A DNA stretch of 64,000 nt. It comes from a virus. How positions within the stretch are numbered: position 1 is the first letter of the stretch; each line of letters begins with the position of its first letter. The notes beneath the pieces are model-generated. The model made no database searches. It was not told the DNA's origin and saw only the letters and a list, made by a program, of their open reading frames with translations. A program made the translations under genes and the position numbers. Positions 1 through 64,000 of the stretch are shown piece by piece. The stretch lies in IMG/VR virus record IMGVR_UViG_3300035670_000158, positions 1 through 64,000 of that record; one strand, written 5' to 3'.

Positions 1-2
1 AT

Positions 3-851
3 GATAGTATGCAAGATGCTGGATATACCGAAACTCTTACATTACTCGGCGTTGGAGTAACAGCAACAGCAACAGCAACATTTGTAAATGGTGGTTTGCA
101 ATTTATTAAATTATTGAATGATGGTTCTGGATATTCATCCACTCCAACTGTTGCGATATCTTCTGCTCCAGCAGGTTCATTAACAGCAACTGCTGTTGCA
201 ATAACAACATCTAAAGTTGGTTTTGCAACGCAATCTTCTATAAAACAAGTTTTGATTACAAATCCAGGTTATGGATATACGATTCCACCCTCTATTGTTT
301 TTGTAAGTGGTGGTGGTGTTGGGGCAGCTGCCACGGTAGGAATTGCAACAACTGGTGGAGTTGGAATAATCACTGTAACAAACAGTGGATCTGGTTATTC
401 AACGTCACCCACAGTGACATTTAGTTCACCTGGAATTGGAGTCACAGCGATAGGAGAAGCTATTGTTTCTTCTGGAGGATCAATTACTGCAATTAGAATT
501 TCAAATGCAGGATACGGTTACACAGTGTCTCCAATAATAACGATTTCAAATCCATCTTTGATCGGATCTGGTGACTATGAATACAATGAAATTATTACTG
601 GATCTATTTCTGGTACTCAAGGCAGAGTAAAATCTTGGAATGCTTCTGATAGAACTCTAAAAGTTTCAATAGCGAATGGAACATTCACCTCAGGAGAAAC
701 AATTACTGGTTCAGAGTCTGGAGCGGTTTATACTTTACAACGATCTAACACGGATGATCTTCTCGACACATATGCCGAAAATGATGTCATTCAGTCTGAG
801 GCAGATGCTATTTTGGACTTTTCTCAGAAAAATCCATTTGGAGAGGTGTAA
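3..851 (+). CDS. gp14: gp14 neck / head-completion protein, C-terminal part (partial)
   Basis: The reading frame is open to the left edge, so the true start lies outside the window. The last ~30 residues (DTYAENDVIQSEADAI ... NPFGEV) match the end of T4 gp14 (DQYAEVDQINSEA ... SPFDNDF), and the next genes are gp15 and gp16 as in T4, so this is very likely the gp14 neck protein that joins head and tail. Most of the visible part is at least four beta-rich repeats of the type GSGY/GYGY-x-PTV-I, an insertion not found in T4 gp14; the same repeat occurs in the fibre-like gene at 2366. Assignment rests on the C-terminal tail plus gene order. Confidence 0.68.
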   Translation, partial: DSMQDAGYTETLTLLGVGVTATATATFVNGGLQFIKLLNDGSGYSSTPTVAISSAPAGSLTATAVAITTSKVGFATQSSIKQVLITNPGYGYTIPPSIVFVSGGGVGAAATVGIATTGGVGIITVTNSGSGYSTSPTVTFSSPGIGVTAIGEAIVSSGGSITAIRISNAGYGYTVSPIITISNPSLIGSGDYEYNEIITGSISGTQGRVKSWNASDRTLKVSIANGTFTSGETITGSESGAVYTLQRSNTDDLLDTYAENDVIQSEADAILDFSQKNPFGEV

Positions 852-856
852 AATTG

Positions 857-864
857 TTAAATAG
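857..864 (+). promoter_or_regulatory. late promoter core TTAAATAG before gp15
   Basis: An AAATA-containing T4-type late core lies 6 bases after the gp14 stop and 23 bases before the gp15 start. It is weaker than the full TATAAATA seen elsewhere. Confidence 0.4.
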
Positions 865-887
865 TTATTATTAACGCGGAAAGTGTA

Positions 888-1937
888 ATGTTTGGATACT
901 TTTACAATGAGGTTCTGAGGAGAACTGTCATAGGATTTGGAACATTATTTAATAATATAACTGTTAAGCACTTTGATGATAATGGTTCCTCAGTTAGTGT
1001 AATGAAGGTTCCTTTAGCATATGGACCAACACAAAAGTTTCTTGCGAGAGTGGAACAAAATCCAAATCTGAACAAACCAACTCAAATTACACTTCCTAGA
1101 ATGTCATTTGAGTTCACTGGATTAAACTATGATCCAACAAGAAAAGTAACACAAACTCAAACATTTCTCACAAAGAAAACTAGCGACTCTACATCTATAA
1201 AAAAGATGTATATGCCGGTTCCATATAATATGGAATTTGAATTGAATATTATGGTAAAACTTAATGACGACGCATTACAAATTGTAGAACAAATTTTACC
1301 ATATTTTCAACCTTCATATAATATAACAATCACTCTTGCAGGAGATATAAACGAAAAGAGAGATGTTCCTATTATATTGGATAGTGTAAATTTTACTGAC
1401 GATTATGAAGGTGATTATTCAACCAGAAGAGCACTAATTTATACATTATCATTTACTGCAAAAACATTTTTGTTTGGTCCTGTTCCAGATCAGACTGCTG
1501 GTATTATCAAAAGAGCTACTTTGGATTATATGTCTGGTATGGACACAAAGAATCCACGCAGAGAACTTCGTTACTCAGTAACTCCAAGAGCAACACAAAA
1601 CTACACTGGAGATGCGACTACATACTTGTCGCAGGACATTGATTCCGAAGACAACATTGTTTCTGTTGCAGATTCATCCGCTTTATCTGCGTCTACTTAC
1701 ATTACAATTAATGACGAAGAACTTTACATTGAATCTATCAATGGAAATAGTCTCATAGTCAGAAGAGGTCAAGATGGAACTATAGCATCCTCTCACGTTG
1801 GAGGATCTGGAGTAAATATTCTCAATGCTGCTGATGATGCATTGATTGAGATTGGAGATGATTTTGGTTTCAATGAAACCGTATCGTTCTTCCAAGACTT
1901 CAAGGAATATAGCCCATCTGAAGGTACTGATGTATGA
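888..1937 (+). CDS. gp15: gp15 proximal tail sheath stabiliser
   Basis: In T4, gp15 forms the hexameric ring that caps the tail and stabilises the sheath at the neck. The N-terminus MFGYFYN matches T4 gp15 exactly, and the block IVEQILPYFQP near residue 125 is also identical. At 349 residues it is longer than T4 gp15 (272). The extra C-terminal part (about residues 240-320) is a beta-rich domain with an ITINDEELYIESI ... RGQDGT pattern of a kind seen in other phage virion proteins. The start is preceded by a GGAAAG ribosome site. Its stop overlaps the gp16 start (ATGA). Confidence 0.93.
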   Translation: MFGYFYNEVLRRTVIGFGTLFNNITVKHFDDNGSSVSVMKVPLAYGPTQKFLARVEQNPNLNKPTQITLPRMSFEFTGLNYDPTRKVTQTQTFLTKKTSDSTSIKKMYMPVPYNMEFELNIMVKLNDDALQIVEQILPYFQPSYNITITLAGDINEKRDVPIILDSVNFTDDYEGDYSTRRALIYTLSFTAKTFLFGPVPDQTAGIIKRATLDYMSGMDTKNPRRELRYSVTPRATQNYTGDATTYLSQDIDSEDNIVSVADSSALSASTYITINDEELYIESINGNSLIVRRGQDGTIASSHVGGSGVNILNAADDALIEIGDDFGFNETVSFFQDFKEYSPSEGTDV

Positions 1938-2347
1938 AGTATGATGACCTAAACAAAACTTTCGATGTTGCTGGGGAAATTGTAGAATCGGCAAAAGAGG
2001 TTGATATTAAATCAATTACGACTACAGAAAAAAGTGACGTTAGAAAAGATTACGAGTACACGAGAGGAAATCTTTATAGTATCATAGAGAAAGGTCAAGA
2101 GGCAATCAACGGCATTCTTGAACTTGCCCAAGAAAGTGATATGCCAAGAGCGTATGAAGTTGCTGGTCAACTTATAAAAAGTGTCTCTGATGCCACGGAT
2201 AAACTAATGGATCTTCAGAAAAAATTGAAGGACATTGAAGAAGATATTCAAAAGGGTCCAACAAACGTCACTAATGCATTATTTGTTGGTTCAACTGCGG
2301 ATTTGACTAAGATGCTAAAAGATATGCAAAAGTCTCAAAATAAATAG
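1934..2347 (+). CDS. gp16: gp16 terminase small subunit
   Basis: gp16 recognises DNA for packaging and regulates the gp17 motor. The central helical block (DYEYTRGNLYSIIEKGQEAI ..., residues ~38-100) and the end motif NALFVGSTADLTKML align with T4 gp16 (NATVFMGSPTDLMDE). Length 137 versus 164 in T4. The start overlaps the gp15 stop by four bases, so the two are probably translationally coupled. Unlike T4, where 16 and 17 are adjacent, about 8 kb of structural and small genes separate it from gp17. Confidence 0.9.
   Translation: MKYDDLNKTFDVAGEIVESAKEVDIKSITTTEKSDVRKDYEYTRGNLYSIIEKGQEAINGILELAQESDMPRAYEVAGQLIKSVSDATDKLMDLQKKLKDIEEDIQKGPTNVTNALFVGSTADLTKMLKDMQKSQNK
2339..2347 (+). promoter_or_regulatory. 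late promoter core AATAAATAG over gp16 stop
   Basis: The T4-type late core overlaps the gp16 stop codon and lies 18 bases before the fibre-like gene at 2366. Confidence 0.55.
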
Positions 2348-2365
2348 ATAAAACTGTGACTAAAA

Positions 2366-5300
2366 ATGCCCGAGGAACATAATTATTCTGAAAATAAAGA
2401 TTTACCTTCTATTGAGGAAATACTTGGGCAACCAGAAATTCTTCCTTCTGTAGAAGAATTTATTGAGGAAGAACAAGATATTCAAACTATAGAAGATGCA
2501 GAAGGAAACACTTTTATAGAAGTTGAAGATCTAGTAAAACCAGAACCTTGGGTCGAACTGGTACGTATGATTAATGATGTTCGTGAGAGCATCCCAGAAA
2601 TACCAGAAATTAAGAATTACGATAAGGAACTTGAAGCAATATGCGATATCATCGATAATGTAAAGGAAAGTATTCCTGTAGTTCCTGAAATACGATATTA
2701 TGAAGATGAATTAGAATTAATAAAGGAATCTATTGAGAATGTAAAAAGTTCAATTCCAGAACTTCCTCAGTGGATTCAAAATGTAAATGAAGTACCCGAC
2801 TTTTCGTGGATTGGTAAAACCTTCAATGTTATTGATGAAAATTTTAGAATTATAAGAGATTCTGTAGAAACAGTATCTGAACAGGTTCAAACAGAACTCA
2901 ATAAACTCATTGAACAAAATGATGTAGAAAGTTTCGAAATAAAAACAGATTTCAAAACAATTCATGAAAGAGTTTCTACTGTAAAAAAAGAAATATTTGA
3001 TCAACTAAAAGAACAATCTCAAGTAATTTGGAATCTTCAAAAGAAACTAAAAGATAATCAAAAAGAATTTGAAATTGTAACGGAAGACAATTTAGATTCA
3101 TTCAAAAGCACAACCCTAGAAATTGTCTCAAAGTTAGAACAGAAATTTTTAGAAACAACTGAGTCTTTCGGAAATAAACTTGATAGCGAAGTAGAAGTTC
3201 TTCAGGATAAAATAAAGTCACTTCCAAAACCAAAATATTATGAAGAAGAACTAAAAGACATTAGAGAAAAACTTTCTGAAGTAAGTGATCTTAAAGTTCT
3301 GATTGAGGAAATAAAAGAAAAACAACAGGACCTTCAAGAAGGATACTTACTCAGCGAACCTCCTACTGAAAATAATTCAGATCCACTTACACCTTTAGAT
3401 CAAAAATTTGCCACGTTAGATGATCTTTCTAATCACTATAGAGTATTCATAAATCGAATTCAAACACAACTTGCTGCCATAGGTGGTGGTGGTGCTGGAT
3501 TTATCAGAGATCTTGATGATGTAGATATTACTGGATTGTCTGATGGATATGTTCTTAGATGGAACTCGTCTTCAAATAAGTGGAAAACAGTTCCTTCAAC
3601 AGGAATTGGAGTAACTCTCATTGATCAGTTATCTAATGTAGCAATAAACACATCTACATTGCAGAATGAGGATGTTCTAAATTATGATTCAAGCTCTGGT
3701 CTTTGGAGAAATAATAGACAAGCAGTTGGAGCTGCTGGCACATGGGCAGTAGGTACTGCAGGTATTCATACAACAAAAAATGTTGGAATTGCAACCACTG
3801 CTAGGCAAGATTATGCACTATATGTTCAAGGTGATACGTACATTACAGGAAATATTTCTGTAGCAGGCACAGTAACGTATGAGGATGTAACAAATGTAGA
3901 TTCCCTTGGAATTGGTACATTTAGAGATGGTTTGATTGTCAATGCAGGATCAGCTACAACTGCTTTGATTGTTAATGGCAATGCTCGCGTAACAGGAATT
4001 ATTACTATCGGTACAGCATCAGTTACTATCGATGGTAATAATAATAGTATCAATTTAGGCGATATTACCATTAGTGGGACAGGTATCAACTCTGCTCCGA
4101 ACGTCATTTATGTTGCAAAAGATGGAAATGACTCCAATAATGGAACCTCTATTGATAATGCATTTTTGACAATTGCAGCTGCCGTTGGCATTGCAACAAC
4201 TGGTACGACAATTAGAGTCAAAGCAGGAAATTATCTGGAGAGTAATCCAATTGAAATTCCTGCATTTGTTTCTATCGTAGGTGATGACTTAAAAACCGTA
4301 ACTGTAAGTCCCAATACTGCAAATCAAGATCTTTTCCATGTAAGAAAAGGTTGTTATATTGCAAACATGACTTTTACAAATCATGTTGCACCAGCAGCTG
4401 CGGTTGCTTTTCCAACCACTGGTATTGCAAATAATCAAGACGGAGGAAGTTGGGAAAGTCCATACATTCAAAACTGCACTAGTAATACAACTACTGGTAC
4501 AGGATTGAGAATTGATGGAAATCAAGCAGAATCATTGAAATCAATGGTTTGCGATAGTTATACACAGTATAATCAAGGAGGAGTTGGAGTTGCAGTAACT
4601 AATGGAGGATTTGCTCAGTTAGTTTCTGTATTCACTATCTGCTGCAATGAAGCGATTACGTGTGATACTGGTGGTCAGGTTGATCTTACAAATAGTAACT
4701 CTAGTTTTGGAACTTATGGTCTTGTTGCCAGGGGAGTTGGAGAAAGACAGTTTGTTAGTGCTTCTGTAGGAATTACAACCGCTGCAGCGCAGGATCAAAT
4801 AACTATTTCTGGTCTTGGAACAGAAAGACCCTACGATGGTCAAGTAGTTTATTTTGACAAGTTATATCAATCTATCAATACAATTACTCTTTCAAATGTT
4901 GGATCTGGATATACAGTAACTCCAAATGTAATCATTGCCGCTCCAACAGGACCAAGTGGAACTGCGGCAACAGCGTTTGCCACTTTGAATGGAGATAAAA
5001 TTGATTCGATTACTATTATTTCAAGTGGAACTCAATACGAATCCACTCCAACAATTACAATAGATCCACCACTATCAGGAACTCAAGCAACGGCAGTTGC
5101 ATCAATGTCTCCCATTTACTATACAATAAATAGTTCGACCACTCCAATATCTGGAATTTCCACTATAACTCTTGAGGAGAATTTACTAAATTCTGTAAGT
5201 GCAGGAACAACAGCATATTTTTACCAAGTAAGTAGAATCGTTGCTAGTTCTCACACTTTCGAATATGTTGGATCTGGAAATACAATTCAACAAGCGACTC

Positions 5301-5506
5301 CAAGACTTGGTGGAGTAACAGTACAAGCAAATGAAGTTGTTACTGTGGATGGTGGAAAAGTTGTATATACTAGTACGGATCAAGCAGGCAATTTTAGAAT
5401 TGGAGATGGTTTGCAAATAAATCAAAATACCGGTACAATTAGTGGTAGAGCATTTTCAAGAAGTTTATTCTCGGAGATCACACCATTCATCCTAGCTCTG
5501 AGTTAA
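2366..5506 (+). CDS. large fibre-like virion protein (coiled coil, beta-helix, GSGY repeats)
   Basis: 1046 residues, probably a fibre or whisker-like virion protein; exact role unknown. N-terminal acidic region, then three ~32-residue repeats with the core VxxSIPExPEI-x-YxxEL (about residues 70-140), then a long heptad-rich coiled coil to about residue 330. A Gly-rich hinge (GGGGAGF, ~373) follows. Around residues 575-720 there is a parallel beta-helix-like segment opening with VIYVAKDGNDSNNGT and VKAGNYLESNPIEIP, typical of pectin-lyase-fold fibre domains. The C-terminus has two GSGY-type repeats (ca. 845-910) like those in gp14. It sits between gp16 and gp17 with a late promoter in front, so virion expression is expected. 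Confidence 0.7.
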   Translation: MPEEHNYSENKDLPSIEEILGQPEILPSVEEFIEEEQDIQTIEDAEGNTFIEVEDLVKPEPWVELVRMINDVRESIPEIPEIKNYDKELEAICDIIDNVKESIPVVPEIRYYEDELELIKESIENVKSSIPELPQWIQNVNEVPDFSWIGKTFNVIDENFRIIRDSVETVSEQVQTELNKLIEQNDVESFEIKTDFKTIHERVSTVKKEIFDQLKEQSQVIWNLQKKLKDNQKEFEIVTEDNLDSFKSTTLEIVSKLEQKFLETTESFGNKLDSEVEVLQDKIKSLPKPKYYEEELKDIREKLSEVSDLKVLIEEIKEKQQDLQEGYLLSEPPTENNSDPLTPLDQKFATLDDLSNHYRVFINRIQTQLAAIGGGGAGFIRDLDDVDITGLSDGYVLRWNSSSNKWKTVPSTGIGVTLIDQLSNVAINTSTLQNEDVLNYDSSSGLWRNNRQAVGAAGTWAVGTAGIHTTKNVGIATTARQDYALYVQGDTYITGNISVAGTVTYEDVTNVDSLGIGTFRDGLIVNAGSATTALIVNGNARVTGIITIGTASVTIDGNNNSINLGDITISGTGINSAPNVIYVAKDGNDSNNGTSIDNAFLTIAAAVGIATTGTTIRVKAGNYLESNPIEIPAFVSIVGDDLKTVTVSPNTANQDLFHVRKGCYIANMTFTNHVAPAAAVAFPTTGIANNQDGGSWESPYIQNCTSNTTTGTGLRIDGNQAESLKSMVCDSYTQYNQGGVGVAVTNGGFAQLVSVFTICCNEAITCDTGGQVDLTNSNSSFGTYGLVARGVGERQFVSASVGITTAAAQDQITISGLGTERPYDGQVVYFDKLYQSINTITLSNVGSGYTVTPNVIIAAPTGPSGTAATAFATLNGDKIDSITIISSGTQYESTPTITIDPPLSGTQATAVASMSPIYYTINSSTTPISGISTITLEENLLNSVSAGTTAYFYQVSRIVASSHTFEYVGSGNTIQQATPRLGGVTVQANEVVTVDGGKVVYTSTDQAGNFRIGDGLQINQNTGTISGRAFSRSLFSEITPFILALS

Positions 5507-5507
5507 A

Positions 5508-5843
5508 ATGGCACAATTAGCACTCAATAGATTTCAAACAGAAACCGTTGCACTCACCACGAGTAATCAAACGATTTATACTGCACCCACTGGTTATACT
5601 GGTATTATTCTCTATGCTCATGTAACCAACGTTGGTGTGTCTGATACAACTGTTACAGTTTCTCATGTTAGAAGTGGAACTTCTACAGAATTAATCAAAC
5701 AGGGAACAGTTCCAGTAAATGATGCTTTTATTCCTTTAGATGGGAAATTAGTTCTTGAAACTGGTGATTCAATTACAGCAAGTGCTGGTGCAAATAGCAC
5801 TCTAAAAATTCTACTCTCTGTTTTAGAGACAGCAAATGCCTAA
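5508..5843 (+). CDS. small beta-rich virion-associated protein
   Basis: 111 residues starting one base after the fibre stop. The sequence is Thr/Val/Ser-rich with alternating beta-strand pattern (TAPTGYTGIILYAHVTNVG, residues 25-43), like small decoration or fibre-tip proteins. No catalytic motif is visible. It is probably cotranscribed with the fibre gene from the 2339 late promoter. Function is inferred only from position and composition. Confidence 0.6.
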   Translation: MAQLALNRFQTETVALTTSNQTIYTAPTGYTGIILYAHVTNVGVSDTTVTVSHVRSGTSTELIKQGTVPVNDAFIPLDGKLVLETGDSITASAGANSTLKILLSVLETANA

Positions 5844-6078
5844 ACTCATCAGTCAAAAAAATCTTAGAAAACCAATCGCTGATGGATATGTACTATCAAG
5901 TAGTACAGTTGGAGTACAAAGTTGGGTGAATAATAAGTCTGTAGGAATTGATAGTGGCGGGAGCGTAGTTGGAACTGCACAAACCATTAATTTTTATAAT
6001 AGAAATAGTATAGTAATAAGTTCAGGTGTAGCATCGGTAACTTCATTATCGGACCCACTTACAATCATTGGACTATAA
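5836..6078 (+). CDS. hypothetical protein after fibre genes
   Basis: 80 residues overlapping the previous gene by 8 bases. Begins MPKLISQKNLRKPIADGYVL and ends in Ser/Val-rich beta-like sequence. The segment GYVLSSSTVGVQSW resembles the GYVLRWNSSSNKW segment of the fibre gene at 2366 (about residue 392), suggesting a shared structural module. Not recognised; probably virion-associated from its place in the late operon. Confidence 0.55.
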   Translation: MPKLISQKNLRKPIADGYVLSSSTVGVQSWVNNKSVGIDSGGSVVGTAQTINFYNRNSIVISSGVASVTSLSDPLTIIGL

Positions 6079-6102
6079 ATAAAAAGAGGTCTCTTTTTAT
6101 TT
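6074..6102 (+). promoter_or_regulatory. late promoter overlapping a 12-bp hairpin at a start codon
   Basis: TATAAATA (6074-6081) overlaps the 5' arm of a perfect hairpin, AAATAAAAAGAG (6077-6088) and CTCTTTTTATTT (6091-6102). The hairpin ends one base before the ATG at 6104. RNA started at the late promoter would lack most of the 5' arm; read-through RNA would carry the whole hairpin, which can also act as a terminator. Confidence 0.6.
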
Positions 6103-6103
6103 G

Positions 6104-8398
6104 ATGAAGAACGGTAAGTGTCCTGCTGGAAAATACTATTGCTACACAGATGAAGTGTGCAAAGATATCCCCAAAGGATTCATGGTAGATCCAGAGGGAA
6201 TGCTTCGCAAAGAAAATGGTGCTTCAGTTTCTGAAGATATGTCTGGAGTTAAATATTCAAAATTTACTCATAAAACTCCACACCTAAAAGGTAAGCAGCA
6301 TCAGCTAGATCCTAATTTAGATCTAAAGCAATTAGTACATCACGCAACAGTACAGTATGTTGATCGTGATGCCGATGGAGATGTTGATATCTATGATAAA
6401 CCATCAAAGAAAACACCTGACGAAAATCCAGCAGATATTAATGTTGCGACTGCTTCCAAGAAATTGTTAGCAAAACAAAAAGGTGAACTGAAGCATACTA
6501 AAAGAGGTATGGCTTACGAAGAAAATAAATCTGGCGATAGCTCTTTACATGATTGGTTTTCTAAAAGCAAATCTTCAGATGGAAAACCTGGATGGGTTCA
6601 ACTGGGTGGTAAGTACGCTGGAAAACCCTGTGCAAAACAACCAGGTCAAACAACCAAACCAAAATGCGGTTCTAGTAAAATGAAACGTGCTTTAGATAAG
6701 GGAGAAGAAGAAGCAGCGTTTCGTCGCAAAAATCGTCAAGATCCAAATCCAAATAGAAGTGGAAAGGCAATCAACGTGAAGACAGAAGCAAAAGACCACG
6801 AGTACTCAATGGCTAGATCAGAAATTTCAACAATAATGAATGCCGCAAAAAGATTGCAGAAAAAAATGGCAAAGGGTGAAGGAGAAGTTGAGGCGTGGGT
6901 TCAATCCAAAATTACAAAAGCAGCTGATTATCTAGATTCTGCTGCTGATTATGTAGATAGTGGAGAGATGAATAAAGAAGAATTTGTTCAAGAAGGTGGA
7001 CTTGCAAGAGCAATGAGCAAGTCCAAGACTCAAACTACAGGTCATATTTCTGCAGATCGTGGATCTGATGAAAAAACAAATCGCACTAAAAGAAAAGGTT
7101 TGGAAAAGGACCTTAAGAAGCATGGTATTGGATATAAAAAGGGTGTAGGTGAATATAAGTATGGTAGTGGAGAAACAGGAAGAGAAGTTTCATATCACAC
7201 CAGTCCTGGAAAAGGAATGTCAAAAAGACGTTTTGGAAAAGTAATGCGTCGTCTTGGCAGAAAGCATGATCAAGAATCTGTAATTACAAAGGATAAAGAT
7301 AAACCAGCAAAGTTACATTATACTGAAAAAGGAAGCAAAGCAAAGTCAGACACAATTGGTAAGACAAAAACTGGTAAGCATCCAGAAGGATATGGTGAGA
7401 CTTCTTCAACAAAAGTAAGAAGTGGTAAACTCCCATCAAAAACTAAAAACAGAAGTTTTCACTATGAAGAAAAGGATGCATGTTATCATAAGGTCAAGTC
7501 ACGTTACAAGGTTTGGCCTTCTGCATATGCCTCTGGTGCCCTTGTAAAGTGCCGCAAAGTTGGCGCTGACAGTTGGGGCAATAAAACCAAAAAGGAAGGG
7601 TTTACGCCCTCACAAATTGCCGCTCTGGAATCAATTGGTGCTATTGAAATCAATGAGGCAGGCAAGAAGTGTTGGAAAGGTTATAAAAAAGTAGGCACGC
7701 AGAAACTCTTCGGTAAGACCTACAACCGTTGCGAAAAGGAGGGTTATTCCCATGAAGATAGCAGTGGACAAACAGATTTTTCATATGTCTCTGAGGCTGT
7801 TACTCTTCCCCGCGAGAATGGTCAGGTAATGAATGTAATGCTTGTCTTTAGAGGCAAGTTTTATATGATGCAACTATTCTTCCCAACACTTCACGTTCCA
7901 ACAAAACAGGAGGTCACGGCAGCGGTTCAGAAAATATATCCAGATGCCCGCGTCTCTCAGTATCATAAATCAACAATTGATCCAACACAACCTCTATTGA
8001 GAGTTGCAGAACAAACGGAGCAAAATGATTCTGAAGAAAAGCAAGCACAACAAATTGCAAGACGCCAACTAATGCTGAACCGCCAAAAAATTCAATTGCA
8101 AGCAAAAGCAGTTCAAAAGAAAAAAGGAACTGATATGATGATGCAAACAGAAGTTGCGGCGTGGCAACGCAAAGAAGGAAAAAATCAAAGTGGTGGACTA
8201 AATGAAAAAGGTCGCAAGTCATATGAGCGTGAAAACCCCGGTTCAGATCTAAAAGCACCTTCAAAGAAAGTTGGTAACAAACGTCGTGCTTCATTCTGTG
8301 CCAGAATGAGTGGAATGAAAAAGAAACTAACTTCTGCTAAAACTGCTAACGATCCAAATAGCAGAATCAACAAATCACTCAGAGCTTGGAATTGCTGA
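6104..8398 (+). CDS. multi-domain Lys-rich protein of unknown function
   Basis: 764 residues from the ATG at 6104; an in-frame TTG just before it lies in the hairpin. Modules seen: N-terminal Cys pair (CPAGKYYCYTDEVC, ~5-18), an acidic calcium-loop-like DRDADGDVDIYD (~86-97), a Gly/Cys block (WVQLGGKYAGKPCAKQPGQ, ~165-183), a block VWPSAYASGALVKCRKVGA (~472-490), and a C-terminal RRASFCARMSGMKKKLTSA block (~725-745). From memory, the last two blocks recur in proteins of cyanophages and large algal viruses, but no activity is known to me. It is strongly basic, and its late promoter suggests a virion or late role. Confidence 0.7.
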   Translation: MKNGKCPAGKYYCYTDEVCKDIPKGFMVDPEGMLRKENGASVSEDMSGVKYSKFTHKTPHLKGKQHQLDPNLDLKQLVHHATVQYVDRDADGDVDIYDKPSKKTPDENPADINVATASKKLLAKQKGELKHTKRGMAYEENKSGDSSLHDWFSKSKSSDGKPGWVQLGGKYAGKPCAKQPGQTTKPKCGSSKMKRALDKGEEEAAFRRKNRQDPNPNRSGKAINVKTEAKDHEYSMARSEISTIMNAAKRLQKKMAKGEGEVEAWVQSKITKAADYLDSAADYVDSGEMNKEEFVQEGGLARAMSKSKTQTTGHISADRGSDEKTNRTKRKGLEKDLKKHGIGYKKGVGEYKYGSGETGREVSYHTSPGKGMSKRRFGKVMRRLGRKHDQESVITKDKDKPAKLHYTEKGSKAKSDTIGKTKTGKHPEGYGETSSTKVRSGKLPSKTKNRSFHYEEKDACYHKVKSRYKVWPSAYASGALVKCRKVGADSWGNKTKKEGFTPSQIAALESIGAIEINEAGKKCWKGYKKVGTQKLFGKTYNRCEKEGYSHEDSSGQTDFSYVSEAVTLPRENGQVMNVMLVFRGKFYMMQLFFPTLHVPTKQEVTAAVQKIYPDARVSQYHKSTIDPTQPLLRVAEQTEQNDSEEKQAQQIARRQLMLNRQKIQLQAKAVQKKKGTDMMMQTEVAAWQRKEGKNQSGGLNEKGRKSYERENPGSDLKAPSKKVGNKRRASFCARMSGMKKKLTSAKTANDPNSRINKSLRAWNC

Positions 8399-8399
8399 C

Positions 8400-8714
8400 A
8401 TGAAAAGTTTTCAACAGTTTCTCTCAGAAAGCGTAAATATCGCTGGAGACTTCAACGGAACAATGATTATAGGTGGATCAACTTCACAAGAAGAAATGGG
8501 TGAAAGTTTTGTTGCTGATGTTCTATGGAAAGGAAATTTACTCCGAATGGAAATGACCACGAAAAATGGTCTTCCCTCATCAAGAGAACTGACAGAACAA
8601 TTGCAAAATGAATACCCAGGTGCCGTAGTTCAACAAATTTATCCTCAAACAGAAAACAGTACCAATATCAAAAATGTAAAACGTTACCACCCAGCAAAAT
8701 TAGACTGGATTTAA
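8400..8714 (+). CDS. small protein with capsid-targeting-like leader
   Basis: 104 residues, one base after the previous stop. The N-terminus MKSFQQFLSE resembles the T4 capsid-targeting sequence MKTYQEFIAE, after which the prohead protease gp21 cuts (consensus L/I-x-E). The segment VADVLWKGNLLRMEM ... GLPSSRELTEQLQNEYPGA is similar in style to residues ~560-625 of the preceding protein (NVMLVFRGKFYMMQLFFP ... EVTAAVQKIYPDA), so the two may share a domain. Probably an internal head protein; this is inference from the leader. Confidence 0.65.
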   Translation: MKSFQQFLSESVNIAGDFNGTMIIGGSTSQEEMGESFVADVLWKGNLLRMEMTTKNGLPSSRELTEQLQNEYPGAVVQQIYPQTENSTNIKNVKRYHPAKLDWI

Positions 8715-8717
8715 ACT

Positions 8718-9458
8718 ATGGCTTTTCGTAACTATATTTGGGATGAACAATTTGATTTGAATGTTGCTCGTGGGAAAGTTCGTGGAGCATCAACACTTCA
8801 TAAGTTTGGTGCAACTCCAGGACAATCAACAAATACAACTGCAACAGTGTGGGATAAAGCAGATACTCTATATCCTTGGAGTGCTTTTAATACTCCAGGA
8901 GTTCTTGTAGCAGCACAAGTTGGTGCAGACGATAATGATAAAGTTATAACTATTGTTGGACTAGATTCCAATTGGGATCAAATTGAAGAGGATTTTACAC
9001 TATCAAGTTCTGGAACTGTTACAGGAACTAAAATTTTTAAAAGAGTATTTCGTGGATATGTAAAAACCGGAACTACAAATGTAGGACAATTAAATTTTTC
9101 TAGAGGTGGTACAGAAGTTCTTAGAATTACCGCAGGACTTGGACAAACTTTGATGGCAATATACACGGTTCCTAATGGATATACGGGATACTTGTATCAA
9201 GGAGTCTGTTCTGCTCAGTCAGGTGCTGATGCAACTGGATTTATGATGGTAAGATATAATACAATTGGACAGTCATTTAGAGTAGGGCATACATTTGAAG
9301 TTAGTGGTTCTGGTGGAGAGTATGTTTATAAGTTTTCCTTCCCTCAGGAACTTCCACAACACTCCGATATTGATGTAAGACTGACTACTAGAAGTAATAA
9401 TGGTAGATACACTGCTGCTTTTGATATACTTTTAATTCAAAACGATAGTGGCGGTTGA
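8718..9458 (+). CDS. virion structural protein, beta-rich
   Basis: 246 residues beginning MAFRNYIWDEQFDLNVARGK. The sequence is rich in Gly, Thr and Val, with short strands and no enzyme motif. The start of the C-terminal half (TVPNGYTGYLYQGVCSAQSG) echoes TAPTGYTGIILYAHVTNVG of the 5508 gene, again suggesting a shared beta-sandwich module used in virion decoration. I believe similar proteins occur in other marine phages, but no specific role is visible. Confidence 0.65.
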   Translation: MAFRNYIWDEQFDLNVARGKVRGASTLHKFGATPGQSTNTTATVWDKADTLYPWSAFNTPGVLVAAQVGADDNDKVITIVGLDSNWDQIEEDFTLSSSGTVTGTKIFKRVFRGYVKTGTTNVGQLNFSRGGTEVLRITAGLGQTLMAIYTVPNGYTGYLYQGVCSAQSGADATGFMMVRYNTIGQSFRVGHTFEVSGSGGEYVYKFSFPQELPQHSDIDVRLTTRSNNGRYTAAFDILLIQNDSGG

Positions 9459-9522
9459 TACAAAAAATTGTTAAGAAAAAGTGTATCATATAGATACTAT
9501 TATTCAATAGCTCTGTGCCTTC

Positions 9523-9729
9523 ATGGACCCATCTATCCTTAGTCTTTATTTGACTATTACTATTATTGCTTGCATGATCATCTATGCAGGATTTGAAGGA
9601 ACCATGCGCGTTTTTGTGTATCTTGACCTGCAGTTGCGCTATGCATATGTCAAGATTAGAATGTGGATGATGAAGAAGCAGTTGGAAAGACAACTTATTC
9701 ACCCATCCAAATTCAAGGATTTCAAATGA
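9523..9729 (+). CDS. small membrane protein
   Basis: 68 residues with one clear membrane helix (residues ~6-28, LSLYLTITIIACMIIYAGF) followed by a basic amphipathic tail (YVKIRMWMMKKQLERQL). The stop overlaps the next gene's ATG. First of five very small genes ahead of gp17. No function recognised; probably inserted in the host inner membrane with the tail in the cytoplasm. Confidence 0.65.
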   Translation: MDPSILSLYLTITIIACMIIYAGFEGTMRVFVYLDLQLRYAYVKIRMWMMKKQLERQLIHPSKFKDFK

Positions 9730-9938
9730 ACACTAAAACCTGCCCTAAATGTGGTGCTACGTGGATAAACGGACAGCATTTTTGGACTGGCACAAATAAA
9801 CCAGGAAATGAAGATGACCTCGCTGGACTTGTCTGCAATAATTTTGGAGATGATACTTGTATAAATCCTAAAAGAGGTTCTGAAAAAGGAACCACTTGGG
9901 AAAAAAGATTAACAGAGTTAGAAAACGATCATCCATGA
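9726..9938 (+). CDS. small Cys-rich protein
   Basis: 70 residues from ATG 9726, which overlaps the previous TGA (ATGA). Contains CPKC (residues 6-9) and two later Cys (VCNNFGDDTC), suggesting a zinc ribbon. An upstream in-frame ATG at 9663 would overlap the membrane gene by 67 bases and is not favoured. Function unknown. Confidence 0.65.
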   Translation: MNTKTCPKCGATWINGQHFWTGTNKPGNEDDLAGLVCNNFGDDTCINPKRGSEKGTTWEKRLTELENDHP

Positions 9939-10057
9939 GTATTGAGATCAAAGAAGAAGACTTGATTCAATTACAACAAAGAGTTATTCAACAAAAAATG
10001 CAAGAACTCTTTGAGGAACCTTCAACCTATGAGGATGAGGATGAAGAAAATGAATGA
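9935..10057 (+). CDS. tiny acidic protein (40 aa)
   Basis: Translates as MSIEIKEEDLIQLQQRVIQQ followed by an acidic tail (EDEDEENE). ATGA overlap with the previous gene supports it as a real coupled gene in this chain of tiny genes. Probably a single helix; function unknown. Confidence 0.5.
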   Translation: MSIEIKEEDLIQLQQRVIQQKMQELFEEPSTYEDEDEENE

Positions 10058-10172
10058 TGTAGTTTGGTCTGTAAATATTGGCGTTGGGTTAGTTTTGATT
10101 GGTACTATTATTTGTGTTGGATATATATTGAAAGAAGCATATGATGAACAACATGGAAAAGATGACTGCTGA
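10041..10172 (+). CDS. tiny membrane protein (43 aa)
   Basis: Begins MKKMNDVVWSVNIGVG and has one hydrophobic helix (VNIGVGLVLIGTIICVGYIL) then a short charged tail ending HGKDDC. The alternative start is ATG 10050. It overlaps genes on both sides, consistent with the coupled chain. Function unknown. Confidence 0.5.
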   Translation: MKKMNDVVWSVNIGVGLVLIGTIICVGYILKEAYDEQHGKDDC

Positions 10173-10311
10173 AGAGCGAATGAAAATTTGCGAATCGTGT
10201 GAATATCTAAAAGGAAAGTATAAAAGATGTGCTATTTGTAATTGCTTTATGGAAATAAAAACTAAACTTCCATTTGCAAAATGCCCACATAATCCGCCAA
10301 AGTGGATCTGA
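10141..10311 (+). CDS. small zinc-binding protein (four-Cys cluster)
   Basis: 56 residues. Motif order CESC-x9-CAIC-x-C and later CP, with a final PPKWI, resembling small C4 zinc proteins with a C-terminal KW that occur widely in phages. Several in-frame ATGs (10141, 10144, 10153, 10162) could be the start; the Cys part is the same in each. Sits four bases before gp17. Confidence 0.6.
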   Translation: MMNNMEKMTAEERMKICESCEYLKGKYKRCAICNCFMEIKTKLPFAKCPHNPPKWI

Positions 10312-10314
10312 TTT

Positions 10315-11964
10315 ATGGCAAATGAAGTATATCTTGGTAATCCCAATCTAAAGAAAGCAAACACAAAAATTGAATTTACTGCTGAGCAAATTCAGGAGTT
10401 TATTAAGTGTAAAGAAGATCCAGTATATTTTGCTAGAAATTATATCAAAATTGTTAACGTTGATGAAGGTCTCGTTCCTTTTGAGATGTGGCCATTTCAG
10501 GAGAAATTGATATCACGATTTCATGAAAATAGATTTAATATTTGTATGATGCCTCGTCAGACTGGTAAGTCTACTACGTCGGTATCATATCTTCTTCATT
10601 ACTTAGTCTTCAACGACAATGTTAATATTGGTATTCTGGCAAACAAAGCATCTACTGCCAGAGACCTATTATCAAGACTAGCCACTGCATATGAGAATCT
10701 TCCTAAGTGGATGCAGCAGGGTGTTTTGGCATGGAATAAAGGTAACATTGAATTAGAAAATGGAAGCAAAATTTTAGCAGCATCTACATCGGCTGCTGCT
10801 GTTCGTGGTATGACCTTCAACATTATTTTCTTGGACGAATTTGCGTTCGTTCCAAATCATATTGCTGATGACTTCTTTAGTTCAGTTTATCCCACAATTT
10901 CATCTGGTAAATCCACAAAAATTATTATTGTTTCTACCCCCAAGGGTATGAATCACTTCTATCGCATGTGGCATGATGCGGAAAGAGGTGCAAATGAATA
11001 CGTTCCCACTCAAGTTCATTGGTCTGAAGTTCCAGGAAGAGATGAAGCTTGGCGAGAACAAACAATCAAAAACACTAGCGAACAGCAATTCAAAGTTGAA
11101 TTTGAATGTGAATTCTTAGGATCTGTTGATACGCTAATTGCTCCAGCAAAATTAAGGAGCATGATTTATGATACTCCCATTAAATCAAATCAAGGTTTGG
11201 ATGTTTATGAAGATCCAATTTCAAATCATGATTATGTTTGTACGGTTGACGTAGCAAGAGGAGTTGGTGAAGATTACTCTGCATTTGTAGTAATTGATAT
11301 CACATCTTTCCCACACAAGCTTGTGGTGAAATACCGAAAGAATGATATCAAACCAATGCTGTTTCCAAACATTATTTGGGAAACTTGTAAAGCATACAAC
11401 AATGCCTTTATTTTATGTGAGGTTAATGATATTGGAGATCAAGTAGCATCAATCTTACAGTATGATTTGGAATATCAAAATCTTCTCATGTGTTCTATGA
11501 GAGGACGAGCAGGACAAATAGTTGGACAAGGTTTTAGTGGAAAGAAAACACAACTTGGCGTCAAGATGTCTAAGACTGTAAAAAAAGTTGGTTCACTCAA
11601 TTTGAAAACAATGATTGAGTCCGACAAATTATTATTCAAAGATTATGAAGTAATATCAGAACTAACTACTTTTATATCAAAGCATAATTCCTTTGAGGCA
11701 GAAGAAGGATGTAATGATGACCTTGCAATGTGTTTGGTCATATATGCTTGGTTAGTTGCTCAAGATTACTTCAAAGAACTTACGGATCAAGATGTTCGTA
11801 AGAGGTTGTATGAAGAACAAAAAAATCAGATTGAACAAGATATGTCTCCTTTCGGATTTTTGGATGATGGACTAACAGATACCAATAGTTTTGTTGATGC
11901 TGATGGAGATAGATGGTTTACTGATGAGTATGGTGATCGTTCATACATGTGGGACTATCTGTAA
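10315..11964 (+). CDS. gp17: gp17 terminase large subunit (packaging ATPase/nuclease)
   Basis: The DNA-packaging motor. Walker A RQTGKST (residues ~81-87), Walker B IIFLDEF (~170-176), coupling motif VSTPKG (~206-211), then the C-terminal RNase-H-like nuclease with first catalytic Asp in VCTVDVARGVGEDYS (D312) and further acidic residues in LCEVNDIGD and CNDDLAM. Length 549 versus 610 in T4. It lies directly upstream of the sheath gene, as in T4, and follows a chain of tiny genes rather than gp16. Confidence 0.97.
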   Translation: MANEVYLGNPNLKKANTKIEFTAEQIQEFIKCKEDPVYFARNYIKIVNVDEGLVPFEMWPFQEKLISRFHENRFNICMMPRQTGKSTTSVSYLLHYLVFNDNVNIGILANKASTARDLLSRLATAYENLPKWMQQGVLAWNKGNIELENGSKILAASTSAAAVRGMTFNIIFLDEFAFVPNHIADDFFSSVYPTISSGKSTKIIIVSTPKGMNHFYRMWHDAERGANEYVPTQVHWSEVPGRDEAWREQTIKNTSEQQFKVEFECEFLGSVDTLIAPAKLRSMIYDTPIKSNQGLDVYEDPISNHDYVCTVDVARGVGEDYSAFVVIDITSFPHKLVVKYRKNDIKPMLFPNIIWETCKAYNNAFILCEVNDIGDQVASILQYDLEYQNLLMCSMRGRAGQIVGQGFSGKKTQLGVKMSKTVKKVGSLNLKTMIESDKLLFKDYEVISELTTFISKHNSFEAEEGCNDDLAMCLVIYAWLVAQDYFKELTDQDVRKRLYEEQKNQIEQDMSPFGFLDDGLTDTNSFVDADGDRWFTDEYGDRSYMWDYL

Positions 11965-11975
11965 AAGGTCTTAAT

Positions 11976-11983
11976 TATAAATA
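11976..11983 (+). promoter_or_regulatory. late promoter TATAAATA before gp18
   Basis: Perfect T4 late consensus 12 bases after the gp17 stop and 34 bases before gp18. A TTTAGGAG ribosome site precedes the start. Confidence 0.8.
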
Positions 11984-12017
11984 TTTTTAGACAAAAATGG
12001 ACCTTTAGGAGAATCAA

Positions 12018-14237
12018 ATGGCAGTAGCATTATTGTCTCCTGGTGTACTTATCAGGGAGGTTGACCTCACTGTAGGTAGAGCAGAAAACGTTTTAGATAA
12101 TATCGGAGCTATCTGCGGTCCTTTTCAAAGAGGACCTGTAGACGAACCATATACCATTGAGACAGAGCAAGAACTTATTGAAGTTTTTGGAAAACCAATT
12201 AGTACGGATGCTCAATATGAGTATTGGATGTGTGCTAGTTCTTTCCTATCGTATGGTGGCGTTCTAAAAGTAGTAAGAACTAATGGTGCCACCCTCAATA
12301 ATGCTAATGCTGGTAGCGATGTTTCTTCAGATACATCTCTGAAGATTAAAAATTACGACGATTATAAGCAGAACTATCAATCTGATACTGGTTGGACTTT
12401 TGCTGCAAAAACCCCAGGTAGATGGGCAAATGGTCTGAAAGTATGCTTTATTGACGATCTTGCCGACCAAACCGTTGGCATCAATACTACAAGTCTTGCT
12501 GGTTTTGGCATCACTGTTGGTTACGCTGTAACCATGGGTCTGAGCAACCTAGTTCTACCAAATGCATCAACCGGAACTATTTCCACATTCACTGGTTACC
12601 TCAAGGGTATTGTTACTGGAGTAAAGACTGACTCCAATGCTGGAAATTCAACCTTTGATGTTAAATGGTTCTCACGTGTAGAAACCGTTGGTGCTGGCGC
12701 AACTGAGACTAGAATTTCTTATGAGAAGAATAGTGATGCTGCTTCAATCTCAATTGGTAGCACTTTCCAAGATGATACTTCACTAGTTTTCAAAGATAGT
12801 TCTGGAACAGTAACTGGAACAGGAAGAAGTGCTGCTACAGCTATTGATTGGTACGATCAACAACAACTTCCAATTGTAAATGGAAACATCTTCTGGAAGT
12901 CTATTGCACCAAAACCAGTAAGCAATAATTACGTAAGTGAGCGTCAAGGATACAATGATGGTATCAATATTTGTATTGTTGATGATGAAGGTGCAGTAAC
13001 TGGAATTCAAGGAAACATTGTTGAGAAGTTTTCTTCTCTTTCCAAAGCACTTGATACCGTTTCTTCGGTAAATGCTCCACAGAAAATCTGGTACAAGGAT
13101 TTCCTCGCAGATTTCTCTGGTTATGCTTATGCGGGTGTAAATCCATCTGCCGATCCAGATACATACTGGAATACTGTTCCTAGAGCAACTGGTTTCTCTA
13201 CTGCTTTTGTTCCAGTTACAACTTCTGAAGGTCTATGGGGACAAAATGCTCAGGGCATTACGTTCTCTGCAATTGGTAATGTTGGATATGCATTTAGCGG
13301 TGGTGTTGATTACAGTGCTGCTGGAGGACATAAAGCAACTCTTGGAGATCTAATTACTTCATATAATCTTTTCCGCAATAAGGAAGAGATTGCTGTTGAT
13401 TACTTAATCATGGGACCAAGCATCAATGGAATTGAAGAGTCTCAAGCAAAAGCAAACAGACTTATTTCCATTGCTGAAGAAAGACTTGATTGTGTTGCTA
13501 CCATTTCTCCACATAGAGATGGTGTTGTTGGAGTTATTGATGATGATACACAAGCAGCAAACATTATCAAATTTGCTAACGGTATTAGATCTTCATCTTA
13601 TGGCATCATTGATTCTGGTTATAAGTATACTTACGATAGATTCAATAATCAGTTCCGTTACGTTCCAACGAACGCTGACGTTGCTGGTCTCATGGTTCGT
13701 ACTAATATTAGAGCGTTCCCATGGTTCTCACCTGCTGGACAACAGCGTGGTGTGTTGAACAATGCAATTAAACTTGCATTCAATCCAAATCAAAATCAAA
13801 GAGATGAACTTTATCAGGCTCGTGTAAATCCAATTTCATTCCAACCTGGTATCGGAATTCTGCTCTTCGGTGATAAGACTGCTCTTGGTTATGCCTCCGC
13901 GTTTGATAGAATCAACGTTAGAAGATTGTTCCTGACTGTGGAGCAAGCTCTAGAGGGTGCTGCTAAAGCGCAACTATTTGAACTCAACGATGAAATCACA
14001 AGAGCGAACTTTGTAAACATCGTAGAACCTTATCTCCGCGATGTTCAAGCTAAGAGAGGTCTTTACGACTTCTTGGTTATTTGTGACGAAACAAATAACA
14101 CACCTGATGTTATTGACAATAATGAGTTCAGAGCGGACATCTTCCTGAAGCCCGCCAAGTCGATCAACTACGTCTCCCTCACCTTTGTTGCCACCAGAAC
14201 TGGTGTCAGCTTTGAGGAAGTCGCTGGTAGAGTCTAA
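12018..14237 (+). CDS. gp18: gp18 contractile tail sheath
   Basis: 739 residues; N-terminus MAVALLSPGVLIREVDLT is the conserved start of cyanophage/T4 sheath proteins (T4: MTLLSPGIELKETTVQ). The C-terminal core (e.g. RANFVNIVEPYLRDVQAKRGLYDF ahead of the last ~60 residues) matches the sheath domain that forms the interlocking mesh. Longer than T4 gp18 (659) because of a Ser/Thr-rich insertion around residues 150-290, probably a surface domain. Strong late promoter and ribosome site. Forms one operon with gp19. Confidence 0.96.
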   Translation: MAVALLSPGVLIREVDLTVGRAENVLDNIGAICGPFQRGPVDEPYTIETEQELIEVFGKPISTDAQYEYWMCASSFLSYGGVLKVVRTNGATLNNANAGSDVSSDTSLKIKNYDDYKQNYQSDTGWTFAAKTPGRWANGLKVCFIDDLADQTVGINTTSLAGFGITVGYAVTMGLSNLVLPNASTGTISTFTGYLKGIVTGVKTDSNAGNSTFDVKWFSRVETVGAGATETRISYEKNSDAASISIGSTFQDDTSLVFKDSSGTVTGTGRSAATAIDWYDQQQLPIVNGNIFWKSIAPKPVSNNYVSERQGYNDGINICIVDDEGAVTGIQGNIVEKFSSLSKALDTVSSVNAPQKIWYKDFLADFSGYAYAGVNPSADPDTYWNTVPRATGFSTAFVPVTTSEGLWGQNAQGITFSAIGNVGYAFSGGVDYSAAGGHKATLGDLITSYNLFRNKEEIAVDYLIMGPSINGIEESQAKANRLISIAEERLDCVATISPHRDGVVGVIDDDTQAANIIKFANGIRSSSYGIIDSGYKYTYDRFNNQFRYVPTNADVAGLMVRTNIRAFPWFSPAGQQRGVLNNAIKLAFNPNQNQRDELYQARVNPISFQPGIGILLFGDKTALGYASAFDRINVRRLFLTVEQALEGAAKAQLFELNDEITRANFVNIVEPYLRDVQAKRGLYDFLVICDETNNTPDVIDNNEFRADIFLKPAKSINYVSLTFVATRTGVSFEEVAGRV

Positions 14238-14267
14238 TTCACGAAGATCACCTGAGAGCAAAGACCA

Positions 14268-14900
14268 ATGGCAGAATCACCTTCAATTAAAACTATTTCG
14301 AACTTCAAATCCGTCCTAAAAGGCGGTGGGGCACGCCCCAATTTATTTGAAGTTACGATTCCAGAATTCCCATCTTATGTTACTAAAGATGGAGAAATGC
14401 TGAAGGATCTAACCTTCATGTGCAAAGGAGCTAACCTTCCTGCTTCAAACGTTGCATCAATCGATGTTCCTTTTAGAGGTCGTACTCTAAAAGTTGCTGG
14501 AGACAGAACCTTTGATCCTTGGACCATCACTGTTATCAATGACGAAGACTTCAGAATTCGTCACGCATTTGAAACTTGGATGAACGGTATCAGCAAGTTG
14601 TCTAACAACACTGGCGCATCTAATCCAAATGCTTACATGAAAGATGCGTATGTGTATCAACTTGGAAGAGGAACTAGTGGGCAAATAGAAACCACTACGG
14701 CAGTTCCAGATGCAGGTCCAGGAAGAGTAACACAGACTAAGGCTAATGTACTGAGATCATATCGTTTTTACGATATCTTCCCAACATCAGTTTCTGAAAT
14801 TGCTCTGTCATATGACACTGGAGACACAGTTGAAGAATTCACTGTTGAACTACAAGTTCAATATTTCGAAATCGACGGTGGACCTGGTGCGTTGAACTAA
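14268..14900 (+). CDS. gp19: gp19 tail tube protein
   Basis: Forms the inner tube through which DNA passes. 210 residues versus 163 in T4. Contains ARPNLFEVTIPEFP (~23-36), LPASNVASIDVPFRGRTLKV (~64-83) and the strand TITVINDEDFRIRHAFETWM (~97-116), the standard gp19 order. It starts 30 bases after gp18 with a GAGAGCAAAG site. Confidence 0.95.
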   Translation: MAESPSIKTISNFKSVLKGGGARPNLFEVTIPEFPSYVTKDGEMLKDLTFMCKGANLPASNVASIDVPFRGRTLKVAGDRTFDPWTITVINDEDFRIRHAFETWMNGISKLSNNTGASNPNAYMKDAYVYQLGRGTSGQIETTTAVPDAGPGRVTQTKANVLRSYRFYDIFPTSVSEIALSYDTGDTVEEFTVELQVQYFEIDGGPGALN

Positions 14901-14906
14901 TAAATA
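14897..14906 (+). promoter_or_regulatory. late promoter core CTAATAAATA before gp20
   Basis: Overlaps the gp19 stop and lies 22 bases before the gp20 start. Confidence 0.6.
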
Positions 14907-14928
14907 GTTCATACGACAAAATTACACG

Positions 14929-16611
14929 ATGGCGAAATTATTCGGGTTTTCAATTGAGGATACTGATGAAGTATCAAAATCAGTGGTCAGTCCTGTTCCT
15001 CCAAGTGATGAGGACGGGAATGACCACTATATTACTTCCGGATTTTTTGGTTCTTATATTGACTTAGAGGGCACATATAAAAACGAAGTTGAACTTATTC
15101 GTCGTTATAGAGAAATGGCACTGCACCCAGAGGTGGACAGTGCCATTGAAGATATTGTACATGAAGCAATTGTAAGTGATCTCAACGACAGTCCTGTAGA
15201 AATTGAACTATCAAATCTCAATGCTTCGGATGGGATAAAGAAAAAAATAAGAGAAGAGTTTAAATTTATCAAAGATCTATTGGATTTTGATAAAAAGTCT
15301 CATGAAATTTATAGAAACTGGTATGTAGATGGTAGACTATATTACCACAAAGTAATTGATCTTAAAAAACCTGATAAAGGAATTCAGGAGTTGAGATACA
15401 TTGATGCAGCAAAAATGCGTTATGTTCGTCATGCAAAAAAGACCACAAAGGATCAAGGAATTATTGCTAGAAAAACAGATCTAAATTCAGTGGATCAGGC
15501 ATTTCCAGAGATTGAAGAGTATTTCATTTATACTCCAAAACTCAGTTACCCTGTAGGAAATCCAGCTGCTGCTCAAGATCAAAAGGGAGTTAGATTTTCA
15601 AAGGACTCAATTACATATTGCACATCTGGTCTTGTAGATAGAAATAAAGGATCAACACTTTCATATCTACACAAAGCAATCAAAGCACTCAATCAACTTC
15701 GTATGATTGAAGATAGTCTCGTTATCTACAGACTATCTCGTGCTCCAGAGCGTAGAATTTTTTATATCGATGTAGGCAATCTTCCAAAAGTAAAAGCGGA
15801 ACAATACTTGCGTGATGTAATGTCTCGTTATAGAAATAAACTAGTTTATAATGCTGCGACTGGTGAAATTCGTGATGATAAAAAGTTTATGTCTATGATG
15901 GAAGATTTTTGGTTACCACGTAGAGAGGGTGGTCGTGGTACAGAAATTACAACTCTTCCTGGTGGACAGAATCTTGGTGAACTAACAGACGTTGAATATT
16001 TCAAAAAGAAACTTTACAAATCACTAAATGTTCCCATCTCTCGTATTGAAGGAGATGGTGGTTTCAACCTTGGACGTTCGTCAGAAATTCTAAGAGATGA
16101 ACTCAAGTTCAGTAAGTTTGTTGGTCGTCTAAGAAAAAGATTTTCTGCTATGTTCCTTGATATGTTGAGGACACAACTTCTCCTTAAAAATATCATTACC
16201 CCAGAAGATTGGGAGTCAATGTCTGAACATATTCAGTTTGACTTCCTATATGATAATCATTTTTCCGAATTGAAAGAAGCAGAATTGATGGAAAATAGAA
16301 TCAATCTTGCAACCTTAGCAGAACCTTACATTGGCAAGTACTTCTCACAAGATTATGTTCGTCGTAAGATTATTCGTCAAACAGATGCAGACATTCTTGA
16401 AGAAGATGCAAAGATCAAAAAAGAAATTGAAGATGGAATCATTGTAGATCCATTGGAAGCAGCAATGGCAATGGATGGGGTTGGACAAATGGGTGCTCAA
16501 GAGGGAGCAGTTGGTGCTGGTCCAGACCTAGGCAAACCAGTAATGGAACCAGATTTAGAATCTCAAGGAAGTACAACAGAAGTAAAAACACCCAAAGGTG
16601 GTGAAATATAA
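14929..16611 (+). CDS. gp20: gp20 portal protein
   Basis: Dodecameric portal at the head vertex, initiator of head assembly and docking site of gp17. 560 residues versus 524 in T4. Diagnostic parts: HPEVDSAIEDIVHEAIVSD (~66-84), YRLSRAPERRIFYIDVGNLP (~267-286), RNKLVYNAATGEIRDDKKFM (~305-325), and LPGGQNLGELTDVEYFKKKLY (~343-363). The acidic/Gly-rich C-terminal tail is typical of cyanophage portals. The stop codon lies within the next late promoter. Confidence 0.97.
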   Translation: MAKLFGFSIEDTDEVSKSVVSPVPPSDEDGNDHYITSGFFGSYIDLEGTYKNEVELIRRYREMALHPEVDSAIEDIVHEAIVSDLNDSPVEIELSNLNASDGIKKKIREEFKFIKDLLDFDKKSHEIYRNWYVDGRLYYHKVIDLKKPDKGIQELRYIDAAKMRYVRHAKKTTKDQGIIARKTDLNSVDQAFPEIEEYFIYTPKLSYPVGNPAAAQDQKGVRFSKDSITYCTSGLVDRNKGSTLSYLHKAIKALNQLRMIEDSLVIYRLSRAPERRIFYIDVGNLPKVKAEQYLRDVMSRYRNKLVYNAATGEIRDDKKFMSMMEDFWLPRREGGRGTEITTLPGGQNLGELTDVEYFKKKLYKSLNVPISRIEGDGGFNLGRSSEILRDELKFSKFVGRLRKRFSAMFLDMLRTQLLLKNIITPEDWESMSEHIQFDFLYDNHFSELKEAELMENRINLATLAEPYIGKYFSQDYVRRKIIRQTDADILEEDAKIKKEIEDGIIVDPLEAAMAMDGVGQMGAQEGAVGAGPDLGKPVMEPDLESQGSTTEVKTPKGGEI

Positions 16612-16614
16612 ATA
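16607..16614 (+). promoter_or_regulatory. late promoter TATAAATA over gp20 stop
   Basis: Perfect late core overlapping the gp20 TAA (16609-16611), followed by a second AATAAATATA register; 25 bases before gp67. Confidence 0.75.
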
Positions 16615-16639
16615 AATATAGTCTTTGTTTATTAATAAA

Positions 16640-16846
16640 ATGGAAGAATTAATGGATTTAATGGTGACTGATGAATCTCCATCTTCTATTTCAGATAAAA
16701 TGAAGGAGATTCTCTTTTCAAAAGCATCTGAAAGAGTTGATGGTATGAAACCATATGCTGCTTCATCTTTGTTTGGAGAGCATGATGTAGATGATGAAGA
16801 AGTTGAAGAAGATGATTATGAAGAAGAATCCGAAGAGGAAGAGTGA
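16640..16846 (+). CDS. gp67: gp67 prohead core protein
   Basis: 68 residues from ATG 16640; the upstream TTG 16625 is not favoured. A short helical N-terminus (MEELMDLMVTDESPSSISDK) and a strongly acidic tail (DDEEVEEDDYEEESEEEE) match the design of T4 gp67, a small acidic internal core protein degraded by gp21 during maturation. The position between gp20 and gp21 is the T4 position. Stop and next start overlap (TGATG). Confidence 0.8.
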   Translation: MEELMDLMVTDESPSSISDKMKEILFSKASERVDGMKPYAASSLFGEHDVDDEEVEEDDYEEESEEEE

Positions 16847-17370
16847 TGGCATTAAAGATTGTACAAACATATAATCAACTTACTGCAGGTTCTGGTGCTG
16901 CAACTACAACCGGTGGCATTGCACTAAAAACTGGATACCTTAGAGTATCAACAGCAGCAACCGCAGTTTATCTTGATATCGGTGGAGATCCTGTTGCCAC
17001 GATTAATTCTTTCCATGTCCCAACTCAAAGATCTGAAATTATAAAAGAGAGAGTTGCAAGACAAAGAATTTCTGGCATTACAACAGGAACAACCACAGTT
17101 ATTGCTTTTGCTGAAAATGCTGGTAATCCATTTTTAGTTGGGGATTATGTAACGATTGAAAATGCACATCCTGCAGGCATTAATACAACACATAATCTTG
17201 TCACGGCAACAACAGATTCTTCGATTACCATTTCTCATAATAGTTCAGCAATAACAGGTATTGCACTTACCAGTGCTACCGTTGCCAGGAGCATAAAAAT
17301 TTCTGCATTAGGTACAGTTTCAGCGGCACCACTCAGTATTGCCGAAATACAAATTTCATCTCAGGCATAA
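16846..17370 (+). CDS. structural protein between gp67 and gp21
   Basis: 174 residues from ATG 16846. It occupies the T4 gp68 slot but does not look like a helical core protein: it is Thr/Ala/Ile-rich and beta-like (LKTGYLRVSTAATAVYLDIG, ~27-46; TVIAFAENAGNPFLVGDYV, ~84-102). More likely a decoration or head-associated protein. Function not recognised. Confidence 0.6.
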   Translation: MALKIVQTYNQLTAGSGAATTTGGIALKTGYLRVSTAATAVYLDIGGDPVATINSFHVPTQRSEIIKERVARQRISGITTGTTTVIAFAENAGNPFLVGDYVTIENAHPAGINTTHNLVTATTDSSITISHNSSAITGIALTSATVARSIKISALGTVSAAPLSIAEIQISSQA

Positions 17371-17372
17371 AA

Positions 17373-18023
17373 ATGAAGCTCATCACAGAAGAAATCGAAT
17401 CAGTTGAGTTTCTTGTCGAGTCAAAAAACGGCAAGAAACAACTCTATATCGAAGGAATCTTCCTCCAAGGTAATATCAAAAACCGCAATGGTCGTATGTA
17501 TCCAATGGAAACGCTCAGGCGTGAAGTTGGTAGATACAATGAGAATCATGTGATGAAAGGAAGAGCTCTAGGTGAACTAGGACATCCAGAAGGTCCAACG
17601 GTAAACCTTGATAGAGTTTCTCACAAAATTATTTCACTCAGAGAAAGTGGTAACAATTTTATTGGCAAAGCGAAAATTCTCAATACTCCAATGGGAAAGA
17701 TTGCATCTTCTCTTATTGATGAAGGTGTAAAACTGGGGGTTTCTTCTAGAGGAATTGGTTCTCTCAAATTAACAAGAGAGGGAATCAATGTTGTCAGCGA
17801 TGATTTCATGTTAGCAACTGCTGCTGATATTGTTGCCGATCCTTCTGCTCCTGATGCTTTTGTTGAAGGTATTATGGAAGGAAAAGAGTGGGTATGGGAT
17901 GGAGGCGTATTGCGTGAAGCATACGCTAAAAAGACATACAAAGAGATCAATACTTTAGTTGATCAAAAGAGACTTGATGAGAATAAATTACGTCTCTTTA
18001 ATGACTTCTTACAAAATATCTAA
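17373..18023 (+). CDS. gp21: gp21 prohead core protease
   Basis: Serine protease that processes head proteins at L/I-x-E sites. 216 residues (T4: 212). The His motif GELGHPEGP (H71) and the Ser motif LGVSSRGIG (S124/S125) give the herpesvirus-protease-like catalytic set. The N-terminal MKLITEEIESVEFLVE and GNIKNRNGRMYPMETL are typical. It starts three bases after the previous stop. Its likely targets in this window include gp22, gp23, gp67 and the two proteins with MKSF...SE leaders. Confidence 0.96.
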   Translation: MKLITEEIESVEFLVESKNGKKQLYIEGIFLQGNIKNRNGRMYPMETLRREVGRYNENHVMKGRALGELGHPEGPTVNLDRVSHKIISLRESGNNFIGKAKILNTPMGKIASSLIDEGVKLGVSSRGIGSLKLTREGINVVSDDFMLATAADIVADPSAPDAFVEGIMEGKEWVWDGGVLREAYAKKTYKEINTLVDQKRLDENKLRLFNDFLQNI

Positions 18024-18024
18024 T

Positions 18025-18032
18025 TATAAATA
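18025..18032 (+). promoter_or_regulatory. late promoter TATAAATA before gp22
   Basis: Perfect late core two bases after the gp21 stop, 40 bases before gp22; probably drives gp22 and gp23. Confidence 0.8.
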
Positions 18033-18072
18033 AATATAGACTAATACAAAGGTTTAAATCGGAGAACTTCAA

Positions 18073-19155
18073 ATGTCGCGTGGAAATCTACAAGAAATGG
18101 AAGTAGGCACAAAGCAATCCAAAACCGCTGTTAATGCTGGTGCAAAGGCTGCCGAATCCATGCCAAAAATGGCAGACCCTGGCACTCAACTAGGCAGCGT
18201 AGAGGATTTGGGAGGTCCTACCCCAGAAAACTATCGTTCTGATGACGATAGTGCAAAACTGAAAACTCCTGGTGGGACTTTGAAGCAAGTTCGTGATGTT
18301 GTGAATAAAGGTGCCAAGAGTGCCGATGGCATGAAAGGTATGAAAGAAGAAGAAGAACTTGATGATGAAGAAGTGCTATCCGAAGTTGATGAAACTGAAG
18401 AAGATGAAGATGAAATCGTAGAAGAAGAAATTGATGTCGAAGAAGATGTCAATGCTCTTCTCGGTGGAGAAGAACTTTCAGAAGAGTTCAAGGAAAAAGC
18501 AAAAACCATTTTTGAAGCTGCCCTTAAGTCTAAGGTAGCAGAAATCAGAGAATCCCTGGAAGAGCAATATGCTATGGCTCTTGCAGAGGAAGTAGAAGAA
18601 CTCAAAGTAGAACTTCAAGAGCGTGTTGATTCTTATCTAGAGTATGTTGCAGATGAGTGGATCTCAGAGAATCAAATCGCTGTAGAAAGAGGACTTAAAG
18701 TTGAAATGACTGAATCCTTCTTAGAAGGTATGAAGTCACTTTTTGAAGAACATTATGTATCAATTCCTGAAGAGAAATATGATGTCTTGTCTGCCATGGC
18801 AGATAAGTTAGATGACATGGAGACTAAACTCAACGAGCAAATCGAAAAGAATATTTCCCTCAATCGCCGTCTCGCAGAGTCGGTTGCTGATGGAATTCTT
18901 GCTGATGTCTCTGAAGGTCTTGCTGAGACCCAGAAAGAGAAGCTCGCTTCACTTGCCGAAGGTGTTGAGTTTGATGGTGAAGAATCGTTTAGAGAAAAAC
19001 TGGTCACACTGAGAGAATCATATTTCTCTAATACCAGATCAGTGACTCAATCATCAACTGCTGATACCCTATCTGAAGGTGTAGATCATACCGAAGTTCC
19101 TACTGGTGGTATGTCATCCTACATCGAGATGCTCAGCAAGATGAATACCAAGTGA
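18073..19155 (+). CDS. gp22: gp22 prohead scaffold protein
   Basis: 360 residues; main scaffold of the prohead core, later digested by gp21. Very acidic stretch (residues ~95-135, EEEELDDEEVLSEVDETEED) followed by long helices (~140-320) as expected for a coiled scaffold. Lies between the protease and the major capsid protein as in T4 (T4 gp22: 269 residues). A GGAGAACTTCAA ribosome site precedes the start. Confidence 0.93.
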   Translation: MSRGNLQEMEVGTKQSKTAVNAGAKAAESMPKMADPGTQLGSVEDLGGPTPENYRSDDDSAKLKTPGGTLKQVRDVVNKGAKSADGMKGMKEEEELDDEEVLSEVDETEEDEDEIVEEEIDVEEDVNALLGGEELSEEFKEKAKTIFEAALKSKVAEIRESLEEQYAMALAEEVEELKVELQERVDSYLEYVADEWISENQIAVERGLKVEMTESFLEGMKSLFEEHYVSIPEEKYDVLSAMADKLDDMETKLNEQIEKNISLNRRLAESVADGILADVSEGLAETQKEKLASLAEGVEFDGEESFREKLVTLRESYFSNTRSVTQSSTADTLSEGVDHTEVPTGGMSSYIEMLSKMNTK

Positions 19156-19199
19156 ATTTAAGATTAACAAACCCAAACGTTTACCAAAGGTAAAAACCA

Positions 19200-20615
19200 A
19201 TGTTCCATTCAGAGCATCTGGTAGAAAAGTGGAAGCCGCTTCTTGATCATGATGGAGGCATTCAAGACTCCCATCGTAGAGCTGTAACCGCTGTTCTGCT
19301 AGAGAACCAAGAGAAATTCCTCCGTGAAGAACATGCCTTCAATAGTGGCATGAACCTCATGGAAACTCCAACCATCAATACCAATAGTTCAGTTTCAGCC
19401 GCTGGTTTCAGTGCTGATGCTGCTAGTGCTGGTCCTGTTGCTGGTTTCGATCCAGTTCTGATCTCATTGATCAGACGTGCAATGCCCAACCTGGTCGCTT
19501 ATGACCTCGCTGGCGTTCAACCAATGAACGGTCCTACTGGACTCATCTTTGCAATGCGTTCACGCTATGCTGCTCCTGGTACTCCAGGAATGAGTGGCAC
19601 TGAAGCCTTCTATAACGAAGCTGATACCTCCTTCTCAGGTATGGATCATGGCTTCGATAACACCAGCTACTTCTCTGATGTTGCTGCTGGTTTCGGTACT
19701 ACTTCACAGACTGGCACTAACCCTTCAGTTCTGAACCCTGTTGGTGCTGCTACTTCAACGCAGTACAACGTTGGTCAGGGCATGGGTACTGCTGATGCTG
19801 AAGCACTTGATGGCACTACCACCAATGCTTTCAACGAAATGGCTTTCTCAATCGAGAAAGTTACCGTTACTGCTAAGTCACGTGCTCTCAAAGCTGAGTA
19901 TTCACTAGAACTCGCTCAAGACCTTAAGGCAATTCATGGTTTGAATGCTGAGGCTGAACTTGCCAACATTCTCTCAACTGAGATTCTGGCTGAGATCAAC
20001 CGTGAAGTCATCAGAACCATCTACAAGGTTGCTGAACAGGGTGCTACCGTCAACACCGCTACCGCTGGTGAGTTCAACCTTGACGTTGACTCCAACGGTC
20101 GTTGGTCAGTTGAGAAGTTCAAGGGTCTCCTCTTCCAGATTGAGCGTGATGCCAACGCTATCGCTCAGAGAACTCGTAGAGGAAAGGGCAACATCATCAT
20201 GACTTCTGCTGACGTTGCTTCTGCCCTAACCATGGCTGGTGTACTTGATTACACCCCTGCTCTGAACGCTAACCTCAACGTTGATGACACTGGCAACACC
20301 TTTGCTGGAACCATCAATGGTAAGTATCGCGTCTATATTGACCCATATGCTGCTAACGTTGCTGCTAATCAGTACTACGTTGTTGGTTATAAGGGTTCTT
20401 CACCTTATGACGCTGGTATCTTCTACTGCCCTTATGTTCCTCTCCAAATGGTTCGTGCCGTTGGTGAGAACAACTTCCAGCCTAAGATTGGCTTTAAGAC
20501 CCGTTATGGTCTAGTTGCCAACCCATTCGCTGAAGGTACTGATCAGGGTCTAGGACGCCTTGCTCCTTCTCTGAACCGTTACTACAGAAGAGTCAAGGTT
20601 ACCAACCTAATGTGA
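19200..20615 (+). CDS. gp23: gp23 major capsid protein
   Basis: 471 residues, HK97 fold (T4: 521). N-terminus MFHSEHLVEKWKPLLDHDGG is the conserved cyanophage gp23 start. VLISLIRRAMPNLVAYDLAGV (~82-102) marks the start of the mature shell domain, downstream of the region removed by gp21. Further conserved blocks are TVTAKSRALKAEYSLELAQDL and ANPFAEG...LNRYYRRVKVTNL at the end. Codon use is richer in C-ending codons than in neighbours, as usual for a very highly expressed gene. A strong terminator follows. Confidence 0.98.
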   Translation: MFHSEHLVEKWKPLLDHDGGIQDSHRRAVTAVLLENQEKFLREEHAFNSGMNLMETPTINTNSSVSAAGFSADAASAGPVAGFDPVLISLIRRAMPNLVAYDLAGVQPMNGPTGLIFAMRSRYAAPGTPGMSGTEAFYNEADTSFSGMDHGFDNTSYFSDVAAGFGTTSQTGTNPSVLNPVGAATSTQYNVGQGMGTADAEALDGTTTNAFNEMAFSIEKVTVTAKSRALKAEYSLELAQDLKAIHGLNAEAELANILSTEILAEINREVIRTIYKVAEQGATVNTATAGEFNLDVDSNGRWSVEKFKGLLFQIERDANAIAQRTRRGKGNIIMTSADVASALTMAGVLDYTPALNANLNVDDTGNTFAGTINGKYRVYIDPYAANVAANQYYVVGYKGSSPYDAGIFYCPYVPLQMVRAVGENNFQPKIGFKTRYGLVANPFAEGTDQGLGRLAPSLNRYYRRVKVTNLM

Positions 20616-20628
20616 TTTGTGCTATAAT
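20599..20628 (+). promoter_or_regulatory. sigma70-like promoter just after gp23
   Basis: TTACCA (20599-20604), 18-base spacer, extended TGC-TATAAT (20620-20628). The 13-mer TTTGTGCTATAAT is identical to that before gp55 (23856-23868). The terminator at 20653 would stop its transcript after about 45 bases. Confidence 0.4.
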
Positions 20629-20652
20629 TCACTTGTGTGAAGGAAGTGCATC

Positions 20653-20680
20653 AGAGGGTCCGAAAGGACCCTCTTTTTTT
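20653..20680 (+). terminator. strong terminator after gp23
   Basis: Hairpin AGAGGGTCC (20653-20661), GAAA tetraloop, GGACCCTCT (20666-20674) followed by T7. Intrinsic terminator closing the head-gene operon. Confidence 0.92.
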
Positions 20681-20688
20681 CTAAATAG
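20681..20688 (+). promoter_or_regulatory. late promoter core CTAAATAG
   Basis: Directly follows the terminator's T-run; 22 bases before the gene at 20710. Confidence 0.5.
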
Positions 20689-20709
20689 ATTGTTCCCATA
20701 TTCAATTAT

Positions 20710-20919
20710 ATGGCAAGGGAATGGAATACTTCTTTTAGGGAACCCTGGAACCCAATCATAAAGAAGTGTCTAGACGCAATAGACTTGCATTCAAGACTTC
20801 ATTTATCCACAGGCGATATTTTTCATCACGAACAAGCAGAGATATTAAGAAAATATGTAAGTGATTTGAAAGATTGGATACATGCCACAGAACCAGAGGG
20901 ATGGCACAGAAATAAATAG
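20710..20919 (+). CDS. conserved small hypothetical protein
   Basis: 69 residues, MAREWNTSFREPWNPIIKKC ... HEQAEILRKYVSDLKDWIH. Charged and helical, no membrane segment or catalytic motif. Lies alone between the gp23 terminator and the next late promoter core, so it is probably a late gene. Function not recognised. Confidence 0.6.
   Translation: MAREWNTSFREPWNPIIKKCLDAIDLHSRLHLSTGDIFHHEQAEILRKYVSDLKDWIHATEPEGWHRNK
20911..20919 (+). promoter_or_regulatory. late promoter core AATAAATAG
   Basis: Overlaps the stop of the 20710 gene; 24 bases before the tail protein at 20943. Confidence 0.5.
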
Positions 20920-20942
20920 CATGATGGAGACCTGCGGAACTA

Positions 20943-21512
20943 ATGGCACGTTCAATATACGATAAGCAAATACAGAATAGAAATTATCTTTCTCCGACTG
21001 GATTTAATTTTACAATCCAACGTTGTCCAAAGGTAAGTTTTTTTTCAAATACTGCACAAATCCCAGGAATTGATTTGGGAGTTGCTGTTCAACCGACATA
21101 TCTAAAAGATATACCTAGGCCAGGGGACAAATTAGAATTTCAAGATTTCAATCTTCGTTTTTTGATTGATGAAGATCTTTCCAATTATATGCAGTTGCAA
21201 AATTGGATGAGAGGAATGGGGTTTCCAGAAAGTTTGAGAGAAATTTATTCTGAAATTTCTGGCAAAAATTCAGACCTTTACAATCAACAATTTTATAAAT
21301 CAGAAGAAGTTCTATATTCTGACGCAACCCTTGAAGTTCTTAATAGTACTTTGAACCCACAATTCCTTGTAAAGTTTTATGGAATGTTTCCAGTATCACT
21401 TTCTACTCTGCAATTTGATGCAACAGAGAATGATATTGAATACTTTACAGCAGATGTAACTTTCAAGTATACTTTATATACTATCACCGACTTGGCTGGC
21501 AATCCTTTATGA
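20943..21512 (+). CDS. tail-tube-fold structural protein (gp3 position)
   Basis: 189 residues. The core IPGIDLGVAVQPTYLKDIPR and GDKLEFQDFNLRFLIDEDL resembles the gp19 tail-tube fold (strand, loop, LxFxIDED...NYMQLQNWM). In cyanophages the slot between gp23 and UvsY is, from memory, usually assigned to tail completion protein gp3. I therefore infer a tail-terminator or tube-related role, but a second tube-like protein is equally possible. Late promoter core at 20911; the stop overlaps the uvsY start. Confidence 0.65.
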   Translation: MARSIYDKQIQNRNYLSPTGFNFTIQRCPKVSFFSNTAQIPGIDLGVAVQPTYLKDIPRPGDKLEFQDFNLRFLIDEDLSNYMQLQNWMRGMGFPESLREIYSEISGKNSDLYNQQFYKSEEVLYSDATLEVLNSTLNPQFLVKFYGMFPVSLSTLQFDATENDIEYFTADVTFKYTLYTITDLAGNPL

Positions 21513-21940
21513 ATCTTGAAACTATACAAAGTATGTGGGAAAAAGACTCACAGATTGATCAAGATAATTTGCACGAAGAATCACTAAAAATACCTTCTTT
21601 ACACGCAAAATATCATGAACTATTCAATAGCGTGCTTTTGTTGCGTAAAAAAGCAGAACAGCAACGTAAAAATATTAGACATGACAGATATGAATACTAT
21701 TCTGGAAAGGCAGATCCAGAGGTATATGTAGAGAATCCATTTCCTAAAAAAATACGAGATAAAGATACTCTTACAAAGTACCTGGATGCAGATGAATCTT
21801 TGATGAATATCAATCTCAAAATTGACTATTATGAAACAATGCTAAATTATATTGAGAGCATTCTCAAACAGATAAGTAATCGCACTTATCAGATAAAGAA
21901 TGCCATCGAGTGGCAAAAATTTGTAGCAGGTTATGGTTGA
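21509..21940 (+). CDS. uvsY: UvsY recombination mediator
   Basis: Loads UvsX onto gp32-coated single-stranded DNA. 143 residues (T4: 137). The central RHDRYEYYSGKADPEVYVEN matches T4 ARLDYYSGRGDGDE, and the C-terminal NRTYQIKNAIEWQKFVAG matches T4 SRGFAIKHIQDMRAFEAG. The start overlaps the previous stop (ATGA), and the gene overlaps uvsW by 8 bases, the same UvsY/UvsW pairing seen across T4-like phages. Confidence 0.93.
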   Translation: MNLETIQSMWEKDSQIDQDNLHEESLKIPSLHAKYHELFNSVLLLRKKAEQQRKNIRHDRYEYYSGKADPEVYVENPFPKKIRDKDTLTKYLDADESLMNINLKIDYYETMLNYIESILKQISNRTYQIKNAIEWQKFVAGYG

Positions 21941-23396
21941 AATTAGTATTGAAAAGAAAAATGAAGTATATCTTAAAGTAAACGCAGAACCTCACGTTTA
22001 TCAAGAACTATCGGATGAATTTACATTTGATGTTCCAGGTGCAAAATTTATGCCTCAATATAGAAACAAATATTGGGACGGAAAAATTCGCCTATTCTCT
22101 ACAGCAACAGGCGAAATTTATGTTGGACTTCTAGACAAACTTATATCTTTTTGCAAACGTTACGGATACGAATATAAGTTTGTAGACAATAAATTTTTTG
22201 GAACTCCTTTTGAAGTAAATGAAGACATTTCAAAGGAGGGTGTAGAAAATTATATGAAATCTATTTGCTCTCATTCTCCAAGAGAGTATCAAGTAGAGGG
22301 AGTATACGATGCTTTACGGCACAATAGAAGACTATTGATATCTCCCACTGCTTCAGGCAAATCGTTGATGATTTATTCAATCGTAAGATACTATTCAGAA
22401 AGGAATTTACGAATACTTCTAGTTGTTCCAACGACCAGTCTTGTAGAACAGATGTATAAAGACTTTCAGGACTATGGTTGGGATGCAGAATCTTATTGTC
22501 ACCTAATCTATTCTGGTCGTGAAAAGGTTGATGATCGTCCAATTACTATTACCACGTGGCAATCTATCTATAAACTTGAAAGGAAGTGGTTTGAAAAATA
22601 CGATGTTGTAATTGGAGATGAGGCACATCTTTTCAAATCAAAGTCTTTGATTCAAATCATGACTAAACTTCATACTGCAAAGTATAGGTTTGGATTTACT
22701 GGAACACTTGATGGAACTCAAACTCATAAATGGGTATTGGAAGGATTATTCGGTCCATCATACAAGATTATTCGTACAGAAGAATTGATGGAGAAAGGAT
22801 TCCTATCCAAACTTGATATCAACTGCATTGTACTCAAACATTCTCCAAAAAAATTTGAAACCTATGAAGACGAAATTCAATATTTAATTACTCATGAACA
22901 AAGAAATAAGTTCATTACAAATCTTGCAATAGATCTAAAAGGAAACACTCTCGTATTATACAGTAGAGTCGAAACTCATGGTGAGATCCTTTATAAGGAA
23001 ATAAATAACAAAAAGGCGAATGAAAGTCGAAAGGTTTTCTTCGTACATGGTGGAGTGGATGCTCAAGAACGTGAGGAAGTTAGAACCATTACTGAGTCAG
23101 AAGATAATGCAATTATTGTCGCTAGTTATGGAACTTTTTCCACAGGTATTAACATTAAAAATCTTCATAATGTAATATTTGCATCACCTAGTAAATCGAG
23201 AATTCGTAATTTACAAAGTATTGGAAGAGTTTTGCGTAAAGGCAATAATAAAACAAAAGCAATTCTTTTTGACATTGCAGATGATTGCACTCATAATTCT
23301 AAAAAAAATTATACTCTAAATCATTTGATAGAACGTATTAGAATTTACAATGAGGAAAACTTCAACTACGAAATCATCACCGTCAATCTAAAATAA
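21933..23396 (+). CDS. uvsW: UvsW recombination helicase
   Basis: SF2 DNA/RNA helicase that unwinds branched DNA and R-loops, shutting off origin-dependent replication late. 487 residues (T4: 503). Motif I SPTASGKSLM (~132-141), motif II GDEAHLF (~229-235), motif III FTGTL (~255-259), motif VI QSIGRVLRKGN (~428-438). N-terminal substrate-binding domain as in T4. Coupled to uvsY. Confidence 0.96.
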   Translation: MVEISIEKKNEVYLKVNAEPHVYQELSDEFTFDVPGAKFMPQYRNKYWDGKIRLFSTATGEIYVGLLDKLISFCKRYGYEYKFVDNKFFGTPFEVNEDISKEGVENYMKSICSHSPREYQVEGVYDALRHNRRLLISPTASGKSLMIYSIVRYYSERNLRILLVVPTTSLVEQMYKDFQDYGWDAESYCHLIYSGREKVDDRPITITTWQSIYKLERKWFEKYDVVIGDEAHLFKSKSLIQIMTKLHTAKYRFGFTGTLDGTQTHKWVLEGLFGPSYKIIRTEELMEKGFLSKLDINCIVLKHSPKKFETYEDEIQYLITHEQRNKFITNLAIDLKGNTLVLYSRVETHGEILYKEINNKKANESRKVFFVHGGVDAQEREEVRTITESEDNAIIVASYGTFSTGINIKNLHNVIFASPSKSRIRNLQSIGRVLRKGNNKTKAILFDIADDCTHNSKKNYTLNHLIERIRIYNEENFNYEIITVNLK

Positions 23397-23397
23397 C

Positions 23398-23793
23398 ATG
23401 GAAGAAGATTTTTACGCAACCATTAAACTTATAACTGGTGAAGAACTTTTTTCAAAAGTTGCAGTATGTGATGAAGATGATAGGACTTTGCTTCTACTTT
23501 CTCATCCAATTATAGTAGAAGAAATTAAATTAAAAAAATATGGGACTGTTGGTTGGAAAGTTGAACCTTGGATAAAAACTACAGATGAAGATTTGTTCAT
23601 CATTGATATGAACAGAGTTGTAACAATTACTGAAAATAATAATATTGAAATAATCTCTGTTTATCATCAATACGTCCGTGAATCTTCATCAAATAGTTCA
23701 ACTCCAAACAAAGAAACACTAAATCGTAAAATGGGATATATATCTAGTGTGATTGAAGCTAAAGAGATCTTAGAGAAACTCTATAGAATATAA
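23398..23793 (+). CDS. conserved protein with Sm-like N-terminus
   Basis: 131 residues. Residues ~6-60 (ATIKLITGEELFSKVAVCDE ... LLSHPIIVEEI) show the short-strand pattern K-L-x-(T/S)-G-E-(E/D) of LSm-like or Sm-like proteins. Two proteins at 39484 and 39770 have the same start pattern. Function unknown; it may bind RNA or act as a small adaptor. Begins one base after uvsW. Last gene before the gp55 promoter. Confidence 0.55.
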   Translation: MEEDFYATIKLITGEELFSKVAVCDEDDRTLLLLSHPIIVEEIKLKKYGTVGWKVEPWIKTTDEDLFIIDMNRVVTITENNNIEIISVYHQYVRESSSNSSTPNKETLNRKMGYISSVIEAKEILEKLYRI

Positions 23794-23840
23794 TTATCTC
23801 TTCAACCCGGACAAAGGTAGTCTACACACATTTTGGGGAC

Positions 23841-23868
23841 TTGTCAAGCCCTTTGTTTGTGCTATAAT
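23841..23868 (+). promoter_or_regulatory. sigma70-like promoter for gp55
   Basis: TTGTCA (23841-23846), 16-base spacer, TATAAT (23863-23868) with extended TGC. The -35 lies inside a small inverted repeat GGGGACTTG/CAAGCCC. This should give host-polymerase transcription of the late sigma before the late phase. Confidence 0.8.
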
Positions 23869-23897
23869 GATATTACGTTATAAATTAAAACTTATAC

Positions 23898-24395
23898 ATG
23901 CTAATAACTAACATGCCTAAAACCCGTAAGAGGTCAGAGCATTACGTAAACAATAAAGAATTTCTTGCGGCTATCATCGAATATAAAAAAGAAATCGTTG
24001 TGGCACAAGAACAGGGTCTGCCAAAACCACGTATTCCAAATTATATTGGGGAATGCTTTCTAAAAATTGCAACTCATCTATCATACAAACCAAACTTTGT
24101 CAATTATATGTTCAAGGATGACATGGTTTGTGATGGAATTGAAAATTGTGTACAGTATATCAATAATTTCAATCCAGAGAAATCGCAGAATCCTTTTGCT
24201 TACTTTACTCAAATTATTCACTACGCTTTTTTGAGAAGAATTCAAAGAGAAAAGAAGCAGTTGGAAATCAAGAATAAGATTCTTGAAAGGTCTGGATACG
24301 ATGAGGTGTTTGTAGATAACAACACACTTGACGGGAGCAACTATTCCGACTATAATTCCATCAAGGACAACGTACAGCTGAAACTTCGTTCGTGA
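23898..24395 (+). CDS. gp55: gp55 late-transcription sigma factor
   Basis: Divergent sigma factor that directs host polymerase to TATAAATA late promoters together with the gp45 clamp. 165 residues (T4: 185). HYVNNKEFLAAIIEYK (~16-31) matches T4 NYVNNKELLQAIIDWK. DGIENCVQYINNFNPEKSQN and PFAYFTQIIHYAFLRRIQRE form the core-binding/-10 reading helices. ATG 23898 or the internal ATG 23913 (MPKTRKR) may be the start. The stop overlaps the gp47 GTG start. Confidence 0.95.
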   Translation: MLITNMPKTRKRSEHYVNNKEFLAAIIEYKKEIVVAQEQGLPKPRIPNYIGECFLKIATHLSYKPNFVNYMFKDDMVCDGIENCVQYINNFNPEKSQNPFAYFTQIIHYAFLRRIQREKKQLEIKNKILERSGYDEVFVDNNTLDGSNYSDYNSIKDNVQLKLRS

Positions 24396-25432
24396 AAATT
24401 GCCGTAATTACTGACCAACACTTTGGTGCTCGTAAAAATTCCAAATTGTTTCATGACTTCTTTTTGAAGTTTTATAATGAAGTATTCTTTCCTACCATAA
24501 AACGGGAAGGTATCACCACAGTTATTGATATGGGTGATACCTTTGATAGTCGTAAAGGTATTGATTTTTCTGCTCTTGCTTGGGCAAAGGATAATTATTA
24601 TGATACTCTAGAAAAAATGGGTATCACAGTTCATACTATCGTTGGAAATCATACGGCATATTATAAAAACACAAATGATGTGAATGCGGTTGATCTTCTA
24701 CTTAGAGAATATAAAAATGTAAATGTATATTCAAAACCAACAGAAGTAACATTGGACAAATTGAATGTTCTTTTTGTGCCTTGGATTAATCAAGAGAATG
24801 AAGAACTGACATATAAAACTTTACAAAAAACAACTTCTCCAGTTGTTATGGGGCATTTGGAACTTACTGGTTTTTATGCCAATAGAGTTCATTTGATGGA
24901 ACATGGTGCTGATAGATCTCCATATAAAAAATTCAAAAAAGTATTTTCTGGACATTATCATCACAGAAGTAGTGATGATAATATTCATTATCTTGGCAAT
25001 CCATATGAAATTTATTGGAGTGATTTGGAGGAAACCAGAGGATTTCATATCTTTGATACAAACACTTTGGAAGTGACCCCAATCAATAATCCTTTTAGAA
25101 TGTTTTATAGATTGTATTATGATGACACTCCTTATCAAACATTCAATGTGTCCGATTTTGAAAATAAAATTGTAAAAATTATTGTTCGTAAAAAGACAGA
25201 TCCAAAGAATTTTGAAAAGTATATTGACAAAGTTATGAGTTCTGGTGTTGCAGATCTCAAAATCGTAGAAAACTTTGCAATAAATGAAAACGAAAATTTT
25301 GAAGTAGAGCAATCAGAAGACACTCTTACAATATTGAGTCGATACCTTGATGAATCCGAAACTGATATAGATAAGAATGCCGTAAAAGATATTATAAAAA
25401 ATATCTATCAAGAAGCATGTGAGGTATTCTAA
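24392..25432 (+). CDS. gp47: gp47 recombination nuclease subunit (Mre11-like)
   Basis: Partner of gp46 in the Mre11/Rad50-like complex that resects ends. 346 residues (T4: 339). Metallophosphoesterase motifs: ITDQHFGAR (~5-13), DMGDTFDSRKG (~46-56), GNHTAYY (~87-93), GHLELTG (~150-156), SGHYHHRS (~187-194). The start is a GTG overlapping the gp55 TGA (GTGA). Confidence 0.96.
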   Translation: MKIAVITDQHFGARKNSKLFHDFFLKFYNEVFFPTIKREGITTVIDMGDTFDSRKGIDFSALAWAKDNYYDTLEKMGITVHTIVGNHTAYYKNTNDVNAVDLLLREYKNVNVYSKPTEVTLDKLNVLFVPWINQENEELTYKTLQKTTSPVVMGHLELTGFYANRVHLMEHGADRSPYKKFKKVFSGHYHHRSSDDNIHYLGNPYEIYWSDLEETRGFHIFDTNTLEVTPINNPFRMFYRLYYDDTPYQTFNVSDFENKIVKIIVRKKTDPKNFEKYIDKVMSSGVADLKIVENFAINENENFEVEQSEDTLTILSRYLDESETDIDKNAVKDIIKNIYQEACEVF

Positions 25433-25433
25433 C

Positions 25434-25709
25434 GTGTTTGTTCTTACCATAGAAGGTAAAGAAGATGAAGGTGCATATTCTGTAGTTAATGATGATGGAG
25501 ATCAGGTTTTATACCTGTTCCAAGAAGAGGATGATGCTATGAGATATGCTATGATGTTAGAGGAAGATGATTTTCCAACCATGCATGTTATCGAAGTCGA
25601 TGATGAAATGATGGTCAAAGCTTGCGAATTTTCTTCCACAAGATATGCTATCATTACTCCCAATGATATTGTAGTTCCTCCAAAAGTTTCTTTTCATGAT
25701 CACATTTAA
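25434..25709 (+). CDS. conserved small protein between gp47 and gp46
   Basis: 91 residues from the GTG at 25434, which follows a GAGG site at 25421 with good spacing; an in-frame GTG at 25419 would overlap gp47. The sequence VFVLTIEGKEDEGAYSVVND ... VLYLFQEEDDAMRYAMMLEE resembles the DUF3110-type proteins of cyanobacteria and cyanophages, which have no known activity. It overlaps gp46 by 14 bases, so it is probably coexpressed with the nuclease complex. Confidence 0.75.
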   Translation: MFVLTIEGKEDEGAYSVVNDDGDQVLYLFQEEDDAMRYAMMLEEDDFPTMHVIEVDDEMMVKACEFSSTRYAIITPNDIVVPPKVSFHDHI

Positions 25710-27411
25710 GAATATTCGCTGGAAGAATTTTCTTTCTACTGGCAATCAATGGACTGAAGTAAAACTAAATGAGTCTGAAAATACTATCATCATAGGAACA
25801 AATGGTTCTGGTAAGTCAACCATTTTGGATGCTCTTACCTTTTCGTTGTTCAATAAACCATTTCGAAAGATCAATAAACCTCAACTTATTAATTCAGTAA
25901 ATGAAAAGGATTGTGTTGTAGAGGTTGAATTTGATATCAAAGGAAAGGAGTATAAAATTATACGTGGTCTCAAACCGACTAAGTTTGAGATATGGGTTGA
26001 TGGTAAAATGGTTGACCAGGACGCTTCTTCCAATGATCAACAAAAGCAGTTAGAACAAAATATTCTCAAATTGAACTTTAAGTCGTTTACTCAAATTGTT
26101 ATTTTGGGTAGTAGTACTTTTGTACCTTTTATGCAACTTCCTTTGGCACATCGGAGGGAAGTTATTGAAGATCTTTTGGACATCAAGATCTTTTCCTCAA
26201 TGAATTATCTCATCAAAGATAAGATTCGTATGTTGAAGGATGATGTGAATGTTCTTGATTTGAAGAAAGATTCTTTGAAAGATAAAATCAAGATGCAGCA
26301 AGAATTCATAGATTCTATTGAACAGAAAGGTAAGGATGATATTTTAGATAGAAAGCAAAAGATAAAAAAGTTTGCAGGTGAAGCAACTGTTCTTCTAAAG
26401 TCTAATGATGACCTATCAAAAAAAATTGAAGAAGTAAATGTTCATATTAAAGAGTTTGAGGGAGCAGGTAAAACTTTATTCAAGTACGCACAACTGAGAG
26501 CACAAATTCAGCAAAAGAAAGAAACCGCAAATGAAGAGTCAAAGTTTTTCTTTGATAATGAGGTTTGCCCTACCTGTACTCAATCTATTGAGCAAGATTT
26601 TCGTGTAAATAGAATAGCGGAACTCAATGCTTCAATAGAAAAGTTACATGAAGGTCTGTGCGATTTAGAATCTAAAATACAAACAGAGGAGTCAAGAGAG
26701 GTCCGCTTTACCGAACTCACACAGGAGGTTGCTTCCCTAACTAATGAAATTACTCAAAACAATGCTATTGTTTCTGGCATACAACGACAATGCAGAGATC
26801 TGGAATCGGAAGTTCAAAGAATTACCGAACAACTTGAAAACAGAAATGCTGAGCACGAGAAACTAAAAACATTCAATGAGTCTTTACAGGGAACATATGA
26901 AGAGTTAGCAACAAAGACTGAATCAATTAAAAATCACGACTTTGTGTATTCCTTATTGAAGGATGGGGGAGTCAAAACCAAAATTATTAAACAGTACCTC
27001 CCCTTCATCAACAAACAAGTCAATCGTTATCTTCAACTGATGGATTTCTTTATCAATTTTCAACTTGATGAAGAATTCAATGAAAGTATTCAATCTCCAA
27101 TTCATGCAGATTTTTCATACGCTTCTTTTAGTGAAGGAGAAAAAATGAGAATTGATTTGGCACTTCTTTTTACTTGGAGAGAAGTTGCCAGATTCAAAAA
27201 TTCCATCAATACAAATCTTTTGATTATGGATGAGGTATTTGATAGTTCTCTTGATGGATTTGGTACAGATGATTTTCTAAAGATTATCAAGTTTGTAATT
27301 GGTGATGCTAATGTGTTTGTAATCTCTCATAAGGAGGGATTGTATGACAAATTTGAAAGTGTCATACGCTTTGAGAAAGTCAAAGGATTTAGTAGAAAGA
27401 TAAATACCTAG
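25696..27411 (+). CDS. gp46: gp46 recombination nuclease subunit (Rad50/SMC-like ATPase)
   Basis: 571 residues (T4: 560). Walker A GTNGSGKST (~35-43), coiled arms with the zinc-hook CPTC (~293-296), ABC signature YASFSEGEKMRIDLALL (~475-491), Walker B TNLLIMDEVFDSSLD (~504-518). Works with gp47 in end processing and recombination-dependent replication. The start lies inside the preceding small gene. Confidence 0.96.
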   Translation: MITFKNIRWKNFLSTGNQWTEVKLNESENTIIIGTNGSGKSTILDALTFSLFNKPFRKINKPQLINSVNEKDCVVEVEFDIKGKEYKIIRGLKPTKFEIWVDGKMVDQDASSNDQQKQLEQNILKLNFKSFTQIVILGSSTFVPFMQLPLAHRREVIEDLLDIKIFSSMNYLIKDKIRMLKDDVNVLDLKKDSLKDKIKMQQEFIDSIEQKGKDDILDRKQKIKKFAGEATVLLKSNDDLSKKIEEVNVHIKEFEGAGKTLFKYAQLRAQIQQKKETANEESKFFFDNEVCPTCTQSIEQDFRVNRIAELNASIEKLHEGLCDLESKIQTEESREVRFTELTQEVASLTNEITQNNAIVSGIQRQCRDLESEVQRITEQLENRNAEHEKLKTFNESLQGTYEELATKTESIKNHDFVYSLLKDGGVKTKIIKQYLPFINKQVNRYLQLMDFFINFQLDEEFNESIQSPIHADFSYASFSEGEKMRIDLALLFTWREVARFKNSINTNLLIMDEVFDSSLDGFGTDDFLKIIKFVIGDANVFVISHKEGLYDKFESVIRFEKVKGFSRKINT

Positions 27412-27412
27412 A
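27404..27412 (+). promoter_or_regulatory. possible late promoter core (ATAAATAC)
   Basis: The end of gp46 carries GATAAATACC, with ATAAATA overlapping its stop codon; about 20 bases before the 27427 gene. Confidence 0.4.
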
Positions 27413-27426
27413 GGATTTTTTTTCTG

Positions 27427-29562
27427 ATGGGCACCTTTGCTAAGATAAAGAAATATAAAAAACCTCTTGTTGAGATTGAAGAAAAAATTTGTCGCTTAAA
27501 TGAGGCAATGAGAACAACCGGTCTTTATACTGTGACTGGATTTGAACCAGGTGATCCTGCAATTCCAGAAGTTCCTGCAGTTCCAGCAGTTCCTCCAACT
27601 TATGAAAATGTAACTGGTGGTATTTCTAATCCAGATGATTTTGTGTGGGGAGATCAAGGGGATGGTAGTGATCCTGATGCTCCAGTGAATGTGCCTGCAA
27701 ACCTATACACCACTTATAATGGAGAACAAGTTGCTGCAACACGACAAATTGAAGGCACATATCCTGAAGGTGTAGTTCCAGTTGGATTTATAATAAGAGA
27801 TGGTTGGTTATCTACCAATTATGTTGGATACTTAAGTTCTGGTGGATTTACATCAGTTGCATCTGTGGGCGTTTTTGGGAATGCCTCCACCGATCTTGGG
27901 AGAGCATATGCAGAGGCTTATTATAGATGGCCCTATCCTGGTAAAATAACAAAAACAATTTATCTTTGGAGACAATTAGATTGCCTTTTTGGAACTTGCA
28001 AAGGTGCTACACAATATTATCCATCAAATCTGTCAAATAATAGCACTCCAAAAGCAGATTATGCTTTATATGCATTTACATTATGGATTGCTGCTGATGC
28101 GAACGGTAATCCTTTACCAAACAGAATAATGACAGATCCAGGTGTTCCCGAAATACCTGCAATTCCTGGGGTTCCTGAAGGACCACCTAAACCTGTTCTT
28201 GTACGACAAAATAATCTAGGTGATCCAAATTATTATCCTGGATTTATTAAATCTGCGATTGCATTTGCAAAAAATGTTGGAAAAGCACTCAATGAATTTG
28301 GTAAAAATACGGAAAAAGCAATTAATAAAGTTGGGGAGAATATTAGATCAATAGAAAAATCTATATCAAAACAAGATTTTACTAAGCCAATAACAAAAAT
28401 TACTGATGGTATTGAAGATGGAATAAATTTATTGTCTAATGTGAAAAATGTAATAGGATCTACGAAGTTAGGTCCTCAAGGTCCTGATGGTCGATATACG
28501 TTACCTCCCAATTCTATCGGAACAAAAAGTAATCCATTGCAAAATAAAGTCTCATCATCGACACAAGAATATCTCTTAAAGGGATATCAACCTAAAATTG
28601 ATGGTCCTATAGATCAATATTTACAAAGACAAACCAGCAGAGGAATAGAACAGGGTGGGAATATAGGAGCGAAGGGGACTCATAATAATATTACTGGAAA
28701 ACCTTATATTGATAAGGAAGGAAATATTCGTATTCCAGATACCTATGGATTTGGTCCATCGTCGGATATTGCGAATAAACCAATTGTAAAATTAGTCTCT
28801 AGTTTTGTTACTGATTTTGTTGGAGCACTTTATGATGATGCTAAGGGTAGTAAGCAGGCAGAAAAAAGCAAAGCTCAGAAAGAAGCAAGTGAAAGTGTTC
28901 AAACTTTTTTTGACCAATCTGGATTTGGATTGATTCCTGGAACTCCTGGAAAAAACGCTCCTATAGTTCACTTTGAAACTGTTATTCCCGCAAAAGATGC
29001 ACAAAAATTAGCACCAGGTTATAAAAATCAACCTGTAAAAGAAGAAACTCTTTTTGAAAAATATAAAAGAAGGGAAAAAATAAATGAAGAAAATGTTATA
29101 AATGAATTTGATTTGCTAATTAATGGAATAAAAAATCTTCCAGATCCAATTAAAAAATATTTGTTGATCGAATTTCAAACTTCTATAAAATTGTCTACAT
29201 TATCTCCAGAAGAAAGAATATATCGAGAAAAAGAAATAAAAAATGATCTTCTAGTTCAAACTTCAAATTTGTATGTTGACACTCACTTTCCAGAAAATAA
29301 ACAACAAACTTCAAGGGTGAAAAAAATTCTGGCAAGAAATATTAAACTTTCTGATCCAAAGACTTTCAAAACGGTAAAAGAACCACTGACTTATGGTAAA
29401 TTATTTGGTGGAGAGTCAAAAAATAAAAAAGTAGATGTTGAAGATCCAAATAGAAAATCATTAGCAAGATTTTTTAAAAAACCAAAAGCAAAAACAAAAG
29501 ATCAACTTAGAACTGAAAAATTAAAAGAGCTTGACATGTTAGAGAACATGCTGCTATCCTAG
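27427..29562 (+). CDS. large Pro-rich virion-like protein, unknown
   Basis: 711 residues, not recognised. Two proline-rich linkers with PxxPAIPEVPAVPAVPP-type repeats (~37-57 and ~238-257) bracket a globular part (~60-235) with several aromatic blocks and two Cys (LDCLFGTCKG). The second half is Lys/Asn-rich and helical (FAKNVGKALNEFGKNTEKAI, ~279-298), ending in a charged tail (KELDMLENMLLS). The composition and the late-type core upstream suggest a virion protein, perhaps internal or tail-associated. It interrupts the recombination/replication gene block. Confidence 0.6.
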   Translation: MGTFAKIKKYKKPLVEIEEKICRLNEAMRTTGLYTVTGFEPGDPAIPEVPAVPAVPPTYENVTGGISNPDDFVWGDQGDGSDPDAPVNVPANLYTTYNGEQVAATRQIEGTYPEGVVPVGFIIRDGWLSTNYVGYLSSGGFTSVASVGVFGNASTDLGRAYAEAYYRWPYPGKITKTIYLWRQLDCLFGTCKGATQYYPSNLSNNSTPKADYALYAFTLWIAADANGNPLPNRIMTDPGVPEIPAIPGVPEGPPKPVLVRQNNLGDPNYYPGFIKSAIAFAKNVGKALNEFGKNTEKAINKVGENIRSIEKSISKQDFTKPITKITDGIEDGINLLSNVKNVIGSTKLGPQGPDGRYTLPPNSIGTKSNPLQNKVSSSTQEYLLKGYQPKIDGPIDQYLQRQTSRGIEQGGNIGAKGTHNNITGKPYIDKEGNIRIPDTYGFGPSSDIANKPIVKLVSSFVTDFVGALYDDAKGSKQAEKSKAQKEASESVQTFFDQSGFGLIPGTPGKNAPIVHFETVIPAKDAQKLAPGYKNQPVKEETLFEKYKRREKINEENVINEFDLLINGIKNLPDPIKKYLLIEFQTSIKLSTLSPEERIYREKEIKNDLLVQTSNLYVDTHFPENKQQTSRVKKILARNIKLSDPKTFKTVKEPLTYGKLFGGESKNKKVDVEDPNRKSLARFFKKPKAKTKDQLRTEKLKELDMLENMLLS

Positions 29563-29588
29563 ATAGGATAGGAAATCTCACCAGACCC

Positions 29589-29804
29589 ATGAAGGTCCCA
29601 AATTGGCAGCATCACTCCAAAAAAGATCAGAAACGCCATCTCAAACCACAAGCAATGCGCCAGGCACGTGCCAGGCGCAGACAGTTGAAAAACCGTCTAC
29701 TGAACCTCCCCAAGCGGGAGGTTTCGTCGTATTATGGTAAGACAAACAAGGAAGACCGATGCCCATCAATCTTGAAGTCAAAGGAACTGTTGCCAAACTT
29801 CTAG
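29589..29804 (+). CDS. possible small basic protein
   Basis: 71 residues, strongly basic (RQARARRRQLKNRLLNL, ~24-40), but its last 46 bases overlap the next gene and it spans a hairpin at 29703. The sequence looks less like a normal phage gene than its neighbours. The stretch may instead be a structured leader of the VWA gene. Confidence 0.35.
   Translation: MKVPNWQHHSKKDQKRHLKPQAMRQARARRRQLKNRLLNLPKREVSSYYGKTNKEDRCPSILKSKELLPNF
29703..29723 (+). promoter_or_regulatory. hairpin upstream of the VWA gene
   Basis: AACCTCCC (29703-29710) pairs with GGGAGGTT (29716-29723), loop CAAGC. No T-run of terminator length follows; it may be a processing or leader structure ahead of 29759. Confidence 0.45.
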
Positions 29805-31882
29805 CACAAGAAAATCTTCTGGTTGAGCATCGTCAAGTTCAGACAGCACAATTCAATGTGGAAACACGTGTTCTGACTCTTCCAATTTGGGATAAAGCAA
29901 CTGATACTATCTTTGATCTTCTGGTGGCGCATGAAGTTGGTCATGCTTTGTATACTCCTAATGAAGATTGGACTGAAAAGTGTAAAGCACCTCAAACCTT
30001 TTTGAATGTCGTAGAAGATGTTCGAATTGAAAAATTGATCAAACGTCGTTTTCCTGGTCTTTCAAAAACCTTCTATAAAGGTTATGGAGAACTCCATGAG
30101 ATGGATTTCTTCATGCTTGCCGATGAAGATATCTCCAAGATGAATCTTGCGGATCGCATCAACTTACATTTCAAAATTGGTTCTTTCCTTGGAATTAAAT
30201 TTACCGCTAAAGAACAAACAGTTGTTGATACAATCTCTCAGTGCGAAACGTTTGAAGATGTACTTCGTGCATCAGAACTTCTTTACAAATATTGTAAAGA
30301 AGAACTAGAAAAAGAAACCAAAACAGAAATTCCTCCTCAACAAAATCAACAGCAATCTGGTCAACCTGGAGGTCAAACTGAAAGTAGTGATGACTCCTCT
30401 TTTGATGAAGATGGTGAGAGCGATGACTCTTCAAAAACTGAAGAATCAAATGAGGAACCTGGTGAAAACGCAGAAGATTTTAGAGAGGGCAATGAAAATC
30501 GCCTAAATGAAGATCCTTCTGTGAGTACCATGGAAAGACTTGCTGATAAACTTAAGGATTTGATTGACTCTCATCGTAGGGATTTCAAGTACATTGAACT
30601 TTCAAATATTCCTCTTGGTAAAGCAGTGATCAAAAATACTCAAATCAATGAAGTGCTTGAAACTTTTTGGGATAGAATTTATGTTGAAGATGCCATGAAA
30701 GATTATTATATTGGTGCTGCCAAAAAAGAATACCGAAAATACAAAAATGAATCTCAAAAAGAAGTTAATTATTTGGTAAAAGAATTTGAGTGTAAGAAAT
30801 CTGCAGATTCTTATGCCCGTGCTTCTACTTCTCGATCAGGTGTTCTTGATTGTTCTAAACTTCATACGTATAAGTACAATGAAGATTTGTTCAAAAAAGT
30901 AACTACCTTTGCAGATGGAAAAAATCATGGTTTGATTTTTGTTTTGGATTGGTCTGGATCCATGGGAAATACAATTGGATCAACTGTAAAGCAAATGCTG
31001 AATCTTGTGTGGTTTTGCCGTAAAGTAAAAATTCCTTTCAAGGTTTATGGATTTACAAATGCCTGGTATGTCAATGAGGATGATGAATACAATCTAAGAA
31101 GTTTGATTGAAACTCCAATCAAAGATACTTTTTGGATTGATAAAAACTTTCGTATGCTTGAATTTCTCAATAGTGATTGCAATGCTCAAGAATTTGAACG
31201 TCAGTGTGTGAATTTTTGGTGCCTTACTACTGGAGTAAGCAATGATCTCTCTGGACATGTTGATTACCCTCCAGTTTTTCAGTTATCAGGAACACCTCTG
31301 AATGAAGCATTGATGACTTTGCATAAGATTATTCCCGCATTCAAAACAAAACATCAACTTCAAAAACTTCATACAATTATTTTGACTGATGGTGAAGCTG
31401 CTCCTGTTGCATATGCATCGGAACGTTATGGATATAGCGGTCAAAAAGAGATCAAACCTTACCACATTCGTTGGGGCGATAACATTTACATTCGAGATCG
31501 TAAACTTCGCACTACCTACAAATTAGGAGAAAATCACACCACTGCAATTTTGAAAAATCTTAGTGACAACTATCCCGAAGTAAACTTCATTGGTATTCGA
31601 ATTGCTAATGCTTCTCAACTTAGTAGATTTGTTAGAGAGTATTCATTAAATGAACACGATAAAATTCAATTTCAATTCAAAAAAGAAAAGTCTGCTTCAA
31701 TCTCTATTCCCTCATTCACTAAGTTTTTTGTCATTAGTTCCAATAATTTGCATGAAGATTCCTCTTTTGATGTTGAAGAGGGTGCTGGAAAAGCTACAAT
31801 TCGTGCTGCTTTCAAAAAATCTTTGAACAAATCAAAATTTAATCGTAAAATTCTTTCAGAGTTTGTCACACTTGTTGCATGA
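29759..31882 (+). CDS. CobT-like VWA protein with HExxH metallopeptidase motif
   Basis: 707 residues. N-terminal domain with zincin motif AHEVGHALYTP (H58-E59...H62) and downstream NVVEDVRIE (~83-91), as in CobT-type/VWA peptidase proteins. A Gln/Ser/Glu-rich acidic linker (~195-250) follows, then a C-terminal von Willebrand A domain with MIDAS motif DWSGSMGN (~397-404), and TxxxLTDGE (TIILTDGEAAP, ~540-550). VWA proteins of this kind act with a MoxR-type AAA+ ATPase; the CobS-like ATPase lies 0.9 kb downstream. The partner is therefore probably the 32817 product. Whether it works in cobalt insertion or as a protein-remodelling complex cannot be told. Confidence 0.78.
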   Translation: MPINLEVKGTVAKLLAQENLLVEHRQVQTAQFNVETRVLTLPIWDKATDTIFDLLVAHEVGHALYTPNEDWTEKCKAPQTFLNVVEDVRIEKLIKRRFPGLSKTFYKGYGELHEMDFFMLADEDISKMNLADRINLHFKIGSFLGIKFTAKEQTVVDTISQCETFEDVLRASELLYKYCKEELEKETKTEIPPQQNQQQSGQPGGQTESSDDSSFDEDGESDDSSKTEESNEEPGENAEDFREGNENRLNEDPSVSTMERLADKLKDLIDSHRRDFKYIELSNIPLGKAVIKNTQINEVLETFWDRIYVEDAMKDYYIGAAKKEYRKYKNESQKEVNYLVKEFECKKSADSYARASTSRSGVLDCSKLHTYKYNEDLFKKVTTFADGKNHGLIFVLDWSGSMGNTIGSTVKQMLNLVWFCRKVKIPFKVYGFTNAWYVNEDDEYNLRSLIETPIKDTFWIDKNFRMLEFLNSDCNAQEFERQCVNFWCLTTGVSNDLSGHVDYPPVFQLSGTPLNEALMTLHKIIPAFKTKHQLQKLHTIILTDGEAAPVAYASERYGYSGQKEIKPYHIRWGDNIYIRDRKLRTTYKLGENHTTAILKNLSDNYPEVNFIGIRIANASQLSRFVREYSLNEHDKIQFQFKKEKSASISIPSFTKFFVISSNNLHEDSSFDVEEGAGKATIRAAFKKSLNKSKFNRKILSEFVTLVA

Positions 31883-32394
31883 ACATCTTCGTCACAAATC
31901 CATTTCCTGCCGAGAGTGCTATTTGTTTGCCAGATAAACATATCGTAAAGATGCCACTAGAATGTTGCCAAATGCTTTCTATTGTGGCATCTAAAAAATG
32001 GGGACATAATTATGGTCCTCTTTATAAAAAAGATAATACTCCCTATCAAACTGAAAAAGGAGCATTTAGAAATCATCCATGTACCAAATGGGCATCTGAA
32101 AGTATTCATAATGCCTACTGGTTAATCAAATGGGGAATGAACTTATGTGATGAGTATCATTTGAGGTATAAAAAAACCCATTCATGTTACAATACTCTTG
32201 TTCACGCTTATTATATTTTTCCAAAAGGAAAGATTACAAAAGTAACTCCATTTGTCAGAGCTATGCCAGATGAGTACAAATTTGATTCTAGTATAGATAC
32301 TTATACTGCGTATAAAATGTACATTGCATCCAAACCATGGGTAGCATCAAATTACATTCGTATGCCAGAACGCAAACCTAATTGGATAGGGTAA
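31879..32394 (+). CDS. conserved protein with DKHxVKM motif
   Basis: 171 residues. Conserved-looking segments: LPDKHIVKMPLECCQMLS (~17-34), NHPCTKWASESIHNAYWLI (~65-83), AMPDEYKFDS (~129-138) and a final RKPNWIG. I believe this family is common in phages and marine viruses and is sometimes compared with pyrimidine-dimer glycosylases, but I cannot support an activity from the sequence. ATGA overlap with the VWA gene suggests coupled expression. Confidence 0.6.
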   Translation: MNIFVTNPFPAESAICLPDKHIVKMPLECCQMLSIVASKKWGHNYGPLYKKDNTPYQTEKGAFRNHPCTKWASESIHNAYWLIKWGMNLCDEYHLRYKKTHSCYNTLVHAYYIFPKGKITKVTPFVRAMPDEYKFDSSIDTYTAYKMYIASKPWVASNYIRMPERKPNWIG

Positions 32395-32799
32395 TTGAAA
32401 CATGTACTTTTTACTCTCTACAGGTGTGATGTAGAGCTTCTCAATGATCGGATGTTCATTGAAAAACTTTTATACGAAACTGCTAATTATTGTGGTTCCA
32501 CTTTTTTGAATACAGTATCACATCAATTTGAACCACAGGGGATAACAGCAGTTACTCTTTTGGCTGAATCTCATATTTCAATTCACACATGGCCTGAAAA
32601 AGAAATGGCTGTGTGTGATATTTTTACATGTGGGGATCATACTGATCCTATGAAAGGATTTGCTTATATGAAAACAGCACTTAAATCTTGGGTGTCTTCT
32701 CATAAAGTTTATGAAAGACCTTTTGATGATGTGACACTTGAAGAACCGTCTTATGGTCTGCCATGGCCTGACGGAATCCCTGCTATAATAACAGAGTAA
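32395..32799 (+). CDS. speD: S-adenosylmethionine decarboxylase proenzyme
   Basis: Makes decarboxylated SAM for polyamine synthesis after self-cleavage to a pyruvoyl enzyme. 134 residues, bacterial class 1B size. Cleavage/active site LLAESHISIHTWPE places the pyruvoyl Ser at S59 and the processing His at H64; the catalytic Cys is in DIFTCG (C79). The start must be the TTG at 32395 (reads MKHVLFTLYRCD), since the nearest in-frame ATG would remove the first strand. Begins immediately after the previous stop. Confidence 0.92.
   Translation: MKHVLFTLYRCDVELLNDRMFIEKLLYETANYCGSTFLNTVSHQFEPQGITAVTLLAESHISIHTWPEKEMAVCDIFTCGDHTDPMKGFAYMKTALKSWVSSHKVYERPFDDVTLEEPSYGLPWPDGIPAIITE
32781..32789 (+). promoter_or_regulatory. 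extended -10 promoter TGC-TATAAT before cobS
   Basis: TGCTATAAT at the end of speD, 28 bases before cobS. No good -35; the extended -10 matches the other early-type promoters in the window. Confidence 0.5.
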
Positions 32800-32816
32800 T
32801 CAACAAACCACTTGAA

Positions 32817-33869
32817 ATGTCAAATCACGTTGACGCCCTTCGTAATCTCTACGGTTCTGAATTTATTGCTGCAGATGTTCGTGGTTACTGTGCTTCTGCT
32901 GATATTTCTTATCAGACTGTTACAAAATATATCGAACCATACAAAGTTGGTCGTGGAAAATGGAATCTAGAAGTAACCAGTAAAGTTGTGGAAAATATTG
33001 AAAATGCCTTTAATGCCCCCTCTGTTATTCCTTCTTTCGAACAAAATCTGATTCCTAGTAAAGATGATACCTTCGTCAAGTTTGGTAACTTTGGTGATAT
33101 TAAAAAAATTATTGAGTCCCGTCTCTTTTACCCTACGTTCATTACGGGTCTTTCGGGTAACGGTAAAACGTTTGGTGTGGAACAAGCGTGTGCTCAATTG
33201 GGACGTGAATTGATTCGTGTCAACATTACCATTGAAACTGATGAAGACGATCTTATTGGTGGATTCCGTCTGGTCAATGGTGAAACTGCCTGGCATAATG
33301 GTCCAGTGATTGAAGCACTTGAGCGTGGTGCTGTTCTGCTTCTTGACGAGATTGATCTGGCATCTAATAAGATTCTGTGTCTGCAATCTATTCTGGAAGG
33401 CAAAGGTGTTTTCCTGAAAAAGATCGGTCGCTTTGTAAAACCCACTGCTGGTTTCAATGTGATTGCAACTGCAAACACCAAGGGTAAAGGTTCTGATGAT
33501 GGTCGCTTCATCGGCACTAACGTTCTTAATGAAGCATTTCTTGAACGTTTCTGTGTGACTTTTGAGCAAGAATACCCTTCTCCTGCAATTGAAAGTCGGA
33601 TTCTTAGTAAACTCTGTGATGATTCTATATTCTGTCAACGTCTTGCTGATTGGGCAGATATCATCCGTAAGACCTTCTATGATGGAGGTATTGATGAAGT
33701 AATCTCCACCCGTCGTTTGGTTCACATCATTCAGGCATACAAAATCTTTGGTGACAAAGCAAAGGCAATTCAAGTTTGTCTGAACCGTTTTGATGATGAA
33801 ACCAAGCAAGCATTCATGGATCTCTATGATAAGGTTGACACAGACGTTAAGTTTGAGGTAGAATCGTAA
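32817..33869 (+). CDS. cobS: CobS-like MoxR-family AAA+ ATPase
   Basis: 350 residues, the size of cyanophage CobS. Walker A ITGLSGNGKTFG (~109-120), Walker B GAVLLLDEIDLA (~171-182), sensor region NVIATANTKGKG (~214-225) and ERFCVTFEQEYP. CobS is the ATPase subunit of aerobic cobaltochelatase. In phages lacking the other B12 genes the role is uncertain, and the nearby CobT-like VWA gene suggests a two-part MoxR-VWA machine. Preceded by an extended -10 promoter. Confidence 0.9.
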   Translation: MSNHVDALRNLYGSEFIAADVRGYCASADISYQTVTKYIEPYKVGRGKWNLEVTSKVVENIENAFNAPSVIPSFEQNLIPSKDDTFVKFGNFGDIKKIIESRLFYPTFITGLSGNGKTFGVEQACAQLGRELIRVNITIETDEDDLIGGFRLVNGETAWHNGPVIEALERGAVLLLDEIDLASNKILCLQSILEGKGVFLKKIGRFVKPTAGFNVIATANTKGKGSDDGRFIGTNVLNEAFLERFCVTFEQEYPSPAIESRILSKLCDDSIFCQRLADWADIIRKTFYDGGIDEVISTRRLVHIIQAYKIFGDKAKAIQVCLNRFDDETKQAFMDLYDKVDTDVKFEVES

Positions 33870-33887
33870 TACAATCTCCTTTTTATT

Positions 33888-34301
33888 ATGGACGAGCATC
33901 CTTATTCACAATACGAATTCATTCTGTCTCAAAATCAAAAGACAGGAATGCTTAATTTGACAAAAACGCCCGTTATGAACGAACCAACCAACCATCTTTG
34001 GAAGTACAATGAAGATAAGATTCTTAAAGATATTGAAGAATATGTAACTAGCACTTATGGCAGTCATTACTGCGGACACAATCAAGACTACAAAGACATT
34101 CAAACAATTGATTTGATGGCTGCCAAAGATCTTGCTCCTGGATTTTGTCAAGCAAATATCCTAAAATACGGCAGTCGCTATGGTGATAAGGATGGACGAA
34201 ATAAGCGTGACTTGATGAAAGTCATTCATTATGCTATGCTTCTTCTTCACTTTGATGGTCATTATTCCCGCAAAGATAATGGTCTTTCTGAATTTCGTTG
34301 A
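33888..34301 (+). CDS. DUF3310-like protein
   Basis: 137 residues. The C-terminal half (IDLMAAKDLAPGFCQANILK then YGSRYGDKDGRNKRDLMKVI) follows the DUF3310 pattern (E/D-x-I ... G/Q-N-I-x-K-Y-x-x-R-Y-x-x-K ... DLxKxxxY), found in many phages and sometimes linked to nucleotide metabolism. The N-terminal 70 residues are not recognised. Lies between cobS and the sliding clamp. Confidence 0.7.
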   Translation: MDEHPYSQYEFILSQNQKTGMLNLTKTPVMNEPTNHLWKYNEDKILKDIEEYVTSTYGSHYCGHNQDYKDIQTIDLMAAKDLAPGFCQANILKYGSRYGDKDGRNKRDLMKVIHYAMLLLHFDGHYSRKDNGLSEFR

Positions 34302-34303
34302 TT

Positions 34304-34990
34304 ATGAAACTGAAACCTCAAACTATGAAACTTTCTGACTCCACTGTTACTCTGCTGAAGAACTTCAGTAACATCAATCAATCTCTGATGTTCAAACAGG
34401 GTAACTCTATTCGTACTATTTCGGTAATGAAAAATATTCTTGCCGAAGCAACTATTACTGAGGAACTTCCAAAGGATTTTGGAATCTATGATTTGAACCA
34501 ATTTCTGAATGGTATGTCCCTTCACAAAGATCCAGAACTGGACTTTGAGAATGATAATTACGTTGTGATTCGTGAAGGTAAGTCACGGTCCAAGTATTTC
34601 TTTGCTGATCCCAATGTCATCATTTCGCCCCCTGAGAAGACCCTCACACTGCCCTCAGAGGACGTGTGCTTTGTCCTCTCTACTCAAAACCTAGATCGTC
34701 TTCTGAAGGCAGCAGCGGTCTATCAGTTGCCCGATTTTTCTGCAGTCGGTGAGGCAGGCGTGGTTAAACTGGTTGTCCGTGACAAGAAGAACGAAACCTC
34801 CAATGATTTCTCAATTGTAGTTGGAGAAACTATTAGCACCTTTGAATTCAACTTCAAAGTTGAGAACATCAAACTCATTCCTGGAACTTATGATGTGGTA
34901 GTATCTAAGGCAGGTCTTTCTAGGTTTACTAGCAAAGATCGTGACCTGACTTATTTCATTGCCCTTGAAGATACCAAGTATGAAGAGTGA
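34304..34990 (+). CDS. gp45: gp45 sliding clamp
   Basis: Trimeric processivity clamp for gp43, and mobile enhancer of late transcription through gp55. 228 residues (T4: 228) from ATG 34304; ATG 34325 (MKLSDSTVTLLKNFS) is an alternative start and fits the usual N-terminus. SMKNILAEATI-type segment VMKNILAEATITEELPKDFG (~43-62) and FNLNQFLNGM-type DLNQFLNGMSL are diagnostic of gp45. Overlaps gp44 by 11 bases. Confidence 0.94.
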   Translation: MKLKPQTMKLSDSTVTLLKNFSNINQSLMFKQGNSIRTISVMKNILAEATITEELPKDFGIYDLNQFLNGMSLHKDPELDFENDNYVVIREGKSRSKYFFADPNVIISPPEKTLTLPSEDVCFVLSTQNLDRLLKAAAVYQLPDFSAVGEAGVVKLVVRDKKNETSNDFSIVVGETISTFEFNFKVENIKLIPGTYDVVVSKAGLSRFTSKDRDLTYFIALEDTKYEE

Positions 34991-35924
34991 TTTCCTTTGG
35001 GTTGAAAAATATCGCCCCAAAAAGGTTGAGGATTGTATCCTCCCCGACTCTATCAAATCTACTTTTCAGGAGTTTGTAGATAAGGGAGAGATTCCCAACC
35101 TTCTTCTTTCTGGTCCTGCTGGTTGTGGTAAAACAACCATTGCCAGGGCACTTTGCGAACAACTAGGATGTGATTACATTATTATCAATGGATCTGACGA
35201 AGGACGATTTTTGGACACGGTACGGAACCAAGCAAAAAACTTTGCTTCGACCTTATCACTTCAAGCAACTGGTAAACACAAAGTCATCATTATTGATGAG
35301 GCAGATAACACAACCCACGACGTACAACTCTTGTTACGGGCAAATATTGAGGCGTTTTATAACAACTGTCGATTCATTTTTACCTGCAACTACAAAAACA
35401 AAATCATTGAACCACTCCATTCTCGATGTGCAGTCATTGAGTTTAGTATCGCTGCCAAACAACGTCCAGTTATCGCAGGAAACTTTTTCAAACGTCTCCA
35501 AACGATTTTGGATCAGGAAAAAATTGAGTATGATCCAAAAGTTCTTGTTCAACTAATCAACAAGCATTTCCCAGATTGGCGTCGTGTTCTAAATGAATGC
35601 CAACGGTATGCTGCTGGTGGAGTAATTGACTCTGCTATTCTTGCTGAATTTTCTGATGTAAAGATCAATGATCTCATTAAATGTCTCAAAGAAAAAAACT
35701 TTACGGAGGTTAGGAAATGGGTCGTTGCTAATCTGGACAATGATCCTGCTGTACTTCTCCGTCGTCTTTACGATGCTCTTCTTGATGCCCTTGAGAACCC
35801 TAGCATTCCTGCTGCTGTGCTTGTTATTGCTAAGTATCAGTATCAAATTGCCTTCGTTGCTGATCAAGAAGTAAATGTTCTTGCTGCTCTGACAGAAATC
35901 ATGTGTGAGTGTGAATTCAAGTGA
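34980..35924 (+). CDS. gp44: gp44 clamp-loader large subunit
   Basis: AAA+ ATPase that, with gp62, loads gp45. 314 residues (T4: 319). N-terminus DFLWVEKYRPKKVEDCILP, Walker A GPAGCGKTT (~45-53), Walker B VIIIDEADN (~103-111), SRC motif HSRCAVIEF (~148-156). The start at ATG 34980 lies within the end of gp45; an upstream ATG at 34959 is less likely. The following gene starts with an overlapping GTGA. Confidence 0.95.
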   Translation: MKSDFLWVEKYRPKKVEDCILPDSIKSTFQEFVDKGEIPNLLLSGPAGCGKTTIARALCEQLGCDYIIINGSDEGRFLDTVRNQAKNFASTLSLQATGKHKVIIIDEADNTTHDVQLLLRANIEAFYNNCRFIFTCNYKNKIIEPLHSRCAVIEFSIAAKQRPVIAGNFFKRLQTILDQEKIEYDPKVLVQLINKHFPDWRRVLNECQRYAAGGVIDSAILAEFSDVKINDLIKCLKEKNFTEVRKWVVANLDNDPAVLLRRLYDALLDALENPSIPAAVLVIAKYQYQIAFVADQEVNVLAALTEIMCECEFK

Positions 35925-36109
35925 GTAGTAAAACTAATCCTAAAACTGTAGCAGAGGCAAATTGGGGATTATTTCGGTCCACAATGAATCTTCCTGCCGC
36001 CGCCACTCATTGTGGTATGACACAAAAGGAAATGAAATTGACCTTTCGTGAATTTTTGAAGTATCACGAACCAGACTATGATAAATTTACTGAAGAATCC
36101 GAAAACTAA
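35921..36109 (+). CDS. small hypothetical protein after gp44
   Basis: 62 residues starting with GTG that overlaps the gp44 TGA (GTGA). MSSKTNPKTVAEANWGLFRS ... MTQKEMKLTFREFLKYHEPD: helical, with a possible helix-turn-helix-like stretch (ATHCGMTQKEMKLTFREFL). Not recognised. It and the next two genes separate gp44 from gp62, which are adjacent in T4. Confidence 0.55.
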   Translation: MSSKTNPKTVAEANWGLFRSTMNLPAAATHCGMTQKEMKLTFREFLKYHEPDYDKFTEESEN

Positions 36110-36617
36110 AGAATATGTTGACCTAAAGCAGAAAGTTTTAGGTCCATATTTTCCTTGGCATTATCATGAAACATGTACGAAGACCAATTTGGATGGATAT
36201 ACAAACAATCCAATTTATATGCATGAAGTTTTATCAGGTCCAAGTCCATCAAATGGAATTCATGTTTCAGTTCCAAGGTCTGATTTAGTGCAATTATGCG
36301 ATATCGTTGTAACTCAAATCTTCAGAGAGAATAATCTAAATGCAAAATTTATACACAGGATTGGTATAAATTGTGTTCATTATTATGATGGAAATCCAAG
36401 TGTTCCTCACTTAGATCATGATGATTTTGAACATAAAAATTTGATTTTCTACCTCAATAAATTTTCTGGTGGACAAATTGATGTCTTTTTTGATGGTCAA
36501 AAAAAGACCCATTTTCCGTCAGAAGATGATATAATAACATTTGATTGCGCTCTTCATTCCATTCATCAACCAACACCTGGATGCAGGAGAATTGTTATGA
36601 CAGTAACTTACTCATGA
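36078..36617 (+). CDS. 2OG-Fe(II) oxygenase (first of three)
   Basis: 179 residues. Double-stranded beta-helix iron-binding motif HLD (H111, D113) in NPSVPHLDHDDFEHKN, distal HSIHQPTPGCRRIVMTV giving the third His (~159) and the 2-oxoglutarate-binding Arg (~166). This prolyl-4-hydroxylase-like class is common in cyanophages; the substrate is unknown. Overlaps the previous gene by 32 bases and the methylase by four (ATGA). Confidence 0.82.
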   Translation: MINLLKNPKTKEYVDLKQKVLGPYFPWHYHETCTKTNLDGYTNNPIYMHEVLSGPSPSNGIHVSVPRSDLVQLCDIVVTQIFRENNLNAKFIHRIGINCVHYYDGNPSVPHLDHDDFEHKNLIFYLNKFSGGQIDVFFDGQKKTHFPSEDDIITFDCALHSIHQPTPGCRRIVMTVTYS

Positions 36618-37453
36618 AATCACTCAAAACACCTCTTCGCTATCCTGGAGGCAAGTCCCGTGCTTGCACCAAGATGGATCAATACTTTCCAGACCTCCGT
36701 AACTACAATGAGTTTCGTGAACCATTTCTTGGTGGAGGAAGCGTTGCGATTCATATTACTAAAAAATACCCAGACATCAAAATATGGGTAAATGACTTAT
36801 ATGAACCATTGGTAAACTTCTGGCAGCAACTCCAGATGTTTGGACCTGAAATGAAAGATAAGTTGCTAGATCTAAAGTCAAAAAATAATACTCCAGACAA
36901 AGCAAAAGTATTATTTTATCATTCAAAGGTATTTGTAAATGAACCACTTCTGTCTAATCTCGATCGTGCTGTGGCTTTCTACGTTGTCAATAAGTGCAGT
37001 TTCAGTGGCCTTACAGAGAGCTCATCATTTTCACAACAAGCGTCCAACAGCAACTTTAGTATACGCGGCATTGAAAAATTACCAGAATACTCCAAACTAA
37101 TTGCAAACTGGAGAATAACTAATTACTCATACGATTATTTGATGGATGACAATATGGATGCTTTTCTGTATTTGGATCCTCCTTATGACATTAAGGACAA
37201 TCTCTATGGGAACAAAGGATCAATGCACAAAGGATTTGATCACGATAAGTTTGCTACTGATTGCGATTCTTGTCGTATGCATCAGATGATTAGTTATAAT
37301 TCAGATCAATTGGTAAAAGATAGATTCAAAAACTGGAAAGCGGCGGAATTTGATTTGACCTATACCATGCGATCTGTTGGTGAATACATGCGCGAGCAAA
37401 AAGAACGTAAGGAACTTTTGTTATTTAATTATGGAACTGAAAGATTGGCTTAA
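36614..37453 (+). CDS. D12-class adenine-N6 DNA methyltransferase
   Basis: 279 residues from ATG 36614, overlapping the oxygenase stop. Motifs: RYPGGKS (~9-15), EPFLGGGSVAIHI (~36-48), VNDLYEPLVNFWQ (~57-69), catalytic DPPYD (~188-192) in AFLYLDPPYDIKDN. This is the Dam/D12 family that methylates adenine within a short site such as GATC; specificity cannot be read from sequence. No cognate nuclease is adjacent, so it is probably an orphan protective methylase. The last 23 bases overlap gp62. Confidence 0.92.
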   Translation: MKSLKTPLRYPGGKSRACTKMDQYFPDLRNYNEFREPFLGGGSVAIHITKKYPDIKIWVNDLYEPLVNFWQQLQMFGPEMKDKLLDLKSKNNTPDKAKVLFYHSKVFVNEPLLSNLDRAVAFYVVNKCSFSGLTESSSFSQQASNSNFSIRGIEKLPEYSKLIANWRITNYSYDYLMDDNMDAFLYLDPPYDIKDNLYGNKGSMHKGFDHDKFATDCDSCRMHQMISYNSDQLVKDRFKNWKAAEFDLTYTMRSVGEYMREQKERKELLLFNYGTERLA

Positions 37454-37805
37454 TTCTATCAACTTCACAAAGGAAGATATTGCTGAACCAGAGAATATCC
37501 GATCTTATCCTCCTTACATTGTCAATCGTTGCCTTTCTGGACACATTGATTGTGTATTGTTTGTGAACGAGATGAATATTAATCATCACTTAGATAAAGA
37601 TATGCAATATCAGTTTTATCTAAATAGTCTGAGGAAAAGGAAGAGATTTTCTCCTTGGATCAAAAAGGATAAAATAGAAGACCTTGATATTGTAAAACAA
37701 TATTATGGTTATAGCAATGAGAAAGCATCACAAGCACTCAGAATTTTATCTAAACAACAACTCAATTACATCAGACAAAAACTTGAAACTGGAGGAAGAA
37801 AATGA
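37431..37805 (+). CDS. gp62: gp62 clamp-loader small subunit
   Basis: 124 residues from ATG 37431 (MELKDWLNSINFTKEDI). Segments PYIVNRCLSGHIDCVLFVNE and RKRKRFSPWIKKDKIEDLDI are typical of cyanophage gp62, shorter than the 187 residues of T4. Partner of gp44 in clamp loading. The upstream ATG 37377 lies in the methylase frame overlap and is not favoured. ATGA overlap with regA. Confidence 0.9.
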   Translation: MELKDWLNSINFTKEDIAEPENIRSYPPYIVNRCLSGHIDCVLFVNEMNINHHLDKDMQYQFYLNSLRKRKRFSPWIKKDKIEDLDIVKQYYGYSNEKASQALRILSKQQLNYIRQKLETGGRK

Positions 37806-38230
37806 GTACGGTGAGAGAACCTGAAGTGAAGTGGTCACAAGACCAAATGATTGAAGTAATTTTGAGAGAACCAGATGACTTTCTCAAAGTTAGAGAAACT
37901 CTGACACGTATTGGTGTTGCATCTCGTAAAGAGAAGAAACTGTATCAATCCTGTCATATTTTGCATAAACAGGGTCGATATTTTATCGTTCATTTCAAAG
38001 AGTTGTTTGCTTTGGATGGTAAACATGCAAATCTTACTCCGAACGATGTTCAGCGTCGTAATCGTATTACTCAGTTACTATCTGATTGGGGTCTTATTGA
38101 AGTAGTCAATGCAGAGACTATTACTGAAATTGCTCCTCTGAACCAAATCAAAGTTCTCTCTTTCAAAGAGAAGGAAGAATGGACTTTGGAAACAAAATAC
38201 AATATTGGAAAGAAAAAAGTTCAAGAGTGA
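37802..38230 (+). CDS. regA: RegA translational repressor
   Basis: Binds start regions of early mRNAs and blocks translation. 142 residues (T4: 122). DDFLKVRETLTRIGVASRKE then KKLYQSCHILHKQGRYFIVH is nearly identical to T4 EDFLKVKETLTRMGIANNKD and YQSCHILQKKG. T4 RegA begins at the residue matching M16 (ATG 37847), but a GGAGGA site precedes ATG 37802, so the longer form is chosen. Confidence 0.95.
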   Translation: MSTVREPEVKWSQDQMIEVILREPDDFLKVRETLTRIGVASRKEKKLYQSCHILHKQGRYFIVHFKELFALDGKHANLTPNDVQRRNRITQLLSDWGLIEVVNAETITEIAPLNQIKVLSFKEKEEWTLETKYNIGKKKVQE

Positions 38231-38784
38231 AAAAACAAATTATAAAAGATTGTATATGTAAGTTTACGCTAGATAATCACGAAAAAGTAAAAAAAATCAT
38301 CTTAGACTGCATTCATAATGATAATAATCATTCAAAAAATGCTTATATAGACACAATAACTAAATTTGATTGGAAAGTTGGAGATGATTTTGAAAGACCA
38401 TGGGTAAAATATTTTTTGCCACTATTTGAAAAAATATTAGAAAAATTTCTATTAGAGATAGGAGTGCAAAAAATTGGAAAACTAAGTGCAATTTGGTATC
38501 AACAATATGAAAACAAATCATATCATGGATGGCACATTCATGGTGGACATTACACTGGCGTTTATTATTTAGAACTTCCAAAAAATTCACCTCAAACTGA
38601 AATACTTCATCCGTTCAATAACAAAATAACAAAAATAAACGCTAAAGAAGGAGATATCATTTTTTTCCCTAGTCATATAATTCATAGAGCACCAAAAAAT
38701 GAAGGTAGTAGAAAAACAATAATATCATATAATTTTGATCTATTCGATAGAATAAATTGCCCCTTCTTAATAAACGAACTATAA
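38227..38784 (+). CDS. 2OG-Fe(II) oxygenase (second)
   Basis: 185 residues if started at GTG 38227, which overlaps the regA TGA (GTGA, as for gp47 and 35921); an ATG at 38179 in the same frame lies inside regA. Iron motif in YHGWHIHGGHYTGVYYLELP, distal FPSHIIHRAPKNEGSRKTII with the Arg that should hold 2-oxoglutarate. Similar in layout to the 54962 protein. Substrate unknown. A TATAAATA overlaps its stop. Confidence 0.78.
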   Translation: MKKQIIKDCICKFTLDNHEKVKKIILDCIHNDNNHSKNAYIDTITKFDWKVGDDFERPWVKYFLPLFEKILEKFLLEIGVQKIGKLSAIWYQQYENKSYHGWHIHGGHYTGVYYLELPKNSPQTEILHPFNNKITKINAKEGDIIFFPSHIIHRAPKNEGSRKTIISYNFDLFDRINCPFLINEL

Positions 38785-38787
38785 ATA
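38780..38787 (+). promoter_or_regulatory. late promoter core TATAAATA
   Basis: Perfect core over the oxygenase stop. Its transcript would meet the terminator at 38842 within about 50 bases, so its purpose is unclear. Confidence 0.4.
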
Positions 38788-38841
38788 AAGCGTCGCTCTT
38801 TCGTGCGCGACACGCTACATACGGAATATACGCTACTAAAG

Positions 38842-38868
38842 GACGGGTTTCGCCACCCGTCTTTTTTT
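38842..38868 (+). terminator. terminator before hsp20
   Basis: GACGGGT (38842-38848) and ACCCGTC (38855-38861), loop TTCGCC, followed by T7. Intrinsic terminator closing the gp45-regA transcript. Confidence 0.9.
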
Positions 38869-38874
38869 GTCTTT

Positions 38875-38883
38875 TGGTATAAT
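38875..38883 (+). promoter_or_regulatory. extended -10 promoter for hsp20
   Basis: TGG-TATAAT directly after the terminator T-run, about 60 bases before hsp20. The usual -35 position would fall in the terminator 3' arm and shows no TTGACA. Confidence 0.55.
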
Positions 38884-38943
38884 TAATATTGGATGCCGAA
38901 AGGGTCCACAAAATACAAACTCGCTTTCAAAGGAGCTACCATA

Positions 38944-39378
38944 ATGACAAACCTTGCACGTTATACTGCTGCGGATCTTCCATCATTAATGGATAGAATC
39001 ACTCGCAATAGTATTGGATTGGATGATTATTTTGATCGTGTCTTTAGTCTTCATGAGACAAGTTCTAATTATCCACCATATAACTTCATCAAAGTAAGTA
39101 ATGTAGAATCTCGTCTGGAACTTGCACTTGCAGGATTTAAGAAGGAGGAAGTTCATGTATACACAGAGTATGGAAAACTTTTTGTTGAAGGACAAAAAGA
39201 AGATAAAGAATCTGATGCCAACTACATCCATAAGGGATTGGCTCAACGATCTTTCAAAAGGGCGTGGACTCTCTCCGACGATACAGAAGTACGAGATGTT
39301 ACCTTTGATAATGGACTATTGATAGTATCTTTGGGCAAAGTGATTCCAGAGCATCATACACGAAAGGATTATCTATAA
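38944..39378 (+). CDS. hsp20: Hsp20 small heat-shock protein
   Basis: 144 residues from ATG 38944, which has the strong site CAAAGGAG; in-frame ATG 38893 is rejected. Alpha-crystallin domain about residues 38-135: PPYNFIKVSNVESRLELALA, GFKKEEVHVYTEYGKLFVEG and GLAQRSFKRAWTLSDDTEVR, then DNGLLIVSLGKVIPE containing the I/V-x-I/L-like end. A holdase chaperone common in cyanophages, probably helping virion assembly or host proteins under stress. Own promoter and terminator. Confidence 0.94.
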   Translation: MTNLARYTAADLPSLMDRITRNSIGLDDYFDRVFSLHETSSNYPPYNFIKVSNVESRLELALAGFKKEEVHVYTEYGKLFVEGQKEDKESDANYIHKGLAQRSFKRAWTLSDDTEVRDVTFDNGLLIVSLGKVIPEHHTRKDYL

Positions 39379-39381
39379 ATA
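39374..39381 (+). promoter_or_regulatory. late promoter core TATAAATA over hsp20 stop
   Basis: Perfect core followed after about 30 bases by the terminator at 39410. Confidence 0.4.
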
Positions 39382-39409
39382 CAATTGAATATCGTCGGCG
39401 CTATGCCAC

Positions 39410-39461
39410 GGGAGGTAACTGGCAAAATCCAGTTGACACCTCCCTTTTTTATTGCTATAAT
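39410..39461 (+). promoter_or_regulatory. terminator fused to a consensus promoter
   Basis: Terminator stem GGGAGGT + AACTGG (39410-39422), CCAGTT + ACCTCCC (39429-39444), then T6. The promoter TTGACA (39433-39438), 17-base spacer, TGC-TATAAT (39456-39461) has its -35 inside the 3' arm of the terminator. It stops hsp20 RNA and starts the 39484-mazG operon. Confidence 0.85.
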
Positions 39462-39483
39462 ACCTTGAGATATTAGGATATGC

Positions 39484-39834
39484 ATGAGCATTAAACTTGC
39501 AGTATTGAAGTCGGGAGAAGATGTAATTGCCGATGTAAAAGAACTTCTAATGAACGAACGTGTGGTAGGATATACGTTCAGCAATCCTGCAACAGTTCGC
39601 TTTTTAGATCCAGAATCAATATATTTTCCAAACAAAAATATTGATATTGTCTTTGCTCCATGGATTCCTCTTTCTGCAGAGAAAGAAATTCCAGTAGCAC
39701 CAGATTGGATTATCACCCTAGTTGACCCTATTCCCCAAGTGGTTGAAAAATACAAAGAAGGATTAAAAAATGGAAAAACAAATCAAAGTTCTATTACTGA
39801 CCAACAATTCAATTCTGATATCACAACTAATTGA
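39484..39834 (+). CDS. conserved Sm-like small protein
   Basis: 116 residues. The start SIKLAVLKSGEDVIADVKEL has the K-x-x-SGE-(D/E) pattern also seen at 23398. IITLVDPIPQVVEKYKEGL is paralogous to ILTIVDPNTKLLEKYKSLI of the next gene. First gene of the polymerase operon, just after the consensus promoter. Function unknown. Confidence 0.65.
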   Translation: MSIKLAVLKSGEDVIADVKELLMNERVVGYTFSNPATVRFLDPESIYFPNKNIDIVFAPWIPLSAEKEIPVAPDWIITLVDPIPQVVEKYKEGLKNGKTNQSSITDQQFNSDITTN

Positions 39835-40030
39835 AGTTAGTTCTGAACTTGGTGAACCAGATTGCAAACTTATAGAACCCTACGTAATTGTGCAATCAAC
39901 TGGCGAACTTGTACCGTGGTGTATCGATTTCACAGTACAAAACACCTTCATGATTAGTTCAGATAAAATTTTGACAATTGTTGATCCCAACACCAAACTC
40001 CTTGAAAAGTACAAGTCTCTAATTTCTTGA
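39770..40030 (+). CDS. paralogue of the preceding small protein
   Basis: 86 residues, MEKQIKVLLLTNNSILISQL ... VDPNTKLLEKYKSLIS. Shares the C-terminal VDPxxxxxEKYK element and the strand order with the 39484 product, so the pair probably arose by duplication. Overlaps that gene by 65 bases, which is unusually long, and overlaps the gp43 start by one base. Function unknown. Confidence 0.6.
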   Translation: MEKQIKVLLLTNNSILISQLIEVSSELGEPDCKLIEPYVIVQSTGELVPWCIDFTVQNTFMISSDKILTIVDPNTKLLEKYKSLIS

Positions 40031-42522
40031 TGCGATTTTACACTAACGTTCAACTTGTCGGGAATCAATTTCTCGTTCGTGGTTATGATAATGGAGAACA
40101 TTTCTCTCTAAGAGATGAGTTCAAACCAACACTTTTTGTGGATTCAAAGAGTGAAAAAGGAAAATACAAAACTTTAGATGGTAAGACTGTAGAACCTATT
40201 CAACCAGGTTATGTCAAAGATTGTCGTGAGTTTTTGGAAAAATATAAAGATGTTGATGGGTTCAACATCTATGGCAATGAGCGTTACATTTATCAGTATA
40301 TTTCTGAAAAATATCCAGAAGAAGAAATCAAGTTTGATATGTCAAAAATCAAACTTGTAACTCTTGACATTGAAACAACTTCTGAGGAAGGATTTCCTGA
40401 TGTAAATACTTGCTCCGAAGAACTTCTTACGATTACAATACAAGATTATGCCTCCAAGAAAATTATTACTTGGGGTGTAAAACCATTTAAGACTCAAAGA
40501 AAAGATCTCTTATATATTGTCTGCAACAATGAGCATGATCTTTTAGAAAAATTTATTTCTTATTGGGAACAACAGACACCAGAAGTAATAACTGGATGGA
40601 ATATTCAGTTATTTGATATGCCATACATTGGTGGTCGTCTCAAACGTGTTCTTGGCGAAAAAAGAATGAAAAGACTTTCTCCTTGGGGTCTTGTCACAGA
40701 ACAGGAAGTATACATCAAAGGTCGTTGTCACAAATCTTTGGATATTGGTGGCGTGACTCAGCTGGATTATCTTGATTTGTATAAGAAATTTACTTATACA
40801 AACCAGGAATCTTATCGTCTAGATCATATTGCAGAGGTTGAACTTGGTCAGAAAAAACTTGATCACTCTGAATTTGATACCTTCAAAGAATTTTATACAG
40901 GAAATTGGCAAAAGTTTGTTGAGTATAACATTATTGACGTAGAACTTGTTGACCGCTTGGAAGACAAGATGAAACTAATTGAACTTGCTATTACAATGGC
41001 ATATGATGCAAAGGCAAATTTTACCGATGTGTTTTATCAAGTCCGAATGTGGGATTCTATTATCTACAATTATCTCAAAAAAAGAAACATTGTCATTCCT
41101 CAAAAGAAAAAGTCATCAAAGGATGAAAAGTATGAAGGAGCATATGTAAAAGAACCTAAACCAGGTAGTTATGATTGGGTCGTATCTTTTGACTTGAATA
41201 GTCTGTATCCGCATCTCATCATGCAATATAACATTTCTCCAGAGACTCTTTTGGACACTCCTCATCCAAGTTGCTCTGTGGACAAAATCTTATCGGGGAC
41301 TTTTATTGCTGATGGTAAGTATGCCACTGCTGCCAATGGTGCAATGTATACTAAAAAGTTTCGTGGATTTCTTCCAGAATTGATGGAAAAAATCTATGAA
41401 GATCGTACCATCTACAAAAAGAAGATGATTGCTGCCAAACAGCAGTATGAAAAAACTCCTACGATAGAACTTGAAAAAGAAATTGCTCGTTGCAATAACA
41501 TTCAAATGGCAAGAAAGATTCAACTCAATTCTGCCTATGGTGCAATTGGTAATCAGTATTTTCGATATTATAAACTTGAAAATGCAGAAGCAATTACACT
41601 TTCTGGTCAGGCATCAATTAGGTGGATTGAAAATAAAATGAATGTCTACTTAAATAATATTCTCAAAACAGAGGGTGAAGATTATGTTATTGCTTCAGAT
41701 ACTGATTCTATCTATCTCAATATGGGCCCTTTGGTCAAAACTGTATACCAGGGAAGAGAAAAAACTACTGAAAGCATTGTTTCGTTCCTTGATAAGATCT
41801 GTGCAATGGAACTTGAAAAATATATTGAAAGTTCTTATAAAGAACTGGCAGAATATGTGAATGCATATGATCAAAAGATGCAGATGAAGCGAGAGAACAT
41901 TGCTGATCGTGGAATCTGGACTGCTAAGAAACGTTATATCCTCAACGTTTGGGACAGCGAAGGAGTTCGTTATGAATCTCCGAAACTAAAGGTAATGGGT
42001 ATTGAAGCAGTCAAATCATCAACTCCTGCACCATGCCGAAAGATGCTAAAGGATTCTTTCAAAATTATGATGAATGGATCGGAAGATGATATAATTAATT
42101 TTGTATCAACGTGTAAAAAAGAATTCAAGTCTCTCAAACCAGAAGAAGTTTCATTTCCTCGTTCCGTTTCTGATGTTGAAAAGTATAGATCAGTAAACTC
42201 AATTTACGAAAAAGGAACTCCTATTCATGTTCGTGGGGCACTTCTTTTCAATTACTACATAAAACAGAAAAAATTAACACACAAATATTCTCTCATTCAA
42301 AATGGGGAAAAAATCAAGTTCTGTTATTTGAAAAAACCAAATCCAATCCATGAAAATGTTTTGACATTTATTCAAGATTGGCCAAAAGAACTTGATCTAG
42401 AACAATACATTGATTATGACCTTCAATTTGAAAAAGCATTTTTAGAACCACTAAAAACAATTCTTGATGCTATTGGATGGTCTGTTGAAAAAACTGTAAC
42501 TTTGGAGTCTTTCTTCTCATGA
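40030..42522 (+). CDS. gp43: gp43 DNA polymerase (family B)
   Basis: 830 residues from ATG 40030 (T4: 898), replicative polymerase with proofreading. Exo I VTLDIETTSEE (D113, E115), exo II/III region with YLDLYKKFTY and EYNIIDVELVDRLED; polymerase motif A SFDLNSLYPHLIMQYNISPE (~390), motif B region KIQLNSAYGAIGNQYFRYY, motif C ASDTDSIYLN (~557). A single unbroken reading frame, not split. The start overlaps the preceding TGA. Confidence 0.97.
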   Translation: MRFYTNVQLVGNQFLVRGYDNGEHFSLRDEFKPTLFVDSKSEKGKYKTLDGKTVEPIQPGYVKDCREFLEKYKDVDGFNIYGNERYIYQYISEKYPEEEIKFDMSKIKLVTLDIETTSEEGFPDVNTCSEELLTITIQDYASKKIITWGVKPFKTQRKDLLYIVCNNEHDLLEKFISYWEQQTPEVITGWNIQLFDMPYIGGRLKRVLGEKRMKRLSPWGLVTEQEVYIKGRCHKSLDIGGVTQLDYLDLYKKFTYTNQESYRLDHIAEVELGQKKLDHSEFDTFKEFYTGNWQKFVEYNIIDVELVDRLEDKMKLIELAITMAYDAKANFTDVFYQVRMWDSIIYNYLKKRNIVIPQKKKSSKDEKYEGAYVKEPKPGSYDWVVSFDLNSLYPHLIMQYNISPETLLDTPHPSCSVDKILSGTFIADGKYATAANGAMYTKKFRGFLPELMEKIYEDRTIYKKKMIAAKQQYEKTPTIELEKEIARCNNIQMARKIQLNSAYGAIGNQYFRYYKLENAEAITLSGQASIRWIENKMNVYLNNILKTEGEDYVIASDTDSIYLNMGPLVKTVYQGREKTTESIVSFLDKICAMELEKYIESSYKELAEYVNAYDQKMQMKRENIADRGIWTAKKRYILNVWDSEGVRYESPKLKVMGIEAVKSSTPAPCRKMLKDSFKIMMNGSEDDIINFVSTCKKEFKSLKPEEVSFPRSVSDVEKYRSVNSIYEKGTPIHVRGALLFNYYIKQKKLTHKYSLIQNGEKIKFCYLKKPNPIHENVLTFIQDWPKELDLEQYIDYDLQFEKAFLEPLKTILDAIGWSVEKTVTLESFFS

Positions 42523-42701
42523 CAAACGATGATGAATCAAAACAAGAAAAGTGGAATCGTGGACTGGATTTGTTTGTGGAATCTGTTCTGAAACCAGATC
42601 AAGATCTGAGACAATGTGCTCATGATCAAAAATGCTATACAGAATTGATGGATATTCGCCAGAATGTGCTAGAATATCTGAACAGTATGAGGTGGTATTG
42701 A
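42519..42701 (+). CDS. small conserved protein between gp43 and uvsX
   Basis: 60 residues, [20 protein letters not shown] ... [18 protein letters not shown]. Charged and helical. ATGA overlap with gp43 and TGATG overlap with uvsX place it firmly in the operon. Function unknown. Confidence 0.65.
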
Positions 42702-43708
42702 TGGATTTTTTGAAGGATATTGTAAAGGAAATAGGAGGTGAATACACACAACTTGCCTCCGATATTGACGAAACAGAAAAATATGTTGATACGGGTTCAT
42801 ACATTTTTAATGCACTGGTTTCAGGTAGTATTTTTGGTGGTGTATCTGGGAATAAGATTACTGCTATTGCTGGAGAGTCTAGTACTGGAAAGACTTTTTT
42901 CTCTCTCGCAGTGGTTAAGAACTTTCTTGATACTCATCCCAATGGTTACTGTCTCTACTTTGACACTGAGGCTGCTATTACTAAATCGCTTGTAGAATCC
43001 CGTGGAATTGATACTTCTCGTTTGGTTGTTGTCAACGTTGTTACTGTGGAAGAGTTTCGTGGAAAGGCACTCAAAGCAGTAGATATGTATTTGAAGGCAC
43101 CAGTAGATGAACGCAAACCTTGTATGTTTGTGTTAGACTCTTTGGGAATGCTCTCAACCGAGAAAGAGATTACTGATGCACTGAATGATAAACAAGTTCG
43201 TGATATGACAAAATCACAACTTGTAAAGGGTGCTTTCAGAATGTTGACATTGAAGTTGGGGCAGGCTAATATACCAATGATTGTTACCAACCACACCTAT
43301 GATGTTATCGGCGCTTATGTACCTACAAAAGAGATGGGTGGTGGTAGTGGTCTTAAGTATGCCGCTTCTACTATCATCTATCTCAGCAAGAAGAAAGAAA
43401 AGGATGGAACAGAAGTCATTGGAAATATTATCAAAGCAAAGACTGCTAAATCGCGTTTGAGTAAAGAAAACAAAGAAGTTGAGATTCGTTTGTATTATGA
43501 TGAACGTGGTCTTGATCGGTATTATGGACTTCTTGAACTCGGTGAGGTTGGTGGACTCTGGAAAAATGTAGCAGGGCGTTATGAAATGGACGGAAAGAAA
43601 ATTTATGGAAAAGAAATTTTGAAGAATCCAGATCAGTACTTTACACAACAAGTCATGCAAGCATTAGACGAAACTGCTAAGAGGGAGTTTAGTTATGGAG
43701 AAAGTTGA
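42701..43708 (+). CDS. uvsX: UvsX RecA-like recombinase
   Basis: Strand-exchange protein. 335 residues from ATG 42701 (T4: 391); upstream ATG 42632 overlaps the previous gene. Walker [11 protein letters not shown] (~58-67), Walker [13 protein letters not shown] (~142-153), L2-like region with [16 protein letters not shown] (~218-233). Acts with UvsY and UvsW. Confidence 0.96.
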
Positions 43709-45074
43709 GATTCTTGTAATCAGGAATCTCCTCTTTAATGAAGAATTTGTACGAAAAGTTATTCCATTTATCAAAAAAGATTACTTTGAAGATTCAAGTA
43801 ATCAAATTCTTTTTGAGGAGATTTCATCATTCATTGTCAAATATGATGAGTTACCCAATAAAGAAGCATTATCTATTGAGGTAGAAAACAGGGCAGACTT
43901 GAATGAAACTTCTTATAAAGAAGTTTCTAAGATTCTTTCCTACTTAGAAAAAGAACCAGTAGATTCTGAATGGTTGATGGACACCACAGAGAAGTGGTGT
44001 CGTGATCGTGCCATTTATCTAGCACTCATGGAATCTATTGCTCTTGCCGATGGCGGAGATGATAAGAAAGGTAGAGATGCGATTCCATCCATTCTCTCAG
44101 ATGCTCTAGCAGTTTCTTTTGATAATCATGTTGGGCATGATTATCTTTTAGATTACGAAGAACGTTATGCTTTATACCACAGAAAAGAGGAAAAAATTCC
44201 GTTTGACCTTGAATACTTTAACAAAATTACCAAAGGTGGTTTACCTAATAAGACTCTCAATATCGCTCTTGCTGGTACGGGTGTCGGCAAAAGTCTATTC
44301 ATGTGCCATGTTGCTAGTGCCTGTCTCATGCAAGGCAAGAACGTACTCTACATTACATGTGAAATGGCAGAGGAGAAAATTGCTGAGCGAATTGATGCCA
44401 ACCTCCTCAATGTAAATATTCAGGATATCACTGATCTGCCTAAACAAATGTTTGAAAGCAAGGTCAACAGTCTTGCTAAGAAAACACAAGGTCAACTCAT
44501 CATCAAAGAGTATCCAACTGCATCAGCACATGCTGGTCATTTCAGGTCTCTTTTGAATGAACTGGCACTGAAGAAATCCTTCCGTCCAGATATTATCTTT
44601 ATTGATTATCTAAACATCTGCGTTTCTTCTAGATACCGTGGAAATAGCAACATCAATTCATATACGTTTGTAAAGGCAATTGCCGAAGAACTTCGTGGTC
44701 TTGCCGTGGAAGCAAATGTCCCTATTGTTTCTGCTACTCAAACCACTCGTTCTGGTTATGGTTCTTCTGATGTTGAACTAACCGATACTTCAGAATCATT
44801 TGGTCTCCCTGCTACTGCTGACTTGATGTTTGCTCTAATCTCCACTGAGGAACTTGAAGGTCTTGGTCAAATTATGGTCAAGCAATTGAAGAATAGATAT
44901 AATGATCCAACTATGAATAAACGTTTTGTAGTTGGCATTGATCGTGCTAAAATGAGACTGTACGATTGTGAACAGTCAGCACAAAACGACATCCTTGACA
45001 ATGGCAAGGAGGAAGAGTATGATTATCCTGAAGAATCAAACCTAAAGAAAAAATTCTCATCACTTAAATTCTAA
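43695..45074 (+). CDS. gp41: gp41 replicative helicase
   Basis: DnaB-like hexameric helicase that partners primase gp61. 459 residues (T4: 475). Walker [13 protein letters not shown] (~191-202), Walker [12 protein letters not shown] (~300), and motif IV region [20 protein letters not shown], with [14 protein letters not shown]. Overlaps uvsX by 14 bases and shares one base with mazG (TAATG). Confidence 0.96.
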
Positions 45075-45478
45075 TGATTGACCCACAAAATTACGTCGAA
45101 TTTGTACGTGAAACAACTAGTTCCACTTCTTTGGACTATGCTGTTTTTCTAACAAGACTCAACTCACTTGAACTTGAGGACAGGTGCAATGTTACTCAAC
45201 TTCTAACTGCTGCTCTTGGTATGACATCTGAAGCGGGTGAGTTTACTGAAGTTGTAAAGAAAATTATTTTTCAAGGAAAACCATACAATGAAGATAATAT
45301 TTTTCACATGAAACGTGAACTGGGTGATATCATGTGGTATGTTGCTCAAGCATGTATGGCACTTGATATTAGTATTGAAGAAATTCTTCAAATGAATTAT
45401 GAAAAACTTAGTGCTCGTTATCCAGAGGGAACATTCAGTGTTGAGCGTTCTGAACATCGCAAAGAAGGAGATCTTTAA
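45074..45478 (+). CDS. mazG: MazG nucleotide pyrophosphohydrolase
   Basis: 134 residues. MazG signature: TSEAGEFTEVVKKIIFQGK (EExxE-like) and RELGDIMWYVAQAC (ExxD) supply the Mg-binding acidic residues. Cyanophage MazG hydrolyses (d)NTPs and may influence host ppGpp or base usage. Final gene of the gp43 operon, followed by a terminator. Confidence 0.92.
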   Translation: MIDPQNYVEFVRETTSSTSLDYAVFLTRLNSLELEDRCNVTQLLTAALGMTSEAGEFTEVVKKIIFQGKPYNEDNIFHMKRELGDIMWYVAQACMALDISIEEILQMNYEKLSARYPEGTFSVERSEHRKEGDL

Positions 45479-45489
45479 TGCAATTTATA

Positions 45490-45517
45490 CCCCTCTAAAT
45501 ATTAGAGGGGTTTTTTT
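45490..45517 (+). terminator. terminator with late promoter core in its loop
   Basis: CCCCTCTAA (45490-45498) and TTAGAGGGG (45502-45510), loop ATA, then T7. The core CTAAATAT (45495-45502) lies across the loop, so late RNA would start after the 5' arm and escape termination. Next ATG at 45523. Confidence 0.85.
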
Positions 45518-45522
45518 ATCCG

Positions 45523-46698
45523 ATGGCAACTAACGCTATTGAAACTGCAAAACAAGAAAACGGATCTAAAGTTTTCTTTGAGCATTTTATAGAAAATGGA
45601 AAAGAACCATCGGATGCAATTATGCTGAAAGTTTATGATGGATATAATTCTGAGTGGAAAGAAACTTATAGAAAACAAGCAATAGCTCTAAAGAATTTTC
45701 TTGGTTCTAAAAAAGGATATGAATATTCTAGAGATTCTGGAATTATGCCATTTTTGGAAGACATTGCCAAAAGAGACTGTGGCGTTTCTGTAAAGGATCG
45801 TTGGAATCCAATGGATATAGTGCTTATTAAAAAAAGTGAGAAAGGAACAATAGAAGGAACTATAAGAGAACTCACCAATATTGATGGAATGACAAAACAA
45901 GCAAACCTTGTTTTGTTGAATGCTTATATGAGAGAAGCATTGGAAGAAAAAATTCTTGTAGGAGTTTCTCTCAAAGCAATTGCAAAAAATAAAAAAACTG
46001 CTAGTGCTGAACTAGCAAATATGGGCGGAGATAAAAGTGCGAGAATTAATATTGATTTAGTTCCAGGATCCTTGAAATGTACGCTTACACTTGGTAAAAA
46101 ACAAAATTACTTGTTTGATACTGGAGAGTTGGGATTTGATTTGCAAACGGAATCTGGTGGAAAAATTCATGGTCAATCTAGAAACTTTCAATATTCAAAA
46201 GAGAGAAATCTTGTTCAAACAGACCTAACACCTAAGGGAAAAGATGCTGGAGCAAAACTGGGAAAAGTTTCTAGTGTTGCCATGGATAAATTTTTATCAG
46301 ATCTTGGATTTACAAGACCATCTTCTGCCGCCAAACATCCTCATATTCCTCCAGTTGGTCAGTGGAATGATGCCGATAAAGATTATTGGATAAAACTTTA
46401 TAATCGATTAAGCACTAATACTATGGTTGATTTTGGAGAAGTTGCTGTATACCAAGACAAAAGAAAAATAGCAGATGGATTTGAAGCAGTTCTAGAAAAC
46501 GCTATCATCTATGAAACTGGAAAGGTAGATAGAAGTTCTGGAGGAAGATTTTCATCAAAACTTATTGCGATGGAATGGGCAAAAATATGGACTGAACTTG
46601 CTACAAAAAAAGAAATGCAAAACTGGTGTAGAGTTTTGTATTATGGAGCTAAGAAAGAATTTGGATCAACTAACGGACCATTTTTGAAGATTTATTGA
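45523..46698 (+). CDS. unknown protein, possible restriction-like nuclease fold
   Basis: 391 residues, not firmly recognised. The segment WNPMDIVLIKKSEKG (~91-105), then LNAYMREALEEKILVGVSLK (~136-155), has the spacing (W/x)P-x-D-I-(V/W)-L ... G-(V/I)-S-L-K seen in some PD-(D/E)XK-like nucleases, where D and K would be catalytic. The middle (~160-240) is Gly/Thr-rich. Late-type promoter in the preceding terminator. Could equally be a virion-packaged protein. Confidence 0.5.
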   Translation: MATNAIETAKQENGSKVFFEHFIENGKEPSDAIMLKVYDGYNSEWKETYRKQAIALKNFLGSKKGYEYSRDSGIMPFLEDIAKRDCGVSVKDRWNPMDIVLIKKSEKGTIEGTIRELTNIDGMTKQANLVLLNAYMREALEEKILVGVSLKAIAKNKKTASAELANMGGDKSARINIDLVPGSLKCTLTLGKKQNYLFDTGELGFDLQTESGGKIHGQSRNFQYSKERNLVQTDLTPKGKDAGAKLGKVSSVAMDKFLSDLGFTRPSSAAKHPHIPPVGQWNDADKDYWIKLYNRLSTNTMVDFGEVAVYQDKRKIADGFEAVLENAIIYETGKVDRSSGGRFSSKLIAMEWAKIWTELATKKEMQNWCRVLYYGAKKEFGSTNGPFLKIY

Positions 46699-46701
46699 AT
46701 C

Positions 46702-46710
46702 AATAAATAA
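46702..46710 (+). promoter_or_regulatory. late promoter core AATAAATAA
   Basis: Three bases after the 45523 gene and 21 bases before the capsid-targeted nucleotidyltransferase. Confidence 0.6.
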
Positions 46711-46731
46711 TAGTTAAGAAGGATACTATAA

Positions 46732-48201
46732 ATGAAAAGTTTTTCGCAATTCATTTCGGAGGCAGTAATCTCACGCGCTGTAGAAAAAGCAAAGCGTTTG
46801 GGGTTGGTTTCGGATGGGCACGGGAACTGGTATGATCGTCAGGGACAATACAAGGGCAGAACTTATAAAGGCGATCTCCTCTTAAGTAAAGGAAGAGAGG
46901 GTAAAAAAGAAGAACCTGGTGCTCAAAAGCAATCCACTACTGCTGCTCCTTCTAAAGAAACTCAACCAACAGCACAGGCAAGACCTGAACCACGCCGCTC
47001 CTCTGGAGAAGAGGGTTCAGCACCAGAACAAACTGGTGAAAAAAGATTTTTAACGGTTGCGTTTGGTCGTTTCAACCCACCAACTGTAGGTCACGAAAAA
47101 CTTTTGGATGCTACTAAAAAACAGGCTGGTGGCGGAGCATACAAAATTTATCCATCACGTTCAGAAGATCCTAAGAAAAATCCTCTTTCTGCTGATGAAA
47201 AAATTTCATACATGAGAAAGATGTATCCAACACATGGAGAAAGGATCATCAACGATGAGGATATGAGAAGCATATTTGACGTTTTAACGAGGGCATATGA
47301 GGACGGATACACAGGTATCAACATCATGGTTGGTGCTGACCGAAAAGCAGAGTTTGAGAAACTCGCAAATAACTACAACGGCGAATTGTATGATTTTGAC
47401 GAAATTAACGTTGTGTCAGCAGGGGAGCGTGATCCCGATGCTGAAGGTGTCGAGGGCATGTCTGCCTCTAAACTTAGAAAAGCAGCTGCTGATGGAGATT
47501 TCAAGACGTTCAGATCGGGGGTCCCTAAAGCATTAGATGATGAAGACGCAAAGAAACTTTTCAATACTCTTCGTAGTAAGATGGGTATCAAGGGAAAGGT
47601 CACCGCAGAATCAATTAATCTTTGGGAGATTGCTCCAAAACTTGATTGGAAAGGTCTAAGAGAAAATTATGTCAACGAATTAATTTTTAGAGTAGGTGAC
47701 ATTGTAGAAAATCTCAATACTGGATTGATTGGTAAAATTATTCGTAGAGGAACTAATCATTTGATTTGTGTCACTGAGGATAATATGATGTTCAAGTCCT
47801 GGATTCGTGATTTGCGTGAAACAAGAGAGATTGAAAATCCATCGGGTAATCTTAGACAACTTGCTAAAAAAGCAGTCAATAGAAAAGATAACAATATTGA
47901 TGGATTTGTAGATAAGCAAGATCCAAACGTTGGACCATATGGTGCTTTTATTCCTCAAGCAAAAAATTTACCTAAAAATTTCAAAGAGGCATATCAAGAG
48001 AAGAGAGTTGAAGGAAAGACTAGAGTTCCTGGCAAACCAAATACTCTTGCCGGCACTGGGGGATACTTCAAGTATGCTTCTGATATGACACCTGGATTTG
48101 AAAAGGGAGATAAGATGAATTTGCAACCAGGTGGTAAAGCATATAGCGGATATAATCAGACAGGTATCAAAGAATTTATAAATAAGTATAAAAAGTCTTA
48201 G
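46732..48201 (+). CDS. capsid-targeted nucleotidyltransferase-like protein
   Basis: 489 residues. Leader [11 protein letters not shown] resembles the T4 capsid-targeting sequence and ends in an I-S-E site for gp21. Next a module [20 protein letters not shown] (~21-40), then a disordered charged linker (~55-103). A cytidylyltransferase/NMN-adenylyltransferase-like domain follows: [17 protein letters not shown] (~109-125; TxGH replaces HxGH) and the second motif [10 protein letters not shown] (~243-252). After that comes an SH3-like stretch ([20 protein letters not shown], ~321-340) and a Gly-rich tail. Expected to be packaged in the head and possibly injected. Substrate unknown. Confidence 0.78.
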
Positions 48202-48205
48202 TGTA

Positions 48206-49930
48206 ATGGATCTCTACAATAACAAAAAGGCTCTTAGTGAGCTAACGAGTCTTTATATGCAAATGAATGAGTCTTCTTATTTGGAGACTGATATGGAGAA
48301 GCGTCGTAAGAATAATGAAAAAGCAGTTGAAGATATGAAGAAGACTAAGGCTCATAAGGATATGGCAGCTGCCGCCAGAAAGAAACTTGTTGGTGAAGGT
48401 GAAGACAGTGAGTATCGTAGAATGCTTGCAAAGGAACGTCAATCAGAGCGCGAGCGTGAAGCAAAGCGTCCTGGTGTAAAGAGCATCACTCCTGGAAAGA
48501 AAGCAGCAAGTGCTGGTAAAGACTATGCTGATTATCAATCAAAGAGTATTGAAGCTCATGATAAAGCAACTAAAAAAGCAAAGATCACTGTCGGAAATCC
48601 TTTCCCAGAAGAAGTTCAATACACTGAAGCAATTGATCCAAAGGGCGCAGCGAGACAAGATGCTGCAAAGGAAAAAAAGAAAATTGATGTATTTGCATAT
48701 GATAGAAAGATTGGTAGAAAAGATATTCCACCAGCTCCCAAAAATGAAGCACTTGATCCAGTAGGAAGAGAAGACTCTGACATTGATAATGATGGTGATA
48801 CTGATAAGTCAGATAAGTATCTTCATAAGAGAAGAAAAGCAATTGGTAAAGCGATTGCTAAGAAGAAAGGAATGAAAGAAAGTTTATCTAACTGGAGACA
48901 AGATCTTTCTGAGATTCTTGATACTGAAGATGATAAGCAAATCAAAGAAAAAAAGGTAAAGAATAAAGTTGTCATTGATCCAGATTTAAAATTAGAAGAT
49001 ATTGCTTATGAATTAGGTGCTGAGATTATAGAAGTGATTGAACTTGGCGAAGTATCCTATATGGATTATGCTAAGAGCAAACAGGCAGAGAAAAAAGATA
49101 CTCGCATGACTGTTACTGCTGCCGACAAAAAAGCAAATACTCTTGCATACCAAAAGTACAAAGCAGGTGATAAGAGATACAAAGCTGCTTCGCACCTTGG
49201 AGAAGACAATATTGAAGAAAAGGCATTGAGCAAATCACAGCAACGCTTCATGGGTATGGTTTATGCGGCAAAGAAGGGCGAAACCCCTGCCTCTCCTGAG
49301 GTCGCTAAAGCAGCTTCTGGTATGAGCAAGAAAGCAGCAAAGGATTTTGCTGGAACCAAACATAAAGGTCTTCCTGAAAAGAAAGTTGCTAAGGAAGAGA
49401 TTGAAATTGATGAAGCGAAGCAATCTTTCCCCTTCAAGAAAGTTGAAAAACAAATGGCGAAGGCAAGGGCAGGTTCTGTCTATGCTAAAAAAGGAAATCC
49501 TGCAGTTCCTAATACGACTGATGCTGAAAAGAAAAACACAACTCGTTTCAGCAAGATGCACCGTGCGTCTGAAAAAGCAAAGAGAGAAAAGCAAGAGGCA
49601 GATAAAGCAAGACGTTCACCAACTTTCTACAAGGACACTCATCCCGCAAGTGCTCCTAAGATGAAGAAAGCAAATGAGGAGGTTGAAATTCTTGACGAAA
49701 GAAGAAAAGAAGACAAAGTTGCAGGAACTCCAAGAAAACCCCGCAATAAAGCATTTGAGTTAGTTGCTAAATCAATGGGCACTAGTAGAATGGGAGTTCA
49801 ACCAAGAGGGAAAAAGAAAGTACCTGGTGAGAAGAAACCAAATACCCAAGTGACTCCTGCTCAAAAAGTAGCAAAACGTCGTGCTGATGCTCAAAGAGCA
49901 CAAGATATGATGCATTCAAGATTTGACTAA
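48206..49930 (+). CDS. long charged Lys/Glu-rich protein, probable internal head protein
   Basis: 574 residues, very Lys/Ala/Glu-rich with few aromatics. Contains a calcium-loop-like [17 protein letters not shown] (~192-208), and a DUF3008-like block [20 protein letters not shown] ... [15 protein letters not shown] (~346-395), seen in small bacterial and phage proteins. Candidate gp21 sites (L-S-E) occur at ALSE (~11-14) and DLSE (~232-235). Follows the capsid-targeted protein by four bases and is probably coexpressed. Internal head role is inference. Confidence 0.55.
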
Positions 49931-49932
49931 TT

Positions 49933-49940
49933 CTAAATAA
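49933..49940 (+). promoter_or_regulatory. late promoter core CTAAATAA
   Basis: Two bases after the previous stop, 29 bases before the small gene at 49969. Confidence 0.55.
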
Positions 49941-49968
49941 GCTAGGACACTCTTTTACGGAGGACATC

Positions 49969-50139
49969 ATGGGATCACTTGTAGAACTAGTAAAACCACT
50001 TCTTATCATGGCACTTAATTCTTGCCATACTAAGAGACTTGTATGCGATCTTCTAGATCGTTATGTAAAAACCACCGACAATGATATTGATAATGTCATT
50101 GCCGCAACAGTAAAAACAGCACTTCTCAAGAACTGCTGA
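49969..50139 (+). CDS. small protein with strong ribosome site (56 aa)
   Basis: MGSLVELVKPLLIMALNSCH ... followed by DLLDRYVKTTDNDIDNVIAA. A near-perfect ACGGAGG site lies 7 bases before the ATG, and a late core and a terminator flank it, so it is very probably real although short. Possibly membrane-associated at the N-terminus. Function unknown. Confidence 0.7.
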   Translation: MGSLVELVKPLLIMALNSCHTKRLVCDLLDRYVKTTDNDIDNVIAATVKTALLKNC

Positions 50140-50160
50140 TAGGAAGAAAACAATACAATA

Positions 50161-50199
50161 AGGGACATCTATAAGTGGATGTCCCTTTTTTTATAAATA
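50161..50199 (+). terminator. terminator followed by late promoter TATAAATA
   Basis: AGGGACATC (50161-50169) and GATGTCCCT (50178-50186), then a T7 run. TATAAATA begins in the last T (50192-50199) and lies 27 bases before the gene at 50227. Confidence 0.85.
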
Positions 50200-50226
50200 T
50201 TGATAGAAAATCAATTAGGTAAAGAC

Positions 50227-50772
50227 ATGGCTCTTTGGGGAGATAGAGACAACTTTCAGTCAAATGCAACAGGTATTGCCACTGTAAATTTGTCCGCTAA
50301 AACTATTGATATTGGTGCTGGTCCATTCACATCTGGAATTGGAACCATTACACCTATGATCAAACTTGGACTTGGTGCGACTTGTGGATTTGCCCAGATT
50401 GTCGGTGTAACAAGTGCAAGACTTGTTACGATTGCTAGTACTGAAGCTCTAATTCCTGATGCAACTGGAGCAATTGCTGGTGTTGCCTACTCATTAACTC
50501 AGATGCCAGAATCTCTTGATGAAGATCCTCTGGCTGTCGCTCAAGAAAGAACAGGTATTGCCACTGTAAGATACTTTGGTGTTGGGTCAACTGCAATGAC
50601 CATTGGCTATCAAGGTCTTGCAACTGCTTCTGGATATCGTCCTGCTCACTCTGGTTGGGTTGGTGTTCAGACTTACACCGACAATCACGGAAACCTGAGA
50701 GTTAAGTCAGAAGTATTTGTTGCCATGTCTGGTATTCAAACTGGCAACGAACCATATCCAAATTATAGATGA
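50227..50772 (+). CDS. virion-like structural protein
   Basis: 181 residues from ATG 50227 (MALWGDRDNFQSNATGIATV); the ATA/ATT-like codon at 50200 lies in the promoter. Beta-rich and Gly/Ala/Thr-rich (IDIGAGPFTSGIGTITPMIK, ~20-39), with an aromatic C-terminal part (GYRPAHSGWVGVQTYTDNHG). This is a common cyanophage virion protein type. Strong late promoter directly upstream. No enzyme motif. Confidence 0.7.
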   Translation: MALWGDRDNFQSNATGIATVNLSAKTIDIGAGPFTSGIGTITPMIKLGLGATCGFAQIVGVTSARLVTIASTEALIPDATGAIAGVAYSLTQMPESLDEDPLAVAQERTGIATVRYFGVGSTAMTIGYQGLATASGYRPAHSGWVGVQTYTDNHGNLRVKSEVFVAMSGIQTGNEPYPNYR

Positions 50773-50781
50773 TAAGAAAGC

Positions 50782-51180
50782 ATGATATTTCATGAACTAA
50801 ATGATGACAACTTTATGCTTTTTGCGATACGGCATTATGAGAATCCTCACTCCGTAACGAGAGATGATTTTTTGGATGATATGAAACGCTTCAAGTATAT
50901 CAAAAGATTACTGAAGCGTTTCAAAAAAACTGGCATCCTAAAATCTCATTTACTGCTCAATCATTTTATTATTTTATTCAACATATTTGGGGATGCAACT
51001 GTCCCATTACTGTTCTATAAAATTGATAAAGATTTGTGGTCAACGATGAAAGCATTCTTGTTATTTTTGAATCGTTTTCCACAGACTCCAAAATGTTACA
51101 TACACGATATCCAAGTTGATTTAGAATGCTTTAAACTTTTACAAACCGAGTATCATGGACAGGGACAAGATTCTGAATAA
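50782..51180 (+). CDS. conserved hypothetical protein
   Basis: 132 residues, MIFHELNDDNFMLFAIRHYE ... LKRFKKTGILKSHLLLNHFI. Helical, aromatic-rich and soluble-looking. Several cyanophages seem to have a similar protein near the primase gene. Function unknown. Overlaps the next gene by 26 bases. Confidence 0.65.
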   Translation: MIFHELNDDNFMLFAIRHYENPHSVTRDDFLDDMKRFKYIKRLLKRFKKTGILKSHLLLNHFIILFNIFGDATVPLLFYKIDKDLWSTMKAFLLFLNRFPQTPKCYIHDIQVDLECFKLLQTEYHGQGQDSE

Positions 51181-51340
51181 AATACTTGGTTATCTCAGAG
51201 AAGAATCTCCTACTATAAATATTGGTAGTGGGAACATTGCTGGTTCTGTTGAATCTGGAGATGATCCTCCTGTAAGGAGGAAAAAGAAAAGGTACATTTC
51301 TCTAGGAACAGGAAGCAGATCCAGATGGACTGTCAAATAA
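51155..51340 (+). CDS. small conserved protein (61 aa)
   Basis: MDRDKILNKILGYLREESPT, then a Gly/Ser linker and a basic end RRKKKRYISLGTGSRSRWTV. Overlaps genes on both sides, as usual in this chain. Function unknown. Confidence 0.55.
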   Translation: MDRDKILNKILGYLREESPTINIGSGNIAGSVESGDDPPVRRKKKRYISLGTGSRSRWTVK

Positions 51341-51729
51341 AAGTAGCCGTTTTGGAAGAAAAGGTCGATCATTTTGAGCGACTTGTTTCAAAATTAGATT
51401 CTGCAATTGAAAAAATTGCAGAGGTAAATAATACTGTGTCAAGGATGCTAGCCGTCCATGAAGAAAGAATTACAAAGCAGGAAGAAACTGACGAACTATT
51501 ATTTACTAAAGTTGACAAACTCCGTGATAAAGTGGACAGCGATAATGAGTCACTATCTACAAGAGTTTCGTTACTAGAAAAAAAACTTTGGATATCAATA
51601 GCCATTGTTGGTTTGATAATGGTTGCCACTAATCCAAAATCTTTAGAGCATGTAAAGGATATGATGACATCTAACAGCAAACCTGCTATAATGGCAGTAC
51701 ACGCTAAGACTGTGGATGGATCACATTGA
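51325..51729 (+). CDS. coiled-coil protein with C-terminal membrane helix
   Basis: 134 residues: a long coiled coil (~8-85, VAVLEEKVDHFERLVSKLDS ...) followed by a hydrophobic helix (LWISIAIVGLIMVATN, ~88-103) and a short tail. This layout, cytoplasmic coil plus one membrane span, suggests a membrane-anchored oligomer; a lysis or holin-associated role is possible but unsupported. The gp61 promoter lies inside its 3' end. Confidence 0.6.
   Translation: MDCQIKVAVLEEKVDHFERLVSKLDSAIEKIAEVNNTVSRMLAVHEERITKQEETDELLFTKVDKLRDKVDSDNESLSTRVSLLEKKLWISIAIVGLIMVATNPKSLEHVKDMMTSNSKPAIMAVHAKTVDGSH
51664..51692 (+). promoter_or_regulatory. sigma70-like promoter for gp61
   Basis: ATGACA (51664-51669), 17-base spacer, TGC-TATAAT (51687-51692), 24 bases before the primase start, inside the end of the preceding gene. 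Expected to drive gp61-nrdA-nrdB. Confidence 0.7.
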
Positions 51730-52687
51730 TGCAAAATATATTGGACTGCTCTCTTCACGACTGGATAAGTTCAAGAAAGTAAAGAATAACTTATACAATT
51801 TTAGATGTCCAATTTGTGGTGATTCGAAAAGGAATAAGAACAAAACACGGGGATATATTTACGCAGTAAAGGCAAATACAAACTTCAAGTGTCATAACTG
51901 TGGATCTTCCATGTCTTTCAATACTTTTTTGAAGAAACTTGATGTTACTTTACACAAACAGTATGCTTTAGAAAAATTTAAGGAAGGATTTACTGGTAAG
52001 AATTTTGTAGTCGAAGAACCAAAATTTGTTTACACTAAACCAGTATTTCGCAAAAAAGTAAATTTGCCCAAAGCATCAGAGGTAGAAGTCGCAAAAAAGT
52101 ATCTTGAGGCACGAAAGATCGATGCCTCAAAATTTTACTATGCCGAAAAATTTAAGACTTGGGTAAATACGATAAAACCTACGTTTGAGTTTACCCAACA
52201 TTATGATATTGGACGGATTGTGATTCCTATATTTTACAATCAAAGTTTAGTTGGATTACAGGGAAGAAGTATAGAACCAAATCCTGTTAAATATATCACT
52301 ATAATGTTTGACGATGATGCACCAAAAATCTATGGACTCGATGGGATTCAAAAAGACAAGACTGTTTACGTTACAGAAGGACCATTTGACAGCACGTTCA
52401 TTTGCAATGCGATTGCTATGTGCGGAGCTGACGGTGATGTTGGTAAGTGGGGTATTAGCAATCCTGTTTGGGTATACGATAACGAACCACGTAATACAGA
52501 AATCGTATCAAGAATTTCCCGTGTTATCGAAATGGGACAAAAAGTTGTCATCTGGCCTTCATCAATAACTGAAAAAGATATAAATGATATGGTGATGGCT
52601 GGACATAATGTTCAGACTCTGATAGAATCAAATACCTATTCTGGTCTAGAAGCAACTCTCAAATTTAACCTTTGGAAGAAGATATGA
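51716..52687 (+). CDS. gp61: gp61 DNA primase
   Basis: Makes RNA primers with helicase gp41. 323 residues (T4: 342). N-terminal zinc ribbon CPICG (C31, C34) and KCHNCG (C59, C62). TOPRIM-like core: VYVTEGPFDSTFICNAIAMC (~221-240) and WVYDNEPRNTEIVSRI, with acidic catalytic residues E and D-x-E. The stop overlaps the nrdA ATG. Confidence 0.95.
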   Translation: MDHIDAKYIGLLSSRLDKFKKVKNNLYNFRCPICGDSKRNKNKTRGYIYAVKANTNFKCHNCGSSMSFNTFLKKLDVTLHKQYALEKFKEGFTGKNFVVEEPKFVYTKPVFRKKVNLPKASEVEVAKKYLEARKIDASKFYYAEKFKTWVNTIKPTFEFTQHYDIGRIVIPIFYNQSLVGLQGRSIEPNPVKYITIMFDDDAPKIYGLDGIQKDKTVYVTEGPFDSTFICNAIAMCGADGDVGKWGISNPVWVYDNEPRNTEIVSRISRVIEMGQKVVIWPSSITEKDINDMVMAGHNVQTLIESNTYSGLEATLKFNLWKKI

Positions 52688-54981
52688 GCAACGGTATCAA
52701 AGTTACAAAACGAGATGGAAGAATCGAATCAATTGATTTGAACAAGATGCATCTCATGGTTGAGGAGGCGTGTAGAGGTCTTGCAGGAGTCTCTGCATCT
52801 CAAGTAGAAATGCAATCAGGCATTCAGTTTTATGATGGCATTACTACATCGGAGGTGCAAGAAATTCTTATTCGTAGTGCTTCTGACTTGATTGATCTTG
52901 ATCATCCAAATTATCAATATGTTGCTGCAAGGTTGCTTTTGTTCTCTCTTCGTAAGGGTCTATATGGTAGAACCAGAGAACTGCCTACGTTGAATGAGCA
53001 TATTACAAAACTTGCATATCAGGGATTGTATGATAAAGAAGTTTTCCAGAAGTATTCTTCTGAAGAGATTGATCGTGCTGATTCGTTCATCGATCACGAT
53101 CGTGATTTTATGTTCACTTATGCTGGTTTACGTCAAGTTGTTGACAAATATTTGGTGCAGGACAGATCATCTGGGGCAGTTTATGAAACACCTCAATTTA
53201 TGTACATGATGATTGCCTTGACAATCTTTCAAGAGTATCCAAAAGAAACCCGTCTTTCTTACGTAAAAAGGTACTACGATGCAATCTCAAGACACAGAAT
53301 CAACATTCCTACGCCAATCATGGCAGGTGTTAGAACCCCACTTCGCCAATTTGCAAGTTGCGTTCTTGTTGATGTTGATGACACCCTTGATAGCATCTTC
53401 AGCTCTGATATGGCAATTGGTCGCTATGTTGCTCAAAGAGCAGGAATTGGTATCAACGCAGGTCGTATCAGGGGCATCAATGCTAAAATCAGAGGCGGAG
53501 AAGTTCAGCATACGGGTATTATCCCATTCCTCAAAAAGTTTGAGGCAACTGTTAGATGCTGTACACAAAACGGGATTCGCGGTGGAAGTGCTACTGTCCA
53601 CTTTCCAATCTGGCACCAAGAAATAGAAGACATCATTGTATTAAAAAACAACAAAGGAACTGAAGATAACCGTGTTCGTAAGTTAGACTACTCTATCCAA
53701 ATCAGCAAACTGTTCTATGAACGATTCATTCAAGACGGAGAAATCTCACTCTTCTCTCCTCACGACGTTCCTGGTCTGTATGATGCTTTTGGCACTGATC
53801 GATTTGACGATCTATATGTGGGTTATGAACGAGATACAACTATTCCAAGAAAGACTGTTAGAGCACAGGGACTCATTCTGGATCTTCTGAAAGAACGTGC
53901 TGAAACTGGTCGTATTTACATTATGAATATTGACCATTGCAATTCGCACTCTTCTTTTAAAGATAAAGTGAACATGAGTAATCTTTGTCAAGAGATCACT
54001 CTTCCAACTGACCCTCTTCAGCACATTGATGATAGTATGGGTGAGATTGCCTTGTGTATTCTCTCCGCTATCAATGTTGGCAAAGTGAAATCTGATGAAG
54101 AACTTGCCGATCTTTGCGATCTTTCTGTTCGTTCTCTTGATGAGTTGATTGACTATCAAGAATACCCTGTAAAGGCAGCAGAGATTGCCACCAAGGCACG
54201 TCGTTCCCTTGGTGTAGGATTTATTGGTCTAGCTCATTATTTGGCAAAACTTGGTTACAAATATGAGTCTCAAGAAGCATGGGATGCAATTCATAAGTTG
54301 TCTGAAAGCTTCCAGTACTATCTTCTGGTAGCTTCAAACCAACTTGCGAAAGAAAAAGGACATTGCGAATACTTTGGTCGTACTAAGTACTCTGATGGTA
54401 TTTTGCCTATTGATACATACAAAAAAGATGTAGACGAAATTAGTAACCCAGAGTATCAACATGATTGGGAAACACTTAGAGCATCTATCCTGGAACACGG
54501 TCTTAGGCACTCAACACTGTCCGCACAGATGCCATCGGAGAGCAGTTCCGTTGTGTCAAATGCAACTAATGGAATCGAGCCACCTAGAGACTACTTGTCC
54601 GTTAAAAAATCAAAGAAGGGCCCTCTCAAACAAATCGTTCCTGGGTATCACAACCTCAAAAACAACTATACTCTTCTTTGGGACATGCCTGACAACAGTG
54701 GGTATATTAATATTGTTGCTGTGATGCAGAAGTTTTTTGACCAATCAATTTCTGGAAATTGGTCCTACAATCCAGAGCATTATCCAGATAGTGAAGTTCC
54801 AACTTCAGTTATGGCAAAAGACCTTTTGACTACATATAAGTACGGTTGGAAGACCTCTTACTATCAAAATACAAATGATCAGAAAACCGATGAAGTAGAG
54901 GACAAATCTGTTAAACTAGAAGCACTGATGTCCGAACTAGAAAACGTCAACGAAGGGGAGTGTGAGTCTTGTGCAGTATAA
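52684..54981 (+). CDS. nrdA: ribonucleotide reductase class Ia alpha subunit
   Basis: Reduces ribonucleotides to deoxyribonucleotides. 765 residues (E. coli: 761), close to E. coli NrdA throughout. ATP-cone-like N-terminus VTKRDGRIESIDLNKM. Active-site Cys pair C226 (RQFASCVLV) and C458 (ALCIL), thiyl-radical Cys C435 with N433 and E437 in NLCQE. MPSESSSVVSNATNGIEPPR near residue 620, redox tail CESC. Radical-transfer tyrosines are expected in YYQN (~735). No intron or split. The start overlaps the gp61 stop (ATGA). Confidence 0.97.
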   Translation: MSNGIKVTKRDGRIESIDLNKMHLMVEEACRGLAGVSASQVEMQSGIQFYDGITTSEVQEILIRSASDLIDLDHPNYQYVAARLLLFSLRKGLYGRTRELPTLNEHITKLAYQGLYDKEVFQKYSSEEIDRADSFIDHDRDFMFTYAGLRQVVDKYLVQDRSSGAVYETPQFMYMMIALTIFQEYPKETRLSYVKRYYDAISRHRINIPTPIMAGVRTPLRQFASCVLVDVDDTLDSIFSSDMAIGRYVAQRAGIGINAGRIRGINAKIRGGEVQHTGIIPFLKKFEATVRCCTQNGIRGGSATVHFPIWHQEIEDIIVLKNNKGTEDNRVRKLDYSIQISKLFYERFIQDGEISLFSPHDVPGLYDAFGTDRFDDLYVGYERDTTIPRKTVRAQGLILDLLKERAETGRIYIMNIDHCNSHSSFKDKVNMSNLCQEITLPTDPLQHIDDSMGEIALCILSAINVGKVKSDEELADLCDLSVRSLDELIDYQEYPVKAAEIATKARRSLGVGFIGLAHYLAKLGYKYESQEAWDAIHKLSESFQYYLLVASNQLAKEKGHCEYFGRTKYSDGILPIDTYKKDVDEISNPEYQHDWETLRASILEHGLRHSTLSAQMPSESSSVVSNATNGIEPPRDYLSVKKSKKGPLKQIVPGYHNLKNNYTLLWDMPDNSGYINIVAVMQKFFDQSISGNWSYNPEHYPDSEVPTSVMAKDLLTTYKYGWKTSYYQNTNDQKTDEVEDKSVKLEALMSELENVNEGECESCAV

Positions 54982-55567
54982 AGACTTATTTTTGGGAGTG
55001 CGACAGTACGACTGTGATTTGAGCGAAGATGATTGTGCGAATATTATAGAAATTAGTAAGAGTGCAATAAGAGATCCTTACATGCCAGGATTTCAGTTCT
55101 CTATATTTGGCACTCCTGGTGTTAAAAGTTTAGGACCAACTAAACATAAAGGAGTTGATCATCCAAGTGTACATAGAGTTCGTGAGTCTTTTGTTAAGTG
55201 TTGTAAAAATTATTTTAAAACTGATTATAATAACTATGAATGTTCTGGTTGGTTTTACTTAGATTGGAAAGATTTCCCTAATAAAGAGTTATACTGGCAT
55301 CGACATTCTGATACTCCAAATTATACATTGTCTGCTGTTTTATATTTAACTCTACCAAAAAATTCTACAACAACTGGATTTTCAAAAAATCCAAGAATTA
55401 TATATGATACTGGTGATGGTTCTACTATTGAAAATAGTGATATACTTCGTCTTCCTAAATTAACTCATAAATGGTTTGTTTATCCATCAACTTTGCCACA
55501 TGTCCCTGGTATCTCTGGGACAAATGAAATGCGTATTTGTATAGCATCAGATTTTTGGTTTACATAG
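54962..55567 (+). CDS. 2OG-Fe(II) oxygenase (third), between nrdA and nrdB
   Basis: 201 residues, start GTG 54962 (or GTG 54971) inside the end of nrdA. Iron motif in LYWHRHSDTPNYTLSAVLYL (HxH-type), distal YPSTLPHVPGISGTNEMRIC with His and Arg. Similar in plan to the oxygenase at 38227. Splits the nrdA/nrdB pair; whether it modifies a protein or nucleotide is unknown. Confidence 0.72.
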   Translation: MSLVQYKDLFLGVRQYDCDLSEDDCANIIEISKSAIRDPYMPGFQFSIFGTPGVKSLGPTKHKGVDHPSVHRVRESFVKCCKNYFKTDYNNYECSGWFYLDWKDFPNKELYWHRHSDTPNYTLSAVLYLTLPKNSTTTGFSKNPRIIYDTGDGSTIENSDILRLPKLTHKWFVYPSTLPHVPGISGTNEMRICIASDFWFT

Positions 55568-55613
55568 GAGAAAAAGAGTGCAGTTTAAACTAAACACAAA
55601 AGGAGAATCCAAA

Positions 55614-56756
55614 ATGGTTGATGGTATTACCGTTTTCAACCAAAAACAAGTAAATACTAAAAAACAACCAATGTTTTTTGGACAACCACTAGGAATACAA
55701 CGATACGATTCTTACAAATACCCAATCTTCGATAAACTTACAACTCAACAACTTGGATATTTTTGGAGACCTGAAGAGGTTTCTCTTCAAAAAGATCGTG
55801 CCGATTATCAAACTCTTAGATCAGAACAAAAACATATCTTTACATCAAACCTGAAATATCAAGTTATGCTTGATAGCGTTCAGGGTAGAGGTCCTGGTAT
55901 GGCGTTTATTCCATATTGTTCATTGCCCGAATTAGAGGCAGCAATGACGGTATGGGAGTTTATGGAAATGATTCATTCTCGTTCATATACTTACATCATC
56001 AAGAATGTTTATGCAAATCCCAGTGAGGTTTTTGATAAAATTTTGACTGATGATCGCATTTTAGAACGTGCGGAAAGTGTGACGGAATCCTATAATGACT
56101 TCATCAATGAGGCACATCTTTATGACTCTTCAAATGCTTGGATTCATGCAAATGAGGGTGTCGATTCCGCACGATTCACTAAGTTTGAACTCAAACGCAA
56201 ACTATTCAGGGCAATTGCCAATGTGAATGTATTAGAAGGTATAAGATTTTATGTGTCATTTGCATGTTCTTTTGCCTTTGGTGAACTCAAACTCATGGAA
56301 GGATCTGCTAAAATTATATCCCTTATCGCCAGGGATGAAAACCAACATCTAGTTCTCACTCAAAATATTATTAATAAGTGGGCAGAGGGTGATGACCCTG
56401 AAATGAAGCAGATCTTTGAAGAAGAACAAGAGTGGTTGTATGCTCTATTTGATCGTGCCGTAAACGAAGAAAAACGTTGGGCACAATACTTGTTCAAAGA
56501 TGGTAGTATGATTGGGTTGAACGACAAACTTCTACATCAATACGTTGAATGGATTGCAAACCGCCGCCTCAAGGCAATTGGTCTAAAACCAAAGTATGAT
56601 ATTGCTGCAAAGAATAATCCACTTCCTTGGACACAGCATTGGATTTCTTCAAAAGGACTCCAAGTTGCCCCTCAAGAAACAGAAGTGGAATCATATATTG
56701 TAGGTGGTATCAAACAAGATGTTACAAAAAACACCTTTACAGGATTTCAACTATAG
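55614..56756 (+). CDS. nrdB: ribonucleotide reductase class Ia beta subunit
   Basis: 380 residues from ATG 55614, which has an AAAGGAG site; an upstream GTG 55578 lacks one. Di-iron tyrosyl-radical protein (E. coli NrdB: 376). Iron ligands lie in WEFMEMIHSRSYTYII (E/H), EGIRFYVSFACSFAFGE and ARDENQHLVLTQN (E, H). The radical Tyr is in SRSYTYI. Ends QDVTKNTFTGFQL. Confidence 0.96.
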   Translation: MVDGITVFNQKQVNTKKQPMFFGQPLGIQRYDSYKYPIFDKLTTQQLGYFWRPEEVSLQKDRADYQTLRSEQKHIFTSNLKYQVMLDSVQGRGPGMAFIPYCSLPELEAAMTVWEFMEMIHSRSYTYIIKNVYANPSEVFDKILTDDRILERAESVTESYNDFINEAHLYDSSNAWIHANEGVDSARFTKFELKRKLFRAIANVNVLEGIRFYVSFACSFAFGELKLMEGSAKIISLIARDENQHLVLTQNIINKWAEGDDPEMKQIFEEEQEWLYALFDRAVNEEKRWAQYLFKDGSMIGLNDKLLHQYVEWIANRRLKAIGLKPKYDIAAKNNPLPWTQHWISSKGLQVAPQETEVESYIVGGIKQDVTKNTFTGFQL

Positions 56757-56763
56757 GAGAATC

Positions 56764-56940
56764 ATGTTAATCGAAAATGCATCAAAAGACATCTGGACTG
56801 AAGTGTACCTTTCATGGAAAGGTGCTACTTTATCTGAAAAACAAATTCAACTTCTAACAGAAGGACCTAAGTCTCTAACAGATGCTTGGGCTCTTGGTGC
56901 AATGCACAACGAATACAAGAAACATTTTGTTCGAGAGTGA
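56764..56940 (+). CDS. small protein after nrdB (58 aa)
   Basis: From ATG 56764 with an AGGAG site 6 bases upstream: MLIENASKDIWTEVYLSWKG ... LTDAWALGAMHNEYKKHFVR. An upstream in-frame ATG at 56704 lies in nrdB. Helical, soluble, unknown function; probably cotranscribed with nrdB. Confidence 0.6.
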   Translation: MLIENASKDIWTEVYLSWKGATLSEKQIQLLTEGPKSLTDAWALGAMHNEYKKHFVRE

Positions 56941-56943
56941 TCA

Positions 56944-57099
56944 ATGCCTAGAAATTTTCTTTCAAAACAGGAGATGAAAATTAGGGTTCTAAAATTAAAA
57001 AATAGTTTATACGAAGAACACAGATCTGAGCATGATAAAGAACTTGCCCACAAGTACTTGAATCAGGTTCTTGACATTCTTGAAGAATATAGAGAGTAA
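56944..57099 (+). CDS. small helical protein (51 aa)
   Basis: MPRNFLSKQEMKIRVLKLKN ... HKYLNQVLDILEEYRE. Starts three bases after the preceding stop; charged amphipathic helices. Last gene before the hairpin/late promoter at 57097. Function unknown. Confidence 0.55.
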   Translation: MPRNFLSKQEMKIRVLKLKNSLYEEHRSEHDKELAHKYLNQVLDILEEYRE

Positions 57100-57126
57100 A
57101 TAAATACCTCCATCTTGGAGGTATTT
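57097..57126 (+). promoter_or_regulatory. late promoter in a hairpin that hides a ribosome site
   Basis: TAAATAAATA (57097-57106) overlaps the 5' arm of AAATACCTCC (57102-57111) / GGAGGTATTT (57117-57126), loop ATCTT. The 3' arm contains GGAGGT, the ribosome site for ATG 57131. Long read-through RNA would hide it; RNA started from the late core would not. Confidence 0.75.
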
Positions 57127-57130
57127 TATT

Positions 57131-57478
57131 ATGCGCCCACAATCAGCAAAAGCAAAAGGTCGCCGCCTTCAGCAGTGGGTAAGAGATAAACTGGTAGAGT
57201 GTCTTCATATTCATCCAGAAGACATTGAGTCTCGTAGCATGGGAGCAGGCGGTGAAGACCTTATTATGGCTAGAGCAGCCAGGTCAAAGTTTCCCCATAG
57301 TATTGAATGTAAGAATGTTGAAAAACTAAATATCTGGGATGCCTATGAGCAAGCATCTGCCAACTGTGGTGATTACGAACCTATCGTTGTGATGAAAAAG
57401 AACGGAAAGAAACCATTGGTTGTAGTGGACGCAGAGTATTACATTCAACTATTCGGAGACAAAGATGGCACGAATTGA
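57131..57478 (+). CDS. PD-(D/E)XK nuclease, resolvase-like
   Basis: 115 residues. Catalytic set GAGGEDLIM (D43) and HSIECKN (E59, K61) with basic N-terminus (SAKAKGRRLQQWVRDKLVEC). Size and motif fit a Holliday-junction-resolvase-like or VRR-type endonuclease, which could replace T4 gp49 in resolving branched DNA before packaging. The late-only control suggested by the upstream hairpin resembles that described for T4 gene 49. Overlaps the next gene by 14 bases. Confidence 0.75.
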   Translation: MRPQSAKAKGRRLQQWVRDKLVECLHIHPEDIESRSMGAGGEDLIMARAARSKFPHSIECKNVEKLNIWDAYEQASANCGDYEPIVVMKKNGKKPLVVVDAEYYIQLFGDKDGTN

Positions 57479-58169
57479 TCTTCATAACTTTTTTAAACAT
57501 TACGACGAAAACAATCCAAAGCATGTAGAAGCTGTTAGATATTTTGAGGATGCTCTTAATAAAAAAGCACCAGAAGAAATGGAAGATTCTTCTGGGTGGG
57601 TTGTGACATATAGAAGTCAACCAAACAAACCAAAATCAAATATTCTTGATGTGCCTTTCTTTCCACAGACAGACAATTATAGAGATGCTAATCGCACCTG
57701 TAATTCATCTGCCTGTGCCATGGTGTTAGAATACTTCAAACCAGGCACACTCAAAGGAGCAAAAGGCGACGACGCTTATGTTCAAAAAGTCTTTTCAATC
57801 GGGGATACCACAGATCACTTGGTTCAAACTCGTGCTCTTGCGTCTTATGGAATTAAGTCAAGTTTCAGTTATTCCCTTACTTTTGCTGATCTTGATAGAG
57901 AGCTTGCCGCTGGCAGACCTGTTGTTATTGGCATTCTTCATAGGGGCACTCTATCTAATCCGACAGGAGGACATATGTTAGTTGTCATTGGCAAAACGCC
58001 ATCAGGTGATTACATTGTTAACGACCCCTATGGTAGTCTCAATGACGGTTACACCAGTGCCGTAAGCAACGGTAAGGGTGCAGTGTATAAGCGTAGTGTG
58101 TTGGCACGTAGATGGTGCCCAGCTGGCAATGATGGATGGGGTAGAATCTTTGATGCAAAAAAGGCGTAA
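57465..58169 (+). CDS. C39-like cysteine peptidase domain (0-frame of a frameshift pair)
   Basis: 234 residues in the 0 frame. Papain-like C39-type peptidase: ILDVPFFPQTDNYRDANRTC with catalytic C79 in TCNSSACAMVLEYF, H170 in PTGGHMLVVIG, D187 in YIVNDPYGS. Such domains cut peptides in cell-wall or bacteriocin contexts. It ends ...FDAKKA-stop with the slippery string A AAA AAG four codons before the stop codon's end. The -1 frame continues into a GH24 lysozyme with no start of its own. A 393-residue peptidase-lysozyme is therefore expected. N-terminal 60 residues unrecognised. Confidence 0.85.
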   Translation: MARIDLHNFFKHYDENNPKHVEAVRYFEDALNKKAPEEMEDSSGWVVTYRSQPNKPKSNILDVPFFPQTDNYRDANRTCNSSACAMVLEYFKPGTLKGAKGDDAYVQKVFSIGDTTDHLVQTRALASYGIKSSFSYSLTFADLDRELAAGRPVVIGILHRGTLSNPTGGHMLVVIGKTPSGDYIVNDPYGSLNDGYTSAVSNGKGAVYKRSVLARRWCPAGNDGWGRIFDAKKA

Positions 58170-58209
58170 GCTCCACTCTTGACGGTATTCCCGTAAAGGG
58201 ACTGGAGCT
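58157..58209 (+). promoter_or_regulatory. -1 programmed frameshift signal
   Basis: Slippery heptamer A AAA AAG at 58157-58163 in the correct phase (0-frame codons AAA, AAG). A 5-base spacer (58164-58168) contains part of the 0-frame stop, followed by stem AGCTCCA (58169-58175) with TGGAGCT (58203-58209) and an inner hairpin TCCC/GGGA. This is the standard layout of a -1 frameshift site. Confidence 0.75.
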
Positions 58210-58645
58210 GATCAAAGAGTTTGAAGGATGCCATCTTTCAGCATACCCAGACCCATTTACAGGAAATCTTCCCATCACCATAGGTTGGGGAAGCACCAGA
58301 GACTTCAACGGCAAACCATTCAAACTTGGTGATAAGATTTCACAAAAGGTTGCTGATGATTTGCTCATCAGTCAAATCAAGCGGGAGTTTATTCCTGCCC
58401 TGTCTAAGATACCTTACTGGAGTGAAATGAATGACAATCAACGAGGAGCACTTTTATCATTTGCTTACAATCTCGGTGCTCGCTTTTACAATTCAAGCAA
58501 TTTCAATACTATTTCTCGCAATTTGCGTGAGAAAAATTGGGCAGCAATCCCAAAAACATTAGAGATGTATCGCAATCCTGGTAGCAGTGTAGAGGCAGGA
58601 TTGCTCAGAAGAAGAAAGGCAGAGGGTAAACTTTGGATAAGTTAA
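58163..58645 (+). CDS. GH24 lysozyme domain, -1 frame continuation of the peptidase
   Basis: Murein-hydrolysing T4/lambda-R-type lysozyme. Frame -1 is open from 58154. It has no ATG/GTG/TTG before the catalytic region; the first ATG would start after it. LIKEFEGCHLSAYPDPFTGN gives the catalytic Glu and, eight residues between, the Asp; PITIGWGST holds the Thr. QRGALLSFAYNLG and GLLRRRKAEGKLW are the usual C-terminal lysozyme blocks. As it cannot start alone, frameshifting from 57465, or a one-base sequencing loss in the A6 run, is required. Confidence 0.85.
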   Translation, partial: GVSSTLDGIPVKGLELIKEFEGCHLSAYPDPFTGNLPITIGWGSTRDFNGKPFKLGDKISQKVADDLLISQIKREFIPALSKIPYWSEMNDNQRGALLSFAYNLGARFYNSSNFNTISRNLREKNWAAIPKTLEMYRNPGSSVEAGLLRRRKAEGKLWIS

Positions 58646-58887
58646 TCATCCATCTTTGCTTTTAGTCCAAGTAGAGCAGTAAACAAAGTAAATAACGCAT
58701 TATATCCTCTACTCTCAGACTCTTTGCAGTCTAAGGGTGGAGGATTTACTAATCCACCTAAAGCATCTGCTCTTTCCATGGAACCTGGAACCATAAAATT
58801 GCAGTTTGCAAAAGTAATACCAACGTATCCTAGTGTTCCTATTACAAGAGTGACAATGAGTTTATCAAGTAGCTTTAGATTTTTCAT
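58642..58887 (-). CDS. minus-strand membrane protein, holin candidate
   Basis: 81 residues, the only convincing minus-strand gene. N-terminal helix LLDKLIVTLVIGTLGYVGIT (~6-25), a loop with NCNFMVPGSMERADALGGLV and PPPLDC (two Cys), and a second weaker hydrophobic helix (YNALFTLFTALLGLKA, ~62-77). Its 3' end overlaps the lysozyme stop by four bases. A late core AAATAAATAG lies on the same strand just upstream. Two helices next to a lysozyme fit a holin or related lysis protein, by inference. Confidence 0.6.
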   Translation of the reverse strand: MKNLKLLDKLIVTLVIGTLGYVGITFANCNFMVPGSMERADALGGLVNPPPLDCKESESRGYNALFTLFTALLGLKAKMDD

Positions 58888-58907
58888 CTTGCTTCTTGCT
58901 GACAGGT

Positions 58908-58917
58908 CTATTTATTT
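58908..58917 (-). promoter_or_regulatory. minus-strand late promoter core AAATAAATAG
   Basis: Lies about 20 bases upstream of the minus-strand gene's ATG and supports it as a late gene. Confidence 0.5.
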
Positions 58918-58927
58918 GGAGGGGGTC

Positions 58928-58957
58928 TTGACAAACCCCTAAATACTCACTTATAAT
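58928..58957 (+). promoter_or_regulatory. consensus promoter for the RlpA-like gene
   Basis: TTGACA (58928-58933), 18-base spacer, TATAAT (58952-58957). The -35 lies in the loop of hairpin GGGGT (58922-58926) / ACCCC (58935-58939). A CTAAATAC late-type core lies in the spacer. It is divergent from the minus-strand gene. Confidence 0.8.
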
Positions 58958-59063
58958 GAATTTTCGTCATTAGTCCTTGACGTGTCTTAGAGCCGTGGGA
59001 TCTGCCCTCTGAGAAGAGGGAAGTGCGCTTTTCCTATACGGATGTAGAGTTCAATCGAATTTA
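58958..59063 (+). promoter_or_regulatory. structured leader of the RlpA-like gene
   Basis: About 95 bases of untranslated leader, long for this genome. Hairpin CCCTCT-GAGA-AGAGGG at about 59010-59026 sits inside a longer pairing CCGTGGGA (58994-59001) with TTCCTATACGG (about 59032-59043). No coding frame is seen. May be a regulatory leader or a small RNA. Confidence 0.5.
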
Positions 59064-59426
59064 ATGCTTTTCAAATCACTTTCAATTCTCGCCATTGCCG
59101 CTGCAGGACTAGCACCCCTTCAGGCAAAGGCAGCGAGCGGATGTTCCCTCGCATCACATTATGGAGTCGGTGATGGATATCATGGGCAGACAACTGCAAA
59201 TGGTGAAAGATATAACGCTTATGGAAAATCAGTAGCACATAAATGGCTTCCTTTTGGAACCAGATTGAGAGTTACAAATCAACGAAATGGTAAGTCAGTA
59301 ATTGTGCGTGTAAATGATCGCGGTCCCTACGTTGGTGGGAGAGACCTTGACTTGTCTTATGGTGCGTTCTCTTCTATTGCTCACCCAGGTCAAGGCGTTA
59401 CTAGCGTCTGTTATTCAAGGGTCTAA
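59064..59426 (+). CDS. RlpA-like double-psi beta-barrel protein with signal peptide
   Basis: 120 residues. Signal peptide MLFKSLSILAIAAAGLAPLQ with AKAAS cleavage region, then the RlpA fold: SLASHYGVGDGYHGQTTANG (~28-47), SVAHKWLPFGTRLRVTN (~56-72), VNDRGPYVGGRDLDLS (~83-98). Bacterial RlpA proteins are periplasmic lytic transglycosylases acting on naked glycan strands; the His and Asp in this pattern (AHK, VNDRGP) are retained. Probably exported to the host periplasm to help remodel the wall. It lies in the lysis-like cluster. Confidence 0.85.
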   Translation: MLFKSLSILAIAAAGLAPLQAKAASGCSLASHYGVGDGYHGQTTANGERYNAYGKSVAHKWLPFGTRLRVTNQRNGKSVIVRVNDRGPYVGGRDLDLSYGAFSSIAHPGQGVTSVCYSRV

Positions 59427-59432
59427 TTGAAT

Positions 59433-59470
59433 ACTAAATATTGGGGAGTGCTGCAGACCTCCCCTTTTTT
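59433..59470 (+). terminator. late promoter core plus terminator hairpin at a start codon
   Basis: CTAAATAT (59433-59440), then GGGGAG (59443-59448) / CTCCCC (59459-59464) and T6 (59465-59470), directly abutting ATG 59471. Terminates the RlpA transcript; a late start near 59446 would remove the 5' arm. Confidence 0.75.
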
Positions 59471-59881
59471 ATGTTTAATTTCGGAAAGAAAAAACCCGAT
59501 ATAAAACAATACGCAATTGTAGGAGTCGTATTATCTTCTATTATTGCAGTTCTTTCGCAGTGTACCGGAATTCATGAGAACAATCTTTGGGATTTGTTTG
59601 ATGAGATTCAAAGAAAGTATTTTCCACAAACTATGTTGAATGAGTTTATACTTAAAGATCCTGATAAACTGAATCGTAGAATTCAAAGAGATGTTGATAA
59701 AGCAATCAATAATGTAACACCAGAGTATGATCGGATTATTTCCGATTATACCCGAAAATATCAACCAAAATATGTGGAAGAACAAAATGACGAGACTGTG
59801 TGCTATACTAATGAATGTAAATCGTTAGCACCTCCCATGAGAATCTGTGCTCCTTGGGTTGACACCTGCCCTAAGGACTGA
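59471..59881 (+). CDS. N-anchored helical periplasmic protein
   Basis: 136 residues from ATG 59471; the longer frame start lies in the terminator. Short basic N-terminus (MFNFGKKKPDIKQ), one membrane helix (YAIVGVVLSSIIAVLSQC, ~14-31), helical charged middle, Cys-rich C-terminus (ETVCYTNECK ... MRICAPWVDTCP). Type II topology with an outer helical part resembles an inner-membrane spanin, which is plausible beside a lysozyme and RlpA, but there is no firm homology. The tRNA-operon promoter lies in its last codons. Confidence 0.6.
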   Translation: MFNFGKKKPDIKQYAIVGVVLSSIIAVLSQCTGIHENNLWDLFDEIQRKYFPQTMLNEFILKDPDKLNRRIQRDVDKAINNVTPEYDRIISDYTRKYQPKYVEEQNDETVCYTNECKSLAPPMRICAPWVDTCPKD

Positions 59882-59887
59882 TATAAT
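59859..59887 (+). promoter_or_regulatory. perfect consensus promoter for the tRNA cluster
   Basis: TTGACA (59859-59864), 17-base spacer, TATAAT (59882-59887), 12 bases before tRNA-Arg. The -35 lies in the loop of CCTTGGG ... CCC-T-AAGG (59852-59876). Confidence 0.88.
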
Positions 59888-59898
59888 AGGTGAGTTGA

Positions 59899-59970
59899 GG
59901 GCTCATAGTTAAATGGATATAACCCGATCCTTCTAAGATTGTGTTCTTGGTTCGATTCCAAGTGAGCCTG
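59899..59970 (+). tRNA. tRNA-Arg (UCU)
   Basis: Acceptor GGGCTCA with TGAGCCT (one G-U), D stem GTTA/TAAC, anticodon stem CGATC/GATTG around CTTCTAA (anticodon TCT), T arm CTTGG-TTCGATT-CCAAG. Reads AGA, a codon frequent in these AT-rich phage genes. Confidence 0.9.
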
Positions 59971-59972
59971 TT

Positions 59973-60055
59973 GCTTCAGTGGTGGAACGGTAGACACAGC
60001 GGACTTAGAATCCGCCGCCCTAAAAAGCGTGGAAGTTCAAATCTTCTCTGGAGCA
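59973..60055 (+). tRNA. tRNA-Leu (UAG)
   Basis: Acceptor GCTTCAG with CTGGAGC, D arm GTGG...TAGACAC, anticodon stem GCGGA/TCCGC around CTTAGAA (anticodon TAG), long variable arm of class II, T arm GGAAG-TTCAAAT-CTTCT. Confidence 0.92.
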
Positions 60056-60056
60056 C

Positions 60057-60090
60057 TTGACAATCAAACCTAAATGGTTTATGATTGTCT
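60057..60090 (+). promoter_or_regulatory. inverted repeat carrying a possible promoter
   Basis: GACAATCA (60059-60066) and TGATTGTC (60082-60089) are exact inverted repeats. TTGACA (60057-60062), 17 bases, TATGAT (60080-60085) lie within the two arms. Could be a promoter with an operator, or a hairpin ending the tRNA-Leu RNA. Confidence 0.5.
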
Positions 60091-60098
60091 TATATCAA

Positions 60099-60133
60099 AA
60101 GGTATGATATAATAAATAAATATATTATACCTT
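60099..60133 (+). promoter_or_regulatory. hairpin with late promoter core as its loop, before HNH gene 1
   Basis: Thirteen-pair stem AAGGTATGATATA (60099-60111) / TATATTATACCTT (60121-60133, one G-U). The nine-base loop is ATAAATAAA, the late promoter core. The stem ends six bases before the HNH ATG. Confidence 0.75.
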
Positions 60134-60139
60134 AAGATT

Positions 60140-60493
60140 ATGCCATATAAAAACAAAGAGGACTATAAAAACTGGGAAAAGAGATATCGTAACGAATATT
60201 ATCAAAGACCAGAAACAAAACAAAGATTGTCAGAGCAATCTAAGTTGCGTAGAGAACGAAATAAAAGTTTTGTTCTAGATAAAATGATTCCTTGTATTGT
60301 ATGTGGTGAGAGTGACCCTATTGTTATTGATTTTCACCATTTAGATGAATCTCAAAAAGATAAAGGAATTTCTCAAATGATGCAAAGTAATTATTCTTTG
60401 CAAAAAATACAAGAAGAACTTGACAAATGTGTTTGTTTATGTTCTAATTGTCATAGGAGAGTTCACGCAGGAACTCTTACTTTGCGGGTATAG
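60140..60493 (+). CDS. HNH homing endonuclease 1
   Basis: 117 residues. HNH nuclease with zinc knuckles: CIVCGESDPIVIDFHHLDES (~53-72) and KCVCLCSNCHRRVHAGTL (~95-112), the HHxD ... N ... H order. Basic N-terminal part (NWEKRYRNEYYQRPETKQRL) for DNA contact. Paralogous to the gene at 61922. Its last ten bases are the first ten bases of tRNA-Gly, and its stop TAG is tRNA positions 8-10. A free-standing homing gene resident in the tRNA cluster. Confidence 0.88.
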   Translation: MPYKNKEDYKNWEKRYRNEYYQRPETKQRLSEQSKLRRERNKSFVLDKMIPCIVCGESDPIVIDFHHLDESQKDKGISQMMQSNYSLQKIQEELDKCVCLCSNCHRRVHAGTLTLRV

Positions 60494-60554
60494 TTTAGGG
60501 GTAAAATGCCATCCTTCCAAGTTGGAGTCACCGGTTCGATTCCGGTTACCCGCT
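60484..60554 (+). tRNA. tRNA-Gly (UCC)
   Basis: Acceptor GCGGGTA with TACCCGC, T8-A9, anticodon loop CTTCCAA (TCC), T arm ACCGG-TTCGATT-CCGGT. The anticodon stem CCATC/GTTGG has one T-T mismatch. The 5' end overlaps the 3' end of HNH gene 1. Confidence 0.88.
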
Positions 60555-60683
60555 CTGAACCTTTGGGTTCTTAAAATGTGGTTCTGGGTGGAATTCCCAG
60601 CGGTTCCGTTAGGGACTGTCCTTTGTAGGTTCGATACCTACATCTTCCTTATGGGAGATAAGAACGGCTATTGGAAACCACAA
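60555..60683 (+). other. non-coding stretch between tRNAs with one T-arm-like hairpin
   Basis: No convincing gene. A perfect T-arm-like hairpin GTAGG-TTCGATA-CCTAC lies at 60625-60641, and CTGGG ... CCCAG hairpin at about 60584-60600, but no matching acceptor or anticodon arm could be assembled. Probably a decayed tRNA or a stable small RNA. Confidence 0.4.
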
Positions 60684-60755
60684 CCTCTGGTAGTCTATTG
60701 GTAAGGACAGGCAGACAATGCACTTGGATACTAGGTTCGATTCCTAGACAGAGGA
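60684..60755 (+). pseudogene. tRNA-like sequence lacking an anticodon stem
   Basis: 72 bases with acceptor CCTCTGG/ACAGAGG (6 of 7 pairs), T8-A9, D stem GTCT/GGAC and perfect T arm CTAGG-TTCGATT-CCTAG. The middle (60709-60730) cannot form an anticodon arm with a T33. Either a decayed tRNA or a tRNA-like RNA. Confidence 0.5.
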
Positions 60756-60759
60756 CAAC

Positions 60760-60840
<81 letters not shown>

Positions 60841-60851
60841 CAAAAACTATA

Positions 60852-61289
60852 ATGGAAACTTTATATGAAGTGCTTCATAAAGCACAGACAACATTATTTT
60901 GCTTGATGCAAAAGACTTGGGTATATCACTGGAATGTTGTGGGTAGTGAGTTCTTTCAATTGCATGAAGCATTTGGAAATCAATATGAGACTATGATTGA
61001 AGAAATTGATAGACTCACTGAACATATGAGGTACTTGAGAATGAAAGCAGTCGCACCAATTTCCATGGTTGCTGATACATCAGAAATTCCTGAAGCTACT
61101 TCTGGAGCGTCTGATAGAACCATGGTTGCTCAACTGTATAAAGACAACCAAAAACTGATTGAGGTCTTTACAGAAGCAATTGAAGCAGCAGAAAATAATA
61201 AGCAACGCTCTACTTCCAATTTACTTCAAGATCTGGTAGAATCTCATGGTAAAAATGTTTGGATGCTCAGATCATTTTTGAAAGAATGA
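60852..61289 (+). CDS. Dps-like ferritin
   Basis: 145 residues, four-helix Dps/ferritin-like fold. The ferroxidase set H26, H38, D53, E57 in YHWNVVGSEFFQLHEAFGNQ ... EEIDRLTEHM has exactly the 12-15-4 spacing of E. coli Dps (H51, H63, D78, E82). The residue matching D67 is Gly. No basic N-terminal DNA-binding tail (E. coli: 167 residues). Expected to oxidise and store iron and quench peroxide; DNA protection is less sure. Late promoter directly upstream. The next gene overlaps its stop. Confidence 0.85.
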   Translation: METLYEVLHKAQTTLFCLMQKTWVYHWNVVGSEFFQLHEAFGNQYETMIEEIDRLTEHMRYLRMKAVAPISMVADTSEIPEATSGASDRTMVAQLYKDNQKLIEVFTEAIEAAENNKQRSTSNLLQDLVESHGKNVWMLRSFLKE

Positions 61290-61486
61290 AAGACAAAAAA
61301 TTTAAAAAACTTATACAGAAACCATTGAGGTTTCATCACCAAGATATACATGAAGAACTTGATGAAATTAAAGGGATGCTAAAAAATGTTATCAGTCAGA
61401 TGCAAAGTTTGCAACAAAGAGTTGTCGAGCACGAACAAAACACAGTGCTGCGGATGCCCGAACATGACAACCGTGAGGGAGGATAA
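61286..61486 (+). CDS. small coiled-coil protein
   Basis: 66 residues from ATG 61286, overlapping the Dps stop (ATGA). Basic N-terminus (MKDKKFKKLIQKPLRFHHQD), then an amphipathic helix (LDEIKGMLKNVISQMQSLQQ). Overlaps the next gene by 101 bases, so one of the two may be mis-called. Function unknown. Confidence 0.5.
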   Translation: MKDKKFKKLIQKPLRFHHQDIHEELDEIKGMLKNVISQMQSLQQRVVEHEQNTVLRMPEHDNREGG

Positions 61487-61634
61487 AATCTCTGCGGTTG
61501 ACTTAAGTAAAGTTCTATTGCTAAATTCCGAAAAGAAGGTAAATAATCATGGAATCCTGACAAATAAGGATTTAGAATTTCAAGAGAACAGACGGAAACG
61601 CAAAGTTCGTAAACTTTACTTTGAAGAAAGATGA
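61386..61634 (+). CDS. small Cys-rich conserved protein
   Basis: 82 residues, MLSVRCKVCNKELSSTNKTQ then CCGCPN: four-Cys zinc ribbon (CxxC ... CxC). The following TVREDKISAVDLSKV is a pattern I associate with small cyanophage proteins. C-terminal basic tail RRKRKVRKLYFEER. Long overlap with the previous frame. ATGA overlap with the next gene. Confidence 0.6.
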   Translation: MLSVRCKVCNKELSSTNKTQCCGCPNMTTVREDKISAVDLSKVLLLNSEKKVNNHGILTNKDLEFQENRRKRKVRKLYFEER

Positions 61635-61858
61635 TTAACCTTCACCAACGATTCAATCATTATCTCAATACAGATAAAACAATCAATGAACAAGACGTGA
61701 ATGAGAAATTGATTAGTTATGGTTGGTTAGATAATGGTGTAGACATCACGGGATACTATCTCTTGACAGAGAACTTTGAATTGGTGTATGATATGCAAGA
61801 GAACTTCAAGCATAAGGTCCCACGGAGATCCTATGCTTGCCTCAAAACAAAAGGATAA
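61631..61858 (+). CDS. hypothetical protein
   Basis: 75 residues, MINLHQRFNHYLNTDKTINE ... SYGWLDNGVDITGYYLLTEN. Soluble, mixed alpha/beta, no motif recognised. Stop lies one base before the tRNA-Ser 5' fragment. Confidence 0.55.
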   Translation: MINLHQRFNHYLNTDKTINEQDVNEKLISYGWLDNGVDITGYYLLTENFELVYDMQENFKHKVPRRSYACLKTKG

Positions 61859-61859
61859 T

Positions 61860-61883
61860 GGAAAGGTGGTCGAGTGGTTGAAG
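61860..61883 (+). pseudogene. 5' fragment of a tRNA-Ser
   Basis: GGAAAGGTGGTCGAGTGG followed by TTGAAG is a standard tRNA-Ser 5' end (acceptor, T8-G9, D arm). The sequence then breaks off into the hairpin before HNH gene 2. No matching CCTTTCC 3' end was found downstream. Confidence 0.7.
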
Positions 61884-61920
61884 TTCTAATTTTTCTAAAT
61901 AAATTAGAACCATAAATAAT
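61883..61920 (+). promoter_or_regulatory. hairpin with late promoter core in its loop, before HNH gene 2
   Basis: Ten-pair stem GTTCTAATTT (61883-61892) / AAATTAGAAC (61901-61910). The loop TTCTAAAT plus the 3' arm give the core CTAAATAAA, and a second core CATAAATAAT (61911-61920) precedes ATG 61922. Confidence 0.72.
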
Positions 61921-61921
61921 T

Positions 61922-62311
61922 ATGCCATACAAGGATATAAAAAAGCAAAGAGAAGCGCAGCGACTCTGGGCTGAAAAACAATCTAGTGAGTTTAAAAAGG
62001 TAAAATACCAACGAGAACAAAACCACAAAAAGTTGATGGTTGAAAAACTAAATCAACTAAAATTAGAAAAAGGTTGTTGCGAATTGTGTGGTGAGTATCA
62101 TCCACCATGTTGTTTTGATTTTCATCATTTGGACAAAACAACTAAATCAAAAGAAGTATCTCAGTTAGCTGCAAAAGGATACAAATGGGACACAATCTTG
62201 ACTGAAGTTGAGAAGTGTGTTATGCTATGTGCTCCATGTCATCGTAAGATACATGCGGGACTGCTAACAATCTTGGAGAGTCAATCCGATTGGCGACGGA
62301 ACCTGTCTTGA
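61922..62311 (+). CDS. HNH homing endonuclease 2, ending inside tRNA-Ser
   Basis: 129 residues. HNH core CCELCGEYHPPCCFDFHHLD (~52-71) and KCVMLCAPCHRKIHAGLL (~99-116), aligned with HNH gene 1. Basic N-terminus (MPYKDIKKQREAQRLWAEKQ) also shared (MPYK). The last 37 bases (after HAGLLTI) are the 5' half of tRNA-Ser, and the stop codon TGA is the tRNA anticodon. The gene therefore cannot be separated from the tRNA without damaging one of them. Confidence 0.88.
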   Translation: MPYKDIKKQREAQRLWAEKQSSEFKKVKYQREQNHKKLMVEKLNQLKLEKGCCELCGEYHPPCCFDFHHLDKTTKSKEVSQLAAKGYKWDTILTEVEKCVMLCAPCHRKIHAGLLTILESQSDWRRNLS

Positions 62312-62361
62312 AAACAGTTGAGGTGTTAAAGCCCTTGGGCGTTCGACTCGCCCACTCTCCG
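62275..62361 (+). tRNA. tRNA-Ser (UGA)
   Basis: Acceptor GGAGAGT with ACTCTCC (7 pairs), D stem TCCG/CGGA, anticodon loop CTTGAAA (TGA), class II variable arm, T arm GGGCG-TTCGACT-CGCCC. Oddities: three bases instead of the usual U8-A/G9 before the D stem, and a C-T mismatch at the top of the anticodon stem. The 5' half is also HNH 2 coding sequence. Confidence 0.85.
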
Positions 62362-62362
62362 T

Positions 62363-62381
62363 TGCTTTTTTATAAAAAGCA
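62363..62381 (+). promoter_or_regulatory. spacer hairpin between tRNA-Ser and tRNA-Pro
   Basis: TGCTTTTT (62363-62370) / AAAAAGCA (62374-62381), loop TAT. Probably a processing signal or weak terminator. Confidence 0.5.
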
Positions 62382-62389
62382 TATTTCTT

Positions 62390-62463
62390 CGGGCATTAGC
62401 GCAGTTTGGTAGCGCGTTCCGTTTGGGGCGGAAAGGTCATAGGTTCAAATCCTATATGCCCGA
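62390..62463 (+). tRNA. tRNA-Pro (UGG)
   Basis: Acceptor CGGGCAT with ATGCCCG, D arm GCGC...GCGC, anticodon stem TTCCG/CGGAA around TTTGGGG (TGG), T arm ATAGG-TTCAAAT-CCTAT. Confidence 0.93.
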
Positions 62464-62490
62464 TATATAAAACAAGTAACTAAAACTCAA

Positions 62491-62673
62491 ATGTCGTTAC
62501 CAAAAAATCAAATCACAATTGATGAATTCAGATCTAATCATGAACATTACCTAGAAAGAATGCAAGCTGGAGAAACGTTTTCTTTCACAGATTTTGACCA
62601 AAATAAACATAACTTACATGAACCAGTAAACAATAAAGGAATACCGATCGATATTGAAGAGATCAAATTCTAG
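62491..62673 (+). CDS. small hypothetical protein between tRNAs
   Basis: 60 residues, MSLPKNQITIDEFRSNHEHY ... PIDIEEIKF. Short acidic protein, no motif. It lies alone between tRNA-Pro and tRNA-Met with no clear ribosome site, so it is only moderately supported. Confidence 0.45.
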   Translation: MSLPKNQITIDEFRSNHEHYLERMQAGETFSFTDFDQNKHNLHEPVNNKGIPIDIEEIKF

Positions 62674-62683
62674 TCTAGTGTTT

Positions 62684-62756
62684 GCTGGTTTAGCTATCTG
62701 GTGAAAGCGCCCGACTCATAATCGGATACAGGTGAGTTCGATCCTCACAACCAGCA
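62684..62756 (+). tRNA. tRNA-Met (CAU)
   Basis: Acceptor GCTGGTT with AACCAGC, T8-A9, anticodon loop CTCATAA (CAT), T arm GTGAG-TTCGATC-CTCAC. The anticodon stem CCCGA/TCGGA has one C-A mismatch at its top. Elongator Met, or Ile if C34 is modified; not an initiator by its stem. Confidence 0.88.
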
Positions 62757-62791
62757 TTGGAGTTGACAGCAACTCCAAATTGTCCTAAAAT
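62757..62791 (+). promoter_or_regulatory. hairpin and promoter after tRNA-Met
   Basis: TTGGAGTTG (62757-62765) / CAACTCCAA (62770-62778), loop ACAG. TTGACA (62763-62768) lies in the stem/loop, with a 17-base spacer to TAAAAT (62786-62791). Drives the gene at 62814. Confidence 0.65.
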
Positions 62792-62813
62792 GACTGGGTA
62801 AACACAAAGTCCA

Positions 62814-63026
62814 ATGTCTATTTCAGAAAAGTTTCAAAAGTACCTTCCTATTCTTGAAGAAGCTGTTGAAGGATCCGTTTTTCTTGATCTTAAAAACCCC
62901 AAACTTTATAAAAAAATTGTTCGTTATTACGCAAATGAGGGTGTAAAGTTCTATGACGATCCCAACGAAGACTATGCCACAGTGGTAGAATGTCTTGCAA
63001 ATGATCTGAAGAAGGTTGCTCGATGA
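62814..63026 (+). CDS. hypothetical protein
   Basis: 70 residues, MSISEKFQKYLPILEEAVEG ... YYANEGVKFYDDPNEDYATV. Helical and acidic, not recognised. Own promoter at 62763. ATGA overlap with the next gene. Confidence 0.6.
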   Translation: MSISEKFQKYLPILEEAVEGSVFLDLKNPKLYKKIVRYYANEGVKFYDDPNEDYATVVECLANDLKKVAR

Positions 63027-63256
63027 AACCAAATGTTCTTATGGAGCGGCACCCATACCGCTATGTGAGCACAGGAACTCTGGAAAATGGGTTCCCAGAT
63101 TACAGAATTCAAAAGTTCAATGAATGGTCAAAACGTTATTCTGACATGTATCTGTGTGACAATCAAATGCAAATTTTGACTGCCATTGAAGATTTTGAAT
63201 ATACAAAGTGGTTGGATCCAGATCCTGAAGTCGGTGCCTATAGGCATTGGACATAA
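63023..63256 (+). CDS. hypothetical protein
   Basis: 77 residues, MKPNVLMERHPYRYVSTGTL ... WLDPDPEVGAYRHWT. Aromatic-rich, soluble, not recognised. Coupled to the preceding gene. The late core at 63255 begins at its stop. Confidence 0.6.
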   Translation: MKPNVLMERHPYRYVSTGTLENGFPDYRIQKFNEWSKRYSDMYLCDNQMQILTAIEDFEYTKWLDPDPEVGAYRHWT

Positions 63257-63263
63257 TAAATAA
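63255..63263 (+). promoter_or_regulatory. late promoter core AATAAATAA
   Basis: Overlaps the stop of the 63023 gene; 23 bases before ATG 63287. Confidence 0.5.
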
Positions 63264-63286
63264 CACAGAAGATTTTCAATTCACCA

Positions 63287-63460
63287 ATGGTAACTTCAAA
63301 GTCAACAACTGGATCGTTCACATCTGAAATTGAAAAGAGACTACAATCTCTTGAAGAAAAAGCACATGCTCCCTGTGGTGGTGCTTCTGTTCCTGCAGAT
63401 TTAGCTGCTAAGTTTGAAGAACTTTGGGGTTGGTATCAATCCGTAAAATCAAAAGTTTGA
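63287..63460 (+). CDS. small hypothetical protein (57 aa)
   Basis: MVTSKSTTGSFTSEIEKRLQ ... PADLAAKFEELWGWYQSVKS. A helical Ser/Lys/Glu-rich protein; late core upstream. Its stop codon runs into the first of four hairpin elements. Function unknown. Confidence 0.5.
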   Translation: MVTSKSTTGSFTSEIEKRLQSLEEKAHAPCGGASVPADLAAKFEELWGWYQSVKSKV

Positions 63461-63489
63461 TTTCTTATTTTTTCAAAATAAGTGGCGCG
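63459..63489 (+). repeat. hairpin element R1
   Basis: Flank GATTT, stem CTTATTTT (63464-63471) / AAAATAAG (63475-63482), then TGGCGCG. First of four elements with the plan A-(T/G)-TTT-C...stem...G-TGG(C/T)G. Confidence 0.6.
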
Positions 63490-63492
63490 TCT

Positions 63493-63522
63493 GATTTCCT
63501 AGTTTGGCAAACTAGGTGGTGG
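63493..63522 (+). repeat. hairpin element R2
   Basis: Flank GATTT, stem CCTAGTTT (63498-63505) / AAACTAGG (63509-63516), loop GGC, then TGGTGG. Directly follows R1. Confidence 0.6.
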
Positions 63523-63581
63523 AGTCAATGACCCAAAGACACGGATGGTCTATAACAGCACTGGTCGGGAGAACCCCCCTT

Positions 63582-63809
63582 ATGGCAAAGTCTAATGTAT
63601 TTCGATACATTGGTAACTTTCTTCTCCTAGCAGGATACTTTTTTCTGCTCTGGGGAGATATGAAGATTGGATTATTTGTAAAATGTATAGGAAACATATT
63701 TGTTGTTCCTTTTGCAATCAAATATAAGTTTTGGGACATTCTTTTTTTATGTGGGTTTTATGCCGCGATAGAAGTTCCAAAACTAATTCAATTACTGATT
63801 GTTAAATAG
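63582..63809 (+). CDS. small polytopic membrane protein
   Basis: 75 residues from ATG 63582 (MAKSNVFRYIGNFLLLAGYF); the longer GTG frame at 63516 runs through hairpin R2. Two or three membrane helices (~9-27, ~31-49, ~53-72). Function unknown. Its stop TAG opens the flank of hairpin R3. Confidence 0.65.
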   Translation: MAKSNVFRYIGNFLLLAGYFFLLWGDMKIGLFVKCIGNIFVVPFAIKYKFWDILFLCGFYAAIEVPKLIQLLIVK

Positions 63810-63840
63810 TTTCCAATTTTTCTCAAAAATTGGTGGTGCG
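63807..63840 (+). repeat. hairpin element R3
   Basis: Flank TAGTTT, stem CCAATTTTT (63813-63821) / AAAAATTGG (63825-63833), loop CTC, then TGGTGCG. Confidence 0.6.
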
Positions 63841-63862
63841 GATGGGGAATTCTTTCTCCGCC

Positions 63863-63898
63863 TAGTTTCTTGGTTCTAGTCAAAAACCAAGTGGCGAG
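63863..63898 (+). repeat. hairpin element R4
   Basis: Flank TAGTTT, stem CTTGGTT (63869-63875) / AACCAAG (63885-63891), then TGGCGAG. 24 bases before the glycosyltransferase-like start. Confidence 0.6.
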
Positions 63899-63921
63899 CA
63901 TATTAGTTTCTTGAGTATAAG

Positions 63922-64000
63922 ATGCAAAAAGTACATTGTATTGTAATGACGCGCAATGATGATTTGATCATTGAGCATTGGATCAAAAAGCACATCAACG
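63922..64000 (+). CDS. glycosyltransferase-like protein, N-terminal part (partial)
   Basis: 26 codons before the window ends: MQKVHCIVMTRNDDLIIEHW followed by IKKHIN. The pattern (I/V)-V-x-T/V-R-N-(E/D)-(E/D)-x-(I/L)-x-E-W-I-x-(Y/K)-H is the usual start of small GT-A glycosyltransferases of the family 2/92 type. Preceded by hairpin R4. Product and substrate cannot be judged from this part. Confidence 0.5.
   Translation, partial: MQKVHCIVMTRNDDLIIEHWIKKHIN

Follow-up and report, generated by a model that had tools for sequence, protein, structure and literature searches.

A nucleotidyltransferase with a T4-like capsid-targeting leader as a likely injected head protein of a marine phage

The gene at positions 46732-48201 (+ strand) encodes what is, in our assessment, likely to be an internal head protein of a T4-like marine (Kyanoviridae-type) phage: a nucleotidyltransferase (NTase) that is packaged by means of its leader, trimmed, and injected. 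Its first ten residues match the tag that loads internal proteins into the T4 head, so the enzyme probably enters the head along with the DNA, loses its leader, and reaches the host as infection begins. Packaging via the leader is the firmest part of this reading and appears very probable; by analogy with T4, cleavage of the leader by gp21 is quite probable and injection into the host is likely. Cyanophage virions repeatedly yield such NTases, kinases and SAM lyases, and the authors of those studies could not say which of them were cargo and which were contaminants. With a readable leader, the question becomes a testable rule, by which injected cargo would be predictable from sequence for a phage group widespread in the sea. 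If the NTase does make NAD, its delivery by the virion would counter defences that deplete NAD or give metabolism an immediate boost.

The window analyzed here is a 64-kb portion of a 71-kb virus record, and it contains T4-type genes for gp21, gp22, gp23, the portal, the tail and replication (several of these names were assigned by reading the sequences). The NTase ORF starts with ATG and encodes 489 residues, and the elements on which the earlier note relied are all present: the N-terminal 11 residues (1-11), the motif at residues 112-121, and SASKLRKAA at residues 244-252. On the plus strand, a ten-residue leader resembling a capsid-targeting sequence (46732-46761), with a predicted gp21 cut between E10 and A11 (46761/46762), is followed by a small domain of helix and beta strands that we call the DGHG module (residues 15-56, 46774-46899), a low-complexity, poorly conserved linker (residues 57-103, 46900-47040), an NTase domain of PPAT/NMNAT fold with Pfam, Foldseek and VIA matches (residues 104-287, 47041-47592), and an SH3-like beta domain (residues 306-362, 47647-47817). 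The SH3-like domain shows beta strands in the AF2 model and is also kept in S-CREM2_154 and S-SZBM1_140. The AF2 model of the whole protein (overall pLDDT 63.8, pTM 0.41) is reliable only at residues ∼21-50 and 104-287; pLDDT falls to ∼30 in the linker, where the column entropy among 33 family representatives is highest. The C-terminal tail IKEFINKYK (48163-48189) is conserved in the family as IKxFINKYK, with F482, N484 and K485 invariant, and lies beyond a variable stretch.

To describe the leader quantitatively, we used a strict pattern, M[KRQN]x[FYL]xx[FY][ILMVF]xE. Amino acid composition predicts 0.005 occurrences at the ∼75 gene starts of the window, but two real ORFs carry it (46732-48201 and 8400-8714), so the NTase leader is not a chance match. 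The leader is kept in 68 of the 68 distinct NTase homologs found. Among 33 representatives at <90% identity, M1, F4 and F7 are invariant, residue 8 is I, L or F, E10 occurs in 31 and A11 in 30, while positions 5, 6 and 9 are variable and conservation is lowest of all in the linker. In T4 IPIII, targeting is set by residues 4 and 7 and processing by residues 8 and 10 (PMC9026906); the NTase has an N-terminal leader of about ten residues with determinants at these same four positions. Reading T4 ipII and ipIII directly, we verified the leader MKTYQEFIAE quoted in the earlier note: both proteins open with MKTYQEFIAEA, the A following the leader as it does in the NTase. Alt, which that note had offered as an example of this leader, proved to be a poor one, lacking the ten-residue leader and having an N-terminal propeptide of 7 residues (PMC9026906). 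The strict pattern matched ipII and ipIII and nothing else in 40 kb of T4, and only one non-family ORF in six frames of 737 kb of related phage DNA. The likeness to IPII and IPIII thus extends over the ten-residue length, aromatic residues at 4 and 7, I/L at 8, E10 and A11, as well as the presence of gp21 and gp22 in the same genome; the difference lies in the cargo, which here is a 479-residue enzyme with a DGHG module, whereas the T4 internal proteins are small.

The genome encodes both the protease and an [LI]xE-bearing scaffold. The gp21 gene (17373-18023, +) matches phrog_207, head maturation protease, at 1.6e-83, and its product has 8 [LI]xE sites (3.6 expected from shuffling). The gp22 scaffold (18073-19155, +) has 18 such sites against 7.7 in shuffled sequences, and the product of 48206-49930 has 10 against 4.1. 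The tail sheath is mildly over expectation (7 versus 4.1), and most other proteins checked, including replication proteins and the portal, are near the expected count. This enrichment fits cutting by gp21 at [LI]xE, as in T4, and the 48206-49930 product is possibly a prohead-core protein that gp21 would also cut. We dropped the possibility that the NTase itself is split at internal [LI]xE sites, of which it has six where 4.2 are expected. In the literature searched, we found no report of a mature N-terminal peptide for any NTase homolog.

The enzyme class is clear from motifs and fold. The (T/H)xGH nucleotide-binding motif (residues 112-121, 47065-47094) and SASKLRKAA, an SxTxxR-type motif (residues 244-252, 47461-47487), are near-invariant in the family and lie in a Rossmann-like fold, as in the HxGH nucleotidyltransferase superfamily (CTP_transf_like). 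Pfam CTP_transf_like matches residues 110-249 at 1.4e-4, and the domain has a Foldseek match at 6.7e-6. By VIA comparison the modelled fold is of the PPAT/NMNAT type, not specifically that of a cytidylyltransferase: glycerol-3-phosphate cytidylyltransferase is absent from the fold matches listed, and the cytidylyltransferase label comes from annotation only. We weakly favor NMNAT-like chemistry, as a tentative choice. The homologs' NCBIfam matches include NadD, NadR and NadM types, all under cut-off, and no HMM match to a particular enzyme family, NMNAT included, reaches its cut-off. Single-protein and profile searches of solved structures gave nothing significant, only sub-threshold matches, some of them NMNAT-type. 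Among the weak PDB profile matches within the superfamily, the best-scoring is MJ0951, which also has the HxGH element, and three are NMNATs, including the bifunctional NMNAT/Nudix enzyme 2qjo, whose alignment, itself a weak match, lines up GRFxPxHxGH and an NP element with the NTase family. Thus the nucleotidyltransferase call of the earlier note stands at the level of class (an HxGH adenylyl/cytidylyltransferase fold), while NMN, CTP and macromolecule substrates are not separable by the motifs, the fold or the weak, NMNAT-leaning profiles.

Two other substrate assignments bear comparison with the NMNAT-like one. The enzyme could be PPAT-like and act in the CoA pathway, as the top structural matches (PPAT, Z 14.3) and the PPAT-type TxGH in place of HxGH would suggest; however, NMNAT/NadM follows at Z 13.3, a gap of 1 that amounts to a tie, relatives have H at the T position of TxGH, and the sub-threshold PDB and NCBIfam sequence matches include NMNAT types and no PPAT, so that we regard a PPAT-like enzyme as unlikely. 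Still less likely is that the injected NTase modifies a macromolecule (an RNA 5' end, a tRNA or a protein) instead of synthesizing an NAD or CoA precursor. This alternative draws on DUF6267, whose KWDGAP motif resembles, by eye, that of nucleotidyltransferase ligases: in some phages the NTase is preceded by DUF6267 (L087:31477-32670, L101:464-1657, L069:1049-2251), and in phrog_455 the two are fused. Against it, the NTase gene in this window has no adjoining DUF6267, and the fold matches are small-molecule adenylyltransferases.

An NTase whose enzyme domain is incidental, and which is packaged for a structural or scaffold role in the head or its assembly, would agree with the good conservation of the DGHG module and SH3-like domain alongside the enzyme, and T4 IPIII likewise aids head assembly (PMC9026906); but conservation is strongest in the columns of the catalytic motifs, with a mean entropy of 0.13 at residues 111-120, and this role seems improbable to us.

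The DGHG module is found beyond the NTase family. Its HMM matches the S-CREM2 kinase ORF14 (E = 3e-12) and ORF12 (E = 3e-10), both detected by mass spectrometry (MS) in virions, and further carriers are S-CRM01 128 and kinase 130, the MA10 kinase, an MA10 protein of 973 aa, and ACG-2014f_182. In these carriers outside the NTase family, an F..F[ILM].E-type leader is also found close to the N-terminus; that of the MA10 kinase is degenerate, and in ORF12, S-CRM01 128, ACG-2014f_182 and the MA10 973-aa protein the leader comes after a short extension. Module matches beyond cyanophage-type records are at chance level, and a search of viral contigs for relatives of the S-CREM2 kinase found none. ORF12 (L082:7704-10313) is annotated as a CRISPR-Cas9 nuclease, a name that no Pfam or NCBIfam match backs. 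Modelled alone, the module reaches an AF2 pLDDT of 82; its best fold match has Z 3.0 (2od0_B, rmsd 3.1, 46 aligned) and Foldseek returned nothing below E = 2, which is not evidence of a new fold.

The leader also occurs on cargos of other kinds. SAM lyases (PF23780) have it in 57 of 80 loci (L104-L183, some redundant), for example as MKTFQEFMVE and MKSFKEFIQE, which suggests from sequence that these homologs may be injected anti-restriction cargo. In the window itself, the second leader-bearing ORF (8400-8714, +; 104 aa, phrog_1742) begins with MKSFQQFLSE followed by S; its homologs in S-SZBM1 and S-SCSM1 keep the leader and were MS-detected in neither. The ORF at 6101-8398, in the structural region, encodes a 765-aa protein with an S-adenosylmethionine lyase domain (PF23780, residues 316-425) and DUF6321. 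Neither leader nor module is present in distant NTase relatives from Cr30 and from the jumbo phages PA5oct and slurp01, and the leader sits on unrelated cargos; it therefore behaves as an exchangeable tag. We can envisage, with slightly less than even confidence, a two-part cargo code in marine T4-like phages: an IPIII-type leader, behind which many cargos have the ∼40-residue DGHG module, would bring into the head a set of unrelated host-takeover enzymes (adenylyltransferase, protein kinase, large proteins, and SAM lyase, which has only the leader), as a metabolic and counter-defence kit present at time zero and possibly including NAD replenishment.

The sequence upstream of the gene suggests late expression. 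A late-promoter motif, AATAAATA, lies at 46702-46709 (+), 30 bp 5' of the NTase start codon. The motif NATAAATA is the late promoter of S-PM2 (PMC2984593), and the window has 24 copies on the plus strand, many of them 5' of virion genes, and 1 on the minus strand. We scanned for N[AC]TAAATA, allowing C at the second position: in the 60 bp before the gene, 7 of the 15 virion genes have it, none of the 16 replication/metabolism genes does, and 4 of the 5 genes of the NTase locus do. The motif at the NTase gene, as a sequence feature, is conserved across the family: 25 of 27 loci have it in the 45 bp before the gene, compared with 1.8% of random windows. This distribution suggests that the NTase gene is wired late within a replication region. 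The upstream gene (phrog_1462, 45523-46698, +) has the motif at -29, and the next gene (48206-49930, +), which encodes a Lys/Glu-rich, [LI]xE-rich protein containing DUF3008, has a late-promoter motif of its own. In the NTase region of S-SCSM1, the virion-protein label is given to genes 89 to 93, 95 and 97, and the products encoded at 48206 and 50200 of the window match S-SCSM1 92/93 and 95; the NTase locus therefore looks like a block of virion genes.

Published MS of purified virions has identified homologs of the NTase in at least four cyanophages: S-SM1 T4-GC190 (PMC3037559), S-SCSM1 ORF91 (PMC9602691), S-SZBM1_140 (PMC9146016) and S-CREM2 ORF154 (PMC10665884). These proteins, called cytidylyltransferase or NMNAT and assigned to phrog_395, belong to the same family and the same gene neighborhood as ours, which is 57% identical to S-SCSM1_91 over residues 1-363. 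In S-CREM2, five of six strict-leader ORFs were MS-detected (SAM lyase ORF6, ORF13, kinase ORF14, ORF136 and cytidylyltransferase ORF154; ORF175 was missed), compared with 52 of 219 ORFs overall (p = 0.003), and 6 of 10 were detected in S-CREM2, S-SZBM1 and S-SCSM1 combined (p = 0.007), p-values that serve as guides only, since the pattern was fixed after several leaders had been seen. The combined value is slightly conservative, because it was computed with 52 S-SCSM1 virion proteins, compared with 45 in the paper. S-SZBM1 contributed 0 of 2 (ORFs 191 and 192 absent from MS) and S-SCSM1 1 of 2 (ORF30 absent); the nine-residue leader of the S-SZBM1 NTase is missed by the strict pattern. Some of the virion MS authors left open whether such proteins are cargo or contaminants, noting that an abundant cell protein could contaminate CsCl-purified virions, and the NTase gene does sit amid replication genes; but an ordinary auxiliary metabolic enzyme of infection that sticks to virions, its N-terminal helix having some other role, is quite improbable given repeated detection in four independent proteomes, a leader conserved at its four functional positions and shared with unrelated cargos and the T4 internal proteins, and a late promoter that the neighboring replication genes lack. 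The packing of the NTase in the head, proposed in the earlier note, is thus well supported by the conserved leader, the presence in the genome of gp21 and gp22 with [LI]xE sites, the late promoter, and the MS of homologs.

We propose the following sequence of events. The NTase would be made late, from its own late promoter, as the upstream sequence supports; the ten-residue leader, judging from its sequence and the published MS of homologs, would direct it into the prohead core; gp21 would then cut past E10, leaving a 479-residue enzyme free in the head; and the enzyme would be ejected with the DNA, as we infer from the T4 internal proteins. In the host, it would transfer a nucleotidyl group to a small phosphorylated metabolite, a class of reaction read from motifs and fold, with an NMN-type substrate leading to NAD as the weakly favored case. 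Delivered in this way, NTase activity would be present ahead of any phage gene expression.

Known systems offer partial precedents. The small T4 internal proteins inhibit type IV restriction enzymes (PMC12373910). T4 Alt resembles the NTase in being an enzyme packaged in the head and delivered at the onset of infection, but it is an ADP-ribosyltransferase, of an unrelated class, and its processing combines removal of the short N-terminal propeptide with a C-terminal cut (PMC9026906). NARP1 (Adps, Namat) may share the outcome, NAD restored during infection, but it uses other enzymes and steps and makes NAD without an NMNAT step (PMC12774641); the literature searched gave no virion location for its enzymes. 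The virion location of the NTase family is already known. What is new is the leader as the explanation for packaging, its generality across cargos, the DGHG module, and the late-promoter wiring; all four are undescribed for cyanophages in the full texts searched, an absence that is no proof for the wider literature.

Two further observations concern leader-like sequences elsewhere. A scan for C-terminal copies showed that S-SCSM1_93 ends in RTFKEFLEYIE and S-CREM2 ORF12 in KTFRDFLN, but it gave too many chance matches besides for us to draw any conclusion. Near the NTase gene of another phage contig, a 117-aa ORF (L056:6935-7288) opens with the leader MKKFNDFLSE.

Follow-up and report, generated by a model that had tools for sequence, protein, structure and literature searches.

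The 64,000-nucleotide stretch of cyanophage DNA analysed here (the window) raises the question of how a complete lysozyme that lacks a start codon of its own is translated. On the plus strand, a 0-frame ORF at 57465-58169 encoded a 234-aa product with an N-terminal helical domain (residues 1-50) and a C39-like cysteine peptidase domain (residues about 58-232), and its 3' end read GCA AAA AAG GCG TAA. The slippery heptamer A AAA AAG (58157-58163, plus strand) was phased for -1 tandem slippage, one codon before the TAA (58167-58169, plus strand) that ends the short product, and a 5-nt spacer (58164-58168, plus strand) led from the heptamer to a putative stimulatory stem-loop. The -1 frame was open from 58154 to a TAA at 58643-58645, and the extension that slippage would add (58163-58645, plus strand; 160 aa) comprised the linker GVSSTLDGIPVKG followed by a GH24 lysozyme. 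No ATG, GTG or TTG occurred in this lysozyme frame upstream of 58361, which itself lies within the catalytic domain. The trans-frame protein would comprise residues 1-233 of the peptidase plus 160 residues, 393 in all. An original prediction, made from the window alone, had proposed a programmed -1 frameshift here, and the window sequence bore out its particulars: A AAA AAG in the -1 phase near the end of the peptidase ORF, a 5-nt spacer and an AGCTCCA/TGGAGCT stem around a second hairpin, a start-less lysozyme with a complete catalytic domain, and a peptidase-lysozyme of 393 residues.

Pfam matches over full profiles confirmed the two domains that had been named, with the peptidase matching Peptidase_C39_2 (PF13529; 1-143/143, E 7e-13) and the lysozyme matching Phage_lysozyme (PF00959; profile 1-125 of 125, E 4.8e-23); the latter had relatives among PDB lysozymes and met the criterion of a full-length domain. 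Residues Q68, C79, H170 and D187 of the peptidase, which from knowledge of the C39 family we take to be the Gln/Cys/His/Asp active site, were invariant in 73 aligned homologues. PDB fold comparisons, which covered residues 58-234, gave no fold match for the N-terminal 50 residues, and structure prediction left out rows from named phage records. The model of the window protein matched C39 peptidases with a C39/papain-like fold (6mpz, Z 13.8; 3erv, Z 13.4) and also the pseudomurein endoisopeptidase PeiR (Z 13.0). The invariant residues and the fold match suggest that the short product is probably active as a peptidoglycan peptidase and not a binding part only, an activity that remains inferred. 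A model of a natural fusion showed a low-confidence linker at the junction (residues 237-243) between two confident domains; the pTM of the lysozyme-bearing fusion model was low (0.50), and relative domain placement was therefore not used.

We gathered several hundred loci by scans of viral contigs. A first set held 65 unique junctions with the lysozyme in the -1 phase: an in-phase slippery heptamer was present in 49 of 49 junctions without a start codon at the stop, and an ATGA-type overlap in all 10 junctions without a heptamer. The full set comprised 125 unique related junctions with the peptidase/-1 lysozyme arrangement, of which 97 had a canonical in-phase X XXY YYZ heptamer and no start, nine had both, 19 had only a start (ATGA or GTGA) overlapping the stop, and none had neither (Fisher p 5e-16). 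This p value is overstated because the loci are related; the partition is nonetheless complete. Four heptamers occurred among the 97 start-less junctions (A AAA AAG, 66; G GGA AAG, 22; C CCA AAG, 7; U UUU UUU, 2, the last in the S-CAM7 isolates), all sharing one phase, with 0-6 nt between the heptamer and the 0-frame stop, which abutted the heptamer in most homologues. Junctions with G GGA AAG differed in their 0-frame product, which was not the peptidase but the shared N-terminal domain closing with a small CPHCGKxLGK motif; slippage would join this product to the lysozyme through a Ser/Gly/Ala-rich linker.

Among the 52 A AAA AAG junctions in the first set (46 without and six with an overlapping start), the codon 5' of the site always ended in A (GTA 26, GCA 24, GAA 1, ACA 1), and Lys-Lys at the site was always AAA AAG. 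Across the same genes, the shares within the respective codon sets were only 28% for GTA, 40% for GCA and 30% for AAG. The site thus met two criteria for a -1 site: an X XXY YYZ heptamer in the 0-frame phase, and conservation at wobble positions beyond the needs of the protein. A third, that a conserved -1 ORF downstream is under coding selection yet has no start of its own, was also satisfied, as differences in the -1 lysozyme frame fell at third positions far more often than at second positions (43606 vs 9412), a codon-position bias which indicates coding selection on that frame. The same data bear on the idea that the lysozyme is merely a decaying remnant of a former fusion. In-frame fusions do occur among relatives, but the -1 frame lysozymes kept their full length, their invariant residues and a strong third-position bias, and the site was retained across deep divergence; we regard decay as practically ruled out.

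The main alternative in the original prediction was loss of one A in sequencing or assembly, such that a true A7 run would give one in-frame peptidase-lysozyme gene. Such in-frame A7 fusions were found in the L332 group (four contigs) and in L336. However, many assemblies, with 66 unique junctions among them, carried the A6G run next to a 0-frame stop, as did the isolate Synechococcus phage S-PM2, which was sequenced independently; three unrelated heptamers, among them ones without so long a homopolymer, served other lineages, and conserved stems were present even in the L332 group and L336, a small minority whose contigs may be errors or recent mutants themselves. A lost A is therefore refuted for the family; raw reads are lacking for the window contig, and for this contig too an error is very improbable. 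Transcriptional slippage on the A run, by which a fraction of mRNA would carry seven As, draws on the A6 run that the window site shares with the largest class. Six-base runs are short for polymerase slippage, the longest run in G GGA AAG and C CCA AAG is three, and where an RNA stem-loop sits, and in which phase, would be irrelevant to it, leaving it, like a sequencing error, scarcely credible. Runs of only three G or C mean that neither homopolymer sequencing error nor polymerase slippage can explain those sites.

Another possibility is termination-reinitiation, in which ribosomes restart at a non-standard codon just past the TAA or TAG and make separate peptidase and lysozyme. The 19 relatives with an overlapping ATGA or GTGA start, and the nine with both heptamer and start, make such coupling conceivable at this junction, where ATGA overlaps would yield separate proteins. 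In contrast, the -1 frame was free of ATG in 63 of 66 A AAA AAG junctions, even GTG and TTG were absent from it in 49 of the 97 start-less junctions, and reinitiation requires neither an in-phase heptamer nor a hairpin, both of which were missing from start-only junctions. We consider it unlikely, with only a slight chance of being the general explanation. A few homologues did have an ATG or GTG upstream of the lysozyme, foremost the G GGA AAG class with its ATG ATG immediately ahead of the domain, and some free lysozyme could also arise there.

A programmed -1 frameshift would also be expected to show the fourth criterion, RNA structure 3' of the heptamer at a short spacer, and this was met in the window and in homologues. 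In the window the stem-loop (58169-58209, plus strand), which is supported by z scores, covariation in homologues and an arm swap test, pairs 58169-58180 with 58196-58200 and 58203-58209 (plus strand), its outer ends being AGCTCCA (58169-58175) and TGGAGCT (58203-58209), and encloses an inner hairpin of 58182-58185 with 58191-58194 (all on the plus strand). The fold of 58157-58212 had an MFE of -20.6 kcal/mol (z = -3.15), with one of 200 shuffles as good; against synonymous codon shuffles of the -1 frame the stem reached z = -4.25, and the 18 other 60-nt stretches compared from the lysozyme gene all folded less well. Across homologues, the first paired base lay mostly 2-8 nt past the heptamer. 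Stems at heptamer junctions of the first set had a mean MFE of -16.9 and a mean synonymous z of -2.6 (z below -1 in 44 of 46), whereas at the 10 start-only junctions, where stems were weak or absent, these means were -7.7 and -0.8. Diverged representatives behaved alike, with -18.8 kcal/mol in 59 with the site and -10.0 in 26 with a start codon instead (p 4e-8).

Stem arms from the same junction paired better than arms exchanged between junctions (p 2e-9). In one stem family, both sides had changed in six of 14 pairs, a level reached in none of 500 shuffles. A second family had seven doubly changed cells (reached by 3/500 shuffles), and was weaker on two further measures, namely double-change pairs (114/500) and further pair types (497/500). 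Comparison of A-run length and of the stem across homologous loci had been named beforehand as a check on the original prediction, and both results favoured it, with A6G in 66 unique start-less junctions and a stem kept with compensatory changes. Where a start codon was present, the stem had been lost though the heptamer remained in L010/S-SRM01, L050 and L126, and had been kept in L021 and L440; it appears that stem loss tends to follow where a start codon may replace the need for slippage. Change counts from the tree of loci are usable only loosely, since its automatic 'overlap' labels include false positives among fused genes. We also looked for an upstream Shine-Dalgarno-like stimulator and found no sign of selection for one; the candidate TGG GGN AGA, nine codons upstream, was used equally in the frameshift and ATGA classes and therefore reflects the protein rather than a signal. 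The heptamer, its phase, the spacer, the stem, the open -1 frame, the absence of a start codon and the conservation of all these are directly observed, if only in nucleotide sequences, and given the homologues the arrangement of the putative site in the window is beyond chance.

Relatives reach a peptidase and a lysozyme by other routes too. In the natural A7 fusion of L332, the junction peptide was the same as DVKK then VENSTPSGSKYDVPAKGV, the trans-frame peptide predicted for L202, a relative with the frameshift arrangement. ACG-2014f and L105/L114 encode the fusion in the 0 frame, yet their A AAA AAG directly precedes YCT GA (A AAA AAG then TCT GA at L008:2523-2532 and L105:2503-2512) and a hairpin lies 5-6 nt downstream, such that -1 slippage would add V or A before ending at a TGA. 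This inverted type is the arrangement of dnaX, in which slippage truncates, and it would give the same short product. As the evidence for it comes from two lineages, and the phages closest to ACG-2014f carry plain fusions without a heptamer, a second frameshift at the inverted site is probable but not proven. In S-CREM1 and its relatives a single ORF had the reversed order lysozyme-peptidase, and an ATG at the peptidase was preceded, at a distance of 7-8 nt, by GGAGG(A), so that free peptidase could be made there as well. Frameshifting is thus not universal in the family, some members using an ATGA overlap or a plain fusion, and is therefore not indispensable to it. One tentative reading, to which we give somewhat less than even weight, is that these phages require peptidase and peptidase-lysozyme in a set ratio, that a mixed oligomer of the two is the active endolysin, and that evolution keeps the pair and swaps the device, the devices being -1 frameshifting at four heptamers, the inverted dnaX-like frameshift, and reversed order with an internal ribosome-binding site.

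Most of what is known of programmed -1 frameshifting in phages concerns tail chaperones, together with a few capsid or transposase genes. The in-phase X XXY YYZ heptamer, short spacer and 3' stem-loop found here are shared with Escherichia coli dnaX (also A AAA AAG), the IS3-family and tail assembly chaperones, and in the last of these frameshifting likewise gives a C-terminal extension. Unlike canonical -1 cassettes, the cyanophage junctions encode an enzyme that lyses the cell wall, mostly have the 0-frame stop directly against the heptamer, and show no sign of a selected upstream Shine-Dalgarno-like stimulator. In the nearest functional parallel, two endolysin isoforms are made from internal translational starts, as in CTP1L, CD27L, Ply2638A and Lys170 (PMC4777826, PMC4110038, PMC12203907), and in phi2638A both are required for timely lysis (PMC12203907). 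As predicted here, one gene gives a full-length and a short isoform with one domain in common; in those systems, however, the common part is C-terminal and arises from the internal start, whereas in the cyanophages it is N-terminal and would arise from frameshifting, and the cyanophages infect Gram-negative cyanobacteria. The same two domains occur in cyanophage proteins of PHROG 3617 (C39 then lysozyme) and PHROG 10051 (lysozyme then C39), but these profiles span in-frame fusions, the frameshift form being split by gene callers. The statement in the original prediction that no frameshifted endolysin of this type is known to have been described held in the open-licence literature searched, save for one source: the PRFect paper (PMC10885494) includes lysins in its list of genes with known frameshifts, on the strength of a lactococcal phage study from 1994 in which overlapping genes and frameshifting were reportedly involved in a phage lysin. 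The mechanism of -1 frameshifting is already known; its use in an endolysin appears new.

The closest isolate was Synechococcus phage S-PM2 (74.9% DNA identity), in which GCA AAA AAG TAA is followed by the stem and the lysozyme lies in the -1 frame. The C39-lysozyme arrangement with its putative frameshift site is widespread in cyanophages, S-PM2 included, and the annotations examined for related phages showed no frameshift control of the lysozyme. Such lysozymes are split or cut short by gene callers: the 'putative lysin' of S-PM2 is annotated from a start within the domain, and the S-CAM7 lysin likewise from an internal start, so the endolysins of these phages are misannotated. A 'lysin' cloned according to such annotation would miss part of its catalytic domain.

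Several other features were noted around the locus and in its relatives. Directly after the lysozyme, a short convergent ORF (58642-58887, minus strand) without a family match had hydrophobic stretches and is a candidate small membrane protein; S-SRM01 had a minus-strand ORF at the corresponding place. Just downstream of the lysozyme, 59064-59426 (plus strand) encoded a small secreted DPBB/RlpA-like protein (PF03330, E 6.8e-22), and an RlpA gene was also found near the C39 gene of S-SZBM1, positions which fit a cell-wall module, so that this protein is possibly part of the lysis module. Seven tRNA genes spanned 59899-62757 (plus strand), with two small HNH-like ORFs in between (60140-60493 and 61922-62311, plus strand) that had C-x2-C...HH motifs and are possibly homing endonucleases, and a Ferritin/Dps-like protein (60852-61289, plus strand; PF00210, E 3e-20) lay in the same region. 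A wcaG RNA motif (63805-63905, plus strand; RF01761, 94 bits) was found near the window end. In L006 and L007 (DSL-LC02 and DSL-LC03), the N-terminal DLHNFFK domain occurred both on the C39 gene and on a separate lysozyme gene, suggesting that the two share a domain for targeting or assembly, with its function unknown.

Taken together, we are highly confident that a programmed -1 ribosomal frameshift controls the C39-lysozyme gene and yields two endolysin isoforms, though no protein, reporter or ribosome-profiling data are available. In the proposed mechanism, ribosomes translating the peptidase ORF would come to A AAA AAG, hold tRNA-Lys in both the P site and the A site, and be paused there by the stem-loop. 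Those that do not slip would continue to the TAA and release the 234-aa peptidase; in those that do, the tRNAs would re-pair one base back on AAA AAA and reading would proceed from 58163 into the lysozyme, producing the 393-aa peptidase-lysozyme at a fixed fraction of the peptidase. Without a start codon of its own, the lysozyme would thus be made only as the C-terminal part of the fusion. The homologous heptamers and stems support the frameshift originally predicted; slippage itself and its rate are inferred, as are the joint action of the two isoforms as an endolysin, which is modelled on the internal-start isoforms of other endolysins, and the need for both. If the tentative set-ratio reading is true, the active endolysin would be a mixed oligomer with few lysozyme-bearing subunits. 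The switching among frameshift, start-stop overlap, in-frame fusion and inverted frameshift between closely related phages offers a natural series on the need for two isoforms, and in this widespread group of picocyanobacterial viruses frameshifting appears to determine how much of a lytic enzyme is made.

Follow-up and report, generated by a model that had tools for sequence, protein, structure and literature searches.

The HNH endonuclease gene near the right end of the sequence analyzed here is best explained as part of an intronless homing unit directed at a tRNA gene, with a complete, diverged replacement tRNA as its cargo, a reading to which we give a probability of roughly 70%. The sequence, hereafter the window, comprises 64,000 nucleotides and is part of a 71-kb record of a T4-like cyanophage (IMG/VR IMGVR_UViG_3300035670_000158). 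Between positions 61,860 and 62,464 it contains, in order, the 24-base 5' end of a tRNA-Ser, a hairpin, the HNH gene, tRNA-Ser(UGA) and tRNA-Pro. This arrangement, including a TGA that is both stop codon and anticodon, had been described in a first-pass annotation of the letters alone and is borne out by ARAGORN and the list of open reading frames. The features are as follows:

61631..61858, + strand: left-flank gene (MINLHQRF..., function unknown), outside the mobile unit; 89% identical in the relative L146
61860..61883, + strand: stub, GGAAAGGTGGTCGAGTGGTTGAAG, 24-nt 5' end of the resident tRNA-Ser(UGA) that was displaced; it breaks off in the D-loop
61883..61910, + strand: hairpin at the left end of the cassette, GTTCTAATTTTTCTAAATAAATTAGAAC, with a 10-bp stem and TAAATA in the loop
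61911..61918, + strand: CATAAATA, T4-type late-promoter-like motif (NATAAATA)
61922..62311, + strand: HNH endonuclease gene, 129 aa (PHROG HNH families)
62275..62360, + strand: replacement tRNA-Ser(UGA), complete, of Sec-like architecture without U8 (ARAGORN)
62309..62311, + strand: TGA, HNH stop codon and tRNA anticodon (incidental)
62389..62464, + strand: tRNA-Pro(UGG), probably transferred with the cassette

The mobile unit extends from 61,883 to about 62,361, and probably on to the tRNA-Pro (62,464). The HNH gene shares its last 37 bases with the tRNA-Ser(UGA), which ARAGORN places at 62,274-62,362 with the anticodon at 62,309-62,311. The protein matches PHROG HNH families 3106 (8.6e-26) and 2255 (1.2e-22) and contains the invariant residues CxxC, HH and CxxxCxxCH. 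Its matches in Pfam and in a PDB sequence search are weak, and the best match to a solved structure, the Gme HNH nicking endonuclease, reaches only E=0.04. Family searches of the Pfam/PHROG type gave no match to GIY-YIG, the family of SegB. The gene is a nuclease-domain ORF in neither an intron nor an intein, as is the case for free-standing endonucleases. A group I intron with a homing endonuclease was considered and rejected: the downstream tRNA is complete alone, the stub pairs only partially with the 3' acceptor strand, and Rfam found no intron family at the locus. The structure model has a pLDDT of 88.5, with residues 122-129 under 50, and the tail encoded within the tRNA (about the last 12 residues) is predicted to be disordered. 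The tRNA is strongly constrained (see below), and the sequence of this C terminus is simply a consequence of it.

The empty site is found in contig 3300013132_002272 (L146), which was recovered by a scan with the left-neighbor gene and whose flank is 85% identical to that of the window. No HNH gene follows in L146. Instead, an uninterrupted tRNA-Ser(UGA) starting GGAAAGGTGGTCGAGTGGTT / GGAAAGGTGGTCGAGTGGTTTATGG lies directly 3' of the left-flank gene at the same spot, followed directly by tRNA-Pro. The window tracks this tRNA-Ser for exactly 20 nt before passing into the cassette, and over its full length the stub matches (24/24) the 5' end of an intact tRNA-Ser(UGA) from another HNH-free relative, L165. 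The stub is therefore the broken resident gene. The resident 3' half (CGATGTGTAAGCATCCGTGGGTTCAAATCCTACCCTTTCC) is absent from the window. The cassette tRNA-Ser is 65% identical to the resident type, whereas the residents are 85-88% identical to that of L146; a diverged donor allele thus stands beside the HNH gene, as expected for homing. It is 92% identical to its counterpart in S-PM2 and 93% to that in Streptomyces phage TunaTartare, both of which lack an HNH gene at this place; hence the whole tRNA was replaced and the anticodon kept. The cassette tRNA is co-adapted from end to end: its acceptor stem is perfectly paired (GGAGAGT with ACTCTCC), and the stub pairs incompletely with the 3' strand of that stem.

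The first-pass annotation had proposed that the HNH unit displaced the resident tRNA-Ser and supplies a replacement, and that an HNH-free relative should contain an uninterrupted tRNA-Ser starting GGAAAGGTGGTCG; L146 is such a relative and supports the proposal. As counter-evidence it had named HNH-free relatives that already carry the new 5' half, with the stub occurring independently. The GGAGxGxCAATCCG 5' half does occur in HNH-free phages (S-PM2, S-RIM32, DSL-LC03, S-CREM1 and TunaTartare), where it belongs to a complete tRNA of this same type, but the stub is seen only with an HNH gene. A further locus, L009, has the same HNH gene, the same tRNA-Ser and a nearly identical tRNA-Pro, with a right flank from another phage background (91% identical to HNH-free L161). 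Since L009 shares the tRNA-Pro despite its foreign right flank, the transferred block probably includes this gene; the tRNA-Pro genes of the window and L146 are 58% identical.

The cassette tRNA-Ser is 86/86 identical in the window, L009 and DSL-LC02, where the adjoining HNH DNA is 81-86% identical, and is therefore under strong constraint. It belongs to a tRNA-Ser type widespread in phages (CAAxCCGAT, without U8), found at 62,275-62,360 and in L003, L005, L007 and L008. The joints that had been noted as odd do exist, both the missing U8 and the mismatched pair that tops the anticodon stem; they are shared by this phage type and do not result from the junction. The best Rfam model for the type is tRNA-Sec, with 45.7 bits in the window and 49.7-51.8 bits in S-PM2, TunaTartare and DSL-LC03, three phages that score above the cutoff of 47 with anticodon UGA. 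The window tRNA is not assigned to tRNA-Sec (RF01852), as it falls below this gathering cutoff and its anticodon is UGA (reading Ser UCA), not UCA. The cassette tRNA-Ser of Streptomyces phage Forrest has the same architecture with anticodon GCU and also scores best as tRNA-Sec; the resident tRNA-Sers score as ordinary tRNAs.

The coincidence of stop codon and anticodon, put forward earlier as a feature of the cassette, is not conserved. Within the same clade the HNH stop either precedes the tRNA or falls inside it, at about positions 3-5, 23-25, 36-38 or 46-48, and we reject a functional meaning since the position is variable and the tRNA-encoded tail is predicted to be disordered. The tRNA-Ser after Ser-clade HNH genes (L013, L021, L025, L028-L035) often starts GGTGAG, the TGA at positions 3-5 being the HNH stop. 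Where no HNH gene is present, the tRNA-Ser begins with GGAAAGG or a similar sequence, except at a scar locus, L077.

Our analysis reveals that such units recur in independent phages. The survey covered 103 distinct HNH genes: relatives from two viral-contig scans and nine loci from annotated phage genomes. Scanning their upstream regions identified six truncated 5' tRNA ends with 17-18 matches out of 18, and shuffled upstream regions (n=309) never gave more than 15. These ends occur in L022 (the twin of the window), L034 and L013 (Ser), L077 and L079 (Gly), and Forrest (Ser-GCT), and the stub has the anticodon of the downstream tRNA at 6/6 loci, the downstream tRNA of L034, which is truncated by the contig end, having been identified by eye. 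Shorter and less secure stubs (7-12 nt) are present in L009, L075, L084 and L090, and many cassettes lack a stub; a stub-like match in L088 was rejected as part of a complete but uncalled tRNA. Occupied and empty versions of the same site, the pattern expected of homing, were found for window/L146, L009/L161, L090/L160 and Forrest/Jada. The left flank of Forrest is 100% identical to that of HNH-free Jada up to a break at GGAAGTGTGGCTGAGTCCGGTTT, the anticodon is GCT on both sides, and Jada and Gilson, close relatives of Forrest, contain an uninterrupted tRNA-Ser(GCT) at the identical spot. The Forrest HNH (gp150) is unrelated to that of the window, and identity between the tRNAs of Forrest and Jada is 53%. 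In Jada (L268:2420-2773), a PDDEXK endonuclease gene starts right after the tRNA-Ser(GCT) that Forrest has replaced.

Of the HNH genes that have a tRNA close downstream, 67/79 run at least 5 nt into it, compared with 41/171 other ORFs (p=5e-20), a comparison set that itself includes several HNH genes. Overlap alone was rejected as proof, since other small genes also run into tRNAs. Felix O1, too, was withdrawn as clean proof of replacement because the same tRNA-Ile allele occurs in HNH-free phages; its HNH gene can also be read as a simple insertion before an existing tRNA-Ile allele. At this Felixounavirus site, between tRNA-Met and CCAATTTC (L263, L264, L272-L277), there are four tRNA-Ile(GAU) alleles with or without HNH: two tRNA types are seen without it and one both with and without, and the HNH matches occur with the CTGTGAAAGC type. 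A comparison of SP-107 with Henu11 reveals an HNH gene inserted between tRNAs, none of which is replaced. In L083 (1400-1850), a Val-clade HNH gene lies between an intact tRNA-Val upstream and a second tRNA-Val downstream, of which just the 3' end (AATCCCTCATCACCC) is present.

The HNH proteins also tend to stay with one anticodon. In a tree of 84 of them, the tRNA labels need 24 changes, compared with 54.9 when shuffled. The Ser-UGA clade is associated with tRNA-Ser(UGA) in 22/22 cases (seven labels were set by hand where ARAGORN made no call), and the Gly-UCC clade precedes tRNA-Gly(UCC) in 13/13. The tRNAs of the Ser clade are of several very different types, always with UGA. The large MSGK... 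clade is not faithful to one anticodon and may behave differently. About 40-110 nt before the MSGK-type HNH start, L100, L110, L124, L128 and others share a sequence resembling tRNA-Asn (CCCATCGACCGAGC...GTTAATCGG...GATGGG); it is conserved, its T-loop is unusual, and ARAGORN does not call it.

The window contains a second HNH unit, missed in the first-pass annotation, whose gene overlaps a tRNA-Gly by 10 nt:

60099..60133, + strand: hairpin preceding the second HNH gene, its loop containing AATAAATA; in L065, the matching contig copy, the stem is 13 bp long
60140..60493, + strand: second HNH gene, 117 aa, of the tRNA-Gly-associated clade (ORF list, PHROG)
60484..60555, + strand: tRNA-Gly(UCC) (ARAGORN); T8-A9-G10 is the second HNH stop codon

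Beyond it, 60,560-60,757 contains tRNA-like stretches with GGTTCGATACC and GGTTCGATTCC T-arms and no ARAGORN call, one of which recurs after MSGK HNH genes in L133-L142.

The left end of the cassette (GTTCTAAT...) is sharp and recurs in 11 related cassettes, bordered on the left by sequence that is unrelated from one phage to another. The recipient tRNA-Ser of L013 breaks off in the T-loop, where a 6-nt microhomology (AGTTCG) links it to a scrap of donor flank that is intact in L016. From these sequences, the left junction can be read as illegitimate or microhomology-mediated repair, and the right side as recombination beyond the tRNA; if trimming affected the left break end alone, the cut in L013 would lie at or beyond the T-loop. 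The scar locus L077 has kept both cassette ends and the cassette tRNA and has lost the HNH gene, so loss after invasion also occurs and leaves the new tRNA in place. The NATAAATA motif is present within 70 nt upstream of 53/103 HNH genes, compared with 3.5% of random 70-mers from the same loci, and a late-promoter-like element lies inside a predicted hairpin in 39/81 HNH upstream regions. Both recall the hairpin and late-promoter control known for the T4 homing endonucleases I-TevI, SegB and MobE (PMC2988022).

In our reading, a mobile HNH gene joined end to end to a whole tRNA-Ser(UGA) entered this lineage by replacing the resident gene and left a 24-nt scar. We envisage that, in a mixed infection, the HNH protein would cut or nick an HNH-free tRNA-Ser gene, and the break would be repaired from the HNH-carrying genome, using homology on the right and short or no homology inside the broken tRNA on the left. 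The diverged cassette tRNA would restore the lost anticodon and should escape recognition by the nuclease. The sequences themselves show the replacement, its recurrence in independent phages, the retention of the anticodon, the exact conservation of the cassette tRNA and the loss of an HNH gene with the new tRNA left in place. From the homing paradigm, in which the recipient turns resistant once its cleavage sequence is replaced (PMC12724721), we infer cleavage of the resident tRNA gene by the HNH protein and sparing of the cassette tRNA; the position of the cut and the benefit of restoring the tRNA are likewise inferred.

The most serious rival, which we nevertheless consider unlikely, is that the tRNA-Ser/tRNA-Pro block was swapped by ordinary recombination or by selection (for codon use or escape from tRNA-cutting host defenses) with the HNH gene as a passenger. 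The tRNA-Pro has changed as well, the cassette-type tRNA-Ser occurs without HNH, and phage tRNAs counter tRNA-targeting defenses (PMC13096335). Against a passenger stand stubs adjoining HNH units of matching anticodon at six loci, HNH clades faithful to one anticodon, and left junctions that fall inside the resident tRNA gene in independent cases. An ancestor with two tRNA-Ser(UGA) genes, in which an HNH gene entered the first and a deletion reached the second with nothing brought in, would also yield a stub, an HNH gene and an intact tRNA. We rejected this improbable history since none of 83 tRNA-Ser(UGA) loci has a tandem pair within 600 nt, L146 has the old type only, and L009 has the new type only in another background. 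Replacement of the 5' half alone with the resident 3' half retained, as the first-pass annotation proposed by analogy with integrative islands that restore tRNA ends, fits the old stub and a new 5' half that continues the HNH reading frame, but is very improbable and is refuted at this locus by L146, in that the resident 3' half is gone too, the present one matches the HNH-free S-PM2 type and pairs with the new 5' strand rather than with the stub, and the unit has no integrase.

Islands and prophages that target tRNA genes use an integrase and short att identity. As in those elements, a working tRNA is restored here after insertion; unlike them, the unit exchanges the whole tRNA. An integrative element was rejected, as the unit holds only HNH, tRNA-Ser and tRNA-Pro, and the old and new tRNAs differ throughout. 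The closer resemblance is to the free-standing homing endonucleases of T4-like phages (SegF, SegG, MobE, and F-CphI of cyanophage S-PM2), which likewise combine a small nuclease gene beside its presumed target, polymorphic presence, a co-converted diverged target allele, an upstream hairpin and a late-promoter motif (PMC2988022, PMC12724721). The unit differs from these in having a tRNA gene as its presumed target, an ORF that ends inside the replacement tRNA and an old 5' stump. SegB of T4/T6 is likewise encoded in a tRNA cluster and is a proven homing endonuclease of the tRNA region that cuts inside tRNA genes at the motif RAWTSGAAC and drives inheritance of the region (PMC13096335, citing Brok-Volchanskaya 2008). 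We observe that reverse-complementing this motif gives a T-arm sequence. SegB is a GIY-YIG enzyme and the window protein an HNH enzyme; SegB is reported to have no tRNA-isotype preference (PMC13096335), in contrast to the two HNH clades that stay with a single anticodon here. For SegB, neither an ORF overlapping a tRNA nor a swapped tRNA was found described in the literature examined. Nor did the literature searched yield a description of the present HNH-tRNA arrangement, which does not prove its absence; we regard the unit as a variant form of intronless homing rather than a category of its own.

Our analysis suggests a concrete cause for the fast turnover of phage tRNA genes and the abundance of HNH genes in tRNA arrays, namely nucleases that target tRNA genes and pay with a replacement of the same anticodon. 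The logic, and the logic only, is that of engineered cleave-and-rescue or home-and-rescue drives, which are CRISPR-based, operate in insects and combine a nuclease against a gene with a diverged, cut-resistant copy in one unit (PMC7951863, PMC7968924). The chances seem to us evenly balanced that phage tRNA arrays host widespread natural elements of this kind, in which a one-anticodon HNH gene and a diverged replacement tRNA spread by destroying the resident tRNA gene, drive tRNA-gene turnover and leave a new tRNA on loss. If so, there would be a simple test separating tRNA genes that are drive cargo from those that are codon-usage or anti-defense adaptations, and the HNH-tRNA units would be the natural counterpart of the engineered cleave-and-rescue drives.
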